From Adlercreutzia hattorii (lineage in GTDB: Bacteria > Actinomycetota > Coriobacteriia > Coriobacteriales > Eggerthellaceae), in NCBI RefSeq assembly GCF_011405655.1, contig NZ_AP022829.1:1659001-1723000 (forward strand): a DNA stretch of 64,000 nt. The letters run 5' to 3'. A program made the position numbers and the translations under genes. The notes below the pieces were generated by a model, which was not told where the DNA came from, made no database searches, and saw nothing but the letters and a program-made list of their open reading frames with translations. Positions 1 through 64,000 of this stretch are shown piece by piece; position 1 is the first letter of the stretch; each line of letters opens with the position of its first letter.

Positions 1-40
1 GCTTTCCCGTTTAAGGCCGCCAGCGGTTCAAGGGATCGGA

Positions 41-1321
41 CTACTCGGTCGTCCAGTCCTTCTTGTAGCCGGCGGCGGCCTTGAAGATGTACAGGCCGAG
101 CAGCAGGATGACCACGAGCATGGCCAGCGCCACGATGAACTCGACAGTGAAGCCGAACGACGAGCCGAGCCACGCCCAGATCATAGCGGCGAAGGCGGCG
201 ATGAGGTTGAACACCGTGGAGACGCGGGAGTAGATGACCGAGTACTCGCGGGTGCCGAAGGACTGGCGGCAGATGACCGGCACGAGCACTACGGCGGTGG
301 CGTAGCAGCCGCCGAAGATGAAGGCGCCCACGTACATCACGTACTCGGAGAAGGTGCCGAACCAGCACAGCAGGATGCCCGCCACGCCAGCGGCGAAGGC
401 GAAGATGAGGGCGCCCTTGGCGTTCTTGTCGGCCGCCGCTCCCAGGACCACCTTGAAGATGGCCTGGCCCACCATCATGACCGAGGTCATGACGCCGCCG
501 ACGACGGCCACATCGAAGGCCACGTCGGTGAGCGACTTGGTGTAGGTGGGGAACTGCATGGCGATGAGGATGGCGATGTTGATGAGGCCGGCGAAGATGC
601 AGATGGCGTAGAACATCGGGGTCTTCATGACGAAACCGGCGGACAGGCCGGAGGGCTTGGCGGACACCTCAGCGCCCGAGGCCGCCTTCTGCATGGAGGC
701 GCCGTAGGGGGCCAGCCCGCAGTCCTCGGGCGAGTTGCGCACGCAGAACAGCGTGAAGGGCAGGCTCGTGACGAGCGCGATGACGCCCCAGATGAGGTAA
801 ATCGTGTGGAAGTCGACGCCCGAGGCGGTCAGCGCGGTGAACACGGCGGACCAGATGGCGCCGCCGATGCCGGTGAAGGCCATGCACAACCCGATGAAGA
901 AGCCGGCGCGCTCCACGAACCAGCGGTTGATGAGCGTGGGGATGGCCAGCCACAGGATGGTGATCTCGCCCAGGCCCAGCATGACGGCGGCCACGTAGAA
1001 CAGCACGATGGTGTTCGAGAAGCTCATCAGCAAAAAGGCGCAGCCCACGAGGGCGGCGGAGGCGGACAAAAGGATGCGGATGTCCATGGTCTGCAGCAGC
1101 TTGCCCGCAAACGGCGAGGCGATGGTCATGGTCAGGTACATAACGGTGACGTACATGGCGAACGCGGTGACCTCAACGCCCAGGCCCTCAGCCACGACCG
1201 GCTGGAACAGGCCCCAGGTGGAGAAGCATAGAGCCGAGCATCCGAACGTGATCATGATGCCCGTCAGAACGACGAGAAGGTGACGCACGGTCAGCTTCTC
1301 TTTGGTAGCGGTCCCACTCAA
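41..1321 (-). CDS. MFS transporter (OFA-like)
   Basis: This is a 426-residue major facilitator superfamily permease with about 12 hydrophobic segments spread over the whole length. A hydrophilic central loop near residues 195-225 separates the two six-helix halves. The start is TTG, because a strong GAGGAGG Shine-Dalgarno lies 6 bases upstream and no ATG fits. It would move an organic anion or a metabolite of the neighbouring CoA-dependent pathway across the cytoplasmic membrane, with the family suggesting proton symport or antiport. Substrate is not readable from the sequence. It is the leftmost member of the catabolic region, and its upstream region carries TGTCC motifs shared with the other catabolic genes. 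MFS membership is secure; the oxalate/formate-antiporter-like subfamily is a guess from the general look of the first half. Confidence 0.85.
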   Translation of the reverse strand: MSGTATKEKLTVRHLLVVLTGIMITFGCSALCFSTWGLFQPVVAEGLGVEVTAFAMYVTVMYLTMTIASPFAGKLLQTMDIRILLSASAALVGCAFLLMSFSNTIVLFYVAAVMLGLGEITILWLAIPTLINRWFVERAGFFIGLCMAFTGIGGAIWSAVFTALTASGVDFHTIYLIWGVIALVTSLPFTLFCVRNSPEDCGLAPYGASMQKAASGAEVSAKPSGLSAGFVMKTPMFYAICIFAGLINIAILIAMQFPTYTKSLTDVAFDVAVVGGVMTSVMMVGQAIFKVVLGAAADKNAKGALIFAFAAGVAGILLCWFGTFSEYVMYVGAFIFGGCYATAVVLVPVICRQSFGTREYSVIYSRVSTVFNLIAAFAAMIWAWLGSSFGFTVEFIVALAMLVVILLLGLYIFKAAAGYKKDWTTE

Positions 1322-1461
1322 GGTAAACCTCCTCTATCGATTTTTTCTACTCTTGCGCAAACGTCGAACCCCTGTTGGCGTGAGCCGTGGACGGCGATCT
1401 TTCGCCGCTATCGTATTTGTACCGTAGAACGATTCCCTTGAGGATGGTCAAAAAGGGATGC

Positions 1462-1510
1462 TTTGTCCCATATTCTTTGCAAAAATAGGACAGATTTAGT
1501 TAATTTGTCC
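1462..1510. promoter_or_regulatory. TGTCC motif cluster upstream of the MFS gene
   Basis: The AT-rich stretch between the MFS start and the insertion sequence (1322-1548) holds TTTGTCCCATAT at 1462-1473. It also holds a 23-bp near-palindrome at 1488-1510 whose arms are GGACAGATTTA and TTAATTTGTCC (9 of 11 arm positions pair). The same TGTCC element recurs before other catabolic genes in this window. An operator for a shared regulator is inferred; nothing else recognisable lies in this gap. Confidence 0.45.
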
Positions 1511-1548
1511 TAATATCGAAAGGATTTATGATTGATAGGTTTCACAAA

Positions 1549-2345
1549 TCATGAACCACCCCTCAAAGGGGTGGTTTGCTCTGGGCCTATAAGGCCGAGG
1601 GGGGCCGGCAGCGTCTAAAGGCGCTGCCTCTCACTTCGTTCAAGCCGTACCGCCCTTGTCTCTCGCGGGCCGCACAAAGCGGCCCTCGTACTACCGGGCA
1701 GCCCCTAAAGGGGCTCCCCTACTTCCTCTTGAACGGGTCCTCGTACTCCTTGACGCTCAACTTGTCCAGCGCGATGTCGTGGGCCTCCTGCTCCCTGATG
1801 TGCTTCGCTATCGTCGCCTCGTTCAGGCCGACGGTCGACACGTAGTAGCCCTCGGACCAGAAGTGCCTGTTGCCGAACTTGTACTTGAGGTTGGCGTGCT
1901 TGTCGAACATCATGAGCGCGCTCTTGCCCTTGAGGTAGCCCATGAAGCTGGACACGCTGATCTTGGGAGGTATGCTGACCAGCATGTGGACGTGGTCGGG
2001 CATCAGGTGCCCCTCGATTATCTCCACCCCCTTGTACCTGCACAGGTTGCGGAATATCTCGCCCAGCGAATCCCTGTATTGGCTGTATATCAGTTTGCGC
2101 CTATACTTCGGTGTGAACACGATGTGGTACTTGCACATCCACTTCGTGTGCGACAGGCTGTGTGCCTTGTTTGCCAAAACGGCCGCCTTTCCGGGCTGAT
2201 ACGACTTGAACACCCGTATCGTATCCCGACTGGCGGCGTTTTGACGCAAGGGCGGAGCCTTCGACGCGCACCCGCATAGCGGGTGGTTTTTTGCCCGCCG
2301 CGCTTCGCGCGCCGTGCAGGCTCACGAGCCTGAATAGAAGAAACT
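1549..2345 (-). mobile_element. IS200-type insertion sequence (IS200/IS605 family, tnpA only)
   Basis: A single-transposase element with no tnpB, as in the IS200 group. One end carries the hairpin AACCACCCCTCAAAGGGGTG at about 1553-1575, and the non-coding side next to it holds further hairpins with CTAAAGG-type loops (around 1610-1625 and 1700-1720). The other end holds a short AGGCT/AGCCT hairpin at about 2319-2332. Ends of this family are hairpins rather than inverted repeats, with no target duplication, so the boundaries given are approximate. It sits between the MFS gene and an acyl-CoA dehydrogenase gene, within the accessory region. Confidence 0.7.
1719..2177 (-). CDS. tnpA: IS200-type transposase TnpA (HUH/Y1 family)
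   Basis: A 152-residue single-strand DNA transposase that cuts and joins the element ends through one catalytic tyrosine. The HUH motif is seen as the HVH within PDHVHMLVSIPP, and the catalytic Tyr lies in the EGYYVSTVG segment. The typical N-terminus SLSHTKWMCKYHIVF is intact. The frame stays open up to 2249, but the family N-terminus MANKAHS maps to a TTG at 2177 and gives the usual 152 residues, so that start is preferred. No frameshift or missing motif is visible, so the enzyme is probably functional. The stop is followed by the structured end of the element. Confidence 0.9.
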   Translation of the reverse strand: MANKAHSLSHTKWMCKYHIVFTPKYRRKLIYSQYRDSLGEIFRNLCRYKGVEIIEGHLMPDHVHMLVSIPPKISVSSFMGYLKGKSALMMFDKHANLKYKFGNRHFWSEGYYVSTVGLNEATIAKHIREQEAHDIALDKLSVKEYEDPFKRK

Positions 2346-2402
2346 GGGAGTATTTCTCTCCCAGTTTCCCATGATCGTTCGTATTGAGAAGGTGCGGTAA
2401 GC

Positions 2403-3563
2403 TTAGAAGGAACGGTAGTGTTCAATTATCAAGGGCGCGGCGATGTAGACCATCACCTGATCCGTTCCCTCGGCGATCTGGTTGCCGCGGCAGTCCTCCC
2501 AGATGCGGCTCACGCGCGAGCCCTCGGTATAGCCGAGACCCCCCAGAATCTGCATGGCGTCCGAGGCCACCTGCACCGAGGCCTCCGGCACGTAGCGCTT
2601 CATGAGAGCCACGTCGAGCCGCTCGGTCTCGTCGGCGGCGTCGATGGACCAGGCCGCCCGGTACACCATCGAGCGCATGTTGCGCAGGCGCACTTCCATA
2701 TCGGTGAGAAGGGTCTCTATCTGCTGGAAGCGCCCCACCTGCACGCCGAAGGCCTTGCGCGAGCGCGCGTGGGCCACCGCGTCGTCCATGGCCGCCTGGG
2801 CCATGCCCAAACTGGAGGCGCACAAAAGCACGCGTCCGTATTCCAGCAGATGAAACAGCTGCTGGAACCCTCCCTCACTCGCATCGAGGCGCCACTCCGG
2901 CGACAGCTCCACATCGTCGAAGGAGATGAGCGCGAAGGGCAGCATGGACTGACCGATCTTGCTGATGGGCACGGCGTTGATGCCGGGCACGCTGCGGGGC
3001 ACGAGCCAGAAGGACAGCGACGGGTAGCGGCCCGTATCCCCCGCGTCCTTGTCGATGGCGGCCACCAATATATAGGGGGCGTACTCGCCGTTGTTCACAT
3101 AGGACTTGCGCCCGTTCAGAAGCAGTCGGCCGTCCACGGTCTGGCACGAGGTCTTCATGGCCATGGTGTCGGATCCGCCGTCGGGCTCGGAGATGGCCAG
3201 GGCGAACATGAGGCGGCCGTCGGCGCGATAGTCCTCGGCGATGGAGGCGGCCTCGGCGGCCCCGGCGAACCCGCTCATGATCTGCAGGTTGAACAAGTCG
3301 TTCTGGAACGGCAGCGTCGTGCCGGCGCAGCGGGAGAGCTCCTCCACGATGAGCACCTGCGAGAGCAGGCTGTGGGCCAGATCGGGCGCGATGTCCGGCT
3401 CGGCGGTCTCGTAGTACAGATCGACGAACTCCTTCATCACCGTATCGGGCAGGCCCTGGTCGCGGCACCACTTGGCCACGCGCTCCGGCGTGAAGGTGTC
3501 GGCCCCGAACGTGCGAAAGGCGCTGACGAGCTTCTTCTGCCCGTCGGTCAGCGTGAAGTCCAC
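2403..3563 (-). CDS. acyl-CoA dehydrogenase 1 (CaiA/FadE-like)
   Basis: A 386-residue FAD enzyme of the acyl-CoA dehydrogenase superfamily, which interconverts acyl-CoA and 2-enoyl-CoA with ETF as electron partner. The FAD/substrate motif ALAISEPDGGSD is at about residues 121-132, and the C-terminal motif around QIAEGTDQVM keeps a Glu (E365) at the classical catalytic-base position. It starts with GTG (3561-3563), preceded by AGAAGGGAG. It is divergent from the CaiB-like CoA-transferase gene, sharing a 270-bp control region, which suggests joint regulation and a common substrate. It resembles crotonobetainyl-CoA reductase in size and in its ending, but no carnitine-specific feature can be claimed. 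Substrate and direction (oxidation or enoyl-CoA reduction) are unknown. Confidence 0.85.
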   Translation of the reverse strand: MDFTLTDGQKKLVSAFRTFGADTFTPERVAKWCRDQGLPDTVMKEFVDLYYETAEPDIAPDLAHSLLSQVLIVEELSRCAGTTLPFQNDLFNLQIMSGFAGAAEAASIAEDYRADGRLMFALAISEPDGGSDTMAMKTSCQTVDGRLLLNGRKSYVNNGEYAPYILVAAIDKDAGDTGRYPSLSFWLVPRSVPGINAVPISKIGQSMLPFALISFDDVELSPEWRLDASEGGFQQLFHLLEYGRVLLCASSLGMAQAAMDDAVAHARSRKAFGVQVGRFQQIETLLTDMEVRLRNMRSMVYRAAWSIDAADETERLDVALMKRYVPEASVQVASDAMQILGGLGYTEGSRVSRIWEDCRGNQIAEGTDQVMVYIAAPLIIEHYRSF

Positions 3564-3833
3564 CTTATGGCTCCCTTCTCTTTACTATAGTGTGCATTCT
3601 ACACGATGACCCTAGCACACCACTCCTTTGATTTGTTGAAACAGAATACCTTTGTTGTCCTGTTTGCATAGGGATAACTTTTCCATCTAGTGGTATTTTC
3701 TACTCAATTTCGAGTCTGTTTTACACACATATTCTATTTTGTCCGTAGATAGGGGTTCTTTCCCCTGCGATGATAGGGGTGCAAACAAACGAACCGCCCG
3801 ACCAACCACTTGCATGAAAGGAGAGATGCTCCG
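3564..3833. promoter_or_regulatory. divergent control region, acyl-CoA dehydrogenase 1 / CaiB-like gene
   Basis: A 270-bp AT-rich intergenic region that must hold the promoters of both divergent genes. It carries TTGTTGTCCTGTTTGC at about 3652-3667 and TTTTGTCCGTAGATAGG at about 3737-3753, both related to the TGTCC motif seen elsewhere in the catabolic region. A clear -35/-10 pair could not be assigned. AAAGGAGAG before 3834 is the ribosome site of the CoA-transferase. Confidence 0.4.
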
Positions 3834-5144
3834 ATGACAGTCACCGAGAAGCTCAACGGTTACGGCCCGCTCGCCGGCATCAAGGTCGTCGAGATGTGCA
3901 CCTACGTGGCCGCCCCGGCCACCGTCCGCGTCCTGTCCGAGATGGGCGCCGAGGTCATCAAGATCGAGTCCTTCGCCGGCGATACCCAGCGCACCCAGGG
4001 CCCCGGCTTCGGCTGCGAGCTGACCGATACGGAAGATCCCACCATCGATTTGAACAACACCAACAAGAACTGGGTGTCGCTCAACCTGAAGGATCCCGAG
4101 GGCCTGGCCATCGCGAAGAAGATGATCGGCGAGGCCGACATCTTCATGAACAACATGCGCACCGCCGCCCTGAAGAAGCTCGGACTCGACTACGAGACCC
4201 TGCACGAGGAGTTCCCGGGGCTGATCTGGGGCCAGATGCGCGGCTACGGCGAGTTCGGCGAGTTCGCCCATGCCCCCGGCTACGATGCCGTGTGCTGGGC
4301 CGCCCGCGGCGGCGTGGCCGGTACCTTCCCCGAGAAGGACACCTCCCCCGCCATCCCCCCGCAGGCCTTCGGTGACTACAACACCGCCATCATGATGGCC
4401 GCCGGCCTTCTCGGCGCGCTCGTGAACAAGCTGCGCACCGGCCAAGGCGACAAGGTGGTCGTGAACCTGTACCACTCCGCCATCTGGGGCGGCTCCATCG
4501 GCCTTTGCGCCCAGCAGTTCGGCGCCGACTACCCGAAGTCCCGCACCGACGTGCCCAACCCCTTCAACAACACCTACAAGACCGCCGACGATAAGTGGCT
4601 CTACATCTGCCAGCCGCAGCACAACCGCTATTACAACGACATGATGAAAATCATCGGCCGCGACGACTTGGTGGACGATCCGCGCTACGCGACCATCGAG
4701 AACGTGAAGGCGAACCACCTGCAGCCGGAGCTCATCACCATCCTGGACGAGGGCTTCTCGAAGAAGGATCTGGAGGAGTGGCTGAAGATCCTGGCCGAGT
4801 GGGACGTGCCGAGTCAGAAGGTCTTCCGCTTCACCGACATCCTGAAGGACGACGAGGCCTACGTCAACGACGCCATCCGCAAGGTGAAGTACAACGCCTT
4901 CGGCGAGCATGCGCTGCCCACCACGCCCATCCGCTTCGGCGGCTACGGCGACCCGCCGATCATCCTCTCCAAGCCCATCGGCTACCACACCGCCGAGTAC
5001 CTGGAGCACTACGGCTACACGCCCGAGCAGATCGCCGAGCTGGAGGAGAAGGGCGCCGTGAAGTGCTACCACGGCGAGGAGGTGCCGGATGTGATCTTCA
5101 AGTCCGAGCGCCAGGAGAAGGGCGAGGCCCCCTGCAACTGGTAG
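3834..5144 (+). CDS. CaiB/BaiF-type CoA-transferase (class III)
   Basis: A 436-residue class III CoA-transferase, which moves CoA from a product or donor thioester to the free acid substrate through a mixed anhydride on a catalytic Asp. The CoA-binding N-terminal fold starts at LAGIKVVEMCTYVAAP (residues about 13-28). The likely catalytic Asp is D181 in AFGDYNTAIM, the position used by CaiB and formyl-CoA transferase. An in-frame TTG lies at 3810, but AAAGGAGAG is placed correctly for the ATG at 3834. It is transcribed away from acyl-CoA dehydrogenase 1 and ends at a strong terminator, so it is probably monocistronic. In this setting it would spare ATP after the ligases have primed the cycle. 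Family secure, substrate unknown (carnitine-like, bile-acid-like or aromatic acids are all possible). Confidence 0.9.
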   Translation: MTVTEKLNGYGPLAGIKVVEMCTYVAAPATVRVLSEMGAEVIKIESFAGDTQRTQGPGFGCELTDTEDPTIDLNNTNKNWVSLNLKDPEGLAIAKKMIGEADIFMNNMRTAALKKLGLDYETLHEEFPGLIWGQMRGYGEFGEFAHAPGYDAVCWAARGGVAGTFPEKDTSPAIPPQAFGDYNTAIMMAAGLLGALVNKLRTGQGDKVVVNLYHSAIWGGSIGLCAQQFGADYPKSRTDVPNPFNNTYKTADDKWLYICQPQHNRYYNDMMKIIGRDDLVDDPRYATIENVKANHLQPELITILDEGFSKKDLEEWLKILAEWDVPSQKVFRFTDILKDDEAYVNDAIRKVKYNAFGEHALPTTPIRFGGYGDPPIILSKPIGYHTAEYLEHYGYTPEQIAELEEKGAVKCYHGEEVPDVIFKSERQEKGEAPCNW

Positions 5145-5178
5145 GCCCACTCCCCCGCCAAACACGCTTCCTATCTCG

Positions 5179-5214
5179 AGAAGGAGCCCCTCACACGAGG
5201 GGCTCCTTCTTTCT
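5179..5214 (+). terminator. rho-independent terminator after the CaiB-like gene
   Basis: The stem AGAAGGAGCCCCT pairs with AGGGGCTCCTTCT around a CACACG-type loop and is followed by TTCT. It lies 35 bases after the stop codon of the CoA-transferase gene. Confidence 0.85.
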
Positions 5215-5250
5215 ATTCCCGCTCGGGGGAAGGAGGCTGTTATAGCGCGG

Positions 5251-7122
5251 CTAGGCCAGGGCGTACTTTGCGGCGTTGGTGCCGGCGTTGCGGCCGAAGG
5301 TCATGCAGTCGGCGATGGCGTTGCCGCCCAGGCGGTTCTCGCCGTGGATGCCGCCGGTGCACTCGCCTGCGGCGTACAAGCCGGGAATCGGCTCGCCGTC
5401 GGCGTTGCAGGCCTCGGATTCCACATTCACGCGGATGCCGCCCATGGTGTGGTGCACGGTGGGCACCTTGCGGCAGGCGTACCAGGGGCCCTCGGTCATG
5501 GCCGCATCGGCGGTGTTGTCGGCCACGAAGCCGAACTCGTCGGTGCCGCCTTCCACCACGGCGTTGTAGGCGTCGATGGAAGCCTGCAGGTTCGCGGCGT
5601 CCACGCCCATCTCGCCGGCCAGGGCCTCCACGGTATCGCCAGCGACGATGTGGCCCAGAGCCAGCATGTTGTTGATGGTGGCGCCGTTGGCGTCCGGCTC
5701 GTCGGGATCGGGGTAGCGCAGGGTGTTCACGACGATCCAGTAGGTGCCGTCGGGCTGGGCGAAGATGTTCTTGCACAGAACGTCGCGCTCGGCGCCCTCG
5801 TTCACGAAGCGCTTGCCGTCGGTGTTCACGAAGATACGGTTACGGCCGGAGGTGCGGATGTCCTCCATGAGACCCGTGCCCGGGGTGCCGCAGGGGTGCA
5901 GCTGGATGTCGGACAGGCAGATGAGCTCGGCGCCGGCGTTCTCAGCGAGCACCATGCCCTCGCCCTGGGCGCAGGGCTTAATGTTGGTGCAGCCGATGGA
6001 GTCGTCCAGCACGACTTCCTTCCACACGCCCGTGTTCACCTTCTGACGGTACTCCACGTTGCCGCCGAAGCCGCCGGTGGCGATGACCACGGCGCCGCAG
6101 TTCACGGTGACCTCCTGCTCGCCGGCATAAAGCGCCTTCACGCCCACGACCGCGCCGGCATCATCCAGAATGAGCTCTTTGGCCTGCATATCGTTGAGCA
6201 GCATGATGGCATCGGCGTTGTCGTCGATGAACTGCTGGAACGAGCGGATGTAGGTGTTGCCCGACGGCGTGGCCGGGTAATGGCTGCGCTGGCCGAGCGA
6301 TCCGGTGGCCGAACCGATCTCGTCCTTGAACTCGACGCCCAGGCTCTCGAGCCAGTGGACGGAATCCAGCGCGTTGTCCGTGAGGAAGTGCACGAGCTCG
6401 GGGTTGTTGGTGTTGTGACCGCCCTTCATGGTGGTCTCGTAGAAGGTGGGGATGGAGTCCTCGATGCCCTGGGGCTCCTGGCGCTCGGGGTCGACGGCGT
6501 TCAGCGCGCCCTCGGAGACGTTGGTGGAACCGCCGGTGATGCCGCACTTCTCAAGCACGATGACGCTCGCGCCGGCCTGCACGGCCGCGATGGCCGCCGC
6601 CAGGCCCGAGCCGCCGCCGCCCACGACGCACACGTCGGCGTCGTAGACCTCTTCCACCGCCGGCTTCTCGGGCGCCGGAGCCTCCGAGAGCACCTCGAAG
6701 GCCTGAGCCTGCTTCGCGCAGTCCTCAAGACCGGTCTGCAGGGAGAGCGAGGAGAGTGTCGCGCCGGTGACGGCATCGAGGTTGATGGTCTGGTTGTCGA
6801 TGGCCTGCTGCTGCAGGGCCTTGAGCGCATCGGCGCCGACGCCGAGAGATTCCTGGTTCGCCGACGTGTCGATGGCCGTGATGGCGTCATCGGAGAACGT
6901 AACGGTCATGGTGTAGGGGGCGTTATGGCCCGTCACCTCGGTCGTGTAGGTGCCCGCCTTCCACGGCGCGGAATCGGCCAGCTCCTCGGCGCGGGTATGG
7001 GGCGCGCAGCCGGCCAGACCGAAGCTGGCCAAGCCTCCCCAGATGCCGAGCACGGCCGCCCCTTTGCAGAAGGTACGACGGGAGATGCCATTCAGGGGAA
7101 CAGAATCGGATGTGCGGGTCAT
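5251..7122 (-). CDS. Tat-exported FMN/FAD reductase lipoprotein (fumarate/urocanate reductase-like)
   Basis: A 623-residue secreted flavoprotein. The N-terminus has a twin-arginine motif SRRTF (14-18), a hydrophobic stretch, and a lipobox LAGC ending at Cys39, so it is probably an exported lipoprotein. Residues about 53-140 form an FMN-binding domain with DAVTGATLS (116-124), the motif that ApbE flavinylates. From about residue 162 an FAD_binding_2 domain begins with VCVVGGGGSGLAAA, and it contains GKRFVNEGAERD, HHTMGGIRVN and GIHGENRLGGNA, typical of fumarate- and urocanate-reductase relatives. It would reduce an unsaturated carboxylate outside the membrane as a respiratory acceptor. No haem motif and no partner cytochrome are present nearby, so the electron donor is unknown. 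AAGGAGG precedes the ATG. A leftover FMN-reductase fragment lies upstream. Confidence 0.88.
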   Translation of the reverse strand: MTRTSDSVPLNGISRRTFCKGAAVLGIWGGLASFGLAGCAPHTRAEELADSAPWKAGTYTTEVTGHNAPYTMTVTFSDDAITAIDTSANQESLGVGADALKALQQQAIDNQTINLDAVTGATLSSLSLQTGLEDCAKQAQAFEVLSEAPAPEKPAVEEVYDADVCVVGGGGSGLAAAIAAVQAGASVIVLEKCGITGGSTNVSEGALNAVDPERQEPQGIEDSIPTFYETTMKGGHNTNNPELVHFLTDNALDSVHWLESLGVEFKDEIGSATGSLGQRSHYPATPSGNTYIRSFQQFIDDNADAIMLLNDMQAKELILDDAGAVVGVKALYAGEQEVTVNCGAVVIATGGFGGNVEYRQKVNTGVWKEVVLDDSIGCTNIKPCAQGEGMVLAENAGAELICLSDIQLHPCGTPGTGLMEDIRTSGRNRIFVNTDGKRFVNEGAERDVLCKNIFAQPDGTYWIVVNTLRYPDPDEPDANGATINNMLALGHIVAGDTVEALAGEMGVDAANLQASIDAYNAVVEGGTDEFGFVADNTADAAMTEGPWYACRKVPTVHHTMGGIRVNVESEACNADGEPIPGLYAAGECTGGIHGENRLGGNAIADCMTFGRNAGTNAAKYALA

Positions 7123-7439
7123 GATGAGCCTCCTTCTAACGCTTCGCGGATAGGAACCGGGAGTCGCTTGAAGGATCAGCCTGCCGAGCTATCGGACCGC
7201 CCAAGTGGCTCGAACGATTACCTGATAGCTAGACTTTAGCGCGCTAAATGGCAGTAACCGCCAGTCAACAGGCCCTTGTTGGCTTTGCGCGCGAACTATG
7301 TAGGAACTCTGAAACCCTGTCAGCAATTCGTCATATTGGATACCGATTTGTTTGCTTCTCAGTGCGGGGAAACCGCTACCGCAGGCGCGCGAGCGTCCCC
7401 TCTCCCCCGCAGTTGTTGAGGCCGGCCGTGGAAAGCGCG

Positions 7440-7506
7440 CTGCCTGCAGAAGCGCCGCCGCCCCCTTCCCGGCCCGATGGCTCCCATTGATTCCCAGCAC
7501 TTTCAT
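7440..7506 (-). pseudogene. remnant of a flavodoxin-fold NAD(P)H:FMN reductase
   Basis: A ribosome site GGAGAGGAG and an ATG at 7506 are followed by about 20 codons reading MKVLGINGSHRAGKGAAALL, the phosphate-binding start of NADPH-dependent FMN reductase (flavodoxin-like) proteins. After this the frame loses all similarity, although it stays open to 7189, and no other frame continues the family. It is read as a gene start whose body was deleted. The gap 7123-7439 otherwise holds only an inverted repeat AGCTATC/GATAGCT around 7187-7232 and the presumed promoter of the secreted reductase. Confidence 0.55.
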
Positions 7507-7529
7507 GGGTATTCTCCTCTCCAACGAAG

Positions 7530-7560
7530 GGAGCCCCGGCCTTGTGGGCTGCGGGGCTCC
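7530..7560 (-). terminator. hairpin terminator after the crotonase gene
   Basis: GGAGCCCCG and CGGGGCTCC form a 9-bp stem 32 bases downstream of the crotonase stop. The T-run on the minus strand is weak (CTTCGTT), so termination strength is uncertain. Confidence 0.6.
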
Positions 7561-7591
7561 AGATAGCAGGTTCGGTTTTGCCGACCCTCTC

Positions 7592-8470
7592 TTACATATT
7601 GTGGAAGGCGTACTTCTCCGGGTTCTCCTTCACGTCGGCACGGTTCTTCGGATTCATCTTCAGCGTGCCCATGATGCCGTCGTTGGTGTTGGAGGCCAGC
7701 ACCTGGTTACGGTTCTCCATCTTGATGCAGTTCTCGAAGCTGGTGCCGTCCAGCGAGCACTGCAGGGCCTCCTTGGTGAGGCGCAGACCGAAGGGCGCGG
7801 TCTCGCGGCACATCTCCTCGGCCATGGCCACGGCGGTCTCAAGCACGTCGTCGTCGGCCACCACGCGGTTGGCGAAACCCCACTCGTAGAGCTTCTGGGC
7901 ATCGAAGCGGGCCGGGTTCATGAGGATCTCGCAGGCACGGGCATAGCCGACGATCTTCGGGAGGAAGAAGGAGCCTCCCATGTCGGTGCCGGTGTAGCCG
8001 ATGGACAGGTAGCCGGCATTCATCTTGTAGGACTCGCCGAGCACGCGCATGTCGCAGGCGCAGGAGATGGACAGACCGCCACCCACGGCGAAGCCCTTCA
8101 GGGCGCCGATGATGGGCTGCTCGCAGCGGCGCATGTTGATGATCTGGTCGGAGCACATGCGCTGCATGATGTAGAAGTCGCGCTGGATGCGGCCCATGTC
8201 CTCGGGCGGATCGAGGGCGAGGTCGTTCAGGTTGAAGCCGGCGCAGAAGGAGCGGCCCTCGCCGGTCAGCACGATGACGCGGCAGTCCTTGTCCATGCGC
8301 ACCTTGATGAGGAAGTCGTTGAACTCGGCCATCTGGGCGTAGGACATGGCGTTCAGGTTGTCCGCGTCGTTGAAGGAGCAGATGTAGACCGGGCCGCGCT
8401 GCTCGATCTTCAGCTTCTCGTAGTCGTAGGTGAACTCGGGCAGATGGTAGGCCTCCTGGTAGACACTCAT
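7592..8470 (-). CDS. enoyl-CoA hydratase/isomerase family protein (CaiD-like crotonase)
   Basis: A 292-residue crotonase-fold enzyme acting on CoA thioesters, most likely hydrating or isomerising a 2-enoyl-CoA. The oxyanion-hole segments are visible as GRSFCAGFN (72-80) and GFAVGGGL (127-133). The region LSIGYTGTDMGGSFFLP has an Asp (D163) just before MGGS, where many family members carry their acidic catalytic residue. It is about 25-30 residues longer than typical 260-residue hydratases. AAAGGGG precedes the ATG. It is divergent from the first acid-CoA ligase over a 382-bp AT-rich region. With the ligases and CoA-transferase it makes a CaiBCD-like set, but carnitine specificity is not demonstrated. 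Confidence 0.88.
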   Translation of the reverse strand: MSVYQEAYHLPEFTYDYEKLKIEQRGPVYICSFNDADNLNAMSYAQMAEFNDFLIKVRMDKDCRVIVLTGEGRSFCAGFNLNDLALDPPEDMGRIQRDFYIMQRMCSDQIINMRRCEQPIIGALKGFAVGGGLSISCACDMRVLGESYKMNAGYLSIGYTGTDMGGSFFLPKIVGYARACEILMNPARFDAQKLYEWGFANRVVADDDVLETAVAMAEEMCRETAPFGLRLTKEALQCSLDGTSFENCIKMENRNQVLASNTNDGIMGTLKMNPKNRADVKENPEKYAFHNM

Positions 8471-8852
8471 GGATGAACCCCTTTCGCACTTAATTACTCA
8501 AGTTTTACTTTTTAGCCCATTGGAATTTTGTTCCGCCTGACTTGCTTCTGATTCTTAAGGATGACACAGTGGTTTTCCACGGACAATTTTGAAATATTGT
8601 TTCTTTTACTACCCAATTATTTTATTTTGTGGGTCTATAGATTTCCACGCATCGCTTGGCCCTATTGACTCATCAATTATTCCAATTATCTTTTCTCAAT
8701 TTTGGCTTCCTGTCCGATAAATACCTTTGTATGCTAAAAGCACGAATTTCTTCTGGGTATCAGCGGAGGCGCTCGAGCACCGGGGAGCCGCGCACGAGCG
8801 GCCGGGCGCTTCCGTGGCAAAAGGGTTTTAGGTTCTTTAGAAAGGAAGGCCT
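8471..8852. promoter_or_regulatory. AT-rich divergent control region, crotonase / ligase 1
   Basis: A 382-bp region much richer in A+T than its neighbours, without a convincing gene. It carries GGACAATTTT at about 8576 and CTGTCCGATAAATA at about 8709, both variants of the TGTCC motif, and CCATTGGAATTTTG at about 8518, a string that reappears as CCATTGGAAATTTTC near 26278. TTGACT at 8665-8670 could be a -35 box, but no well-spaced -10 follows. GGAAGG just before 8853 is the ribosome site of ligase 1. Confidence 0.4.
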
Positions 8853-10478
8853 ATGATCACCGATCTCAAGATCAACGAGGAGAAGAAGAAAGAGTACTAC
8901 GAAAAGGGGTATTGGACGCACGACACCATCCGCGACGTCTGGGAGCGCCAGGCGCAGGCGAACGCCGACAAGGAATACGTCGCCGACGACCAGGACTGCC
9001 GCATGACCTACGGGGAAGTGGACGACGCAGCAAGCCGTCTGGCTGCGTGGCTCGTGTCCCAGGGCATAAAGCCCGGCGACGTGGTCACCCTGCAGTTCCC
9101 GAACTGGGCCGAGTTCACCATCGCCTACGTGGCCTGCTTCAAGGCCGGCGCCGTCATCCAGTCGCTCGCCCGCAACTTCAACGGGGCCGACCTCACCTAC
9201 GCCATGAACCTCGTGGAGAGCCGCGCCTACATCGGGCCCACCTCCTTCCACGGCGTCGATTACGAGCAGCAGATCCTCGACATCGCCGACGACATCCCCA
9301 CCTTGAAGGTCATCGCGCTGGTGGACAAGAAGGCCCCCAAGCAGACCGACCTGCCCACCGTGGCCGAGATCGTTGCCACCACCGAGCCCCTCGCCGAGAA
9401 GGTGCCCATCGAATCCGACCAGGTGGCGTGCCTGCTCTCCACCTCCGGCACCACGGGCAAGCCCAAAGAGGTCATGCTCACCCACAACAACATCCTGTTC
9501 TCCGAGCGCGTCTTCGTCGAGGGCCTCGAGCGCACTGCCGACGACGTCATGTGGATGCCGGCGCCCTTGAACCACGCCGTGGGCTTCTTCCACGGTCTCG
9601 TGGCGCCGATGCTTCTGGGCGGGCGATCCGTGCTCATGCAGGACTTCGCCGTGAAGGACGCCATCGACCTCATCAACGCCGAGGGCGCCACCTGGTCCAT
9701 GTGCTCCACGCCGTTCATCTACGACATCGTGAAGTACCTGGACGCCCACCCGGACGAGTCGCTGCCCACCTACGTGCTGCACTCCTGCGGTGGCGCGCCG
9801 GTGCCCGGGGCGCTCATCGACCGCGCCCACAACCACGACATCCTGCTCTGCGAGATCTTCGGCTCCACGGAGAGCTGCCCTCACGTGTTCGTGCCCCCGA
9901 GCAAATGCGTGGAATGGAACGGCGACTGGTCCGGCATCCCCTTCCCTGGCATCGAGGTGCGCTACATCGACGAGCAGGGAAACGATGTGGCCCCGGGCGT
10001 CCAGGGCGAGCACATCTCCCGTGGCCCGCACCAGTTCGTCGGCTACCTGAACGAGCCGGAGCGCACCGACCGCGCGCTCACCGACGACGGCTGGTGGTTC
10101 TCGGGCGACTTGGGCTACATGGACGAACAGGGGCGCATCCGCATCAACGGCCGGCGCAAGGAGATCATCATCCGCGGCGGCGAGAACCTGTCGGCCCGCG
10201 AGATCGACGACAACCTGGTGGGCTGCCCGGGCGTGGGCGAGTCGGCCACCATCGGCATGCCCGACGACCGCCTGGGCGAGCGCATCTGCACCTTCGTGGC
10301 GCCTCTGGGGGACACGGTGCCGACCCTGGAGTCGGTCACGGCCTACCTGGAAGGCGAGGGCGTGCCCAAGCGCCTGTGGCCCGAGCGCATCGAGATCATC
10401 GAGGAGATCCCCAAGACCCTCATGGGCAAGGTGCGCCGCAACGTCCTCACCGACGAGCTCGCGGCTCGCATGGCCTAG
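8853..10478 (+). CDS. acid-CoA ligase 1 (AMP-binding; AliA/CaiC-like)
   Basis: A 541-residue ANL-superfamily ligase that adenylates a carboxylic acid and transfers it to CoA. The phosphate-binding A3 motif STSGTTGKPK is at 196-205. The adenine motif GSTES, the SGDLGYMD motif and the hinge/C-terminal GRRKEIIIRGGENLSAREID follow in order, and the A10 lysine is in PKTLMGKVRRN. It is closest in general layout to cyclohexanecarboxylate/aryl-acid ligases. It ends at a terminator and is followed by a paralogue on the same strand that shares long identical stretches (for example GYWTHDTI near residue 20). Its job is probably to prime the CoA cycle or to accept a second substrate. Substrate unknown. 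Confidence 0.88.
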   Translation: MITDLKINEEKKKEYYEKGYWTHDTIRDVWERQAQANADKEYVADDQDCRMTYGEVDDAASRLAAWLVSQGIKPGDVVTLQFPNWAEFTIAYVACFKAGAVIQSLARNFNGADLTYAMNLVESRAYIGPTSFHGVDYEQQILDIADDIPTLKVIALVDKKAPKQTDLPTVAEIVATTEPLAEKVPIESDQVACLLSTSGTTGKPKEVMLTHNNILFSERVFVEGLERTADDVMWMPAPLNHAVGFFHGLVAPMLLGGRSVLMQDFAVKDAIDLINAEGATWSMCSTPFIYDIVKYLDAHPDESLPTYVLHSCGGAPVPGALIDRAHNHDILLCEIFGSTESCPHVFVPPSKCVEWNGDWSGIPFPGIEVRYIDEQGNDVAPGVQGEHISRGPHQFVGYLNEPERTDRALTDDGWWFSGDLGYMDEQGRIRINGRRKEIIIRGGENLSAREIDDNLVGCPGVGESATIGMPDDRLGERICTFVAPLGDTVPTLESVTAYLEGEGVPKRLWPERIEIIEEIPKTLMGKVRRNVLTDELAARMA

Positions 10479-10513
10479 GGACGGCGGGAACGACAAGCTG
10501 ACACGATACCGAT

Positions 10514-10539
10514 AGGGCATTCCTATGAATGCCCTTTTT
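10514..10539 (+). terminator. rho-independent terminator between the two ligase genes
   Basis: AGGGCATT and AATGCCCT form the stem, followed by TTTTTC. It implies that the second ligase is transcribed from its own promoter, for which TATGAT at 10571-10576 is a weak -10 candidate. Confidence 0.8.
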
Positions 10540-10642
10540 CTTACTATGACCGTTTCGGCTCCATCGTTTGTATGATGGTAGCCATAAGGTTCGGGCCGCC
10601 CGGGGATTGATAGCGGCCGATCAGAGAGCAGAAGGGGCTGAC

Positions 10643-12277
10643 ATGATCGACGACCTGAAGATCAACGAGACGCTGAGAGAACGTTGGTACGCCAAGGGGT
10701 ATTGGACGCACGACACCATCGCCGACATCTGGCAGCGCGCAGCCGTCGCGCACCCCGATCGCGAGTACGTCTGCGACGACACGGGAAGCCGCCTCACCTA
10801 TGGAGAAGTAGACGACAAAGCCGGGCGTGTGGCCGCATGGCTTATCGCCGAGGGCATAAAAGCCGGCGACGTCGTCACCCTGCAGTTCCCCACCTGGGCC
10901 GAGTTCTGCATCGTCTATGTGGCCGTGCTGAAAGTCGGCGGCGTGGTGCATCCGGTGCCGCGCAACTACAATGACGTGGATCTGGAATACGCCATGAACC
11001 TCGTCGGCTCCCGAGCCTACCTCTCCCCCACCTTCTCCCACAACACCGACTACGAGGCGCAGATCCTCTCCGTGCGCGACGCCGTGCCGACGCTCGCCGC
11101 CATCGCCGTGCTGGACAAGCAGGCGCCGAGCCACTCGGAGCTGCCCACCTTCGACGACATCTACGAGCGCTTCGAGCCCTTGCGCGAGCCCGTTCCGGTG
11201 TCCGCCGATTCCGTGGCCTGCATCCTGCCCACCTCGGGCACCACGGGCAAGCCGAAGCAGTCCATGCTCACCCACAACAACATCCTGTTCTCCGAGCGCG
11301 TCTTCACGAGAGAGTTGGGGCGCACCCAGGGCGACGTCATGTTCATGCCCTCGCCCTTGAACCACGCCACCGGCTTCTTCCACGGGCTCATCTCGCCGCT
11401 TCTGCTCGGCGGGCGGGCGGTGCTGCAGCAGGACTTCCGACCGCGCGAGGCCATCGAGCTCATGAACGCCGAGGGCGTCACCTGGTCCATGTCGGCCACG
11501 CCGTTCATCTACGACATGCTGAACGCGCTGGACGCCGAGGACGGCCTGGCCTTCGACACCCTGCGGCTGTTCTGCTGCGGCGGGGCGCCCCTGCCCCCGG
11601 CCCTCATCGAGCGCGCGGCCCGCTACGGGGTGCTGCTCTGCGAGATCTACGGCTCCACGGAAAGCTGCCCGCACGTGTTCGTGCCCCCGGAGAAGTGCGC
11701 CGAGTGGAACGGCGCCTGGTCGGGCGTCCCCTTCGCGGGCATCGAGGTCAAGGTCATCGACGAGGCAGGCAACGAGGTGCCCCGGGGCGCCCAGGGCGAG
11801 GAGATCTCCCGCGGGCCCCACATGTTCGTCGGCTACCTGAACGAGCGCGACCGCACCGACCGCGCGCTTTCCGATGAGGGCTGGTTTTACAGCGGCGACC
11901 TGTGCTACATGGACGAGGAAGGGCGCATCCGCATCAACGGACGCAAGAAGGAGGTCATCATCCGCGGCGGCGAGAACATCTCGGCCCGGGAGATCGACGA
12001 CGACCTCATCGGCGCGCCGGGGTTGGCCAACTCGGCCACCATCGGCATGCCGGATACGCGCCTCGGCGAGCGCATCTGCACCTTCGTCGTGCCGAGCGAC
12101 CCCGCCGCGCCTCCTACCCAAGACGGGCTCATCGCCTACCTGAGGGAGCGCCACGTGGCCAAGCGCCTGTGGCCCGAGCGCATCGAGATCATCGACGAGA
12201 TCCCCGTCACCGCCACCGGCAAGGTGAAGCGCTTCATCCTCGCGCAAATCTTGAAGGAGCGCATGGAGGCGGAGTAA
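10643..12277 (+). CDS. acid-CoA ligase 2 (paralogue of ligase 1)
   Basis: A 544-residue AMP-dependent acid-CoA ligase. It shows the A3 motif PTSGTTGKPKQSMLTHNN, GSTES, the SGDLCYMDEEGRIRINGRKK block and the catalytic Lys near ATGKVKR at the end. An in-frame ATG at 10568 exists, but GAAGGGG sits correctly for the ATG at 10643, and the two paralogues then begin alike (MIxDLKINE). The two proteins match over the whole length, while the acid-pocket side around residues 100-135 differs more, for example SLARNFN versus PVPRNYN. This suggests duplication and a shift in substrate. It is followed by a long palindrome and a strong terminator facing acyl-CoA dehydrogenase 2. Confidence 0.88.
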   Translation: MIDDLKINETLRERWYAKGYWTHDTIADIWQRAAVAHPDREYVCDDTGSRLTYGEVDDKAGRVAAWLIAEGIKAGDVVTLQFPTWAEFCIVYVAVLKVGGVVHPVPRNYNDVDLEYAMNLVGSRAYLSPTFSHNTDYEAQILSVRDAVPTLAAIAVLDKQAPSHSELPTFDDIYERFEPLREPVPVSADSVACILPTSGTTGKPKQSMLTHNNILFSERVFTRELGRTQGDVMFMPSPLNHATGFFHGLISPLLLGGRAVLQQDFRPREAIELMNAEGVTWSMSATPFIYDMLNALDAEDGLAFDTLRLFCCGGAPLPPALIERAARYGVLLCEIYGSTESCPHVFVPPEKCAEWNGAWSGVPFAGIEVKVIDEAGNEVPRGAQGEEISRGPHMFVGYLNERDRTDRALSDEGWFYSGDLCYMDEEGRIRINGRKKEVIIRGGENISAREIDDDLIGAPGLANSATIGMPDTRLGERICTFVVPSDPAAPPTQDGLIAYLRERHVAKRLWPERIEIIDEIPVTATGKVKRFILAQILKERMEAE

Positions 12278-12298
12278 GCCTTTCTTTTTGTTCGAGTA

Positions 12299-12416
12299 GG
12301 CTGCCGATGGGAGGTGTGCCTCCACGCGCAGTTCCGCAGCGAACGAAAGTGCCCAGTGGGCACTTTCGCCGAGCGAGGACTGTTTGAGCATGGAGGTATA
12401 CCTCCCAGCGGCAGCC
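12299..12416. repeat. 118-bp imperfect palindrome
   Basis: The segment begins GGCTGCC and ends GGCAGCC. The arms share GGGAGGT...CCTCC blocks and close on the perfect core AAAGTGCCCAGTGGGCACTT near 12347-12365. It could fold into one long stem as RNA from either strand. It lies between convergent genes, next to a separate terminator. It could be a small non-autonomous mobile repeat or an RNA-stabilising hairpin. Confidence 0.7.
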
Positions 12417-12427
12417 GGACGAGCAGC

Positions 12428-12465
12428 AAAAAGCCCGAGCGCCGCTGATCGCGCTCGGGCTTTTT
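12428..12465. terminator. bidirectional rho-independent terminator
   Basis: AAAAAGCCCGAGCG and CGCTCGGGCTTTTT flank a short loop. A-run and T-run on the two sides make it work in both directions, serving ligase 2 (+) and the etf operon/acyl-CoA dehydrogenase 2 (-). Confidence 0.9.
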
Positions 12466-12484
12466 GATAGAGACTTCTTTTAAC

Positions 12485-13627
12485 TTATTGGTACTCCCGG
12501 TCGAGTTCCTTGGCGATGGTCATGCGCTGGATCTGATTCGATCCCTCGAAGATCTGGAAGATCTTGGCGTCGCGCATGAGCTTCTCCACCGGGTACTCCT
12601 CGGAATAGCCGTAGCCGCCGAGCACCTGCACGGCGTTGCTCACCACCTCCTGCATGGCGTCGGTGACGAAGGTCTTCACGATGGCGCCGTCCTTGCGCAC
12701 CATCTCGCCGGCGTCCATCTGGCGCATGCAGTTGTTCACGAGAACGCGCGCCGCCTCGGTCTTGATGGCCATATCGGCGAGCATCTGCTGCACCATCTCG
12801 AAGTCGATGAGGCGCCGCCCGAACTGCTTACGCTGCTTCGCGTAGGCCACGGCCTCGTCGAGCGCTCGCTGCATGATGCCCACGGCCAGCGTGGAGATAA
12901 AGGCCCGGGAGAGGTTCAGGGCGTTCAGAGCGATGGACATGCCCTGGCCCACTTCCCCGATGACAGCGCTTTGGGGCACGCGCACGTTCTCGAGAACGAC
13001 CTCGGTGGTGTCCGACAGGCGGAAGCCCATCTTGTGCTCCTTGGCGCCGGCAGCAAGACCCGGGGTGTCGCCGTCGATGAGGAAGCCCGTGATGCCGTGG
13101 GCGCCGGCCTCCGGGTCGGTCTTGGCGAACACCACGTAGATGTCGGAGATGGAGCCGTTGGTGATGAAGGTCTTGGTGCCGTTCAGAACGTACTCGTCGC
13201 CGTCGAGCACCGCCGTGGTGCGCATGGCCGCCACGTCCGACCCGGCGTTGGCCTCGGTGAGGCAGAAGGCGGCGAACCCGTTGTTCTCGGTCTTCTCCAC
13301 GAAATGGCGCGCCTGCTCCTCGGTGCCGTTCAGAAGGATGTTGCGGAAGGCGACGAAGTTCGTGACGAAGGTGTCGGCATAGGCGGCATCCACCCAGGCC
13401 AGCTCCTCGAACATCATGGCGCAGGTCTCGTAGCTTAAGCCCATGCCGCCGAACTGCTCGGGTATCTCCACCATGTGCAGTCCCAAATCGAAGCCCCACT
13501 GGTACAGCTCGCGGGGGCACTCCCCTGCCTTGTCGGCCGCGGCCACGTGCGGCATGACCTCGTTGCGGGCGACGTCGCGCACAAGCTGCACGAGCTCGCG
13601 CTGCTCCTCGGTGTAGGTGATGGCCAT
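12485..13627 (-). CDS. acyl-CoA dehydrogenase 2 (SCAD/BCD-like)
   Basis: A 380-residue acyl-CoA dehydrogenase of standard short-chain type. The FAD motif FCLTEANAGSD is at about 121-131, RKQFGR at about 266-271, and the catalytic Glu is E361 in FQIFEGSNQIQ. The frame is open to 13666, but GAGAGGAAA precedes the ATG at 13627, which gives the usual family start MAITYTEEQ. It is the last gene of the etfB-etfA-FeS oxidoreductase-NUDIX-MBL operon, 79 bases after the MBL gene. It is therefore the dehydrogenase most directly tied to this ETF and the membrane oxidoreductase. It may act as a butyryl/short-chain enzyme in either direction. Confidence 0.9.
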   Translation of the reverse strand: MAITYTEEQRELVQLVRDVARNEVMPHVAAADKAGECPRELYQWGFDLGLHMVEIPEQFGGMGLSYETCAMMFEELAWVDAAYADTFVTNFVAFRNILLNGTEEQARHFVEKTENNGFAAFCLTEANAGSDVAAMRTTAVLDGDEYVLNGTKTFITNGSISDIYVVFAKTDPEAGAHGITGFLIDGDTPGLAAGAKEHKMGFRLSDTTEVVLENVRVPQSAVIGEVGQGMSIALNALNLSRAFISTLAVGIMQRALDEAVAYAKQRKQFGRRLIDFEMVQQMLADMAIKTEAARVLVNNCMRQMDAGEMVRKDGAIVKTFVTDAMQEVVSNAVQVLGGYGYSEEYPVEKLMRDAKIFQIFEGSNQIQRMTIAKELDREYQ

Positions 13628-13706
13628 AGGTTTCCTCTCTCTTTCAGCCCCGCGGGGCACTTGCATGCGGCTCTATCGCGTGCCGGGCGGAACGAGGCCG
13701 CCGGCG

Positions 13707-14519
13707 CTAGCGGTTCTCCTGCAGGATGCCCTCGTCGAAGGCATAGCGCAGCTGGGCGTTCACCGAGCGAACGGCACCGTCGTGCAGCTCGGGCCGCACG
13801 TCGTTGTACACGGCCTCCACCAGGGCCTCGGCATCGGCGGGGATGCCGCTGCGAACCGCGGACACCACCTGCTGCAGCCGTTGGAGGCGATGACGGCGCG
13901 CCTGCTCGATGCGCTCGGAGGGGTTCTCGATCACCGGCCCGTGGCCCGTCAGCAGGCGCTCCACGCCGCGCTCGGCCACCAGGCGCCCAAGCACGTCCAA
14001 GCTCGCCAGATAGTCGCCCATGCGCCCGTCGGGCCAGCAGACCATCGTGGGGCTCTGGGCGAACACCACATCCCCCGTCACCACGAGCGCGCCCTCTTCC
14101 ACATAGAAGCCCACCGAGTCGCTGGAATGCCCCGGCAAGGGCACTACCTCGATGGACAGGGACACTCCGGGAAGCTCCAGAGGGCCACAGCCCAGCGTGC
14201 CCGCCGCCATACCCAGCACCGGCGCACCGAAAACCCGACTGGCCTCCTCGGCGCACTCGGCGTGGTCGAAGTGGTCGTGGGTCACCGCCACGGCGGCCAC
14301 GGTGAGGCCGCGCCGAGCGCAGGCCTCGGCGATGCGCCCGATGCAGGCGGCGTCGTCGGGACCCGGATCCACCACCAGGCAGGCTCCGTCGTCCGGAGCG
14401 GCGAGAATCCAGCTGTTGGTGCCGTGGTAGGTGAGCGGCGTGGCGTTGGGGTGTCGCACGCATTGGGCGAAAGCCCCCACCATGGCCTCGTTGTCCGGAG
14501 GTGCGAAGCGCGCGCTCAT
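13707..14519 (-). CDS. metallo-beta-lactamase-fold hydrolase (LACTB2-like)
   Basis: A 270-residue protein of the MBL superfamily. The zinc-binding signature THDHFDHAE is at about 101-109, and further metal-ligand regions VVPLPGHSSDS and LLTGHGP follow. The C-terminal helical part resembles LACTB2/glyoxalase-II-like members, which hydrolyse thioesters, phosphodiesters or RNA. The frame extends to 14834, but the ATG at 14519 overlaps the NUDIX stop as ATGA and fits the family. The tight coupling with a CoA-type NUDIX gene and ETF genes makes a thioester or CoA-derivative substrate plausible (inference). Confidence 0.8.
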   Translation of the reverse strand: MSARFAPPDNEAMVGAFAQCVRHPNATPLTYHGTNSWILAAPDDGACLVVDPGPDDAACIGRIAEACARRGLTVAAVAVTHDHFDHAECAEEASRVFGAPVLGMAAGTLGCGPLELPGVSLSIEVVPLPGHSSDSVGFYVEEGALVVTGDVVFAQSPTMVCWPDGRMGDYLASLDVLGRLVAERGVERLLTGHGPVIENPSERIEQARRHRLQRLQQVVSAVRSGIPADAEALVEAVYNDVRPELHDGAVRSVNAQLRYAFDEGILQENR

Positions 14520-15525
14520 GTCTCGCTCACCTCGCAGCCGAGCACCACCTCGCCGCACGGTCGCGCCACCGGATGCGGCCGCACGTGCCCGTCGAAGGGA
14601 GCGTTCCACGCCTCGTCCACCGAGGTCGCCGCCACGATGGAAGTGAGGTTGGAAATGGTGGGAGGCACGAGCTTGAGCAGGCCCGCATCGAAGCGCGCCA
14701 GGGCCTCGCCCGGGGCGATCCAGGCCGCCTCCACGGCCTCGCTCGTGCGGCCGTCGGCGTGCTGCCCCTTCGGCAGCCGCGCCAGGAAGAAATAGGTGTC
14801 GTAGCGCCGTGCCTCGCTTTCGGGAGTGACCCAATGGCTGCGCAGGCGCATAAGATCGCTGCGCAGCACGAGTCCCCGCTCGCGCAAAAATTCCCCGAAG
14901 GAGATCTGCCGCGTGGCCACGGCCTCGCGCTCGCAGGCCCAGTGGTCGCCGCGCTCGTCGACGGGCGCGCCCCCATCGGGGGCGGAGGCCAAAAGCACGC
15001 CGCTTTCCTCAAACACTTCCCGGGCCGCCGCCGTGATGATGCCGCGGGCCTCGGGCTCGGTGCAGCTCATGAGGCGGGCCCACTGCTCCGGAGAGGGCCC
15101 GGCCCAGGGCACGGCGCATTCCACATCTCGGGCGTCCATACCGCCGCCGGGGAACACCACGGCGTCCGGCGTGAAGGCCATGGTGGAGGCGCGGCGCAGC
15201 ATGAAGACGTCCACCGGGGCCGCGTCCACGGTCTCCTCGATGGGCGCTCCCCCCGCCAGCGGGCTCTCGAAGCGGCGGTAGTGTGGCTTGCCCTCGCTCA
15301 CCAGCATGACCGTGGCGGCGCGGCGCGGCGCCACGGGCTCGCACGGCGCCCCGGCGAGATACGCCCGGGCCCGCTCCACCACGCCGGGCTGGTCGTCCAC
15401 GGAGTACTCCACATAGGCGCCGGGGGAAAGCGGCTCGCGGATGCTCTGGACGCGCCGTCTCTCCGTCGCGCCCGCCACATTCGCCGCCACCTCGGCCGCA
15501 CGCCTCGTCTTGCCCGCACTCTCGC

Positions 15526-15529
<4 letters not shown>
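14516..15529 (-). CDS. NUDIX hydrolase, NUDT19/CoA-diphosphatase-like
   Basis: A 337-residue NUDIX protein. The NUDIX box is split: FPGGGMD (about 125-131) and AAAREVFEESGVLL (about 166-179) are separated by about 35 residues, the insertion typical of NUDT19/RP2-type acyl-CoA diphosphatases. The expected activity is cleavage of CoA or acyl-CoA to 4'-phosphopantetheine and 3',5'-ADP. It overlaps the FeS oxidoreductase stop (ATGA) and the MBL start (ATGA), so it is translationally coupled in the etf operon. This fits removal of stalled or toxic CoA esters, but specificity is inferred only from the box layout and context. Confidence 0.8.
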
Positions 15530-17634
<2,105 letters not shown>

Positions 17635-17646
17635 GACGCACCTCCC

Positions 17647-18609
17647 CTATTTGCGCTCGCGGACGGCCGCCCCCAGCAGCGGCACCGCCTCGAAGAGATC
17701 CGCGACGATGCCGTAGTCGGCGCCGGCGAAGATCTCCGCCTCGGGATCCTTGTTGATGGCCACGACGCACTTCGAGGCACCCATGCCGGCCATGTGCTGG
17801 ATGGAGCCGGAAATGCCGCAGGCGATGTACAGCGAGGGCGCCACGGTCTTGCCTGTCTGGCCCACCTGGTACTGGATGTCGATCCAGCCCTCGTCCACGG
17901 CCGGGCGCGAGGCACCCACGGCGGCCCCCAGGGCATCGGCCAGAGACTCGATGACCGCGAAGCCCTCAGGCCCCTTGCAGCCGCGGCCGCCGGCCACGAC
18001 GATGTCCGCCTCGGCCAGATCGACACGCTCGGAGGCAGCACGGGCCACGGACTGCACGATGCGAGCGAGGTCGGCTGCGTCAGCCGGGGCCGCGATGACC
18101 TCGGCGGTGCGGGAGGCGTCGACCTCGGGCACCGGGAGCGCCTTCGGGCGCACCGTGGCCACCACGGTGGGGGCGGCTGCGGTTGCGCGCTCGATCACCT
18201 TGGCGGTGTAGGGCAGGCGCGTGAAGAAGACCTCGTCGCCGGCCTCGATATCCACCACGTCCGAGAACAGCGGCGCATCCAGGGCCTCGGCCAGAAGAGG
18301 GGCCGCTACGCGAGATTCGGCGCCGTCGGCGAGCAATACCACGGCCGGGGCGCTCTCGGCGGCCAGCCGGGCCAGCGTGCGGGCCACGGCCTCGGGGGCC
18401 GGTGCGGCCTCGCTTTCCACAATCACCACGCGGTCGGCACCCCACGAGGCGAGCGCCTTGGCGTGGCCTGCGGCGGACGCGCCCCACACGATGGCGACCA
18501 CTTGAGCGGCCGCCTGGTCGGCCAGCGCCCGGGCGCCCCCCAGCATCTCGGCATTTACCTGGCGCAGCGCCTCATCGGCGCCGTTGACCCCTACCCACAT
18601 ATCAGCCAT
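17647..18609 (-). CDS. etfA: electron transfer flavoprotein alpha subunit
   Basis: A 320-residue ETF alpha chain. The C-terminal FAD-binding domain shows [14 protein letters not shown] (about 204-217), [11 protein letters not shown] and [20 protein letters not shown], all standard for the family. With EtfB it carries electrons between acyl-CoA dehydrogenases and the membrane FeS oxidoreductase encoded directly downstream. AGAAAGG precedes the ATG. The gene lies 55 bases after etfB in the same operon. Nothing is missing. Confidence 0.95.
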
Positions 18610-18664
18610 GAGAAAACCTTTCTCTCAAATCCTGCGCGAACGTTGGAAGCGAATGAGTGGCGAG

Positions 18665-19432
18665 CTAGAGAACCTTCGCCTCCTCGGCCAGAAGGCGCAC
18701 CGTCTCGGCCACGGCCACAGGCGCCTCGCCCGCGACGATGCGGCCGCCGCAGCGGCCCGACTTCAGCTCCCGGGAGACGACGGTCACCGTTGTCGGTTTG
18801 GACGCCGCGGCGAAGTCGGCCACGGGACGCACCTCGGCGCCACGGCGCCGCGCCCGCATGACGTCGCGCACCGAGGGGTAGCGCGGCTCGGCTAGTCCCT
18901 GCTGGGCGGCCACGACGGCGGGCAGAGGAAGCCGCGCGGTCTCCACGCCGTCGTCCACCTCGCATTCCGCGACGATAGTGCCGCCTTCCACGGAAAGACC
19001 CGTGGCCATGTTCGCCAAAGGGAGCCTCATGATGGCCGCCATGCGCCCCATGACCTGGGCCGCCGCCGTATCTCCCGACTTCCAGCCGCCCATGACGAGG
19101 TCGGCGCCCATCGTGGAGGCCGCCTCGGCGAGCAGGGCCGCGGCCTGGGCGGCGTCGCGGGCCGTCCACTGCTCGTCCTCGATGAGCACGGCCGCATCGG
19201 CGCCCATGGCCAGCCCGTGGCGCACGGCCGCGAGGCAATCCTGAGAGCCAAGCGTCAGCAAGGTAACGGTGCCACCCAACTCTTCTTTCAGCTGCACAGC
19301 ACGCTCCACGGCGAACTCGCTGTAGGGATCGATGACCATGGTCTGGCCCATTAGCTCCACCTCTCCGGCCCCGTCAAGCGCTATGACGGCCTCGGTGTCC
19401 ACCACCTGCTTCACGCAAACGACGATGTTCAT
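18665..19432 (-). CDS. etfB: electron transfer flavoprotein beta subunit
   Basis: A 255-residue ETF beta chain beginning MNIVVCVKQVVDTEAV, with DPYSEFAVERAVQLKE and the AMP/FAD segment near GWKSGDTAAAQVMGRMAA. It is the first gene of the six-gene operon, after a 282-bp region that contains a terminator for coaD and paired ATCTGTCCCA motifs. The presence of one non-bifurcating-looking ETF pair with a membrane oxidoreductase points to quinone-linked electron flow. Whether FAD or AMP occupies the beta subunit cannot be decided here. Confidence 0.95.
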   Translation of the reverse strand: MNIVVCVKQVVDTEAVIALDGAGEVELMGQTMVIDPYSEFAVERAVQLKEELGGTVTLLTLGSQDCLAAVRHGLAMGADAAVLIEDEQWTARDAAQAAALLAEAASTMGADLVMGGWKSGDTAAAQVMGRMAAIMRLPLANMATGLSVEGGTIVAECEVDDGVETARLPLPAVVAAQQGLAEPRYPSVRDVMRARRRGAEVRPVADFAAASKPTTVTVVSRELKSGRCGGRIVAGEAPVAVAETVRLLAEEAKVL

Positions 19433-19515
19433 CTCATCCCTTTCACCCGTATACGGTCTCTTAAGGGTAATTTTACGGAAGGTCCTTTACGCGCAACACC
19501 ACTACTCCCCCGCTT

Positions 19516-19592
19516 TTGTCCGCACCATACGGACGTATCTTTCTATCTGTCCCAAAATGCACAAAGCCCCGATCGTCCGCAATGGGACAGAT
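19516..19592. promoter_or_regulatory. paired ATCTGTCCCA operator-like sites before the etf operon
   Basis: ATCTGTCCCA at 19545-19554 and its exact inverse TGGGACAGAT at 19583-19592 flank 28 bases. GTCCG...CGGAC (19518-19534) adds a third TGTCC element. The sites lie 84-160 bases upstream of etfB. The gap 19433-19714 also holds perfect or near palindromes CCCTTATAAGGG (19627-19638) and GGGACGTTCTGTCCC (19636-19650). Regulatory function is inferred. Confidence 0.5.
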
Positions 19593-19601
19593 CAGGGCTT
19601 T
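19563..19601 (-). terminator. terminator-like hairpin downstream of coaD
   Basis: AAAGCCCCGATC pairs with GATCAGGGCTTT around a 15-base loop. Read from the minus strand it follows coaD, and the following bases are GTGCATTTT. One operator-like decamer lies within its loop side. Confidence 0.6.
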
Positions 19602-19714
19602 CTGGGAGTTATTGGAAGTTCTTATGCCCTTATAAGGGACGTTCTGTCCCTGGGGGCGCGGCTTGCGCCCGCAACCAATGGCCGCCAGAGCGCGGCTCGG
19701 CCGAGCGACCGGAT

Positions 19715-20209
19715 CTACTGGGCCGCGTGCAGCTCGGCGTAGCGCTTGACGAGGGCCTCGTTCACGCAGGGCGGCACGAACTGGGACACATCCCCGCCGA
19801 GAGAGGCGATCTCGCGCACGATGGAAGACGACAGGTACATGTGCTGCGGCGTCGACATGATGAAAAGCGTCTCCAGCTCCTTGTCCAGCTGATAGTTGAG
19901 CGCCGTCATCTGGAACTCGTACTCGAAGTCGGTGATGGCGCGCAATCCCTTCACCACGGCCTGGGCGCCCATGCGACGGGCGAAGTCGACGAGCAGCTCG
20001 TCGAAAGGCTCGACGCGCACGTTGGGCAAATCACGCGTGACCTCCTTCACAAGGGCCACTCGCTCCTCGAGGGAGAAGAGCGGCTTTTTCTTTGCGGAGA
20101 CAGCCACGGCAACGATGACCTCGTCGACAAGCTGGGCGGCACGGCTGATAACGTCGAGATGTCCGGCGGTGATGGGGTCGAAGGTGCCGGGGGTAAGCGC
20201 ACGTTTCAC
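19715..20209 (-). CDS. coaD: pantetheine-phosphate adenylyltransferase
   Basis: A 164-residue enzyme of CoA biosynthesis that makes dephospho-CoA from 4'-phosphopantetheine and ATP. The nucleotidyltransferase motif GTFDPITAGHLDVI lies at the N-terminus and YLSSSIVREIASLGG near the C-terminus. The frame is open to 20398, but a GTG at 20209 after AAAGGGAG gives the family start MKRALTPGTFDP and normal length. It is a housekeeping gene placed among CoA-dependent catabolic genes, without the usual rsmD neighbour. It ends before a hairpin terminator. Confidence 0.95.
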   Translation of the reverse strand: MKRALTPGTFDPITAGHLDVISRAAQLVDEVIVAVAVSAKKKPLFSLEERVALVKEVTRDLPNVRVEPFDELLVDFARRMGAQAVVKGLRAITDFEYEFQMTALNYQLDKELETLFIMSTPQHMYLSSSIVREIASLGGDVSQFVPPCVNEALVKRYAELHAAQ

Positions 20210-20440
20210 GGCGGCTCCCTTTCTCTTAACGGCGGCCGCGCAAGGCGGCTCGAACGACTTGGCTCCGACGCGCGGGGGCATCGGATGGCAGCGGCACCGA
20301 CGCACAGGCGCGCCAGATGCTCCTTGGAAGTTTACACGATGCGCAGCGCCCCTTCTCCCAGGATTCGAAAAAGAGCCAGCGCACCGCTCGAGAGCCATTG
20401 TAGAAAAGACCGCTGCGGCATTATATAGACATATTCGTAA

Positions 20441-20450
20441 ATCTGTCCCA
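20441..20450 (+). promoter_or_regulatory. ATCTGTCCCA motif upstream of the MetH-activation-like gene
   Basis: An exact copy of the decamer found before etfB and the TetR gene, followed by TTAATTCGTCCG. It lies 129 bases before the start at 20579, in an AT-rich stretch between the divergent coaD and 20579 genes. Confidence 0.45.
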
Positions 20451-20578
20451 TTAATTCGTCCGAAATACGATCAATCTTACCAATACTTGTCCAATAGCAT
20501 CCCAATTCATCGGATTCATTGATAGAATAGTCCCAGAGAAGAGATACCGCTTGAATCATTGGAAGAATCGAGGCGGCC

Positions 20579-21343
20579 ATGCAAGTACACGTCATCCATG
20601 AAATCGACTGCTCCGTCGAGCGCATCGACCCTGCCGTCGTCGAGGCCTTCCTCGACGCCGAGCTCTCCGACGATCCCATGCTCGCCGACTCCATCTGCGC
20701 CATGGCGGACGCCATGAGCGCCGAGCTGCATCCGCGCGGGGTCTACAAGCTGTTCAATCCCGCCATCTGCACCCTGCCGCCGAAATACACCGAGCCGGCC
20801 ATCAAGCTCGTGGGCACGCTGGCGGTGCTCTACGGCAGCGCCGCCTACGAGCGCATGAGCGAGGCGGAGCACACGGCCATGGCGGTCTCCACCATCGGCA
20901 CCGACGAGGAGATCGCCTGCCTTCGCGAGCGCCTCGTGAAAAGCGACATGGACGCTCTGCTCTTCGACGCCTGCCTGGAAGCCATGGCCTCCTTGGCCGC
21001 GGACAAGCTCGCCGAGGCCGTCGCCGACGACGCCCACGAGCGCGGCCTGCACCGCGGCAGCACCTTGGAGACCGGCGTCGAGGACTTCCCCCTCACCATG
21101 AACACGACGCTCGCCTTCTTCACCCAGACCGAGAAGCGCCTGGGGCTCACCGCCGCCGAGGACGGCACGCCGTCGGATCGCTGGAGCACCTGGGGCGTCA
21201 TCGGCCTGTACAACGAGACCCAGAAGAAGCGCCGCGGCTGCGCCTACTGCCACAACGTGCGCACCTGCACCATCCGCAAGATCGGCATGACCTGCCACGG
21301 CCGCCGCACTAGAAAGAAGGCAAAGTCCACTTCCGCCCAATAG
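20579..21343 (+). CDS. MetH-activation-domain-like protein with C-terminal Cys cluster
   Basis: A 254-residue protein. The segment VSTIGTDEEI...KSDMDALLFDACLEAMASLAADKL (about 98-140), together with EDFPLTMNTTLAFFTQTEKRLGL, follows the pattern of the cobalamin-dependent methionine synthase activation domain (ATLG, DM..DA..., DFPL.Q..., ..K.IG.). The C-terminus adds CAYCHNVRTC and a further Cys, which could bind a metal or FeS cluster. Relatives of this fold reactivate corrinoid enzymes or serve in one-carbon pathways. No methyltransferase or corrinoid protein is nearby, so its partner is unknown. It has its own terminator and an ATCTGTCCCA motif upstream. The family call comes from pattern memory, not a search. 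Confidence 0.55.
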   Translation: MQVHVIHEIDCSVERIDPAVVEAFLDAELSDDPMLADSICAMADAMSAELHPRGVYKLFNPAICTLPPKYTEPAIKLVGTLAVLYGSAAYERMSEAEHTAMAVSTIGTDEEIACLRERLVKSDMDALLFDACLEAMASLAADKLAEAVADDAHERGLHRGSTLETGVEDFPLTMNTTLAFFTQTEKRLGLTAAEDGTPSDRWSTWGVIGLYNETQKKRRGCAYCHNVRTCTIRKIGMTCHGRRTRKKAKSTSAQ

Positions 21344-21365
21344 CAGCGACGGCACCAGCAACCTG

Positions 21366-21390
21366 AAAGGGCACCACCAGGTGCCCTTTT
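21366..21390 (+). terminator. rho-independent terminator
   Basis: AAAGGGCACC pairs with GGTGCCCTTTT across an ACCA loop, 23 bases after the stop of the 20579 gene. Confidence 0.9.
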
Positions 21391-21418
21391 CTATACCCTA
21401 ATTCAACCACGCAATAGC

Positions 21419-21679
21419 GCTCCGGAAGGTGCTGCTCGCCGACCTCTGCGCGCCCCCTGAAGGCGTTGATCGCCGACCTCTGCGCGCGCTCCGGAAGGTG
21501 TTGATCGACGACCTCTGCGCGCCCCCCGGAGAACGCGATCGTTAAGAATCAGCTTCCACTTCAGCAGCAACGATGCCGGGATAGTACCGACCCATGTGCG
21601 TCATCTTCGCTGATTCTTTTATCGCGTTCGGAGGGGGATCAAGCGCGCAGCGGGCGGCGAGCAACACCTTCCGGAGCGC
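21419..21679. repeat. direct/inverted repeat cluster forming a large hairpin
   Basis: Three tandem units of about 30-35 bases (21419-21453, 21458-21487, 21488-21522) share GCTCCGGAAGGTG and GACCTCTGCGCGC. An inverted copy lies at 21641-21679. Between them GCGATCGTTAAGAATCAGC (to 21553) is answered by GCTGATTCTTTTATCGCG (from 21609), so 21488-21679 could fold into one long stem with a 55-base loop. No protein is supported here. It may be an RNA element or a decayed mobile repeat. Confidence 0.65.
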
Positions 21680-21707
21680 TCCCCCAGGTCGATTCCAAGC
21701 ACAAGAA

Positions 21708-21735
21708 AAGGGGGCCCGCTTTCGCAGGCCCCCTT
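21708..21735 (-). terminator. terminator after acyl-CoA dehydrogenase 3
   Basis: AAGGGGGCC and GGCCCCCTT form the stem. On the minus strand it is followed by TTCTT, 28 bases beyond the stop codon. Confidence 0.85.
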
Positions 21736-21762
21736 CCATCAAGGCTGTATCGCCGTCGCGAT

Positions 21763-22944
21763 TTAGATGGTCCAGAGGTAATCCGGATCCTCGGCAGCCT
21801 TGGCGTACTCCTTGAGGATGCCGCGGCCGGAAATGTGCACCATGATCTCGACGGTGCCGCCACCGATCTGGAAGCCGCGGCAGTCGAGCATGAGGCGGGA
21901 GACGCGGGTCTCGTCGGTGAAGCCGAGGCCGCCCATGAGCTGCAGGGCGCGGGAGCAGCAGTCGGTGAGCGCCGGGGCGCCGTAGCGCTTCAGCATGGCG
22001 GCGTCGTTGTTCACCGGGATGCCGTTGTCCATCTTCCAGCAGGTGCGGTACAGGAAGTTACGGGTGTTGGTGAGCTCGATCTGCATCTCGACGATGTGCT
22101 CCTGCACGAGCTGGAAGGTCTTGATGCCCTTGCCGAACTGCTGGCGCTCGTTGGTCCAGGCGCAGGCGTCGTCCATGGCGGCCTGGGCCTCGCCGAGCAG
22201 CTCCGCCAGAAGCACGCAGCGCTCCCACTCGAAGTTCTTCATGAGCTGCAGGAAGCCCTTGCCCTCGATGCCGAGCAGCGCCGACTCGTCAACCACGACG
22301 TCGTCGAAGATGACCTTGGAGAAGGGCATGATCTGCATGCCGATCTTGTTCAAGGGCTCGATGGTCACGCCCTTGGCGTTGGCCGGCACGAGATACATGG
22401 ACATCTGCTTGTTCTCGGGAGAGGGATCCTCGTTCTTGCACACCACGATGAAGCCGTCGGAGTTCTCGCCGGAGGTCACCCAGGTCTTGGTGCCGTTGAT
22501 GTGTATCTTGCCGTCCTTCTTGGTGGCCGTCGTCGTCATGTACTGGTTGGCGGAGCCGGCCTCGGGCTCGGAGATGGCCAGGCAGTACGGCGGGTAGCCG
22601 TTCTCCTTGTAGTAGTCCACGGCGTACTGGATCTGCTCGGGGGTGCCGAACTCGACCATGTCGAACATGATGAGCAGGTTGGGAGCCATGGGGATGTTGC
22701 CGCCGCAGTGGTTCAGCTCTTCGATGATCATGGCCATGGTCTGATGGTCGACGGGCTTTCCACCGTACTCCTCGGGCAGGCCGTACATTCCCCAACCGTC
22801 GTCGACCCACGCCTTGGCGATCTCGGGGGCGATGCCGCGGTTCTTATAGCCGGCGGCGATGGCCTCCTCGGTCAGGTGCTTCTTGCCCCACTCGCGGATG
22901 CCGCGCTTGATCTCGAGCTGCTGCTGGGAATAGCTGAAATCCAT
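21763..22944 (-). CDS. acyl-CoA dehydrogenase 3 (CaiA-like, relocated catalytic base)
   Basis: A 393-residue acyl-CoA dehydrogenase with CLAISEPEAGSA at about 121-132 and RQQFGKGIK at about 267-275. The C-terminal segment reads FQIGGGTVEIM: the usual catalytic Glu is replaced by Gly (residue 362). A Glu is present at E241 in FEWERCVLL, the position used as base by isovaleryl- and long-chain enzymes. E. coli CaiA, as remembered, also has an ER there and lacks the C-terminal Glu. It lies 118 bases after the OYE-type reductase on the same strand, so the two probably act on one substrate. AAAGGAGGA precedes the ATG. Substrate unknown; a branched, cyclic or bulky acyl group is plausible. Confidence 0.87.
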   Translation of the reverse strand: MDFSYSQQQLEIKRGIREWGKKHLTEEAIAAGYKNRGIAPEIAKAWVDDGWGMYGLPEEYGGKPVDHQTMAMIIEELNHCGGNIPMAPNLLIMFDMVEFGTPEQIQYAVDYYKENGYPPYCLAISEPEAGSANQYMTTTATKKDGKIHINGTKTWVTSGENSDGFIVVCKNEDPSPENKQMSMYLVPANAKGVTIEPLNKIGMQIMPFSKVIFDDVVVDESALLGIEGKGFLQLMKNFEWERCVLLAELLGEAQAAMDDACAWTNERQQFGKGIKTFQLVQEHIVEMQIELTNTRNFLYRTCWKMDNGIPVNNDAAMLKRYGAPALTDCCSRALQLMGGLGFTDETRVSRLMLDCRGFQIGGGTVEIMVHISGRGILKEYAKAAEDPDYLWTI

Positions 22945-23062
22945 TTCTTCCTCCTTTAAGGAACGTTGCCTTTATTCAAAACGCCTGCGCGTTTGAACCA
23001 AATTGAGAGAGCGAGCGCCGCGCCGTTTGAACACGGCGCCCGCAACCGGGGATAAGCCCGAT

Positions 23063-25144
23063 TTAGATGGCCATGGAGGCCTGGTAGCCGCCCTTGACGG
23101 CCTCAAGCGTGCGGTACACCTTGCCGTCGGGGGTGGTGGCGTCGCCGATGAGCTTCGCGTGCGGCCACACCTTCACGATCTCGTCGTACAGATCGGTGTT
23201 CTGCTCCACGCCGAGGGAGGTCAGCACGGTGTCGCACTCGATGAGCTGCTCCTCGCCGGTTTCGACGTTCTTCACCTTGGCGCCCTTCTTGGTCACCTCG
23301 ATGAGCTCGGTGAGGGGCATCAGGTGCACGCCCTTCTTCTTGAGCAGGTTGATGGTGGGGTTCTTGTCGATGATGCCGATGCCGTTGCCGAGCTTCTTGG
23401 CCGGATCGATCACCCAGATCTCGCGGCCGTCGCACATGGCCTCGGCCACTTCCAGGCCGGCGAAGCCGCCGCCCACGACCACCACGCGCTTGCCCACGAT
23501 GGCGGTCGGGCCGCTCTTCATGTTCAGGCCCATGCGCATGAACCCGACGGTGCCGCCCTGGGCCTTGATGGCCGCCACGGCCGCCTTCCAGATCATGCCC
23601 TTGCCCTCGGGGACGATGCCGTTGCACATGGCCTTGATGTCCTCGGACTTCACGACGTTCTTGCCGTCGATGCCGGGCACGTCGATGGGGATGATGCCGC
23701 CGCCGGGCGAGACGATGACCTGGTCGGGGTTCAGGGCGCGCAGGGTGTCCACGTCGACCTTGGTGTTCAGCTTGATCTCGATGTTGGGATGAAGCTTCAT
23801 CTCCTCGTTCCAGTAGGAGACCAAAGGCTCGATGTTGGCGTTGAGCACCTGGGCCATGGTCAGCAGGCCGGCGAGCTTGTCCGACTTCTCAAGCACGGTC
23901 ACCTTGTGCCCGCGCTCGGCCGCCACGCGGGCCGCCTCCAGGCCGCCAGGACCCGCGCCCACGACGGCGATGTGCTGCTTCTCGGTGGCGGGCTTGTCCT
24001 GGGGCAGGCCCACTTCCACGCCCTCCCACACGTTCGCGTTCACCGAGCACTGGCAGGGCTTGCCGATGAAGATGTTGTCCAGGCAGCGGGAGCACACGAT
24101 GCAGGGACGCACCTGCTCCGGACGGCCCTCCTCCACCTTGCGGGCGGTGTCGGGATCGGCGATGAACTGGCGCGCCATGCCGACCGCGTCGCCGTAGCCC
24201 TCGGTGACGACCTTCTCGCACATATCGAGCGTATTGATGCGGGTGCCGGGGAATACCGGCTTGGAGGTGACGGTCTTCACCTGCTTCGCGAGGTCGATGA
24301 ACTCGCCCTCGGGCACGATCTGGTTGGCCACGGGGCGGGGCGCCTCGTGGAAGCCGGCCTGCACGGACCAGGCGTCAACGCCGTGGGCCTCGACGATAGG
24401 GATGAGCTCGAGGGTGTCGGCGATGCGGTTGCCGTCGGGCATGAGGTCGTCGGCGGAGATGCGCACGAGAATCGGCATGTCGTCGCCGCAGGTCTTGTGA
24501 ATCTCGTCGATGATCTCGCAGAGGAAGCGGGCGCGGTTCTCGGCCGATCCGCCGTACTCGTCGGTGCGGTGGTTGGAGTACTTGGAAAGGAAGCGCATCA
24601 CCATGTAGCCGATGCCCGCGTGGATCTCGATGATGTCGATGCCGGCATCCTTGCAGCGGCGGGCGGCCTGGCCGTACTGCTTTACGACCTCGGCGATCTC
24701 CTCTTTGGTGTACTCGCGCTCGGGCATGCCCACGAACGGGCCGGAGGGCACGTCCTTGGAAGGAGCGTAGGACAAAAGCGGATCATCGCCAGAGGCGCGC
24801 CACTCGTAGCACAGCTGCAGCTGGGCGGCCACCTTGGATCCGTGCTTGTGGCACACCTCGGCGATGCGCTGGAAGCCGGGGATGAACTCATCGTCCCAGC
24901 ATCCGCAGGCGCCGGTGGTCGTGTGGTACTTCGGCTCGGTGCCGAAGCAGTCGCACACATAGCACGACCCGATCTCGATCAGGCCGGCATGGCCCTTTGC
25001 GCGCTGCTCGTAAAAGTCCACCAAGTCATCGGTCACGTGGTAGTTGTCCACCTTCTCGATGGTCATCGGCAGCATCACGAAACGGTTGCGCAGCTCGACA
25101 TTGCCGATCTTAAACGGCTCCACCAGTTTCTGGTACTTCGCCAC
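23063..25144 (-). CDS. NADH:flavin oxidoreductase / 2,4-dienoyl-CoA reductase-like (OYE-FadH/BaiH type)
   Basis: A 693-residue iron-sulfur flavoenzyme with three parts: an N-terminal FMN TIM barrel, a 4Fe-4S motif, and FAD/NAD(P) domains. The barrel shows EIHAGIGYMVMRFLS and DEYGGSAENRARF. The cysteine motif is CIVCSRC...CQC, spaced C-x2-C-x2-C-x11-C, against C-x2-C-x3-C-x11-C in E. coli FadH as remembered. The pyridine-dinucleotide folds begin VVGAGPGGLEAA and VVVGGGFAGLEVA. Such enzymes reduce C=C bonds conjugated to a carbonyl in enoates, dienoyl-CoA or steroid/bile-acid CoA esters. The GTG at 25144 after GAAAGGAG is preferred over the upstream ATG at 25228. It heads an operon with acyl-CoA dehydrogenase 3 and is divergent from a TetR regulator. 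Confidence 0.88.
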   Translation of the reverse strand: MAKYQKLVEPFKIGNVELRNRFVMLPMTIEKVDNYHVTDDLVDFYEQRAKGHAGLIEIGSCYVCDCFGTEPKYHTTTGACGCWDDEFIPGFQRIAEVCHKHGSKVAAQLQLCYEWRASGDDPLLSYAPSKDVPSGPFVGMPEREYTKEEIAEVVKQYGQAARRCKDAGIDIIEIHAGIGYMVMRFLSKYSNHRTDEYGGSAENRARFLCEIIDEIHKTCGDDMPILVRISADDLMPDGNRIADTLELIPIVEAHGVDAWSVQAGFHEAPRPVANQIVPEGEFIDLAKQVKTVTSKPVFPGTRINTLDMCEKVVTEGYGDAVGMARQFIADPDTARKVEEGRPEQVRPCIVCSRCLDNIFIGKPCQCSVNANVWEGVEVGLPQDKPATEKQHIAVVGAGPGGLEAARVAAERGHKVTVLEKSDKLAGLLTMAQVLNANIEPLVSYWNEEMKLHPNIEIKLNTKVDVDTLRALNPDQVIVSPGGGIIPIDVPGIDGKNVVKSEDIKAMCNGIVPEGKGMIWKAAVAAIKAQGGTVGFMRMGLNMKSGPTAIVGKRVVVVGGGFAGLEVAEAMCDGREIWVIDPAKKLGNGIGIIDKNPTINLLKKKGVHLMPLTELIEVTKKGAKVKNVETGEEQLIECDTVLTSLGVEQNTDLYDEIVKVWPHAKLIGDATTPDGKVYRTLEAVKGGYQASMAI

Positions 25145-25556
25145 GGCTAAACTCCTTTCAATTACTTCCCCACAGGTTTCAAGGGTATTAGGTATGATTT
25201 CAAGCTTTTGACCATGTTGTCTTCTCATGATCCTCGCATTTGGAAATCTCTACCCAATTTGACTTGCTTTGTCCGCCTTTCAAAGCGCCGACCGAGCTGA
25301 AGTCTCCTCGTGACTCTTATTCTACGGAGATTGCTTTGCTTTACGATGGACAGATTTATCTATCTGTGTATTACTTCATAGGCAAATCTTCATCATCCAT
25401 AGGCATTTGCCGCATAAGTAGTCGTTTTGACCCCGTAAAATAGGCGCAACTAACCGAACCATCGGCATTTCCATTGCACATTTCGATTTATCTGTCCCAT
25501 ATTTTGTCGAAAGATCCTATAATGGGCGCAACGGAAGAGAACCGAAGGAGGAACCC
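25145..25556. promoter_or_regulatory. 412-bp divergent control region, OYE-type reductase / TetR
   Basis: It holds TTTGTCCG at about 25266, TGGACAGAT...ATCTGT at 25347-25367 (6-bp arms ACAGAT/ATCTGT, 6-base spacer) and an exact ATCTGTCCCA at 25490-25499. A clear -10 box TATAAT is at 25518-25523 for the TetR gene; the decamer overlaps where its -35 box should be, so a bound protein there would block or replace -35 recognition. No gene is supported in this gap. Confidence 0.5.
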
Positions 25557-26210
25557 ATGAACGCGCTTTCCACCATGCTGCTCATCTCCGACGCCTTCGT
25601 GGAGCTGTGTGACGAGATGCCCTTGCGCAAGGTGTCTATCAGCGACATCGTCGAGCGCACGGGGAAGAACCGCAAGACCTTCTACTACCACTTCGAGAAC
25701 AAGGACCGCCTCATCATCTGGATCTTCCGCTACGACATGGGCCAGTGCTTAAAGCAGCATTTCTCCGAGTCGGTGCTCCTCTACGACGACGATCCGGAGG
25801 ATCCCACCTCGCGATTCCCCTACTATATTACTCAGAAGTCCGGCGTGCGCTCGCTCGATCACGCGGAGTTCTTCCAGTGCTTCGCCGAGGTGTTGGAGGG
25901 CCGACGCAACTTCTACCGCCAGGCGCTCGTGGACAACGGCCCCTACTCGCTGCGCAACTACCTGTACGCGCTGTACCTTGAGGCCATGAAGCGGGACATC
26001 GACATCATTTTGTCCAACCGCTACCTGCCGAAGGACAACATCGACTTTCTGGCCGAGTTCTACACCTGCGCCTTCCTCTACTACTACATCCGCCGCTGCG
26101 ACGCCCGCGGCGTCGAGTCCATCGGCGGCCAGGCCGGCCCCTTCGCCAACATCATCCACAGCTCCCTTGAAAACGAGATCAAGGAAGCCCAGATGCGGCG
26201 GAATTTGTAG
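25557..26210 (+). CDS. TetR/AcrR-family transcriptional regulator
   Basis: A 217-residue one-component regulator. Residues about 8-55 form the TetR helix-turn-helix: VSISDIVERTGKNRKTFYYHF is the recognition-helix block, with TFYYHF as the signature. The rest is a helical ligand-binding and dimerisation domain rich in Tyr and Phe. GAAGGAGGA precedes the ATG. It is divergent from the OYE/acyl-CoA dehydrogenase 3 operon and upstream of acyl-CoA dehydrogenase 4, so it probably controls these and perhaps itself, responding to an acid or its CoA ester. The promoter carries TATAAT and an ATCTGTCCCA site. Confidence 0.9.
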   Translation: MNALSTMLLISDAFVELCDEMPLRKVSISDIVERTGKNRKTFYYHFENKDRLIIWIFRYDMGQCLKQHFSESVLLYDDDPEDPTSRFPYYITQKSGVRSLDHAEFFQCFAEVLEGRRNFYRQALVDNGPYSLRNYLYALYLEAMKRDIDIILSNRYLPKDNIDFLAEFYTCAFLYYYIRRCDARGVESIGGQAGPFANIIHSSLENEIKEAQMRRNL

Positions 26211-26273
26211 CTCGCCGAAGCACCCTCGAAGGCGTGCTGCCCTTCCACAATCCCTTCCATAGCTTTTGCCTAT

Positions 26274-26371
26274 TTTCCATTGGAAATTTTCGGGCGATTT
26301 CTATTGGACGAACCTCAAGACGGGCTGTCAAACTGTTCACCAGGGTATACGCGCCCGCGCGATGGCGCGGA
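26274..26371. promoter_or_regulatory. palindromes upstream of acyl-CoA dehydrogenase 4
   Basis: TTTCCATTGGAAA is a 13-base palindrome near 26276-26288, and CCGCGCGATGGCGCGG forms a hairpin at about 26356-26371, just before the ribosome site. CCATTGGAA followed by TTT also occurs near 8518. These could be an operator and a leader hairpin; function is inferred. Confidence 0.35.
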
Positions 26372-26393
26372 CATACGATCATGAGGAGGCTCT

Positions 26394-27608
26394 ATGGGCA
26401 AGTTGACCGACGAGGAGTTCCGCGATTTCCTGAAGACCTGCCGCGAGCTGGCGGAAGGCCCCTTCGAGGAGATGCAGCGCGAGGTGGAGGTCACCAACAA
26501 GTTCCCCCAGGAGTTCATCGACCTGGCCCGCGAGAACAACCTGTACCGCTACGCGCTGCCCGAACAGTACGGCGGGTGGGGCTTCACCGAGAAGGAGATC
26601 CTGCAGGTGCAGGAGGAGTTCTCCCGGGGCCCTGGCGGCATGCGCATGCACCTGCACTACGCCGCCGACCTGAACTGGCGCATCTTAGACGACTATGGAT
26701 GCGACGAGCTGAAGGCCGCCTACATGGACAAGTTCGCCGACAAGACCATCTTCACCTGCTTCGCGCTCACCGAGCAGACTGGCGGCACCGGCGCCGACGT
26801 GCACACCACCGCCGTGAAGGATGCCGAGGGCAATTACATCTTGAACGGCGAGAAGTGGCTCATCTCCCATACCGACGTGGCCCAGTTCGCCTACGTCATC
26901 GCCGTGACCGACCCCGACAAGGAGGGCGACGAGCGCTTGAGCGCGTTCTTCGTGCCCATGGACGCCGAGGGCTTCGAGCTGGTGGACATGCCGCACATGA
27001 TGGGCTGCCGCGGCGCGGGGCACGCCGGCTTCAAGATGACCAACGTGAAACTCGAGCCGAAGTATTTGCTCGGCCGCGAGGGGCAGGGCATGGAAGTGGC
27101 CATGCACTCGCTGGCCATCTCCCGCGTGCACATCGCCGACTCGAACCTCGGCATGTGCCAGCGCATGCTGGAGATGTCGCTCGCCCGCGCGCGCGACCGC
27201 GTGACCTTCGGCAAGACCATCAACACGCGCCAGGCCATCAAGATGAAGCTGGCCGACATGGCCACGGCCACCCACGCCCTGCGCTGCATGATCATCGATT
27301 TCGCCGAGGACTACGACCGCGACCCGCACAACCCCTACATCGCCGAGAAGGCGGCCATGTGCAAGCTGTTCTCCATCGAGGCGGTGAAGAAGGTCTCCGA
27401 CGAGATGCTGGAGATTTTCGGCGGCGACGGCTACTTCGAGGGCTCCCCCTACGGCCCCACCGAGCGCCTCTATCGCGACTGCCGAGCGCTGTGGCTGGAG
27501 GAGGGCTCCCCCACCATCCAGCGCATCACCATCGCCCGCGAGCTGGAGCGCCACGATGGCGTCGTGGAATACCCCGCCCTCGACTGGATCGCCGGCACCG
27601 ACCTGTAG
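26394..27608 (+). CDS. acyl-CoA dehydrogenase 4
   Basis: A 404-residue acyl-CoA dehydrogenase. CFALTEQTGGTGAD (about 120-133) replaces the more common TEPxAGSD FAD loop, RDRVTFGK is seen at about 264-271, and WLEEGSPTIQ keeps a catalytic Glu near residue 372. It carries an unusual C-terminal tail of about 20 residues after the family end. ATGAGGAGGC precedes the ATG at 26394. It follows the TetR gene by 183 bases and has its own terminator. It is clearly diverged from the other three dehydrogenases, so it probably serves a different acyl chain or step of the same route. Confidence 0.87.
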   Translation: MGKLTDEEFRDFLKTCRELAEGPFEEMQREVEVTNKFPQEFIDLARENNLYRYALPEQYGGWGFTEKEILQVQEEFSRGPGGMRMHLHYAADLNWRILDDYGCDELKAAYMDKFADKTIFTCFALTEQTGGTGADVHTTAVKDAEGNYILNGEKWLISHTDVAQFAYVIAVTDPDKEGDERLSAFFVPMDAEGFELVDMPHMMGCRGAGHAGFKMTNVKLEPKYLLGREGQGMEVAMHSLAISRVHIADSNLGMCQRMLEMSLARARDRVTFGKTINTRQAIKMKLADMATATHALRCMIIDFAEDYDRDPHNPYIAEKAAMCKLFSIEAVKKVSDEMLEIFGGDGYFEGSPYGPTERLYRDCRALWLEEGSPTIQRITIARELERHDGVVEYPALDWIAGTDL

Positions 27609-27632
27609 AAGACACCCCCTTCCAACGAACAG

Positions 27633-27667
27633 GGCCTCCTGCGGCGCGAACCGCAGGAGGCCTTTTT
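27633..27667 (+). terminator. rho-independent terminator after acyl-CoA dehydrogenase 4
   Basis: GGCCTCCTGCGG and CCGCAGGAGGCC form a 12-bp stem followed by TTTTT. Confidence 0.93.
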
Positions 27668-27697
27668 ACGTGCGGACGATTCCCGCTTTCGAGTCCT

Positions 27698-27782
27698 ATC
27701 CGTAGGGGCTGACCTCGGTCAGCCCTTTGCTGGCGAGTCAACCTCGCAAGAAGAGGGGCGACCAAGGTCGTCCCCTACGGAT
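27698..27782. repeat. interspersed palindromic repeat, copy a
   Basis: ATCCGTAGGGG at the left and CCCCTACGGAT at the right bracket internal GACC/GGTC palindromes (CTGACCTCGGTCAG and GGCGACCAAGGTCG). The same arms recur at 36864, 52583 and 57734. It lies downstream of two convergent genes. Confidence 0.8.
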
Positions 27783-27827
27783 TTCATCCGAAATCGCTAG
27801 CAAAGAAGGCTGGCTGGGGGCGATTCC

Positions 27828-29531
27828 TTACTGCCCGGATTTCACCAGTTCTTCGGCCATTTCGCGGAGCTTGAACTTCTGCACCTTCATGGAAGGGGTC
27901 ATGGGGAAGTCGTCCACGAAGAAGACGCGCTTGGGAACCTTGTAGCGGGCGATGCGCGGAATGGCGTAGGCGCGCACGTCGTCCTCGGTCATGGCCTCGT
28001 AGCCCGGGCGCGTGCGGATGAAGGCGCCCACGATCTCGCCGAGACGCGCATCGGGGATGCCCACCACCTGGGCGTCCAGCACGCCGGGCATGGTGAGCAG
28101 GAAGTTCTCCACTTCCAGCGGGTAGATGTTCTCGCCGCCGCGGATGATCATGTCCTTGATGCGGCCCGTGACGCGGAAATAGCCGTCTTCGTCCACGGTG
28201 CCCATGTCGCCGGAATGCAGAAAGCCGTTCGCGTCGATGGCCTTGGCGGTCTCCTCGGGCATCTTGTAGTAGCCCTTCATGACGTTGTAGCCCTTGCAGC
28301 ACAGCTCCCCGTGCTCCCCCGGCCCGCAGATGTGGCCGTCGTTCACATCGAGCACGCGCACCTCTACGGGCGGATGGGCCCGGCCCACGGTCTCGCACTT
28401 GTGCGGGATGTCGTCGTCCACGGAGGTCTGGGTGAACACCGGACTCGTCTCGGTAAGGCCATAGCAGATGGTCACGTCCCGCATGTTCATGCGCTCCATG
28501 ACCTCGCGCATGGTCTCCGGCGGGCAGGGGCTGCCGGCCATGATGCCCGTGCGCAGGTGCGACAGGTCGAAGGAGTCGAAGTCCGGATGGTTCAGCTCGG
28601 CGATGAACATGGTGGGCACGCCGTAGACCGCCGTCGCCTTCTCCTTGTGCAGGGCCTGCAGCACGAGCTCCGCGTTGAAGTCCTCCACGATGAGCATGGT
28701 GCAGCGGTGGGTGAGGCAGGCCATGACGCCCAGCACGCAGCCGAAGCAGTGGAAGAACGGCACGGGCAGGCACACACGGTCCTCGGCGCCGAGTTTCTGG
28801 CCCTCGCCGATGTAGAAGCCGTTGTTCAGGATGTTGCGGTGGGTGAGCATGACGCCCTTGGGGAAGCCCGTAGTGCCGCTCGTGTACTGCATCATGACTA
28901 CATCGTTGTTGTCGAACTGGCCCTGGGCCCATTCCAGCGAGCTGTCGGGCTTGTGCTGGCCGAGCAGCAGAAGCTCGGGCACGCTGTAGAAGCCGCGGTG
29001 CTTCTCGGGACCCATGTAGATGAGATTCTCGAGGAAGGGGTACTCCTCGGAATGGAGGAAGCCGCGCTGCACGTTCAGCGACTCGGGCACCAGATCGCGG
29101 ATGATCTTGAGGTAGTCCACATCGCGGTAGGCATCGATCACGCAGAGCGCCTTCATGTCCGACTGCTTCAGCACGTAGTCGAGCTCGTGGGACTTGTACA
29201 CCGGATTCACCGTGACCATGACCACGCCGATCTTCGCGGAGGCGTACATGAAGGTGAGCCAGTCGGGGATGTTGCGGGCCCACACGCCCAAGTGGTCGCC
29301 CGGCTTCATGCCGATGGCCAAGAGGCCCTTGGCGAGCGCGTCGGTGCGCTCGTCGAAGTCCTTGTAGGTCCAGCGCAGGTCGCGATCCGGGTACACGACG
29401 AACTCGTGGTCGGGGTCAATCGCCACCTGCTGCTTCAGGTAGGCCCCAATGGTCAGCTCCGAGTGCAGCGGGTAATCGGGAGACCCGGGAACGGGAGCCT
29501 CAGCTTGCTTTTCATCTATATTCTCAATCAT
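27828..29531 (-). CDS. acyl-CoA synthetase (AMP-binding, FadD/ACSF2-like)
   Basis: A 567-residue fatty- or aryl-acid:CoA ligase. The A3 motif [18 protein letters not shown] is near residue 215, GLTETSP follows, then [12 protein letters not shown] and [16 protein letters not shown], with the C-terminal catalytic Lys in PSMKVQK. It belongs to a different branch from the two tandem ligases (FadD/ACSF2-like rather than AliA-like). AGTAAGGA precedes the ATG. The next gene upstream on the same strand is an XRE-cupin regulator, an arrangement often seen with acyl-CoA ligases in anaerobes. Medium-chain or aromatic acid specificity is possible. Confidence 0.9.
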
Positions 29532-29577
29532 TCAATATCCTTACTCACAGGTTCGCCCGAGGAAGTCAGCGAGGGTT

Positions 29578-29667
29578 CGACAGGTGCCTGTATCTGTGCT
29601 GAAAGGCGGCTGAGCGTACTTCGTTACGCGAAGGCAAGCCTTGAAGTGCAGAGGCAGGTGCCTGTCG
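29578..29667. repeat. 90-bp imperfect stem-loop
   Basis: CGACAGGTGCCTG at the left pairs with CAGGTGCCTGTCG at the right, with further paired blocks inside and a central GCGTACTTCGTTACGC. It lies between the XRE-cupin gene and the ligase gene on the minus strand. A second small hairpin, GCCGTTGC/GCAACGCCG, lies at about 29688-29711. It may terminate or attenuate transcription into the ligase, or be a mobile repeat. Confidence 0.7.
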
Positions 29668-29717
29668 GATCCGCAGCGTCGGCGTGAACGGCGTTGCGTC
29701 AGCAACGGCGGAACCCA

Positions 29718-30296
29718 TTAGAACGGCGTATATACGCACGCCAAGAACTTAGCGTTCTGCCCGTTATGCGCGCGCACCTGGTGGGGGACGATGGAGTCGT
29801 AGTAGATGGACTCGCCGGGGCCGAGCACGTAGGTCTCGTTGCCGTAGGCGATCTCGATCTCCCCTTCCATGCCGTAGAGCCACTCCTCTCCCTCGTGGGA
29901 GTCAAGCTTGTGGGTGGCCTCGCCGGTGGGGCTCACGGTGATGATGAACGGATCCATATGACGGGAGGGACGGCCCGCCGCCAGGCTGAAGTAGGACAGG
30001 TCGCCGGCGTCCTTGGCGGTCTGGAGCGATTTCACGCGCTCCACCTCTTCCATCTGCTCGGTGCTGATGTAGGCGGGGCCGTACGACTCGTCGTCATCCA
30101 TGAGAGTGCCAAGGCGCACGCCGAGGGCGCGGGTGAGCTTGATGAGCGGCGCGAGCGACGCCGGCACCTCGCCGGCCTCCAGCTTCTCGATGACCTCCAC
30201 CTCGCAGCCGCAGCGGTCGGCCAGATCCTGGCAGGTCAGATGATGGGCCTCACGAAGCGTGGTGATCTTGCGCCCGAGCTTGTTGTCCTCAGCCAT
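29718..30296 (-). CDS. XRE-cupin transcriptional regulator
   Basis: A 192-residue regulator with an N-terminal helix-turn-helix (about 6-65: KITTLREAHHLTCQDLADRCGCEVEVIEKLEAG) and a C-terminal cupin barrel. The cupin motifs are seen as SHEGEEWLYGMEGEIEI and PGESIYYDSIVPHQVRAHNG, with His/Glu able to bind a metal or small ligand. GAAGGAGA precedes the ATG. It lies upstream of, and on the same strand as, the acyl-CoA ligase, separated by strong hairpins, and likely senses an acid or CoA ester to control it. The ligand is unknown. Confidence 0.88.
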   Translation of the reverse strand: MAEDNKLGRKITTLREAHHLTCQDLADRCGCEVEVIEKLEAGEVPASLAPLIKLTRALGVRLGTLMDDDESYGPAYISTEQMEEVERVKSLQTAKDAGDLSYFSLAAGRPSRHMDPFIITVSPTGEATHKLDSHEGEEWLYGMEGEIEIAYGNETYVLGPGESIYYDSIVPHQVRAHNGQNAKFLACVYTPF

Positions 30297-30365
30297 AGCG
30301 TCTCCTTCTTTGTATCCTCATTTGGGTTTCGGCGTATCATACACGAAAACACCTGGGAAAAGAAG

Positions 30366-30393
30366 GAAGCCGGCGGGGTTGACCGCCGGCTTC
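30366..30393 (-). terminator. rho-independent terminator after leuA
   Basis: GAAGCCGGCGG pairs with CCGCCGGCTTC, followed on the minus strand by CTTCTTTTC. Confidence 0.88.
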
Positions 30394-30425
30394 AGCAAAC
30401 CTTGGGGACAAACGGCGCGAATAGC

Positions 30426-31946
30426 CTAGCGCTTCTCGGCCAGCAGGCGGTTGAGCGCGTTCAGGTAGGCCTTGGCCGAGGAGACGATGATGTCACCGTC
30501 GGCGCCGCGGCCCACGTACACCTCGCCGCCGGCGGCCTTCACGCGCACGGTCACCTCGCCGAGCGCGTCGATGCCACGGGTCACGGCGTTCACGGCGAAC
30601 TCGGACAGGTCGTTGTCGACCTGCACGATCTGATCGATGGCCTTGTACACCGCATCGATCGGGCCGGCGCCCCAATCGCACACCGTCCGCACGTCGCCCT
30701 CGGGCCCGCGCAGGGTCACCGTGGCCGTGGGCTTCAAGGGGAAGCCGCAGCTGACCTGCACGCCTTCCAAGGTGTAGATGGCACACTCCTCGCGGTCGCG
30801 CTCGTTCACAAGCGCTTCCAGATCCTCGTCGTAGACTTCCTTCTTCTTGTCGGCCACGTCGAGGAAGGCGGTGTAGAGGCGGTCGAGCTCCTCGCCCTCG
30901 TACTCGTAGCCGAGCTCCTCCAGGCGGTGCTTCAGGGCCGCGTGTCCGCTGCGGGCCGTCAGCACGATCTGGCTTTGGCCCACGCCCACCTCGGCCGGGT
31001 CGATGATCTCGTAGGTGTCGCGCTTCTTCAGCACGCCGTCCTGGTGGATGCCCGAGGAATGGGCGAAGGCGTTGGCTCCCACGATGGCCTTGTTGGCCTG
31101 CACGTTCATGCCGGTGATGGAGCTGACCAAGCGGCTCGCCTTGATGAACTCGCGGGTGTTGATGTCGGTGTGCGCATCGAGCTCCTCGCCGTGCATGCGC
31201 ATGGCCATGACCACTTCCTCCATGGCCGTGTTGCCCGCGCGCTCGCCGAGGCCGTTGATGGTGCACTCGATCTGCGTGGCCCCGTTGCGCACGCCGGCCA
31301 GGGACAGCGCCGTGGCCATGCCCAAATCGTTATGGCAGTGCACCGACACGGTGACGTCGTCGATGCCGGCCACGTTGTCCATGAGGTACTTGATGCGCGC
31401 GCCGAAGTCCTCCGGCAGCGAGTAGCCCGTGGTGTCCGGGATGTTCACCACTGTGGCCCCCGCCTTGATGACCGCCTCGATGACCCGTGCGAGGAACGCG
31501 AAATCCGACCGGCCCGCGTCCTCGGCGTAGAACTGCACGTCTTCCACGTACTTCTTGGCGTAGCTGACGGCATGCACCGCTCGTTCGATGCACTCGTCCT
31601 CGGTGATGCGCAGCTTGTCGCGCATGTGCGAGGGGGACACGCCGATGCCGGTGTGGATGCGGGGACGCTTCGCGAACTTCAGCGCATCGGCCGCCGAGTC
31701 GATGTCCTTGTCCACGGCGCGGGTCAGCGCGCACACCACGGCCGCGTCGCCGGCCAGCTCGGAGATGCGGCGCACCGACTCGAAGTCGCCGGGACTGGAG
31801 ATGGGAAAGCCGGCCTCGATGACATCGACGTTCAGACGAAGAAGCTGGCGGGCGATGACGAGCTTCTCCTCCGTGTTCATGGAAGCGCCCGGCGATTGCT
31901 CGCCGTCGCGCAGCGTGGTATCGAAGATGTCGATCTTGCGTGTCAT
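30426..31946 (-). CDS. leuA: 2-isopropylmalate synthase
   Basis: A 506-residue enzyme that condenses acetyl-CoA with 2-oxoisovalerate, the first step of leucine synthesis. The catalytic TIM barrel begins [17 protein letters not shown], and metal-binding [12 protein letters not shown] and the loop [14 protein letters not shown] are intact. The C-terminal LeuA regulatory domain (from about residue 385) is present. The frame is open to 32195, but GAAGGATGGC before the ATG at 31946 gives the family start [15 protein letters not shown]. It follows serA on the same strand, but a terminator lies between, so it is probably its own unit. No T-box or leader peptide was recognised upstream. Confidence 0.93.
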
Positions 31947-32023
31947 GCCATCCTTCTTTCTTCTTTTCTTCTTCCGACAGTTCGCGCCTGAGACGCGGAC
32001 ATAGTTGACCGAAAGCATCATAA

Positions 32024-32061
32024 CAAAAACCAGCGGCACCCCCGTTAAAAGGCGCCGCTGG
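32024..32061 (-). terminator. rho-independent terminator after serA
   Basis: CCAGCGGC and GCCGCTGG form the stem, followed on the minus strand by TTTTTG. It separates serA from leuA. Confidence 0.85.
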
Positions 32062-32109
32062 ACACGGTTAAATCTTTCTATAGCCCGACATCGGAGCCGT
32101 CGATGGCCG

Positions 32110-33687
32110 CTACAGGGTGATCTTCCACAGGTTGCGCAGATCGATGGCCCCGCGCAAGCGGTCGAGCACCGCTTCGGACACGTCCCCCTCGACATTCATG
32201 TACACGAGCGCGCAGGACTCCTCCGGCTTGGTGCCGATCTGCATGGTGGTGATGTTGGCCGCGGCATCGCCCAGAATGGTGCCGATGACGCCGATGCGGC
32301 CGGGGGCGTCTACGTACTCGAACACAAGGGATGTGGCCGCAGGCGCGATGTCGATCTTGTAGCCCATGAGCGAGATGATGCGGGGCGTGTGCTCGGTGCC
32401 GAACAGGGTCGCCGCCACCTCCACCTCATCGGCCACGATGCGCACCGAGGAGGCGTACTCGCCGGCATCGCGCGCCGAGGCGGTGGTAACGGAAATGCCA
32501 TGCTGGGAGGCCACCGACTCGGCGTTGGCCGCCGAGAAGGCCCCGAGGCGCCGGTAGGACAGGCCGCCGTCGAGCACCGCCGCGAGCAGCGGCGCCGGGT
32601 CGGCATCCGCCAAGCCGCCGGCCAGCTCCACCTTCAGGCTCTTCGGCGTATGCCCGAGGATCTGGCTGGCCATCGATCCCATCATCTTGCAGGCGTGCAC
32701 GTAGGGACCGATGGCATCGAAGACCTCCGGGGGCAAGGGCGACAGGTTCACCGCCGTGGCCACCATACCGCCCTCTAGGCCCGCTTCCACGTACTCGGCG
32801 ATCTGGGTGGAGGCGCGCCGCTGGGCCTCGTGGGTCATAGGCGACAGATGGGGCGTCAGAATGGCGTTTTCGAACTCGTGCAAGGGCGAGTCGGTGCAGG
32901 GCTCGGCCTCGAAGGAGTCCACGGCCACCGCGGCGATCTTGCCGGCGGCCACGAAATCGGCCAGGGCGTCCATGTTGAAAATGCCGCCGCGGGCCGCGTT
33001 CACGAGCACGACGCCGTCCTTCATGGCAGCGAACTCGTCGGCGCCGAACATGCCCAGGGTACCCACCGTGCGGGGCAGGTGCACCGTGATGAAGTCGGCC
33101 TGGGCGAGCACCGGCGCCATGTCGTCGTAGAGGGTGACGCCCAGATGCAGGGCGCGCTCCGGCGAGCAGTAGGGGTCGTGCCCGATGAGGTTCATGCCGA
33201 AGGCCGCGGCCCGCTCCGCCACAAGACCCCCCACCCGGCCCAGGCCGAAGATGGCGAGCGTCTTGCCAAACAGCTCGCTGCCCATGAAGTCGGGACGGCG
33301 CCAGTGGCCCGCGTGCATGGAGGCGCTCGCCTCGGGAATGTGGCGAGCGGCGGCGAGCAGGAGCGCCATAGTATGCTCGGCGGCCGAGATGACGTTCGAG
33401 TTCGGCGCGTTGCACACGATGACGCCGCGCTCGGAGGCGGCCTCGATGTCGATGTTGTCCACGGTCACACCCGCGCGCCCGATGATCTTCAGGTTCTCGG
33501 CGGCGTCCAGCAGGGCCGCGTCGACCACCGTGTTCGGATGCACGATGAGCGCGTCGTAGGGCGCGATGGCGGAGGCGAGCTCTTCGGGCGTGGGATCGAT
33601 GAGCTTGTCCACCTCGTAGCCGTGCTCGGTGAGCGAATCGATGCCTTCCTGCACCAAGTCCTCGGTAACCAGGATCTTTTTCGTCAT
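32110..33687 (-). CDS. serA: D-3-phosphoglycerate dehydrogenase
   Basis: A 525-residue NAD enzyme that oxidises 3-phosphoglycerate in serine synthesis. It has the long form: a catalytic and Rossmann domain ([13 protein letters not shown] near 145-157; the catalytic Arg, Glu and His regions [16 protein letters not shown] and LTPHLSP), followed by an allosteric-substrate-binding domain and a C-terminal ACT domain ([23 protein letters not shown]). Serine feedback is expected from the ACT domain. GGAAGG precedes the ATG at 33687; an upstream in-frame ATG at 33705 is less likely. It lies 84 bases after serC, so serC-serA form a unit. Confidence 0.93.
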
Positions 33688-33771
33688 GAGCGCCACCTTC
33701 CGCATTCGTCGCCCTCGCCGGGCCTCTGTCTTGTCGCAGGGAGGCCGCCGCCTCCCCTTTTTGCCTGCTCG

Positions 33772-34854
33772 CTAGCCGTTGTTCTTCTCGAACTCGGCCA
33801 TGAAGGCGACGAGCGCCTCGACGCCGGCCTTGGGCATGGCATTGTAGATGCTCGCGCGCATGCCGCCCACCGAGCGATGGCCCTTGATGGACTCGATGCC
33901 GTGGGACTTCGCCTCGGCCACGAACAGCGCATCCAGCTCGTCGGAGCCCGTGACGAAGGGCACGTTCATGAGCGAGCGATCCTCCTTGCGGGCGGTGCCG
34001 CGGAACAGCTTGCTCTGATCGAGGTAATCGTACAGAATGGCGGCCTTCTCCTTGTTGCGCTCGGCCATAACGGACAGGCCTCCCATCTCCTTCAGCCACT
34101 TGAACACGAGGCCGCAGATGTAGATGCCGTAGGCCGGCGGGGTGTTCGACAGCGACTTCGCCTTCGCCTGGGTGGTGTAGCGCATGATGGTGGGCGTGAA
34201 GGGCAGCACTTCCTCGCGCACCAGATCGTCGCGCACGATGACGATGGTCACGCCGGCGGGGCCTATGTTCTTCTGCACGCCGCCGTAGATGAGACCGAAC
34301 TTCGACACGTCCATGGGCTCGGAGAGGAACATCGAGCTCACATCAGTGACCAGCGGAATGTCACCGGTCTCGGGCAGCGTGTGGTACGTGGTGCCGTAGA
34401 TGGTCTCGTTCTGGCAGATGTACACGTAGTCGGCCTCAGGGTCGAACTCGAGGCCGGCCACGTCGGGCACGTAGGAGAAGTTCTCGTCCTCGGAAGAGGC
34501 CACGCAGCGCGCCTCGCCGTAGAGCTTCGCCTCTTTCCAGGCCTTCTTCGACCAGGAGCCGGACACGATGTAGTCGGCCTTCTTGTTCTGCATGAGGTTC
34601 ATCGGGACGGCCGCGAACTGCTGGGTGGCGCCGCCCTGGAGGAAGAGCACCTGGTAGTTCTCCGGAATCTGCAGGAGCTCGCGCAGGTCGGCCTCGGCCG
34701 TCTCGATGATGTTCGCGAAGGGCTTGGAGCGATGGCTCATCTCCATGACGGACATGCCGGTGCCATCGTAGTCGAGCATCTCGGCGGCCGCCTGGCGCAG
34801 CACCTCCTCGGGAAGCACAGCGGGACCGGCGGAAAAGTTGTAGACCCTAGCCAT
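33772..34854 (-). CDS. serC: phosphoserine aminotransferase
   Basis: A 360-residue PLP enzyme, the second step of serine synthesis. It begins RVYNFSAGPAVLPEEVL, has FLQGGATQQFAAVPMNL, and the PLP lysine lies in YGGVQKNIGPAG. GAAGGAGAATC precedes the ATG at 34854, giving the normal family length; the open frame further to 34923 is not needed. It is the first gene of the serC-serA unit. No phosphoserine phosphatase gene is seen in the window. Confidence 0.95.
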   Translation of the reverse strand: MARVYNFSAGPAVLPEEVLRQAAAEMLDYDGTGMSVMEMSHRSKPFANIIETAEADLRELLQIPENYQVLFLQGGATQQFAAVPMNLMQNKKADYIVSGSWSKKAWKEAKLYGEARCVASSEDENFSYVPDVAGLEFDPEADYVYICQNETIYGTTYHTLPETGDIPLVTDVSSMFLSEPMDVSKFGLIYGGVQKNIGPAGVTIVIVRDDLVREEVLPFTPTIMRYTTQAKAKSLSNTPPAYGIYICGLVFKWLKEMGGLSVMAERNKEKAAILYDYLDQSKLFRGTARKEDRSLMNVPFVTGSDELDALFVAEAKSHGIESIKGHRSVGGMRASIYNAMPKAGVEALVAFMAEFEKNNG

Positions 34855-35040
34855 GAGGCGATTCTCCTTCGTCGCACGCCCGAAGCCCCTGCGGCGGCGC
34901 CGATGCGCCCCGTCCTGCGTCATGCCCCGAGCAGCCGTCAGTTACCCGGCCATTGTAACCCCATATGCGAGCCGCGCCCTCAACATAAGAGCCGAGCGGT
35001 TCGCAAGCGCAGAATCCACGCCCTTGTAAAAGATTTTCCG

Positions 35041-35202
35041 ATTTTTGGTCAAAAAAACGGGTTCTGAGTGTCGCTTCCCTGCAAAATATACGAATTTCGT
35101 TTATTTAAACGGTCGTTTAACCAGTTTTGAACCCGATTTCGGACGAATAGCGGAGCAATTATCATGTTTTGGAGCTCACAACTCGGTTTTTTGACCAAAA
35201 AT
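35041..35202. mobile_element. probable MITE with 28-bp terminal inverted repeats
   Basis: The ends, ATTTTTGGTCAAAAAA... and ...TTTTTTGACCAAAAAT, match as inverted repeats over 28 bases with three mismatches and enclose 106 bases of AT-rich non-coding DNA. In the middle lies a TTAAACG/CGTTTAA palindrome (35105-35120). No transposase is encoded and no clear target duplication is visible. It fills most of the gap between serC and the glutaredoxin-like gene; 34855-35040 shows nothing recognisable beyond the serC leader. Confidence 0.6.
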
Positions 35203-35234
35203 GAAAAGTTTTTGTCACGCGGAAAGGAAGCCTC

Positions 35235-35489
35235 ATGTATTTCGACAACATGGTTCTCTACTACAAGCCCACCTGCCCCTTCTGCCACAAGGTACTCGCC
35301 TTCATGGAAGAGGAGGACATCGCCATGCCCATGCGCGACACTCTGGAGCCAGGCGTCAAAGACGACCTCATCCGCATCGCGGGAAAAGGCCAGGTGCCGT
35401 GCCTTATCGTGGACGGCGTGCCGATGTTCGAGTCCGACGACATCATCCGCTTCCTCAGCGATCTCATCTTGGAGCGCGAGGAAGGCTAG
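35235..35489 (+). CDS. glutaredoxin-like thiol-disulfide protein
   Basis: An 84-residue protein with the thioredoxin fold of glutaredoxins. The redox motif is CPFC in VLYYKPTCPFCHKVL, the cis-Pro segment is QVPCLIVDG, and FESDDIIRFL closes the fold. GGAAAGGAAG precedes the ATG. It would reduce disulfides or handle FeS/thiol transfer in the cytoplasm. It stands alone with its own terminator, behind the probable MITE, which may supply or disturb its promoter. An extra Cys follows the cis-Pro, as in some glutathione S-transferase N-domains. Confidence 0.85.
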   Translation: MYFDNMVLYYKPTCPFCHKVLAFMEEEDIAMPMRDTLEPGVKDDLIRIAGKGQVPCLIVDGVPMFESDDIIRFLSDLILEREEG

Positions 35490-35518
35490 GCGCCCACCGC
35501 AAAAAGCCGAAGCGCCTG

Positions 35519-35552
35519 ACGCGCCGGGATCCGACCCGGCGCGTCCTGTTTT
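35519..35552 (+). terminator. rho-independent terminator after the glutaredoxin-like gene
   Basis: ACGCGCCGGG and CCCGGCGCGT form the stem, followed by CCTGTTTT. Confidence 0.85.
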
Positions 35553-35647
35553 ATGCAAGACTTCCTCGAAGATAGTGCGCCATTGACGTCTCGTCAGCGC
35601 TACACTGTTCTCACGCGAAAACGCGCAAGCGAGGACAAGGAGTCTCT

Positions 35648-36424
35648 ATGACCAAGTTCACCAACGTCATCGTCCGCAAGCCGGGCAAGTCTCTGTGCAA
35701 CGGCATCACGAGCGCCCCGGAGCTGGGCCAGCCCATCTACGAGCGCGCCGTGGAGGAGCACGACGACTACATCGCCGCCCTGAAGCAGTGCGGCGTGGAA
35801 GTAACCGAGCTGCCGGCACTGGAGGAGTACCCGGACTCGTGCTTCGTGGAGGATCCCGCGGTCATCACGCGCTGCGGCGCCATTATCACCAACCCCGGCG
35901 CTGATTCCCGTAACGGCGAGAAGGATGAGATCGAGCCGACCATCCGCCAGTTCTTCGACGACGAGCACGTCAAGCACATCGTCGCCCCGGGCACGCTCGA
36001 CGGCGGCGACGTCATGATGGTGGGCGACCACTTCTACGTGGGCCGCTCCGCCCGCACCAACGAGGAGGGCATCCGCCAGTTCATCGAGATCCTCGAGGGC
36101 TGGGGGCTCGAGGGCTCCGAGGTGCCGCTGGAGGAGGTGCTGCATCTGAAGACCGGCGTGAATTACCTGGAAGACGGCAACATGCTCGTCTCCGGCGAGT
36201 TCATCGAGAAGCCGGATTTCGCCCAGTACAACAAGGTGGTCGTGCCCGAGGACGAGGCCTACGGCGCCAACTGCATCTGGGTCAACGGCACCGTCATCGT
36301 GCCCGAGGGCTACCCCACGGTGCTGAAAGCGGTGCAGGACCTCGGCTACAAGACGCTGGTGGTGGACACCTCCGAATACCGCAAGGTGGACGGCGGCCTG
36401 TCCTGCCTGTCGCTGCGCTTCTAA
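35648..36424 (+). CDS. dimethylarginine dimethylaminohydrolase-like amidinohydrolase
   Basis: A 258-residue member of the guanidino-group-modifying (pentein) family, of DDAH size and layout. The substrate Asp/Glu region CFVEDPAV (about 62-69), the catalytic His in LHLKTGVNYL (about 174-183) and the catalytic Cys in VDGGLSCLSLRF at the C-terminus are all present. It would hydrolyse methylarginine or arginine-like substrates to citrulline-type products. CAAGGAG precedes the ATG. It is monocistronic with its own terminator. Arginine metabolism is prominent in Eggerthella-type bacteria, but exact substrate remains open. Confidence 0.88.
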   Translation: MTKFTNVIVRKPGKSLCNGITSAPELGQPIYERAVEEHDDYIAALKQCGVEVTELPALEEYPDSCFVEDPAVITRCGAIITNPGADSRNGEKDEIEPTIRQFFDDEHVKHIVAPGTLDGGDVMMVGDHFYVGRSARTNEEGIRQFIEILEGWGLEGSEVPLEEVLHLKTGVNYLEDGNMLVSGEFIEKPDFAQYNKVVVPEDEAYGANCIWVNGTVIVPEGYPTVLKAVQDLGYKTLVVDTSEYRKVDGGLSCLSLRF

Positions 36425-36450
36425 GCCGCTGCTCTTACCGAATGCCAGAT

Positions 36451-36479
36451 GAGGCCCGCGAGCGATCGCGGGCCTCTTT
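36451..36479 (+). terminator. rho-independent terminator after the DDAH-like gene
   Basis: GAGGCCCGCGA and TCGCGGGCCTC form a stem with a GCGA loop, followed by TTT. Confidence 0.9.
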
Positions 36480-36533
36480 ACGTACCGGCTCAGCCTCGCC
36501 TCGTTCTTTAGGAAGAACGGCAGTCACCGCGCG

Positions 36534-36839
36534 CTACTCTACCGTGCCGTAGACCTGACCCCAGGCGTGGCCGGCAATGGCGCTGTTCAGCTGGGTGCAC
36601 AGGCGCTGGCGCGTGTAGTCGCCAGGCGGGAGCAGCGTGACGATGCGCAGAAGCTCGTCAGGCAAGCCGGCCGCCTCGGCAGCCACCACCACATCGAGCC
36701 GGCGCACCTTGGCGCCGATGGCCTCGGCGATAGCGGGATCCAAGTCGCCGTATTGGGCGAACAGCGCGTCCACAACATCCTGCAGCGCCCCGTAATACTC
36801 GCTGCGCTCGCGATTGGTTCCGGTATGCTCACGGGCCAT
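36534..36839 (-). CDS. small conserved-looking hypothetical protein
   Basis: A 101-residue protein preceded by a good TAGGAGG ribosome site, which is why it is accepted as real. The sequence is mostly helical, with no membrane segment or cysteines. It contains a repeated acidic/alanine helix (LDPAIAEAIGAKVRRLDVVV) and a short stretch LLPPGDYTRQRLCTQLNSAI. No family is recognised. It faces away from the DDAH-like gene and is followed on its 5' side by a copy of the interspersed palindromic repeat. Confidence 0.65.
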   Translation of the reverse strand: MAREHTGTNRERSEYYGALQDVVDALFAQYGDLDPAIAEAIGAKVRRLDVVVAAEAAGLPDELLRIVTLLPPGDYTRQRLCTQLNSAIAGHAWGQVYGTVE

Positions 36840-36863
36840 GACGGCCTCCTATCTATCCTTCGT

Positions 36864-36967
36864 CGTAGGGGGCGACCTTAATCGCCCCTTCGCAGCCTCA
36901 AAGCTCTTCCAATTCCGTTCCACAGATGGGCCTGCCGCCGAGGGGCGACCAAGGTCGCCCCCTACGG
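36864..36967. repeat. interspersed palindromic repeat, copy b
   Basis: CGTAGGGGGCGACC at the left and GGTCGCCCCCTACGG at the right enclose about 75 bases of unrelated DNA. Arms match copies a, c and d. It lies between addA and the 101-residue gene. Confidence 0.8.
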
Positions 36968-36999
36968 ATGGGGTTGCGGCCGTTAAGGAACGGATGACC

Positions 37000-39900
37000 T
37001 CAAACGCTTGCTTCGCGCTGCTTGGCGATTATAAGCGCTTCCAGGGCGGGCAGGTCGGTTTTCTCGAAATGGTACGGAACGATCTGCGGATCGCGCAGGT
37101 TATCGGTGCCGGGGCGCTCGATGCGCAGGAAGTGGGCCTCCACCGACTCGTAGCCCGCGCGCATGAGCGCATAGGCGTAGCAGCTCGCCTGGAGACGGTG
37201 CTTCTCGTCGAGCTGCTCGGGCGTCTCGTCGTCGCGGCCGCCGGTCTTGTAGTCGATGAGGAAGGCCGCGCCGTCGCCGTTGTCGGCGAGGCCGTCGATC
37301 TCGCCTTCCAGGAAGAAGCCGCCCAAGGCCACGGTAAAGGGCACCTCGGCGCGGCGGTGCTCATAGGAGGCGAAACGGACGGCCTCGTCGCTTCCGAGCC
37401 AGCGGGTCAGCGCCCTGTGCAGCCGTTCCTGCTGACCGGCCGAAAGGCTCTCTTTCTGAATTTGGGCCTCGACGGCCGCCTCGCCCGGGCAGAAGAGCGC
37501 CCCGCGCTCGCTCAGCTCGATGGCCTGCTGGGCCAGACGGTGGAATGCCGTGCCCAGGGCCGTCGCACTCTCGGAGCCGGGAAGCGCGCCCCTGCCAGTT
37601 GAAGCGCGGTATTCGGAGGCGACCGCAGCTCCTTCCGAGTCGACAAGCACTAAGCCCTCGTCGGTATCGACGGCCGCCTCGTCGCTGTGGGGGTGCGCGC
37701 CGGAAAGCGACGTGTAGGAGTAGAGCCCCTCGCGCGCGAAGTTGCGCGGAACGAGCACCGGATCCTCGGGGTGCTCGCGCAGCGGAACCAGAAAGACAGG
37801 GGAAATGTCCGTCGCCGCAGTTTCGGAGACGATCCCCTCGTCGGCCCGTTGGCCCCGCGCCCCGTCGGATCCTCGGTCCTCCACTTTTTCTTCGCCGGCA
37901 AGAGCTCCCTCGCCCTCGCCCATCTCATCGTCTTGCGTCTCGACGAGTAGCCGCTCGGCCGTCACTCTGGCCGGTGCGCGGCCGCCGAAGTCCACCATGG
38001 AGATACTGGCACCCTCGCCCATGGGCCATCCGAGCGCATCGAAGACGTCGCCGGTCACCCAGGTGTCCCCGTAGCCGTCCTCGGGTTTCGCGCTCACCCT
38101 CATGACCAGCTGCAACGAGCGGCTCGCGCGCGTGAGGGCAACGTACATGAGGCGCCGCGCCTCCTCGCGCTCCTGGACGGCGGAATAGGTTGCCAGTGCC
38201 GCGCCAAACCGCGCCGCCGGCAGCGTGCAGAAAGCGCGCTCGGCCTCGGCCGGCTCTTCCATCGGCACCGCGGGACCCTCCTCGTCCAGCGCCCGTGCCC
38301 AGCTGCGCAGCTTCGCCGCCGTCTTGTCCCACGAACCATGGGGCATCCAAGCCGCAGCCACATAGGTGGCCTCGCCGATGTTCTCGACGAAGAAGGAGGG
38401 CGCGCTACCCCCCGGATAGCCGTCCTTCAACTCTGCCACAGCCACATGGGGAAACTCCAGGCCCTTGGAGGTATGCACGGTCATGATGCGCACGAAGTCG
38501 GCATCGAGGCACGTCAGTGCGCCGGGCGCCTCCTTGGCCAGGGCGATATAGTCGGAATAGCGCCGCGACACATCGGCGATGCCGCAGCCGTCGCGCTCGA
38601 GCCCCTCGACGATGACGCAGGCCTTGTTGAAGTTCCCTGCGCGCGCCATGCCGTTGGCTCCTTCAAGTTGGAGCCGATCCGCCAGGCCGCTGTCCGCGAA
38701 GAGACGCCGCAGGGCCGACGCCGCGCCCTCCCGCACCGCATGACGCACAAAGGAGCGCAGGCAGCAGCGCGTCAAAGCCAGGGCAGCGCGATCATCGGCG
38801 CCCAGGGGAAACGCGCCGTCCTCCTCGCGCCCGAAGAAGCCGCGAGCGATGGACTGGCGGGGGTACCCGCTCTCGTCGCCGGCCGCCCAGGCGTCCGTGG
38901 TGGCAAGGGCGAGAAGGGCATCGTCGGATATCGCGAACAGCTCGGAGGCCAGCACCGGGTAGAGCGCCTCGGTGTCGTCGCGGTTCACGGCCACGCGCAG
39001 CAGCATGGCCACCAGCTGGGCCTCCGGGCTCTGGCCGAAGCCCGACCCGCCGGCCACGATGCTCTCGAGACCCGCCTCGCGCAGCGCCTCCTGATAGAGG
39101 GAGGCGCGGGTCATGCTGCCCAGCAGCAGAGCCATCTCCCCCGGGCGCGCCCCCGCGTCCCTCAGCTGGGCGAAGCGGTCGGCCACCTCGCGAGCGCAGC
39201 GCCTCGATGCCTCGTCGGATGACACGGTGGCGTGGCTCGCATCGTTCTGGAAGACGCTCACGGCGATGCGGGCCGGGCCGTCGGGGCCAAACATCGGATC
39301 GACGGTCGCGTTCACCGCGCCGGCCGCCTCCAAATGCAGGAACTCATCACCGAACACCTGGGGTTGGCCGAAAATGGCATCCACGAGCGCCAGGACGTCG
39401 CCGTGACTGCGGAAGTTGTGGGGTAGCGAGGGAAACTGCGCGTCGGGAGAGAGGTTCCGCAGCCGGTCGCGGTACTCGAAGAACACGTTCACGTCGGCGC
39501 CGCGGAACCGGTAGATGCTCTGCTGCGCGTCGCCCACCGTGCACACGTTGGCGAAGCCCGGTTGCGCCAGAGCGCCGATGACGGCGACCTGCAGCTTGTC
39601 GGTATCCTGGAACTCATCGACCATGATGACCCTGAAGCGCTCGCGGTAGCGCGCCGAGAGCTCGGGGTGCTCGGCGAAGGCGTCCAGGCACCGACGCAGC
39701 AAATCTCCCTGATCGAGCCGGCCGCTCCCCTTCGCCCGGGCATAAGCGTCCTCCACCAGGCGCGCGAGCGTCACGGCGGCGGCGGCAACCCGCGCCCCCA
39801 GGGCCGCCCGGGCCTCGGAGAACACATCCGCATAGGCCCCGCGCCAGGCGGCGAATGCCTCGGCATCCGGCTTCTTGGCGCGGTACTTCTCCGAAGAGGG

Positions 39901-40719
39901 CGGAAAGCCCAGAAGTACGTCCAGGTACAGCTCCACATCGAAGCGCGCACTCAGAAAGCCCTCGCCCGCATCGGCCGCAAGCCATCGCTCGGCCCCCTCG
40001 ATGCCCTCCTCCAGAGCTGCGGCGAACGCCTCGTCGGTGGCGGTGGGCTTGTCCCATTCCCGCACCGCGCCCTGGATTTTCCGGGCCGCTTCCAGAACCA
40101 GCCGCATAAGCTGCTCCGGCGCGGCGGTCGGCTCCGCCACCCGCAGGCCGCCGAACCCCTCGGGCATCGCCCTCACCCGGGCCACCACTTCCTGGGCGTA
40201 TTCAAGAAGCCCCTTGTCGAAAGGGCCGCGGCCCTTGAGCCCGAACTCGTCCACAACCGCGCGCAGCAGCGGATCGGCGCCCTCCTCGAGGTGGGCGAGC
40301 ACCTGCTCTACGGCCTCGGCCCGAAGGTAGCTCGCCTCCGCCTCGTCGACCACCTCGAACGCGGGATCGATGCCCACCTCGAAGGCGTTCTCGCGCAGGA
40401 TGCGGGCGGCCATGGAGCCGATGGTGCACACCCAGGCGTCGTCCACCTTCAACGACTCCTCGACCAGGCCTTCCTCGCGCAAAAGCCCGCGGATGCGGTC
40501 GCGCAGCTCGGCGGCCGCCTTCACCGTGAAGGTGATGGCGAGCACCTCGTCGACAGATCGCAGGCCGCCGGATTTCCCTTCGCCGGCGAGCAGCCCGTAG
40601 GCGATGCGGCGCGTCAGGGTGAACGTCTTCCCCGAGCCGGCGCCGGCGGCCACCATGAGGGGTCGATCGAAAGTGGTGATGGTCAGGCGCTGGCCCTCTT
40701 TGCAGCTATCGAGATTCAC
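37000..40719 (-). CDS. addA: ATP-dependent helicase/nuclease, AddA-like
   Basis: A 1239-residue UvrD-type helicase fused to a RecB-family nuclease, the AddA subunit of the double-strand-break end-processing enzyme. Walker A is AAGAGSGKTFTL (24-35). The helicase motifs AITFTVKAAAELRDRI, VDEFQDTDKLQ, GDAQQSIYRFRGADV and VHTSKGLEFPHVAV follow. The C-terminal nuclease has GTAFHRLAQQ and FLIDYKTGG. The GTG at 40719 is chosen because GGGAGG lies before it and it overlaps the addB stop as GTGA; the ATG at 40737 lies within addB. It acts with AddB in recombination repair. Confidence 0.92.
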   Translation of the reverse strand: MNLDSCKEGQRLTITTFDRPLMVAAGAGSGKTFTLTRRIAYGLLAGEGKSGGLRSVDEVLAITFTVKAAAELRDRIRGLLREEGLVEESLKVDDAWVCTIGSMAARILRENAFEVGIDPAFEVVDEAEASYLRAEAVEQVLAHLEEGADPLLRAVVDEFGLKGRGPFDKGLLEYAQEVVARVRAMPEGFGGLRVAEPTAAPEQLMRLVLEAARKIQGAVREWDKPTATDEAFAAALEEGIEGAERWLAADAGEGFLSARFDVELYLDVLLGFPPSSEKYRAKKPDAEAFAAWRGAYADVFSEARAALGARVAAAAVTLARLVEDAYARAKGSGRLDQGDLLRRCLDAFAEHPELSARYRERFRVIMVDEFQDTDKLQVAVIGALAQPGFANVCTVGDAQQSIYRFRGADVNVFFEYRDRLRNLSPDAQFPSLPHNFRSHGDVLALVDAIFGQPQVFGDEFLHLEAAGAVNATVDPMFGPDGPARIAVSVFQNDASHATVSSDEASRRCAREVADRFAQLRDAGARPGEMALLLGSMTRASLYQEALREAGLESIVAGGSGFGQSPEAQLVAMLLRVAVNRDDTEALYPVLASELFAISDDALLALATTDAWAAGDESGYPRQSIARGFFGREEDGAFPLGADDRAALALTRCCLRSFVRHAVREGAASALRRLFADSGLADRLQLEGANGMARAGNFNKACVIVEGLERDGCGIADVSRRYSDYIALAKEAPGALTCLDADFVRIMTVHTSKGLEFPHVAVAELKDGYPGGSAPSFFVENIGEATYVAAAWMPHGSWDKTAAKLRSWARALDEEGPAVPMEEPAEAERAFCTLPAARFGAALATYSAVQEREEARRLMYVALTRASRSLQLVMRVSAKPEDGYGDTWVTGDVFDALGWPMGEGASISMVDFGGRAPARVTAERLLVETQDDEMGEGEGALAGEEKVEDRGSDGARGQRADEGIVSETAATDISPVFLVPLREHPEDPVLVPRNFAREGLYSYTSLSGAHPHSDEAAVDTDEGLVLVDSEGAAVASEYRASTGRGALPGSESATALGTAFHRLAQQAIELSERGALFCPGEAAVEAQIQKESLSAGQQERLHRALTRWLGSDEAVRFASYEHRRAEVPFTVALGGFFLEGEIDGLADNGDGAAFLIDYKTGGRDDETPEQLDEKHRLQASCYAYALMRAGYESVEAHFLRIERPGTDNLRDPQIVPYHFEKTDLPALEALIIAKQREASV

Positions 40720-43415
40720 GCGAGCCTCCCGGGACAATCGTAGGCGGGACAGTACGTGCAGGCAGCCGGCGCGGACGGGCTCGCGGGTATGGCCCCTTCG
40801 GAAAGCTCTGCCAGCCGCGCGGCCACCAACGCCTCGATGGCATCCAGGTAGGCCGAGAAGTTCATGGCCACTTCCGAGTTTTTCGAGGACAGGCCGCCCG
40901 CATCGTAAGCCGCGCCATCGTAGGCGCCGGCCAGAAGCTCCTTCGCGCCGCGCGCGCGGTAGCCCAGGTACAGCGCGCCCGCGCAGGCGAGGCCGAAGCC
41001 GGTGCGCGAAAGCGCCTGGGCGTAGATGAGCCCCTGCACGTGTTGCGGCAGAGACGGCTCGTCGCCCTCTTTCAGGCCTGATGCGTAGCCCTTGGATGCG
41101 CCCTTGTAATCCACGATCACGAAGCGCCCGCGCTCCGCGTCGACATCGACGCGATCGATGCGGCCCCGCAGGCGCACGCCGGCGTAGTCCACGGCATCGG
41201 AAACCTCGATGGCATGCTCGCAGAGGGCGGGCTCGTAGCCGGCGGGCATCTGCGCCTGCAGGCGCAGGCTGCGAACCAACTGCCGTTTGAGCTGCGCCAG
41301 CTGCTGCCGCTCCTCCCGGTTGGCCGCGACGAGGCGCGATCCCAGTCGCCGCTCGGACTGCACCCGCGCAAGCTCGTCCACGAGCGCCTCGAGCCGGGAC
41401 GCCAGGGCCTCGATATTCTCCGCACTCACACGGCGCACGCCCTCCCCGGCGAGACCGTCGTAGAAGTGGGCGAAGACCTCGTGGGCGAAATTGCCCAGCT
41501 CCCGCGGACCAAACTCCTCATCGGGGCCCTCCGGTCGAAGGCAGGACTGCACGAACCAGCGGTAGGGACACGAGAGGTACTGCTCGATGGCCGAGGGGGA
41601 CAGCACGGGCAGTCCCTCGGGCGTGCGCGCGAGATAGCGTAGAAGCGGAAGAGTGCGCAAGCGGCCTCGCATCGGCACGGGAAGCTCCTCGCAGCCGGCA
41701 ATGGGGCCGAACGCGGCGCCGAGGGCTTGGGGCAGCGCGCCCTCGCCGGCGCAGCGCGCCTCGATCGCCAAGGGCTCGGGCAGCCCGAGGCGCGCAGCAT
41801 CGGAGCGCTGCCACCGGGCCGCCAGCTCCCCGTCCCCTTCCACAAGGGCCCGGGAAGCCTCCGCTTGGGCCTGGGCACTTGCGAACTCCTCCAAGAGAAA
41901 TGACGGGAACGACTCGTCCCCCCGCTCGTCGCGGCGGCTCACCCCCAGGACGAACCGGCGGCGCGCGGCCCCCCCAGCCGCCGCAAACCGCGACCGCTGG
42001 CGCCGAAGGGCCGAGGGCTCGCGGGGAAGGCCGAGCGCCTCGGCGAGGCCGTCCAGGGCCGAAAGGTCCTCGGAGATGCCGAAGGTGCGTGCGCTGACGT
42101 CCGCCAGGACGACCGTGTCCCAGCTTTTCGGCGCCAGGGAATCCAGCACCGCCGTTCCCGCGATCTCGCACACCGGGCCCTCGCCATCCGACGAGCCCTC
42201 GATGCGCACCGTGGCGTCCGCGAGCATCGGCAATAGCGCGCGGGAGGACGCCCCCAGCTCTTCCGCCGTCTGCACCAGGGCGCGGAGCCTGTCGAGGGCG
42301 GCGCGCTCGACGGCGCGCTCCAAAGCGCCCGGGAACGCAGAGCCCACGATGCCGGAGAGGGCCTCAAGCGCATCGGACGGAACGCTCTCTCCGCGGGCCA
42401 TCGCCCGAACCACGCGGACGAGGGCCTCATAGGAGCGGCTTTCCGCCGCAAGGATACCGGCGGCGTCCTCGGCGAGAAGCAGGCGATCAGCCCTCAAGCG
42501 CCCGTTGATCTCCCGGGCTTTCCGGTCGTCGAGGCCCGAGAGCGGGTTGTAGGCGAAATCGGTGGCCGCCGCGAGCCAGTGGGGGCTCCCCTCCTCCAAG
42601 CGGCGCACGCATTCCCAGGCACGCCCGAGAGCCGTGGCGTCCCAGGGCACGGCCCCCCGCAACGCCACCTGAAAGCCGGCTGCGGCCAAGGACGCCCCCA
42701 AAACCCGCAGCAATCTCGCGGGATCGGCGCTCACAACCAGGGTGTTCTCCGCTTTGCCCCCATCGCGCGCTATCGTCTCAAGCAGAAGCTCCGGCATCGC
42801 CGCCGCTCCCGCAGCGATCAGTACGGACGGCTGCACGTCCCGGGGAAGGGGCGGCACCGTCGCAAGGTCGGCCGCGCCCTCCGCACGAGCACCCAAAGCC
42901 GCAAGGAGGCTCCGAAGCCCCTCTGAGGCATCCAGAAAGTCGAGAACTGCTACCTCCATGACGGGAAGCCGGCCGGCAGCGACCATCGAAGCAAGACGGG
43001 CGGCCGCCGCGTCCGGCTCTATGAGATTTCGTGCCGACAGATCGTCGTAATAGGAGCGGAGGCACGCGACGAGCTCGCGCTGCAAGGGGGCCAAGCCATC
43101 CCCATCGCGTCCGATCCCCTCGGCAAAGGCCGCCGCATGCTCGGCGGCGAAAGCGGCCAGCACCGACGGCGCGCCAGGCGTCTCGGCAGCCCCGCAACCA
43201 GCGGCCGCCCGGGCCATCAGCACCTGGCGCTCGTCGGCCCTGACGAGCGCGCGCCCATCGCCCCACAGCTCCCACAGCTCCTCCACCAATCCCGCGGCCG
43301 TAAGGCGGCGCGTGCCGAAGGCGGCGCCGGCGCCCGCCTCGGTCGCGGCGGCCTTGGCGGCAGCATTCGCACGCTCGGTGGTGCGGTAGAGCTTGATGGG
43401 AACGGTCGTCGGCAC
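40716..43415 (-). CDS. addB: PD-(D/E)XK nuclease subunit, AddB-like
   Basis: An 899-residue AddB-type subunit. The helicase-like N-terminal part lacks a Walker A motif. The C-terminal nuclease domain shows LGNFAHEVFAHFYD, the catalytic IVDYKGASKG, and cysteines at both sides (YLSCPYRWFVQSCL and CTYCPAYDCPGRLA at the very end) that would bind the AddB 4Fe-4S cluster. The start is GTG at 43415, because GAGGAGG lies 6 bases before it; the ATG at 43421 touches that site. It is the first gene of addBA. No LexA box was seen upstream. Confidence 0.88.
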   Translation of the reverse strand: MPTTVPIKLYRTTERANAAAKAAATEAGAGAAFGTRRLTAAGLVEELWELWGDGRALVRADERQVLMARAAAGCGAAETPGAPSVLAAFAAEHAAAFAEGIGRDGDGLAPLQRELVACLRSYYDDLSARNLIEPDAAAARLASMVAAGRLPVMEVAVLDFLDASEGLRSLLAALGARAEGAADLATVPPLPRDVQPSVLIAAGAAAMPELLLETIARDGGKAENTLVVSADPARLLRVLGASLAAAGFQVALRGAVPWDATALGRAWECVRRLEEGSPHWLAAATDFAYNPLSGLDDRKAREINGRLRADRLLLAEDAAGILAAESRSYEALVRVVRAMARGESVPSDALEALSGIVGSAFPGALERAVERAALDRLRALVQTAEELGASSRALLPMLADATVRIEGSSDGEGPVCEIAGTAVLDSLAPKSWDTVVLADVSARTFGISEDLSALDGLAEALGLPREPSALRRQRSRFAAAGGAARRRFVLGVSRRDERGDESFPSFLLEEFASAQAQAEASRALVEGDGELAARWQRSDAARLGLPEPLAIEARCAGEGALPQALGAAFGPIAGCEELPVPMRGRLRTLPLLRYLARTPEGLPVLSPSAIEQYLSCPYRWFVQSCLRPEGPDEEFGPRELGNFAHEVFAHFYDGLAGEGVRRVSAENIEALASRLEALVDELARVQSERRLGSRLVAANREERQQLAQLKRQLVRSLRLQAQMPAGYEPALCEHAIEVSDAVDYAGVRLRGRIDRVDVDAERGRFVIVDYKGASKGYASGLKEGDEPSLPQHVQGLIYAQALSRTGFGLACAGALYLGYRARGAKELLAGAYDGAAYDAGGLSSKNSEVAMNFSAYLDAIEALVAARLAELSEGAIPASPSAPAACTYCPAYDCPGRLA

Positions 43416-43756
43416 GGGCATCCTCCTCGAAAAATCAGTTCCGACCATTCTAACGCGATCAGGACGCTTCGGTGTCCTCTTTATGTCCCTCCACAGCCCG
43501 AACTTCCCTCTGCTGGCACCGCGTTCGCACCGGATAGCCCCACGCAGCCGAAAATCAATCGGCCCGGACGAGTCGTCGCCACCGGCTCCGTAAGCATTTG
43601 GCAACGGATTGCCGCCCGCGCGGTGACCCGTGGGCCGTCGAGCGTCGACGGCCTTTTCCCGAGGCTACCATGACAAGGGAACGCAATGGTACCCGGCGCA
43701 GACGCGCCCCGGAAGGCCAGCCCGTTCCCCTAACCGCAAGCGACAGGAGGCGCATG
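43416..43756 (+). other. intergenic region with two plus-strand hairpins
   Basis: This 341-bp gap has AGGACGCTTCGGTGTCCT (43461-43478, a TTCG-loop hairpin followed by CTTT) and GGCCGTCGA/TCGACGGCC followed by TTTT (43633-43657). Both are terminator-like on the plus strand, although no plus-strand gene precedes them. A leader, attenuator or small RNA is possible. The second is 100 bases before the 43757 gene. No protein is supported. Confidence 0.4.
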
Positions 43757-44074
43757 ATGACGTATCAGGAACTGATTATCAAGCTCATCGAGATTCAGAA
43801 GCACATGATGCCCGACTTGGAGAAGTTCGAGCGCGAGGGCCGGCTGCCTCACGATCTTAAGGTCGCCAAGGCCGAGATCATCGAATGGGAGCACACCGTG
43901 GACGGCGACGGCGGCCTGGAAGAGGCCCCGGAGATCTGGCCCGTGGAGAAGTTCGCCCGGGCCCTGCGCGAGCACTACGACGACTTCAACGACTTCATGC
44001 GCCGCAACATCGCCGAGTACGAGGCCCTGGCGGCCCAGCTGCCCGAGGCCTACGCGCACCCGCTCGGCCAATAG
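43757..44074 (+). CDS. hypothetical protein (helical, acidic)
   Basis: A 105-residue protein. CAGGAGG lies 6 bases before the ATG at 43757, which is preferred over the ATG at 43754 and the open frame back to 43598. It is predicted fully helical, with a basic-amphipathic N-terminus (TYQELIIKLIEIQKHMM) and an acidic middle (EIIEWEHTVDGDGGLEEAPEIW). No signal peptide, membrane segment or cysteine is present. No family is recognised. It may be attenuated by the hairpin upstream. A GAGAGCC/GGCTCTC hairpin lies downstream at about 44129-44156. Confidence 0.65.
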   Translation: MTYQELIIKLIEIQKHMMPDLEKFEREGRLPHDLKVAKAEIIEWEHTVDGDGGLEEAPEIWPVEKFARALREHYDDFNDFMRRNIAEYEALAAQLPEAYAHPLGQ

Positions 44075-44178
44075 GCACCGGAGTCGGGGCATGCCGTTGA
44101 AGTCCCGCTCGTGAGCGCCGACCACCATCGAGAGCCACCTCCCCGGGCGGCTCTCGTCGTCTGCTACCCCGCTCGCGC

Positions 44179-45195
44179 CTAGTAGGTACCGGCGATCTCC
44201 TGGGCCATGCGAGCGACGCCGCGGCGCGCCTCGAGGCGCTCGCGCTTGAAGTGCCACTGGCCGCCGTCAAAAGCGGCACCCAAGCTTATGGCCGCCAGCC
44301 GATACCAGGTGCGCGCCCGGCGGAAGTCCTGGGCGCAGCCGCGCCCCAGCTCGAAGGCCCGGGCCAGGCGCAGGGCGGCGTTGCCCGTGGATGCCCGATC
44401 CTCGTCGATGCGCCCGCTTTCCAAATCGAAGGCCCGGCGGTACAGCGAGAACGCGCGGGCCGTCGAGGCATCGCATCCCCGGCCCGCGGCCGCCAAGTCA
44501 CCCAAACGCCAGCAGCACTCGCCGTGGCCGTGGTAGGCGCCGAAGGAGAAGTGCAGGTAGGCGCGCTCGTCGCAGGGGGTGTCCGCCTTGTGGAGCGCCT
44601 GGCGATCGGCCAGGCCGTCCCAGTACGCCCCCTCGCACAGATCGCCCTCGTAGATGACGCCGAGACGGCAGTGGGCGCCGATATTGCCCCGGGCCGCCGC
44701 ATGCAGAAGGAGCATCTCGGCCGCGCGGTAGCAGTCGACGCGGCGGCGCCGATGCTCCTCGCCCGGCAGGCCCAGAGCCTCGCTGAAATAGACCTCCGCC
44801 AGCTCCAGGGCGCGCCAGCCGCCACGGTCGGCGCCGCAGGGATAGGAGGCGACGAACGTGCGCCCTTTCCCGTCGGGCGCCGGCTCGCTCACCCAGATGC
44901 GGGGCAGACCGCCCTCGCCGGCGCCTCCCTTGCGATCCACGGCGAACACCGAGCCCGTCTCACGCCGACGCCGCCACTTCTCGTTGCGCAGCACTTTCGG
45001 CGTGAAGCTCGTCTCCGCGCCGCCGCAGGCCCGCCGCGCACTGGGCGCGCCAAAGAGCACGTTGGCGGCCCGCTGGGCCCAGCCCACTTCCCGCGCACGG
45101 GCTGGAGCGGCAACCGAGGAGGCGACATCCTCAGCAGGAAGGGCCAAGGCGCAGGCGACGGAAGGGTCGGCCACGGCCGCAACGGCGCTAGTCAT
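44179..45195 (-). CDS. Sel1-repeat (TPR-like) protein
   Basis: A 338-residue protein whose C-terminal two-thirds holds Sel1-like repeats: GAHCRLGVIYEGDLCEG, GECCWRLGDLAAAGRGCDASTARAF and NAALRLARAFELGRGCAQDFRRA, each with the alanine/glycine helix-pair pattern. Such repeats bind protein partners. The N-terminal 120 residues are low-complexity and Arg/Ala-rich, with no membrane segment. GGAGGTGG precedes an ATG that overlaps the HIRAN gene by 8 bases, so the two are co-translated. Its partner and function are unknown. Confidence 0.8.
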   Translation of the reverse strand: MTSAVAAVADPSVACALALPAEDVASSVAAPARAREVGWAQRAANVLFGAPSARRACGGAETSFTPKVLRNEKWRRRRETGSVFAVDRKGGAGEGGLPRIWVSEPAPDGKGRTFVASYPCGADRGGWRALELAEVYFSEALGLPGEEHRRRRVDCYRAAEMLLLHAAARGNIGAHCRLGVIYEGDLCEGAYWDGLADRQALHKADTPCDERAYLHFSFGAYHGHGECCWRLGDLAAAGRGCDASTARAFSLYRRAFDLESGRIDEDRASTGNAALRLARAFELGRGCAQDFRRARTWYRLAAISLGAAFDGGQWHFKRERLEARRGVARMAQEIAGTY

Positions 45196-45514
45196 TGAGC
45201 ACCACCTCCATCACGAGCCGCGTCCACGAGCCGATCTGCTCCTTGTCCGTGAGCCGCCCCTCCACGGACTTGCCGCCGTCGATGAGCCGAGCGACGAACT
45301 CGTTGCACTCGCAGGAGACGTAGCCAATCCGGCGGTCGGCGCCGTCGCGCACCTCCACGGCCCAGCCGTCGTGGGGGTTGGCCGCGTCCCGCACGAGGGA
45401 GAGCCGATCCCCCTTTCCGTAGCCTTCCGCAATGGCCGCCATCGCGGGCACGTGGCGCGTTCCCGCCACGGTAGTGTTTTCCACGACGCGAATTGATTTT
45501 GGTGCATTTGCCAT
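45188..45514 (-). CDS. HIRAN-domain protein
   Basis: A 108-residue stand-alone HIRAN domain, a beta-barrel found in HLTF/Rad5-type proteins that binds DNA 3' ends. The pattern VAGTRHVPAMA, GDRLSLVRDAANPHDGWAVEV, RRIGYVSCECNEFVARLIDGG is characteristic. CAGGAGGAACC precedes the ATG. It is the first gene of a pair with the Sel1-repeat protein. A role in recognising damaged or stalled DNA is suggested by the family, and repair genes lie on both sides. Confidence 0.85.
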   Translation of the reverse strand: MANAPKSIRVVENTTVAGTRHVPAMAAIAEGYGKGDRLSLVRDAANPHDGWAVEVRDGADRRIGYVSCECNEFVARLIDGGKSVEGRLTDKEQIGSWTRLVMEVVLND

Positions 45515-45705
45515 GGTTCCTCCTGACCGATAACCTTATGATCGATCATGATAAAGAACCGCTTACGATCAAGTGTCCCTTATTCGGTACAGCGAGCCAC
45601 CGAAGATCGCCCTTGCTGAGCAGATCGATCATGGTTGTCGCAGCTGCACGATTATGTTAGAGTCCGCTAACACGAAATCCGCTTCCCCGAAAGACGAGGA
45701 ATGAC

Positions 45706-45954
45706 ATGAAAGACAAGAAATCGAAGAAGGCCGCCGCCGACAAGAAGGCCGATAAACTCGCCCGCAAGAAGAAGCACACCGGTTGCAAAGGCGAGAAGGG
45801 CGCCGCAGGCTGCAAGGGCTGCGCCAAGGCGAAGGCGTCGCTTGCGCTCTCCCACTGCACCTGCTGCAAGAAGCGCTGCCCGCTCTCCAAACCGAAGTGC
45901 GGCAAGGGCCGCCGCCTCGCCGCCGCCCTCAAACTGCGGGAGAAGAAGGCTTAG
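45706..45954 (+). CDS. Lys-rich, Cys-rich miniprotein
   Basis: An 82-residue highly basic protein. The N-terminal 28 residues are mainly Lys, Ala and Asp. The centre holds CKGEKGAAGCKGC and the compact HCTCCKKRCPLSKPKC, so seven to eight cysteines could bind zinc or an FeS cluster. A weak GAGGAA site precedes the ATG. Its stop overlaps the stop of the convergent DUF2130 gene by a few bases. No signal peptide or membrane segment is present. No family is recognised; nucleic-acid or metal binding is only a guess from composition. Confidence 0.65.
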   Translation: MKDKKSKKAAADKKADKLARKKKHTGCKGEKGAAGCKGCAKAKASLALSHCTCCKKRCPLSKPKCGKGRRLAAALKLREKKA

Positions 45955-47495
45955 TCGTCGATGACCTCGGCGTCGGCCACCTCCGCCGCCCCGCCATCTG
46001 CCCCAGCACCTTCCTTGGAGGCCCGGGCCTCGTCCAGCAGGGCCTTCATGGTGGGATTCTTCCGCGTCAGGCGCTTCACGGTTAGATCCTCCGCCTTCTC
46101 GTTGGCCAACCGCAGCTGGTTCTCGCTGCCGAGGAGGTTGTCCTTGATCTTCTGCAGGTGATCGATGGATTTATCGATCTCCTCGATGGCCTTGCGGAAC
46201 TTGTCGGAGGCGATGCGGTAGTTGCGCCCGAACTTCTCCTTGAAATCGGCCAGTGAGTCCTCGAAGTTCGTGACGTCGATGTTCTGCTGGCGCACGAGGG
46301 CCAGTTCGCGGCGGGCATCCATGGATGAGAGCGCCGCGTTGCGCAAAAGTGTGATGAGCGGGATGAAGAACTGCGGGCGGATGACGTACATCTTCTCGAA
46401 GCGATAGGACACATCGGTGATGCCGGCGGCGTACAGCTCGTTGTCCGGCTCGAGCAGCGACACGAGCACGGCGTACTCGCAGCCCTTCTTGCGGCGATCG
46501 GCGTCCAGCTTCTTGAAGTGCGACTCGTTGGTCTTTCGATGGGTGGAGTCGTCGGCCTCGTTCTTCATCTCAAACATGATGGAGACGATCTCGTTGCCCT
46601 CCTCGTCGAAGTCGCGGAAGACGAAGTCGCCCTTGGTGCCCTCCACCACCTCGTTGTCCTTCTCGAAGTAGGCGCGCGGGAAGGCCGTAGGGCGCAGGCG
46701 GTTGAACTCGATCTCGCAGTGCTGTTCCAGCGACTCGCCGAGCATCTTCGTGGAAAGGCGCGCCCTCATGTCCTGGATGCGCTCGATCTCCCGCTCGCGG
46801 TCGGCGATGAGCTCGTCCTTCGCCCGAAGCTTCTCGGCCAGCTGGGCCTGGGCCTCGGCCCGAGCCCGGGCCAGCTCGGCCTCGGCGCGGGTCTTCTGCG
46901 CCTCCAGCTCGTCGCGCGCCCGCTCCACTTTGCCGCGCAAATCGTCCCGCTCGCGCTCGACGGCCACCTGGGCGTCCTTGGCTGCGGCCTCGGCCCTCTG
47001 CACCGCGATCTGCGTGCTCATGGAAGCCTGCGCGCGCTCACTCTCCAGCTTCTGGGCCAGCTCGTCCCGCTCGCGCTCCACCGCGCGCAGCCGCTCGGTC
47101 TCGGCGGCCACCGCATCGCTCACGGCCAGCTTGCGCGCAACCTCAGCCTCTCCGTCCTTGGAGGACAGCTGCGCTCGCAAGCTCTCCACCTGCTTCTCCA
47201 GTTCCGATTTCTCGTTCTGGGCAGCCAGTTGAAAATCCTTGGCCTGGGCCTTGAAGCGCTCGGCCTGCGCGGCAATCTGGCCGTCGCGCTCGGCGATCTG
47301 GGCGCGCAGAGCCTCCTCGGCCTTGGTGACCGCCAGCGCCACCTCCTGCTCGCGGCTTTTCTCGGCCAGAGACACGCGGGCATCCACCTCGCGCTGGAAC
47401 TCCTGGTCGCGCACTTGGTTCAAAATGGCGGCGTACCCGCTCTCGTCCACGGTGAACGCCTCGCCGCAATGGGGGCACTTGATCTCGTTGCTCAT
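45951..47495 (-). CDS. DUF2130 family coiled-coil protein
   Basis: A 514-residue protein. The N-terminus has one CPHCGEAF motif. A long coiled coil (about 35-235), rich in Glu, Ala, Arg and Gln, follows. The C-terminal DUF2130 domain shows GDFVFRDFDEEGNEIVSIMFEMKNEAD, with an E-x-K core reminiscent of restriction-type nucleases, and the RRKKGCEYAVLVSLLE segment. Molecular function of the family is not established; nuclease-like activity on DNA is plausible. It has an ATG with a modest ribosome site and lies beside repair genes. Confidence 0.85.
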   Translation of the reverse strand: MSNEIKCPHCGEAFTVDESGYAAILNQVRDQEFQREVDARVSLAEKSREQEVALAVTKAEEALRAQIAERDGQIAAQAERFKAQAKDFQLAAQNEKSELEKQVESLRAQLSSKDGEAEVARKLAVSDAVAAETERLRAVERERDELAQKLESERAQASMSTQIAVQRAEAAAKDAQVAVERERDDLRGKVERARDELEAQKTRAEAELARARAEAQAQLAEKLRAKDELIADREREIERIQDMRARLSTKMLGESLEQHCEIEFNRLRPTAFPRAYFEKDNEVVEGTKGDFVFRDFDEEGNEIVSIMFEMKNEADDSTHRKTNESHFKKLDADRRKKGCEYAVLVSLLEPDNELYAAGITDVSYRFEKMYVIRPQFFIPLITLLRNAALSSMDARRELALVRQQNIDVTNFEDSLADFKEKFGRNYRIASDKFRKAIEEIDKSIDHLQKIKDNLLGSENQLRLANEKAEDLTVKRLTRKNPTMKALLDEARASKEGAGADGGAAEVADAEVIDD

Positions 47496-47558
47496 GAAAC
47501 GGTTCCTTCCTGTTGCTCGAGGAAATCATACACCGTCGCCGACGCGGCGGCTCGAAGC

Positions 47559-48008
47559 TCAGCTGGCCGGGTACAGCAATTCCAGAGACTGGATGGCCGA
47601 AAAGGGGATGCGCCGACGCACGATCCACAGATCGCGGAAGGTGACATCGATCTGGCTCACGGCCCCTTCGGCCTCGCGATAGCCGCCGCCCTCGTAGTAG
47701 CGGCAGCGCACCACATCCCCGCGGTCGAGGTTCGCGATGAGATCATCCAGTGCCCGGGCCTCGTCGTCGGAAAGCGGCCGGCGCGATTCGGGAACCGCCT
47801 CCTTTGCGTGGACGAGATCGTAGTAGCCGCGCAGCGCCGCGAAGGGCATGAACTGGCGGGCGCGATCGGGATGCGGCCGTCCGATGCCCGGAGGCACCGG
47901 CGGATCCAAGGGCGCCTCGGCCCCGGCAGCGGTCTGCGCACCGCACGGGCCCGCGTCGCCGACCTCCTCCCACCTAAGTCCCGCGAGCACATCCACTTCC
48001 CTAGCCAT
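47559..48008 (-). CDS. YolD-like protein
   Basis: A 149-residue protein of the YolD type that commonly sits beside UmuC-like polymerases. The core is RARQFMPFAALRGYYDLVHAKE, LSDDEARALDDLI, GDVVRCRYYEGGGYREAEGAVSQID and IPFSAIQSLELL. Its own ATG at 48008, after GGAGGGCACC, overlaps the end of the polymerase gene by 8 bases; the frame beyond it is part of that overlap. It belongs to the same LexA-controlled transcript and may modulate the polymerase. Confidence 0.85.
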   Translation of the reverse strand: MAREVDVLAGLRWEEVGDAGPCGAQTAAGAEAPLDPPVPPGIGRPHPDRARQFMPFAALRGYYDLVHAKEAVPESRRPLSDDEARALDDLIANLDRGDVVRCRYYEGGGYREAEGAVSQIDVTFRDLWIVRRRIPFSAIQSLELLYPAS

Positions 48009-49368
48009 GGTGCCCTCCCACCATGGTGTTCCGCTCGCGACCAAGCGCGTGTTCCTTCAGGCTCGTGCCCTTGATGAGGGCGTTCTTCCCGAACTTCCCC
48101 TTCACGGCGAGCACGGCCTCGGCGCGGCGCCGCTCGCGATCGGCGGCCGCAACATCGGTGAACAGGTCCACCGTGGCCAGATCGGCGTCCACCAGGTTGC
48201 CAAAACCGATGCTGATCTTGCGCATGGTGCGGGCCGGATCCACCGTCTCCCGGAAGAGCGCCTCCAAGTATCCGTAGAGCTTCGCGAAGGAGTTCGTGCG
48301 CTCGGGAATCTTACGGGAGCCGCCCCCATGCGGACGCGTGCCGCCGACACGCCGGGTACCATGGCCGCCGTCGAAGAGCTCCCCCGCCTTCTCGGGGCCC
48401 TTTGCGGCGTCCCCCCCGGCACCTTCCGCCGCCTCGTCCCCATCCCCGCCCCTCCCGTAGCTCACGTGCAGCGAGATGTGATCGGTCACCAGGTGCTTCT
48501 CTACCAGATCGAGCACAGAGTCGTCCACCATCTCGCGCAGCACCATGAGGGTGTCGTCGAAGTTGTAGCCGCAGGGCAGGATCTGCCCGTTCATCGTGGA
48601 GGAGCTCTCCGGCTCGTAGGCCTTGATCTCGGCGACGGCGCAGGGCTCCACGCCCCAGGCATGATCGATGAGGTACTCGGCGTTCACCCCGAACTCGCCG
48701 TAGAGCACGTCCGGATCCATCTCGGTCACGCCCTTCAAATCGAACACCCGGTACTTCGCGAGCCGCCGAGCAATGCCCGGCCCGATGTTCCAAATGTCGG
48801 TGATGGGCCGATGCCGCCAGATGCTCTCGCGAAAGGAGCGCGCATCGAGCTCGCCCACCCCGTCCGGCGCGTGCTTGGCCGAGATGTCGAGCGCCACCTT
48901 CGCGAGGAACAAGTTGGGGCCGATGCCCACGGTGGCCGGGATGCCCGTCTCCGCGCGCACCGCCGAGCGCAGGGTGTCGGCGAACTCGCGGGCCGTCAGG
49001 TCGTACAGCTCCAGATAGGGCGTGGCGTCGATGAAGCACTCGTCGATGGAATAAGGATGGATGTCCTCCTGGGACACATAGCGCAGGTAGGTGCCGTAGA
49101 TCTCCGCCGACACCTCCATGTAGCTCGTCATGCGCGGCTGGGCCGTGATGTAGTCGATCCCCTCGGGAATCTCGTAGAGCCGGCAGCGGTTTTTCACCCC
49201 CGCCGCCTTCATGGCCGGGCTCACCGCCAAGCAAATAGTCATCTCCGAGCGCGTCGGATCGGCCACCACCAGCCGCGTCGTCATGGGATCCAGCCCCCGG
49301 CGCACGCACTCCACCGAAGCGTAGAAGCTCTTCAGATCGATACAGACATATGTGCGCTCACGTTCCAT
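48001..49368 (-). CDS. Y-family translesion DNA polymerase (UmuC/UvrX-like)
   Basis: A 455-residue error-prone polymerase. The catalytic acidic residues lie in VCIDLKSFYASVEC (N-terminus) and SIDECFIDATPYLELY (about 107-122). The thumb helix-hairpin-helix region is DIWNIGPGIARRLAKY. A Gly/Ala/Glu-rich insertion of about 45 residues (around 325-370) is unusual and interrupts the little-finger domain. A LexA box lies 18-31 bases before the ATG. The ribosome site is weak. It overlaps the YolD-like gene downstream. It would bypass lesions during the SOS response. Confidence 0.9.
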   Translation of the reverse strand: MERERTYVCIDLKSFYASVECVRRGLDPMTTRLVVADPTRSEMTICLAVSPAMKAAGVKNRCRLYEIPEGIDYITAQPRMTSYMEVSAEIYGTYLRYVSQEDIHPYSIDECFIDATPYLELYDLTAREFADTLRSAVRAETGIPATVGIGPNLFLAKVALDISAKHAPDGVGELDARSFRESIWRHRPITDIWNIGPGIARRLAKYRVFDLKGVTEMDPDVLYGEFGVNAEYLIDHAWGVEPCAVAEIKAYEPESSSTMNGQILPCGYNFDDTLMVLREMVDDSVLDLVEKHLVTDHISLHVSYGRGGDGDEAAEGAGGDAAKGPEKAGELFDGGHGTRRVGGTRPHGGGSRKIPERTNSFAKLYGYLEALFRETVDPARTMRKISIGFGNLVDADLATVDLFTDVAAADRERRRAEAVLAVKGKFGKNALIKGTSLKEHALGRERNTMVGGHHG

Positions 49369-49385
49369 GCCGCCCAGTATAACAT

Positions 49386-49399
49386 GGAACGTTCGTTCG
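49386..49399. promoter_or_regulatory. LexA (SOS) box before the umuC-like gene
   Basis: CGAACGAACGTTCC read on the minus strand fits the Gram-positive SOS consensus CGAAC-N4-GTTCC/G. It lies 18 bases from the start codon, where a bound repressor would cover the promoter. Confidence 0.85.
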
Positions 49400-49461
49400 C
49401 GTCATACTGAATCGCCGTAATTGCCCAACCAGAACGAAGATGCTTCCGCCGCACGTCCCGC

Positions 49462-50169
49462 TCACGATCGTCGCTTCATGGCGCGCAGGCGGTCCTTTTG
49501 CTCGGCGGGGATGCGGCGGCTCTCCACGGCCTTCTGGATGGCCTTGTTGTGGGTCCACTCGTCAAGGGCGCCGGAGGCGATGACCGCCTCGGCAGCGGCC
49601 GGCTGCTTCGCCAGCGCCTCGGCGAAGAACCACGCCCGCATCATGTTCACGTAGTACTCCGGGCGCGAGACGCCGATGACCCACGCGAAGAACTCCGGCC
49701 GGAACCGCTCGTCGAGGAACAGCTCCATGAGCACGCCAATGGCGAAGCGCACCGTGTACTCGTGGTCGCTTTCCAACCACGCTCGCACCCTCACCAGGGC
49801 GGCATCGGGATTCGCGGCGAGCCCGCGGCAGGACAGCTGGTCGCAGGTGGCCCAGTTGTCGACGAAGGGCAGGAAGCGCTCGATCTCGCCGACGAGCTTA
49901 TCGAAGTCACGTTCCTGCGCGATGACGAACGAGTGCAGCTGATTCTCCTCGAAGGCGCCGTGCGGCAGCGCCGCCAGAAACTCCCCTGCATCTTCCCGCC
50001 GGGCGAGTCCTTTCGCGAACTTCCGCAACTCGGGCGTCCGCACGCCCACAATAGCACCCGCGTCGATGTTCGGGATGAGCTTCGCCTGGAACGCCCGGTA
50101 CCCCTCGTCCGCATGGGAGGCGAGAAACGCCGCTATGTCTTCGTGAATCGCCACGGTCCCCTTCCCCAT
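49462..50169 (-). CDS. DNA alkylation repair protein (AlkD-like)
   Basis: A 235-residue HEAT-like-repeat DNA glycosylase family protein. It shows the family start KLIPNIDAGAIVGVRTPELRKFAK, the catalytic-region WATCDQLSC with Trp and Asp, and WAFFAEALAK-like helices (RAWFFAEALAKQP). It would remove positively charged alkylated bases. An alternative GTG start at 50154, with AAGGGG before it, would shorten it by five residues. It lies next to the SOS polymerase unit but no LexA box is seen here. Confidence 0.85.
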   Translation of the reverse strand: MGKGTVAIHEDIAAFLASHADEGYRAFQAKLIPNIDAGAIVGVRTPELRKFAKGLARREDAGEFLAALPHGAFEENQLHSFVIAQERDFDKLVGEIERFLPFVDNWATCDQLSCRGLAANPDAALVRVRAWLESDHEYTVRFAIGVLMELFLDERFRPEFFAWVIGVSRPEYYVNMMRAWFFAEALAKQPAAAEAVIASGALDEWTHNKAIQKAVESRRIPAEQKDRLRAMKRRS

Positions 50170-50196
50170 CGCATGAACACCGTCATTCTAGCACGT

Positions 50197-50232
50197 AAAA
50201 AGAACCCCCAGTTCATCACGGGGGGTTCTTTT
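50197..50232 (-). terminator. rho-independent terminator after gdhA
   Basis: AAAAGAACCCCC and GGGGGTTCTTTT form the stem; symmetrical A- and T-runs could make it work in both directions. Confidence 0.9.
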
Positions 50233-50299
50233 CATGCGACTCACAGGCTGTTCGCAGCGTCGGCAGATCCGTTCGACCCGTCAGGGCGAACGGAATCGA

Positions 50300-51697
<1,398 letters not shown>

Positions 51698-51785
51698 TTA
51701 TAGAACGGGGAATTTCCAAACGATGACTAATTAACTGAGCCGAAACAAAGCCCGCGAATTTGCGCGCACGGGAGCGGCGAACGGG

Positions 51786-52517
51786 CTAGAGCGAGGCGTA
51801 CACCTTCGAGGAGGGGACGTTCAGGGACGTGAGCAGCACGACGCCCACCTGCCCGCGCTCCGGGGCGTAGACGATGTGCGCGTTTCCCTCGCCCTCGCCG
51901 CGGCCGGGCTCGGCCTGGTCGTCGTCGGCGACGATGACCACGTTGAAGTCGTCGGTGCTCGCAAGGCAGCTCAGGCGCGGCACGAGGCAGACGAAGGACT
52001 CGGCGCCGGCGGAAGCGAGCTCGTCGTGCAGCTTTTCCAGCTGACGAGCCGAGGCGTAGTAGTCCACGGCCACGACGCCGATCTTGCGGTCGCCGGCCAT
52101 GAGGATGCGCGGCTTCTCGTAGCGGGCGAGATCGTCCAGGTTCAGCGTGAGGACGCCGGCGCCCTTCTCCTCGTAGAACGAGCGCACATCCGAGGCGTAG
52201 ACGGGTCGCTCGCGCATGGACAGCGGCAACCGCGCCAGCTCGGCGGCCACCATCTCGCCCAGCGTCTCGGGACGCTCGTCGGCGTCCCCGTCCACCGAGG
52301 GGAGCTTCGTGGGGCGCAGCGCGTCCAGGACGTCATAGGTGCCGTCGAAGACGATGGCCGTATATCCGGACATCTGCCCGAAGGCGTCGTCCACGGCGGT
52401 GGCGGCCATGTTGAAGGAGCGGCCCGTCTCGAAGTAGCGCAGAAGCACGCTGCCGCCGAGCACGACGAGCAGCGCGAACACGAGCAGGGCGACTTTTTCG
52501 CGGGTACGCTTCTTCAT
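51786..52517 (-). CDS. membrane-anchored protein of unknown function
   Basis: A 243-residue protein starting at the ATG 52517 (MKKRTREKVALL). A basic N-terminus followed by one hydrophobic segment (about 9-26) indicates a signal anchor, with the rest outside the membrane. The outer part has an alpha/beta look: TAIVFDGTYDVLDAL, LAGDRKIGVVAVDYYA (as MAGDRKIGVVAVDYYA) and VPRLSCLASTDDFNVVIVADDD. This faintly recalls CapA or metallophosphatase-type folds, but no metal motif is complete. The frame back to 52637 lacks a better start. Function unknown. Confidence 0.7.
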   Translation of the reverse strand: MKKRTREKVALLVFALLVVLGGSVLLRYFETGRSFNMAATAVDDAFGQMSGYTAIVFDGTYDVLDALRPTKLPSVDGDADERPETLGEMVAAELARLPLSMRERPVYASDVRSFYEEKGAGVLTLNLDDLARYEKPRILMAGDRKIGVVAVDYYASARQLEKLHDELASAGAESFVCLVPRLSCLASTDDFNVVIVADDDQAEPGRGEGEGNAHIVYAPERGQVGVVLLTSLNVPSSKVYASL

Positions 52518-52582
52518 GGGGAAAATTATACCGAAGCCCCGCCGCGAAGGCGCGACGGGGCACGAGGTTCCATATTCCCTCA

Positions 52583-52727
52583 CCGGGGGGGCGACCTTGG
52601 TCGCCGGTTGATCTCCGTAGGGGGCGACCCTAATCACTGGATGGTTTCCGTAGGGGGCGACCTTGGTCGCCCCTCCCGAGCGAGGTTATTCCACTCGAGA
52701 GGGCAGACCAAGGTCTGCCCCTACGGG
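52583..52727. repeat. interspersed palindromic repeat, copy c (compound)
   Basis: Three left-type arms (GGGGGGCGACCTTGGTCGCC, CCGTAGGGGGCGACCC, CCGTAGGGGGCGACCTTGGT) are followed by a right-type arm with CAGACCAAGGTCTG and CCCCTACGGG. It looks like a partly duplicated copy. It fills the gap between the 51786 gene and uvrA. Confidence 0.8.
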
Positions 52728-52741
52728 ATAGAGTGCGACGC

Positions 52742-55660
52742 CTAGCTGGCAGCGGCCAGTTGGCGGTCGGCCTCCAGCATGCGCTTGACGAAGTGGCCGG
52801 TGTAAGAGCCCTCCACCTCGGCCACCTCCTCAGGCGTGCCCTGAGCGACGATGGTGCCACCGCGGTCGCCGCCCTCGGGGCCCAAGTCCACGATGTGGTC
52901 GGCGCATTTGATGACATCCAGGTTGTGCTCGATGACGAGCACCGTGTTGCCGGCGTCCACGAGGCGCTGCAGCACCTCGAGCAGCTGGCGCACGTCCTCG
53001 AAGTGCAGGCCCGTGGTGGGCTCGTCCAGAATGTAGAAGGTCTTGCCGGACTGGCGCTTCTGCAGCTCGCTGGCGAGCTTCACGCGCTGGGCCTCGCCGC
53101 CGGAAAGCGTGGTCGCCGGCTGGCCCAGGCGGATGTAGCCGAGGCCCACGTCGAAGAGCGTCTGCAGCTTGCGGCGGATGCCCGGGATGTTCTCGAAGAA
53201 GTGCAGAGCGTCCTCCACGGTCATGTCGAGCACCTCGGAGATGTTCTTGCCGCGGTAGGTCACCTGCAGCGTCTCGCGGTTGTAGCGCTCGCCGTTGCAG
53301 ACCTCGCAGGGCACGTACACGTCGGGCAGAAAGTGCATCTCGATCTTGATCTGGCCGTCGCCCTTGCAGGCCTCGCAGCGGCCGCCGCTCACGTTGAAGG
53401 AGAAGCGCCCCGGCGCGTAGCCGCGGGCCTTGGCCTCGGCCGTGCTGGCGAACAGCGCGCGGATATCGTCCCACAGCCCGATGTAGGTGGCCGGGTTCGA
53501 GCGCGGGGTGCGCCCGATGGGGCTCTGGTCGATGTTGATGACCTTGTCGAGCTTCTCCAGGCCCGTGATCTTGCGGTAGGGTCCGGTGCGGCGATGGGCG
53601 TGGTTCAACCGGTTGGCGAGCGCCGGCGCCAGCGTGTCGGTGATAAGGGAGCTCTTGCCGGAGCCGGAGACGCCCGTGACCACGGTGAGCGTGCCGATGG
53701 GCACCTCCAGTGTGACGTTGTTCAGGTTGTTCTCCTTGGCGCCGGTCATCTTCAACGTGCCGCGCCCGGGCTTGCGACGCGTCTCCGGCACCGCGATGCG
53801 GCGGCGCCCCGACAGGTAGTCGGCCGTGACGGAGCCCTCGGTGGCCATGACCTCCGCCGGCGTCCCCGCCGCGATGACGTGGCCTCCGTGCTCGCCGGCG
53901 CCCGGGCCCATGTCCACCACGAAGTCGGCCGCCCGGATGGTGTCTTCGTCGTGCTCCACGACCACCACGGTGTTGCCCAAGTCTCGCAGGCGCTCCAGCG
54001 TGGCGATGAGCCGCTCGTTGTCGCGCTGGTGAAGCCCGATGGAGGGCTCGTCCAGAATGTAGAGCACGCCCATGAGCCCGGCGCCGATCTGGGTGGCGAG
54101 CCGGATGCGCTGGGCCTCGCCGCCGGAGAGCGTGGCCGTGGCCCGCTCCAGCGTGAGGTAGTCCAGGCCCACGTCCACGAGGAAGCGCAGCCGCTCGCGG
54201 ATCTCCTTCACGATGGGCAGGGCGATGACCGCCGCCTGGCCCGTGAAGTGCAGCCCCTCGAAGAACGCCAGCGACTCGGCCGCCGACATCTCCGTGATGT
54301 CGTGGATGGACTTGTCGTTCACCGTGACCGCGAGGATCTCCGGCTTCAGGCGCTTGCCGCCGCAGGTCTCGCAGGGCACCGTGGCGAAATAGGCCGACAG
54401 CTTCTCGCGCTGGGCGTCGGACTGGGCCTCGGTATAGCGGCGCTTCACCGCGGCGAGCACGCCCTCCCACTCGATGTACCAGTAGGTGTCGCGGCCGTCC
54501 ACGGTGCGGTAGTCCACGCGTACCTTCTCGTTGCCGAGGCCGTGCAAGAGCGCCTTCTGGGCCTTCTTCGGCATGTCCTCCCACGGGGTGTCGGCGTCGG
54601 TGCCCACATGCTGGGCCACGGCGCGCAGCACCTGGGGGTAGTAGTTGCCGCTCTTGAACGGCGCGATGACGCCCTCGTTCAGCGTGAGGGACGGATCCGG
54701 TACCACGAGCGAGGGGTCCACCTCGTCACGGCTCCCGATGCCGAGGCAGTCGGGGCAGGCGCCGTAGGGGGCGTTGAAGGAGAAGTCGCGGGGCTGCAGC
54801 TCGTCCATGGAGTGGCCGTGCTCGGGACACGCGAGGGCCAGCGAGAACAAATGCTCTCCCTCCCCGAGACCGCCCGTGGCGCCCGAGGAGGTACCCCCGG
54901 CCTCGCCGAGCGGTTTCCCGTCCGGCCCGAGCACCTGCACGAGCACGCGGCCGCCCGCCAGCTTACAGGCCAGTTCCACGGCCTCGGCGATGCGGCTTTG
55001 GGCGGATTCCTTCAGCGCGACGCGGTCGACCACCACGTCGATGAAGTGCTTGATCTTCTTGTTCAGGGTAACGGGCTCGCCGGTAAGCTTCACGATCTCG
55101 CCGTCGATGCGCACGCGGGAGAAGCCCTCCTTCTGCAGATCGGCGAAGAGCTTCGTGAACTCGCCCTTGCGGCCGGCCACCACCGGGGCCATGAGGATGG
55201 CCTTCGTCGACTCGCCCTGGGCGTCGTCGCCGAGGCGCAGGATGTCGTCGGTCACCTGGTCGGTGGTCTGCTTCTTGATTTCGCGGCCGCACTCCGGGCA
55301 GTGGGGCACGCCCACCCGCGCGAACAGAAGGCGCAGGTAGTCGTAGATCTCGGTGGTGGTGCCCACGGTGGAGCGGGGATTCTTCGACGTGGTCTTCTGA
55401 TCGATGGACACCGCCGGCGACAGGCCGTCGATGGAGTCCACATCGGGCTTGGACATCTGGCCCAGGAACATGCGGGCATAGCTGGAGAGGCTCTCCACAT
55501 AGCGGCGCTGCCCCTCGGCGTACATGGTGTCGAAGGCGAGGCTGGACTTGCCGGAGCCGGAAAGGCCCGTGATGACGACCAGCTCATCGCGGGGAATAGT
55601 CAGGTCGACGTCCTTCAAGTTGTGCTCGCGGGCGCCTTTGATGACGATCTCGTTGGCCAT
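52742..55660 (-). CDS. uvrA: excinuclease ABC subunit A
   Basis: A 972-residue UvrA, the damage-recognising ATPase of nucleotide excision repair. Two ABC modules are seen, with Walker A motifs [10 protein letters not shown] (about 32) and [10 protein letters not shown] (about 640) and signatures [16 protein letters not shown] and [15 protein letters not shown]. Zinc-finger cysteines CETCGGKR and CEACKGDGQ...CEVCNGER are intact. A LexA box lies 120 bases upstream of the ATG. uvrB and uvrC are not in the window. The length is normal. Confidence 0.97.
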
Positions 55661-55779
55661 TGGCTGGATTTCCTTCGCAGACGTGAAGCAACGGGCGCCG
55701 CGCGGGCCGCCCGTTGCCGAATTCTCTTGTTTCGCCTGCGTATTCTACCGATTCGCGCGGCCGCTGGCTAGCAATTTAG

Positions 55780-55793
55780 GGAACTTTTGTTCG
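55780..55793. promoter_or_regulatory. LexA (SOS) box before uvrA
   Basis: CGAACAAAAGTTCC read on the minus strand matches CGAAC-N4-GTTCC. It lies in the 166-bp gap between uvrA and the upstream MFS gene, so uvrA has its own SOS promoter. Confidence 0.85.
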
Positions 55794-55826
55794 GGTTCAC
55801 GGATTTTGCATAGATGAGCGCTCAGG

Positions 55827-57146
55827 TTATATGAGCGCGGGGGCAGCGACGGAGGCATCCTCGGGAACGGCCTCCCCCGTCGCGGGCTCGGGCGCCGAGG
55901 ACTCCCCCATGCCCTTCATCTTCCGAAAACGGGACAGCGTGAGGCGGCCGTCCTTCTTCTTCTCGCTGGGCGCCCGCAGGCAGACCGCCACGAACAGGCT
56001 GGCAGCGACGAGCACGGCGGCCATGGCGGCGAACACGAAGGCGAAGGAGGTCGCCTCCAGAAGGATGCCGCAGACCACGCCGGTGATCGCCGAGCCGGCG
56101 TAGGCCACGAGGTTCACCGAGGCGAGGATGGCCGAGACGCGCAGCACGCTCACGCGCAGAAGCAGAAGGCGCAGCGACACGGACACCGCCACGCCCATGG
56201 CGAAGCTGAACAGGGCGCAGTCGCCCATGAACAGAAGCTCGGCGCCCATGAGGACGCATAGCGCCATCAGCGCCGTGGTGGCCGTCACGGCCGCCATGGA
56301 GACGACGAGGGTGCGCTTGGGCTCGAAGCGCTGCACGAGGGGGCCGCCGAGAAGCGACGGCGCCATGATGAGGGCCAGAATGACCGACCCGGCCAGAGGC
56401 GAGGTCTCGCCGAAGCACTGCTGGGCGATGGGCGCCGAGAACGACTGGTAGAAGCAGGAGACGAGCCAGGTGGCCAGGTAGCACACGGCCACCACGGCGA
56501 ACAGGCGCCGGTTGTCGGTGGGGATGTAGACGCGCACCCTCATCACGGCGCGCAGCGAGAGCGTCTGGTCGAGGGGCTCGTGCACCACGGGCATGAGGAA
56601 CAGGCACACGGCCAGGATGACGATCATGATGCCGTAGAGCACGGCGATGCTCGGCACGATGTCGTAGAGGATGCCCACGGCCACCGACCCGATCATGATG
56701 CCCACCATGGCGCCGCAGCTGGCCACGGTGGACCCCCAGCCGAGGTGTCTCTCCCCCACGCAGTCGATGACGAGGGCGGACACGGCGCTCATGCCGAAGC
56801 CGGCCGAGAGGCCCTGGACGAAGCGGGCGGCGAGCACGGCCGCGCCGCTGTCGGCCATCATGAACATGATGCAGCCGACGATGGCGAGCATGAGGGTGAG
56901 GCTGGTCACGGGAGTGCGCCCGAAGGCATCGGAGATGCGCCCGGCGAGCAAGAGCGTCAAGGCCACGCCGGTGAGGTAGGTGAACATCGTGTTGGAGATA
57001 TCCGCCGTGGTGAGCCCGATGGTGGCCTGGTAGTCGGCATAGAGGGGAATCGGGATCGCCGTGGCGGCGAAAATGGCCAGAAACGCGATGGTGGCGAGCG
57101 CGAACCCGCGCAGGGACTGCCCGTCGGTGAGCTCCTCTTTGTGCAT
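55827..57146 (-). CDS. MFS transporter (drug/arabinose-efflux-like)
   Basis: A 439-residue major facilitator permease with about 12 hydrophobic segments. The MFS loop 2-3 motif is GRISDAFGRTPV, and a polar tail of about 45 residues follows the last helix. CGGAGGAAAGG precedes the ATG. It would export small molecules or exchange metabolites; no specificity is visible. It is followed by the uvrA control region, so is probably monocistronic. It is not closely similar to the MFS protein at the left edge. Confidence 0.87.
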   Translation of the reverse strand: MHKEELTDGQSLRGFALATIAFLAIFAATAIPIPLYADYQATIGLTTADISNTMFTYLTGVALTLLLAGRISDAFGRTPVTSLTLMLAIVGCIMFMMADSGAAVLAARFVQGLSAGFGMSAVSALVIDCVGERHLGWGSTVASCGAMVGIMIGSVAVGILYDIVPSIAVLYGIMIVILAVCLFLMPVVHEPLDQTLSLRAVMRVRVYIPTDNRRLFAVVAVCYLATWLVSCFYQSFSAPIAQQCFGETSPLAGSVILALIMAPSLLGGPLVQRFEPKRTLVVSMAAVTATTALMALCVLMGAELLFMGDCALFSFAMGVAVSVSLRLLLLRVSVLRVSAILASVNLVAYAGSAITGVVCGILLEATSFAFVFAAMAAVLVAASLFVAVCLRAPSEKKKDGRLTLSRFRKMKGMGESSAPEPATGEAVPEDASVAAPALI

Positions 57147-57251
57147 CCTTTCCTCCGTTTGAACGAGATGTGCCAGCCTGCCTTGCGGGAACGGATATCC
57201 CGAAAGGGTGGGTGAAGTATGAACCTCGCTTCAGGGGAATTCAAGGGATTG

Positions 57252-57272
57252 CGCTGAGTTTTCCACTCAGCG
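57252..57272. other. hairpin in the leader region of the MFS gene
   Basis: CGCTGAGT and ACTCAGCG form a perfect 8-bp stem within the 311-bp gap 57147-57457. It is about 106 bases before the MFS start and could be an operator or leader element. The rest of the gap shows the terminator at 57398-57426 and no supported gene. Confidence 0.35.
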
Positions 57273-57397
57273 ATGAAACGGCCCCGCAAGCCGCGCGAGG
57301 GTTCGGAGTCCCGTGCCGCCCGCCGCCGCCTTAAAGCCGCCGACGGCGGGCGCCACGAGCAGCTGGCCAAGCGCTCCCCGCAACCGACAGCGAGCGC

Positions 57398-57426
57398 AAA
57401 AGGAGCCCTCTCCCCCGAGGGCTCCT
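57398..57426 (-). terminator. rho-independent terminator after the small membrane peptide
   Basis: AGGAGCCCTC and GAGGGCTCCT form the stem, followed on the minus strand by TTTTGCG. It lies 32 bases beyond the stop of the 32-residue gene. Confidence 0.85.
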
Positions 57427-57457
57427 GTGTGGGTTTCCGCTGTGGCGTATCCGGAAC

Positions 57458-57556
57458 CTACATGACAGCGTGGCTGGCGGACTGCATGAGGTAGGGAATG
57501 TAGGCGAGCACGACGAGCGCCGCCCAAAACAGCATCTTCGCCTTCTTGCGACTCAT
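57458..57556 (-). CDS. 32-residue single-span membrane peptide
   Basis: A tiny gene accepted because GGGAGGAG precedes the ATG at 57556 and a strong terminator follows. The product has a basic N-terminus (MSRKKAKM) and one hydrophobic segment of about 17 residues (LFWAALVVLAYIPYLM), then a short polar end. It would insert in the cytoplasmic membrane with the N-terminus inside. Possible roles are a small regulator or subunit of a membrane protein, such as the adjacent transporter. The in-frame stretch back to 57673 has no better start. Confidence 0.6.
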   Translation of the reverse strand: MSRKKAKMLFWAALVVLAYIPYLMQSASHAVM

Positions 57557-57733
57557 GGCTCCTCCCTTCCGCGCAATCCGTCCGATCGACGGTCCATCTG
57601 GATCGTCACGGTGATTCTTGCACAAAATACAGGAGGGGAAGACCCGGAAAAGCCACTGGTCACGATGGCGCAACCGCCCCGATGACCCCGCGCAACGCCT
57701 CTGTTCGCCATTTGTAAATTACGCCCGTATCGT

Positions 57734-57818
57734 TCCGTAGGGGCCGACCTCGGTCGGCCCTCCCGACGGGAGCAAACTTGCACGACAAAACAGGGGCGAC
57801 CAAGGTCGCCCCCTACGG
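57734..57818. repeat. interspersed palindromic repeat, copy d
   Basis: TCCGTAGGGGCCGACCTCGG and GGGGCGACCAAGGTCGCCCC with CCTACGG enclose about 35 bases. It ends 10 bases before the stop codon of xerC and may end that transcript. Confidence 0.8.
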
Positions 57819-57827
57819 TTGGGCAAC

Positions 57828-58796
57828 CTAAGCCCGGGGATGGGCGAGGCCGTGGATCTCCTTCAGGCGCTCCGGGGTCACATGGGTGTAGATCTGCGTG
57901 GTGGTGAGGCTCGCATGCCCCAGCATATCCTGGACGCTGCGCAGATCGGCGCCACCCTCCAGAAGGTCGGTGGCGAAGGAGTGGCGCAGGGCATGGGGCG
58001 AGAGCGACTCGTCCAGCCCCGCTGTGGCCAGAGCGCGCTTGAACATCTTGCGGATGCCGTCGGGCTTCATCTGGTTTCCCCGGTTGCTGACGAAGAAGTA
58101 GTCGCTCTGCCTGTCGCTGAGCAGCTCCGGCCGCGCCTTCTCGAGATAGCGGGCCATGGCCTCGGCGCCCCGGCGGCTCAAGGGCACGATGCGCTCCTTG
58201 GCGCGCTTGCCGAACACCTTCACCTCGCACTCGGGGAAGTTCACCCAGGAAAGGAGAAGCCCGGAGGCCTCGGAGACGCGGGCGCCGCAGGAGAACAAAA
58301 ATTCCAGGAGCGCCGCATCGCGCATCTGCGCCGCCGTCTGCTCGCGGGGCGCGCCGTCGGCGTCGGTCGGGCCGTAGACGGCCAGCAGGCGCTCCACGTC
58401 GCCGTCGGACACGACCTTCGGGAGCCGCCGGTCGACCTTGGGGGCCGACAGCACGCTGGCGGGATCGGCCGGGGCGAGGCCAGTCACGCACGCCCAGCGG
58501 AAGAACGTGCGCAGAGACGACAGGTGCCGCTTGATGGTGGTGCGGGCGTAGCGCGCCTGGTCGAGCTCGGCGAGGTAGCGCCTCAGCTGGCGGTAGGTGG
58601 GAGCGAGCGGGTCGACACCCGCCCGCTGCGCCCAGCGCAGGTAGGCCTCCATGTCCTCGCGATAGGCGCGCACCGTATGGGCCGAGGCGCCCATCTCGGA
58701 GGCGAGGTGATCGCAGAACCGCGCCACCGCCTCTTCGTCGGACAGCGGCGCCCCGTCGGCGGCGTTTCCGCCGCCAGCGCCTTTGTGCCCCGTCAC
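57828..58796 (-). CDS. tyrosine recombinase XerC/XerD-like
   Basis: A 322-residue site-specific recombinase. The N-terminal SAM-like core-binding domain (about 20-110) has HTVRAYREDMEAYLRW. The catalytic residues are seen in order: Arg in SCGARVSEASGL, Lys in FGKRAKERIVP, His-x-x-Arg in SPHALRHSFATDLL, His in LGHASLTTTQ and Tyr in QIYTHV. It would resolve chromosome dimers with FtsK or act as a phage-type integrase. Position within the xerC-trmFO-dprA-comM-yraN-rnhB block favours the housekeeping role. Its ATG overlaps the trmFO stop (ATGA). Confidence 0.88.
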   Translation of the reverse strand: MTGHKGAGGGNAADGAPLSDEEAVARFCDHLASEMGASAHTVRAYREDMEAYLRWAQRAGVDPLAPTYRQLRRYLAELDQARYARTTIKRHLSSLRTFFRWACVTGLAPADPASVLSAPKVDRRLPKVVSDGDVERLLAVYGPTDADGAPREQTAAQMRDAALLEFLFSCGARVSEASGLLLSWVNFPECEVKVFGKRAKERIVPLSRRGAEAMARYLEKARPELLSDRQSDYFFVSNRGNQMKPDGIRKMFKRALATAGLDESLSPHALRHSFATDLLEGGADLRSVQDMLGHASLTTTQIYTHVTPERLKEIHGLAHPRA

Positions 58797-60157
58797 GGCA
58801 GCAGCCCCGCCTCGGCCAGGGCCTCCCTATAGCCCGCAAGCGCCTCGTTGGCGCGGTCGGCGTAGGCCTGGTAGCGGGCGCGCTTGTTGCGCACCGGGGG
58901 CGAGAGCGGAGCCATGAGCCCGAAGTTCACGTGCATGGGCTGGTAGTCCTTCGTCGCCGGATCCGTGGCGTAGGCCAGAAGCGCCCCGAACACCGTCTCC
59001 GTCGGCAGCTCCGGCAGCGCGATCCCCGCAAGATCGGCAGTCACGGCCAGCGCGACGTGCAGCCCGCTGCGGATGGCCTCGCAGTAGCCCTCGGTGCCGG
59101 CAAGCTGACCCGCCACGTAGACGGGGACGCCGAGGGCGTCCGCTTGCGGCGTGACGAGCCGGTTACGACGGTCGAGCAGCCGCGGCGCGTCGATGAAGGT
59201 GTTGCGGTGCATGACGCCGTAGCGCGCGAACTCCGCCTCTTCCAGGCCGGGGATCATGCGAAACACGCGGCGCTGCTCGGGGAAGGTGAGGTTGGTCTGG
59301 AACCCGACGAGGTTGTAGCTGGCGCCGTGGGCGTCCTCGGCGCGCAGCTGCAAAGCCGCCCAAGGGCGGCGCCCCGTGCGCGGATCGGTGAGCCCCACCG
59401 GCTTCAGGGTGCCGAAGCGCGGGGCGTCGCGGCCGGCCCGGGCTATCTCCTCGATGGGCTGGCAGGCCTGGAACAGCTCGCGCGTCTCGAAGTCCTTCGC
59501 GATGACGCGCTCGGCCGCGAGAAGCTGCTCGATGAAGGCATCGTACTCCTCCCGGGTGAACGGGGCGTTCAGATAGTCTCCGCCGGCACCGGCGTCCTCG
59601 TAGCGGCTTTGGCGAAACACCTTCCCGAAGTCGATGGAATCCGCCATCACCACCGGTGCCGCGGCGTCGTAGAAGGCCAGGGCGTCTCGCCCCGTCAGGG
59701 CCATAAGCGACGATGAGAGCGCGTCGGAGGTGAGCGGGCCGCTCGCCAAGACGATCGCGTCCGAGCCGGCGGCAAGGGAGGGGATATCCGTCGCCTCGCG
59801 GCGCTCCACCGCAATGAGGGGATGTTCCTCCACCTGGCGCGTCACGTCTCGGGAGAACAGCACCCGATCCACCGCCAACGCGCCGCCCGCGGCCACCGCA
59901 TGGCGCTTCGCCGCCGCGATCAGCGGCGACTCCAGAGTCGCGAGCTCCGCCTTCAAAAGCCCCGCCGCGCTGTCGGGCTTGGTGCTCTTGAGCGAGTTGG
60001 AGCAGACGAGCTCGGCCGCGTCCCCTGTATGGTGCACAGCGGTCGGACGCGCGGGTCGCATCTCGACAAGGCGCACGGAGATTCCGCGCGAGGCGAGGTT
60101 CAGGGCCGCCTCGCTGCCCGCCAGTCCTGCGCCTACTATGGTTACCGTATTGCTCAT
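58793..60157 (-). CDS. trmFO: methylenetetrahydrofolate--tRNA-(uracil-5-)-methyltransferase TrmFO
   Basis: A 454-residue flavoprotein that makes 5-methyluridine at position 54 of tRNA, using methylene-tetrahydrofolate. The FAD fold begins VTIVGAGLAGSEAALNLA, and the family segments VCSNSLKSTKPDSAAGLLK and VGFQTNLTFPEQRRVFRMIPGLE are present. The ATG at 60157 gives the family start MSNTVTIVGAG; the ATG at 60175 adds six unlikely residues. It is co-translated with xerC downstream and lies 88 bases after dprA. Confidence 0.95.
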   Translation of the reverse strand: MSNTVTIVGAGLAGSEAALNLASRGISVRLVEMRPARPTAVHHTGDAAELVCSNSLKSTKPDSAAGLLKAELATLESPLIAAAKRHAVAAGGALAVDRVLFSRDVTRQVEEHPLIAVERREATDIPSLAAGSDAIVLASGPLTSDALSSSLMALTGRDALAFYDAAAPVVMADSIDFGKVFRQSRYEDAGAGGDYLNAPFTREEYDAFIEQLLAAERVIAKDFETRELFQACQPIEEIARAGRDAPRFGTLKPVGLTDPRTGRRPWAALQLRAEDAHGASYNLVGFQTNLTFPEQRRVFRMIPGLEEAEFARYGVMHRNTFIDAPRLLDRRNRLVTPQADALGVPVYVAGQLAGTEGYCEAIRSGLHVALAVTADLAGIALPELPTETVFGALLAYATDPATKDYQPMHVNFGLMAPLSPPVRNKRARYQAYADRANEALAGYREALAEAGLLP

Positions 60158-60245
60158 GGGGCAAAAGGATACCAAACAACGGTGCCGTAAGGCCCGTCAA
60201 TTCCGCTTGGGCGCCCCAGCTTCTCCCTATCGACACAGCCATGGC

Positions 60246-61193
60246 CTACACCGCCGTCCGCAGGGCCGGATGCGGGCCGTAGCGCCCGTCGGGGTACTGG
60301 GCGATGAGCCCGTCGCGCTGGGCCTCGGCGAGCCAAATCATGAGCCAGGTGAATGTGTCGCCAGCCGGAGCATGGTCCTCGGCCAACTGACGCAGGGCCT
60401 CCATGCCCAAAGGCTCCGCTTGCAGCGCCGCGAGCAGAGCCTCCTCGCCGCGATAGGGCTGACTCGCCTTGCCGCGATCGTCCGCAGCCTCGGCCCGCTG
60501 CTCCTTCAGGCAACCGAAGGTGGCGAAGAGGGCGTCGGCGAAGGCTTCGTCGTCCACAATGGGGAGCGCCCCCTGGTACAGCAGGCGGTTCGCCCCCTTC
60601 GACGCCGCAGAGGTGATGGCCCCCGGCACCACCCATACCTCCCGGCCCGCGAGCAGCGCCTCGTCGGCCGTGGAGAACGTGCCCGAGGGCAGCCCAGCCT
60701 CCACGATGAGCGTGGCCCGCGAGAGCCCCGCGATGAGCCGGTTGCGGGCGCGGAACGTGTGGGGCTGGGGCGGGAAGTCCCATTCGTGCTCGGAGACCAC
60801 CGCGCCGCCGGCCGCCACGATGCGCTGGAAGAGCCCCGCGTTCTCCGCCGGGTACAGCTGGTTGCAGCCGCCCCCGAGGAAGGCCACCGTGGGCGCGCCC
60901 GCAGCCAGGGCCGCCTCGTGGGCCACGGCGTCGCAGCCCCGCGCGCCCCCGGAGATGATGGCGACGCCGCGCTCGGCGGCCGTCGCGGCAAAGCGCTTGG
61001 CGCAGCCGCGCCCGTAGGGCGTCGCGCGCCGCGCACCCACGACGGCCAGTCCCTCGGCCAGCGCGCCGGGACAGCCCACGCCGTACAGGCGCGCCGGCGG
61101 GTGGGGTATGCTCTTCAGCGCCTTCGGGAACAGCGGATCCTCCAAGGCAAGCTCGAAGCGCTCCCCTTCCAATCTCATTACCTTCACAGGCAT
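60246..61193 (-). CDS. dprA: DNA-processing protein DprA
   Basis: A 315-residue Smf/DprA protein that loads RecA on incoming single-stranded DNA in transformation and recombination. The Rossmann-like core shows VVGARRATPYG, IISGGARGCDAVAHEAAL, FLGGGCNQLYPAENA, VSEHEWDFPPQPHTFRARNR and VWVVPGAITSAASKGANRLL. A C-terminal winged-helix-like segment follows. Its ATG lies 3 bases after the comM stop. The N-terminal extension is short compared with Gram-negative DprA. Confidence 0.93.
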   Translation of the reverse strand: MPVKVMRLEGERFELALEDPLFPKALKSIPHPPARLYGVGCPGALAEGLAVVGARRATPYGRGCAKRFAATAAERGVAIISGGARGCDAVAHEAALAAGAPTVAFLGGGCNQLYPAENAGLFQRIVAAGGAVVSEHEWDFPPQPHTFRARNRLIAGLSRATLIVEAGLPSGTFSTADEALLAGREVWVVPGAITSAASKGANRLLYQGALPIVDDEAFADALFATFGCLKEQRAEAADDRGKASQPYRGEEALLAALQAEPLGMEALRQLAEDHAPAGDTFTWLMIWLAEAQRDGLIAQYPDGRYGPHPALRTAV

Positions 61194-61196
61194 CGG

Positions 61197-62696
61197 TCAC
61201 TTTCCTCCTATTCCATCGCGCACGCGGAAGTTCACGGCCTCCGCGATGTGCGCGCTCTCGATTTCCTGGGATTCCGCCAGGTCGGCGATGGTGCGGGCCA
61301 CCGCGAGCGTGCGCGTGATGGCCCTGCCGCTCATGGCGTGCAGCTCGGCCTGGGCGATCATGAAGCGGCGCGGCCCGTCGGCCAAGGCCTCTATGGAGCC
61401 GTCGGGCTCCATAGAGGCCATCTGCGATGCGCGCCACGAGGCGAAGTCCCGGGCCGCCATCACCCCCTCCCGCAGCTGCGCGGAGCTCGTCCCCCGCCTC
61501 CGCTCCAAAATCTCCGCCGGACGGATGCGGCGGACGTCCAGATGCAGGTCGATGCGGTCGATGAGGGGACCGCCGATGCGGTTCTGGTAGCCCCGGATCT
61601 GGGGCACCGTACAGGTGCACTCCCGCTCCTCGTCGCCGAAGTACCCGCAGGGACACGGGTTGCTGGCCGCCACGAGCATGAACCGCGCCGGGAAGGTCAC
61701 GTTGCCGTCGGCCCGGGTGAGCATCACCGATCCGCTCTCCATGGGCTGGCGTATGCCCTGCAAAACCGAGCTTTTGAACTCCGCCAGCTCGTCCAAGAAG
61801 AGCACTCCGTGGTGGGCCAGGGACACCTCGCCCGGCCGCAGGGGGCTGCCGCCTCCCACGAGCCCGGCCAACGTGGCGCTGTGATGCGGATGGCGGAAGG
61901 GGCGCTCGCCCGCAATGATGGCATCGATGGGCTCGGCGGCCACGGAGTGGACCACGGCCGCCTCCAGCATCTCGTCGGGACAGAGCGGCGGCATGATGGA
62001 GGGCATGCGGGAGGCGAGCATGGTCTTGCCCGAGCCGGGCGGCCCCATCATGAGCAGCCCGTGACCGCCGGCCGCGGCGATCTGGAAGGCCCGCTTGGCC
62101 GTCTCGTGGCCCGCGACCTCCGCGAAGTCGAGCGCCTCGACGGCCGCCACCGAGACCGCCCGCCCCCCGTGGGCCGGCAGCACCGCCGCCGCGCCTCCCT
62201 CACGGGCCGCCTGAGCCAGCGACGTCATGGCGAGCAGCCGCACGTCGTCCAAGGGCACCGGATCGCTGTCGGCGGCGCAGACGAAGTCCAGCCCGAGGCG
62301 CCGGGCGCAGATGGCGCAGGCGAGCGTGCCCGCCACCGGCCGCACCCGCCCATCCAGCGAGAGCTCGCCCACGTAGAGCGCGTCCCGCGCCCAAGCCGGA
62401 TCGATCTGCCCCGTGGCCGCCAGAATGCCCAAGGCTATGGGAAGGTCGAACCCCGAACCCGTCTTGCGCAGATGGCTCGGCGCCAGGTTCACGACGATCT
62501 TCTCCCCCGGCATGGAGAACCCCGCTGCCCGCAGCGCGGCGCGCACCCGCTCCCGCGCCTCCTGGATGGCCGCATCCGGCATGCCCACGATGGCCATGCC
62601 CGGCAGGCCGCCGGAAACGACCACCTCGACCCGCACCGGCACCACTTCCACGCCGCGAACCGTCGCCCCCATGACGGCGCATTGACCCCGCGCCAC
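61197..62696 (-). CDS. comM: YifB/ComM family Mg-chelatase-like AAA+ protein
   Basis: A 499-residue AAA+ ATPase related to ComM, a branch-migration helicase in transformation. It has an N-terminal Lon-substrate-like domain (SGGLPGMAIVGMPDAAIQEA, residues about 30-50), Walker A MGPPGSGKTMLA, Walker B VLFLDELAEF and a zinc-binding CPCGYFGDEERECTC. The C-terminal Mg-chelatase segment is complete. The start is GTG at 62696. It lies 3 bases from both neighbours, within the yraN-comM-dprA cluster. Confidence 0.92.
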   Translation of the reverse strand: MARGQCAVMGATVRGVEVVPVRVEVVVSGGLPGMAIVGMPDAAIQEARERVRAALRAAGFSMPGEKIVVNLAPSHLRKTGSGFDLPIALGILAATGQIDPAWARDALYVGELSLDGRVRPVAGTLACAICARRLGLDFVCAADSDPVPLDDVRLLAMTSLAQAAREGGAAAVLPAHGGRAVSVAAVEALDFAEVAGHETAKRAFQIAAAGGHGLLMMGPPGSGKTMLASRMPSIMPPLCPDEMLEAAVVHSVAAEPIDAIIAGERPFRHPHHSATLAGLVGGGSPLRPGEVSLAHHGVLFLDELAEFKSSVLQGIRQPMESGSVMLTRADGNVTFPARFMLVAASNPCPCGYFGDEERECTCTVPQIRGYQNRIGGPLIDRIDLHLDVRRIRPAEILERRRGTSSAQLREGVMAARDFASWRASQMASMEPDGSIEALADGPRRFMIAQAELHAMSGRAITRTLAVARTIADLAESQEIESAHIAEAVNFRVRDGIGGK

Positions 62697-62699
62697 GGC

Positions 62700-63200
62700 T
62701 CAACCCACCGAATAGGCGCCCAGATGGTGCCGGATGAAGGCGCGGTCGTCGGAGAGCACGATAATGGCCACCACATCGAAGCGCACCACGGCCTCGCCGA
62801 AGAAATGGTCTTGGATGTAGGCGAGGGCGATGCGCTCGTACTTCTCGCGCTTGGCCCGGGTGACCGCCTCGCTGGGCAGCCCCTTGTCGGCGTTGCGGCG
62901 CGTCTTCACCTCGACGAACACGAGCGCCTCGTCGTTGACGGCGATGATATCGGCCTCCCCGGCGAAACAGGTCCAGTTGCGCTCGAGGATGGTGTAGCCG
63001 TTGCGCTGGAGGAACCGCGCGGCCGCCTCCTCGCCCCGCGCCCCCAGCGCCTGGTTGCGGCGTCCCTGGGCGTTCGGGTCGGCAGGCCGCCGCTTCCTCG
63101 ATCCCTCCCTCGCCTTGCGTTTGGGCGCCGACGCGGACTTGGGCTTCTTCTCCTTAATCGCGGGACGCTCCAACACGCCCGCCTCACTGCTCGCAGCCAT
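62700..63200 (-). CDS. UPF0102/YraN family nuclease-like protein
   Basis: A 166-residue protein with a restriction-endonuclease fold: GARGEEAAARFLQRNGYTILERNW, GEADIIAVNDEALVFVEVKTRR (the D-ExK core). The N-terminal 50 residues are a Lys/Arg/Pro-rich extension not found in shorter relatives. AAAGGAGCGCACC precedes the ATG at 63200; the frame back to 63299 is not needed. Molecular role of the family is unsettled; Holliday-junction or DNA processing is suspected. It is co-transcribed with comM. Confidence 0.88.
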   Translation of the reverse strand: MAASSEAGVLERPAIKEKKPKSASAPKRKAREGSRKRRPADPNAQGRRNQALGARGEEAAARFLQRNGYTILERNWTCFAGEADIIAVNDEALVFVEVKTRRNADKGLPSEAVTRAKREKYERIALAYIQDHFFGEAVVRFDVVAIIVLSDDRAFIRHHLGAYSVG

Positions 63201-63348
63201 AAGGTGCGCTCCTTTCCTCTCGATGGAGCACACCTTAGTCGAGCACGACCGTAAAAATGACGCGGGAATGTCCCGTTTCGTTCCTCGCGCCGACCGCACT
63301 GGCGTCGCAACAGCGTCGCACTAGCGTCGCATCGACGTCGCAAAATCC

Positions 63349-64000
63349 CTAGAACAGGCTCTCCTGGGCGGCGAAGGAGCAGAAGCTGCGCCGGTGGATG
63401 GGACAAAGCCCCCGCTCACGGATGGCCGCCATATGGCCCTCGGAGCCGTATCCCTTGTTCGATTCGAAGCCGTAGCCGGGGTACTGCTCGGCATAGGCCT
63501 CCATCACATGATCGCGCGCCACCTTGGCCACGAGCGACGCGGCGGCGATGGAGGCACACTTCCCGTCCCCCTTCACGACGTTCACCTCCCGCGGATCAAG
63601 ATGCAGCGGGTTGCCGTCCAGAAGCACGACATCCACCGCGACGCCCTGGGCCTCCACCTCGGCGATGGCGGCGGCAAAGGCCCGGCGCAGGGCCGCCGTC
63701 ATGCCCACCCGGTCGATGTCGGCCGGCTCCACGTACTGCACCGTCCACGCCCGGGCGCGCCGGCGCACTTCGCCTGCGATGGCCTCGCGGTCCTCCGGCC
63801 TCACCTGCTTGGAGTCGTTGAGCCCGGCGATGGGGTCGTCCGCATCCAGCACCACGCCCCCCACGGCCAAAGGCCCCGCCAAGGGCCCGCGTCCCACCTC
63901 ATCGAGCCCGATGACCACCGACCCTCCCCGCTCGGCGGCGAGCTCCCGCTCGAAAGCGTACATCCCCGCGAGCCGCGCCTCCTCTGCGGCCTCGGCCTCA
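63349..64000 (-). CDS. rnhB: ribonuclease HII (5' end probably beyond the window)
   Basis: An RNase HII, which removes ribonucleotides and RNA primers from DNA. The catalytic motif VIGLDEVGRGPLAGP and the further acidic residues in LLDGNPL and KGDGKCASIAAASLVAKVARD are intact, with C-terminal GYGFESNKGYGSEGHMAAI. An ATG at 63963 would give 204 residues, but the frame stays open to the window edge and reads EAEAAEEARLAG before it, like the helical N-terminal extension of actinobacterial enzymes. The true start is probably outside the window. The 148-bp gap to yraN holds a tandem GTCGCA-type repeat near 63301-63342. Confidence 0.92.
   Translation of the reverse strand, partial: EAEAAEEARLAGMYAFERELAAERGGSVVIGLDEVGRGPLAGPLAVGGVVLDADDPIAGLNDSKQVRPEDREAIAGEVRRRARAWTVQYVEPADIDRVGMTAALRRAFAAAIAEVEAQGVAVDVVLLDGNPLHLDPREVNVVKGDGKCASIAAASLVAKVARDHVMEAYAEQYPGYGFESNKGYGSEGHMAAIRERGLCPIHRRSFCSFAAQESLF

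Follow-up and report, generated by a model that had tools for sequence, protein, structure and literature searches.

A diverged paralogue of stand-alone MetH-reactivation proteins shares its genomes with a CaiA/YdiO-like acyl-CoA dehydrogenase in Eggerthellaceae

The gene at positions 20579..21343 (plus strand; 254 aa, ATG start) of the window, i.e., the whole 64,000-nucleotide stretch of DNA analysed here, raises the question of what a protein resembling the activation domain of methionine synthase (MetH) does among genes of acyl-CoA metabolism. The source genome of the window is a single contig of 2.9 Mb, and the nearest species-named relative of the window protein is that of Adlercreutzia mucosicola DSM 19490 (88%; family Eggerthellaceae). 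As read from the sequence, a ribosome-binding-like GAGG (20570..20573, plus strand) begins nine bases 5' of the ATG, and a GC-rich, terminator-like hairpin, AAAGGGCACC-ACCA-GGTGCCCTTT followed by T (21366..21390, plus strand), lies 3' of the stop codon. The hairpin was not among the matches of the terminator scan; it suggests a single-gene transcript. Against three close relatives the gene has a dN/dS of 0.18-0.27, and on this measure it is functional and under purifying selection. In three genomes an unnamed protein of 172-188 aa, with no Pfam match above cut-off, adjoins the corresponding gene (L068:7268-7834, L072:3899-4441 and L069:8761-9279).

Searched alone against Pfam and NCBIfam, the window protein matched no family, even at E<=10, and its PDB sequence matches were antifreeze proteins at chance level, which we rejected. 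Of 138 genomes searched within the family, 73 gave matches. We call proteins of the window type class A (21 genomes; E 1e-171 to 3e-35, with the next match at 1.5e-25) and the remaining matches class B; the source genome carries one of each. G062 gave a weak and partial match (E 7e-5) interrupted by one stop, which we did not count as class A. None of the 21 class A members matches PF02965 at E<=1, and the class A profile alone found nothing meaningful in the PDB (one chance-level match, E 5). Family membership is reached through class B. Aligned with hhalign, the class A and class B profiles match across 223 columns (E 8.4e-43), and the class B profile in turn matches 1J6R, the Thermotoga maritima MetH-reactivation structure, at E 1.8e-19, while 14 of the 15 aligned class B members match PF02965 at E<=1 (best 1.7e-5), the sole exception being the copy in the source genome. 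Since class A matches class B, and class B matches both 1J6R and PF02965, the fold assignment stands, and by transitivity it holds, from sequence comparison, that class A descends from stand-alone MetH-reactivation proteins. The earlier note had placed the protein in the MetH-activation fold family and proposed a profile search for likeness to that domain; the placement is borne out by this route, without a direct match. Beyond the family, the class A profile matches relatives elsewhere in the Coriobacteriia at E 6e-35 and a distant outgroup at E 6e-14. A match to PF02965 elsewhere in the source genome (G000:C1:1653416, E 0.016, in a 912-aa frame) was taken as an unrelated long protein, because many comparably long frames throughout the family match this same short stretch of the profile (about 57-144). 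A scan of viral contigs with the class A alignment gave 40 pattern matches, none of which was confirmed.

For the tree and the motif counts we used 69 rows (21 class A, 28 class B, 11 class C and 9 outgroup), the class B rows being those loci that were taken, a subset of the matches in the 138 genomes, with repeats of one gene excluded. ORFs were cut to their last 255-262 residues on account of long in-frame extensions; L053 was excluded from class B as its ORF is without a tail, and L154 gave no matched ORF. In the maximum-likelihood tree the 21 class A rows form one clade with a support of 100/100, on a long stem of 1.23 changes per site. Class A has also diverged quickly, with 30-88% identity to the window protein, and 34 columns are invariant across its 21 rows. 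A structure prediction from three near-identical sequences (the window protein, L032 and L033) reached a pLDDT of 38.8, too low for a usable model.

The residues that set class A apart fall into a loss and two gains. The AdoMet motif of the family, which we take to be RxxxGY, is replaced in the window protein (21062..21094, plus strand) by TLETGVEDFPL, where the class B copy of the same genome reads RFSPGYGDLPL. Its arginine together with Tyr or Phe is found in 0/21 class A rows, in all 39 class B and C rows (37 Tyr, 2 Phe) and in 2/9 outgroup rows; among class A, Arg is present at the motif in 8/21 and Tyr or Phe in none. In E. coli MetH, whose C-terminal activation domain (1MSK) falls under the Pfam family that class B members match, Arg1134 and Tyr1139 are reported to contact AdoMet in a 2005 survey of AdoMet-binding folds (PMC1282579). 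Judged by motif spacing, these two residues would lie in RxxxGY and would not be kept in class A, the comparison covering this pair of contact residues.

The gains are Cys64 and His98. Cys64 lies in the class A signature YKLFNPAICTLPPKYTEPAIKLVGT (residues 56-80; 20744..20818, plus strand), which reads YKxFNPAxCxLPPxYxEPxIKLVGT over the invariant columns of the 21 rows, and His98 is encoded at 20870..20872 (plus strand); each is present in 21/21 class A rows and absent from all 39 class B and C rows and all 9 outgroup rows. The cysteine tail, CX2CX5CX8CH (C221-H240; 21239..21298, plus strand), has a different history. The cluster CAYCHNVRTC and the further Cys that had been pointed out are indeed there, as C221, C224, C230 and C239 followed by H240, but they were not added to this protein: all four cysteines occur in 21/21 class A rows and in 36/39 class B and C rows (the other three, L035, L036 and L152, stop short of the tail), and the first three in 9/9 outgroup rows, which makes the tail an inherited feature of the family. 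It is a putative Fe-S or Zn site; with four cysteine ligands conserved in 21/21 rows, class A qualifies as a candidate iron-sulfur protein, and zinc is equally possible.

Does class A still serve a corrinoid enzyme? In the source genome the class B copy (G000:C1:483112-483795, equivalent to L034:6812-7495) lies immediately 5' of a metH-like gene, a long frame that holds the only PF02607 and PF02310 matches of the genome and is about 1.19 Mb from class A. The gene just before this class B copy is presumably metF, and the PF02965 search gave no score at the class B/metH-like location. Because the class B copy directly precedes the metH-like gene, MetH in this genome, to judge from gene order, has its own activator, and class B represents the usual partner of MetH. 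In many other genomes, too, a class B gene lies no more than a few kb from the PF02607 gene, and some second class B copies (e.g., in G069) sit away from it. The description of the window gene as an orphan thus stands in part: it is distant from MetH, and it is one of two paralogues, the other of which directly precedes a metH-like gene. That there is no corrinoid gene nearby is confirmed by the location of the sole PF02607 and PF02310 matches.

Genome-wide co-occurrence with corrinoid proteins, which had been proposed as a check, was not found. PF02607 is present in 97 of the 138 genomes, namely 13/21 with class A and 84/117 of the others, and the two are not associated (Fisher p = 0.44, odds ratio 0.64). 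Among the 8 of 21 class A genomes that are missing PF02607, five (G003, G007, G052, G053 and G104) show no match to either PF02607 or PF02310 at E<=0.001, a count that misses corrinoid enzymes with other domains; their completeness is 99, 85, 100, 99 and 98, respectively, and the genome at 100% is a one-contig genome. As for the other three, G076 has one PF02310 match above cut-off and one weak match, and G130 and G131 have weak ones. These counts, together with the loss of RxxxGY in 21/21 class A rows, speak against the suggestion that the protein reactivates a corrinoid enzyme used in demethylation. We consider reactivation of a corrinoid protein, perhaps one invisible to PF02607 and PF02310, very improbable, even though it is the ancestral function of the family and relatives without RxxxGY are found near corrinoid-protein genes: neither the absent association nor the five genomes without both domains fits it, and the cluster around class A has no corrinoid gene.

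The outgroup cautions against reading too much into the motif. Seven of its nine rows lack the Arg and [YF] pair, and three of these (L166, L169 and L171) sit near a corrinoid-protein gene, so loss of the motif by itself would be no proof that corrinoid work has ended. Across the ten outgroup stretches a corrinoid-like gene was seen in L165, L166, L167, L169 and L171 and not in L157, L168, L170, L172 and L173, several stretches being short. By Pfam, the neighbours in L171 are a corrinoid protein, RACo and a pterin-binding protein. L171:3655-9175 and L169:3695-9203, from a distant lineage of Actinomycetota, look like corrinoid methyltransferase operons which combine a RACo-type activator (by Pfam for L171 only) with a MetH-activation-like protein without RxxxGY.

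Loss of all function is harder still to credit. A decaying or hitch-hiking second copy of a MetH activator would be expected to evolve fast and could lack the AdoMet motif, as class A does, but the dN/dS range given above, the invariant columns, and retention in 21 genomes (PF02607 being absent from 8) leave this reading with almost no probability.

A co-occurring partner for class A is found in the cluster itself. ACD2 (21763..22944, minus strand) is a CaiA/YdiO-like acyl-CoA dehydrogenase (NCBIfam PRK12341, 422 bits, under the cut-off of 537), and its orthologues, at 84-98% identity, are present in exactly the 21 of 138 genomes that have class A (Fisher p 2.9e-25, with genomes treated as independent though they are related); each searched genome has both or neither. 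Both sets are defined by sequence thresholds, and some of the genomes are fragmented drafts. Nine genera hold the pair, seven of which also include genomes without both (some of these incomplete drafts). In a class-wide draw of 396 genomes, strong class A matches (E<1e-90) and ACD2 (>=84%) coincide in 18 genomes, the next ACD2 homologue being at 52%. Of the 19 class A loci with wide flanks (all class A genomes except G000 and G007), 18 contain ACD2 or EtfB; the exception is L059 of G131, where about 231 kb of one contig separate class A from ACD2 and both are kept. Co-occurrence of neighbours can stem from joint transfer of the cluster, and the two genes are clearly far apart only in G131.

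The other genes of the cluster accompany class A less exactly. The OYE-type flavoenzyme (23063..25165, minus strand; Pfam Oxidored_FMN and Pyr_redox_2) has orthologues (>=71% identity) in 23 genomes, i.e., the 21 with class A plus G061 and G062. In the latter two, the locus comprises genes for OYE, TetR, Nudix, MBL and ligase proteins and is without an ACD2 orthologue and without class A. EtfB-like (18665..19432) and EtfA-like (17647..18609) proteins, both on the minus strand, match NCBIfam models under the models' cut-offs, and next to them lies a membrane Fe-S protein with CCG domains (15526..17634, minus strand; Pfam CCG, Fer4 and Nitrate_red_gam), which we call EtfD-like; the names EtfD, CaiA/YdiO and metF are putative, resting in part on subfamily similarity. 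The EtfD-like gene is present in 17/21 class A genomes and in one other, G067, so a fixed electron path through it is not required. The cluster also includes the acyl-CoA dehydrogenases ACD1 (12485..13666, minus strand) and ACD3 (26394..27608, plus strand), both by Pfam, and an acyl-CoA ligase (10568..12277, plus strand; PRK06087, 785 bits, above the cut-off of 736). MBL-fold and Nudix genes (window:13707-15529; Nudix match weak, E 5e-5) accompany it as well, including in G061 and G062. G067:C1:196030-203624 is a diverged cluster without class A (EtfD-like 58%, OYE 46%, ACD2-like 52%).

These distributions make a strong case, on comparative grounds, for class A as an accessory dedicated to the ACD2/OYE system, and its fast divergence next to the high identity of ACD2 looks more like that of an accessory than of an enzyme. 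The evidence on what class A does is weak. It was probably recruited to a new job, because the AdoMet signature is lost, some of its genomes show no B12-binding domain, and it occurs in the same genomes as ACD2. The tail could be a purely structural Zn site, and class A is not alone in having it. The main rival explanation builds on this: class A may be a non-redox accessory that serves ACD2 or the OYE enzyme as a Zn-stabilised assembly factor, chaperone or structural subunit. Co-occurrence with ACD2 and OYE fits such a role equally, as do a protein that diverges fast beside strongly conserved enzymes and a Cys4 tail that can equally be a Zn site. We nevertheless consider it unlikely, if a serious contender, as two invariant residues, Cys64 and His98, lie well away from the tail along the sequence and point to something beyond a structural knot, and the known role of the family is redox reactivation.

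Regulation offers a further link between class A and its neighbours. The site ATCTGTCCCA occurs as an exact match beginning 138 bases before the class A start codon (20441..20450, plus strand), before the gene for a TetR-family regulator (site at 25490..25499, plus strand; gene at 25557..26210, plus strand; Pfam TetR_N and TetR_C_8), and as an inverted pair before etfB (19545+ and 19583-; 19545..19592). With up to one mismatch, the window has 10 matches against 2.8 expected. The whole genome has 5 exact sites, as compared to 0 for the reversed control pattern; four lie upstream of cluster genes and the fifth is inside an ORF. It is possible that the TetR regulator owns these sites. The promoter site described earlier as common to class A and the etf genes is thus present, exactly, at both, and co-regulation would be what it implies. 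We then scanned 400 bases upstream of the 19 other class A loci (G007 excluded): the site was exact at one (L071), had one mismatch at two (L057 and L073) and two mismatches at four (L054, L055, L056 and L058), and no match within two mismatches was found at 12. With conservation this weak among relatives, we do not regard ATCTGTCCCA as a conserved operator. On the minus strand (window:20420-20449), it overlaps the -35 element of a sigma-70-like match (GGGACA-18-TATAAT) that faces coaD; 1 such site was found in the scan, against 1.6 expected by chance.

The operator-like site in common, the divergent arrangement of class A and etfB in several genomes and the basic, Cys-rich tail would suit a regulator or ligand sensor, whose old AdoMet groove senses acyl-CoA or the redox state and tunes the TetR regulon. 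Such a role is improbable in our assessment, given that the cluster already has a TetR gene of its own, that no DNA-binding domain scored above chance-level zinc-finger scores, and that class B tails of like composition occur in proteins adjoining metH-like genes.

We tentatively prefer, at somewhat below an even chance, the explanation that class A is a neofunctionalised MetH-reactivation paralogue which acts as a metal-binding accessory, probably redox-active, of the acyl-CoA flavoenzyme system. Conserved cysteines and ancestry favour a protein that contains metal and partners a flavoprotein in a redox or reactivating role. The ancestral protein meets a reduced flavoprotein, and the MetH activation domain meets flavodoxin. 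In class A, the four tail cysteines and His240, perhaps joined by Cys64 or His98, would hold an Fe-S cluster or Zn; in a similar way to the MetH domain, the protein may dock on a flavoprotein of the cluster (ACD2, ETF or the OYE enzyme), and would keep it active or relay electrons to it, the ancestral chemistry with cobalamin and AdoMet being probably gone. The proposal that the protein has taken on a novel redox function in the catabolic pathway is consistent with this picture and can now be tied to ACD2, with the redox step itself still putative. A more specific form, in which the fold does without AdoMet and cobalamin and is reused to relay electrons through Fe-S to, or to reactivate, an acyl-CoA dehydrogenase/reductase of gut Eggerthellaceae (a CaiA-like enzyme with an OYE-type partner), is speculative and in our opinion rather unlikely.

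Among known systems, class A is closest to the stand-alone MetH-reactivation proteins of class B (PF02965), with which it shares the 223-column homology and the cysteine tail. Class B keeps RxxxGY and is often near a PF02607 gene, whereas class A has lost the motif, carries Cys64 and His98 as gains, and is tied to ACD2. TM0269 of T. maritima (1J6R) belongs to the same fold family as class A, via class B and with no direct class A match; the match with class B, which spans positions 23-206 of the 233 in the profile and stops at residue 211 of 214, falls short of the Cys tail. The corrinoid activators RamA and RACo, which contain Fe-S, perform a task analogous to that of the class A ancestor, but the window protein has no Pfam match at E<=10 to their ASKHA domain (PF14574), which is accompanied by a ferredoxin domain, and a RACo gene was seen beside one outgroup relative only (L171). 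The acyl-CoA dehydrogenase, ETF and ligase of the cluster match the same NCBIfam models as the E. coli cai/ydi systems (CaiA, YdiO, YdiQR), and we know of no MetH-activation-like gene in those operons.

Judging from titles and abstract openings, none of the papers found describes the class A protein or its cluster, and no paper was found that joins an activation domain with acyl-CoA dehydrogenase and ETF. The 2005 survey describes the MetH-activation fold as confined to one specialised system, methionine synthase (PMC1282579). With its AdoMet signature lost, its persistence in genomes that show no B12-binding domain and its occurrence only alongside ACD2, the class A clade would show this fold at work outside methionine synthase. 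The pairing also supplies a concrete, testable partner (ACD2) for a protein invisible to Pfam and NCBIfam models, and class A may uncover a component still missing from the picture of acyl-CoA or enoyl-CoA metabolism in gut bacteria.

Two relatives in the outgroup have a setting of their own. L173:5789-6469 and L157:1453-2145 encode MetH-activation-like proteins that score above the PF02965 cut-off and lack the Arg and [YF] pair. A third relative of the same type, L172, had no recognised Rnf-Nqr-like neighbour in its 7 kb. In L173 and L157 the genes adjoin those for Rnf-Nqr membrane proteins and a ferredoxin-type gene (the latter by Pfam for L173), and no corrinoid gene was detected in either stretch, that of L157 being just 3 kb. 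On account of these neighbourhoods, the MetH-activation family may have been drawn into redox settings before, or more than once.
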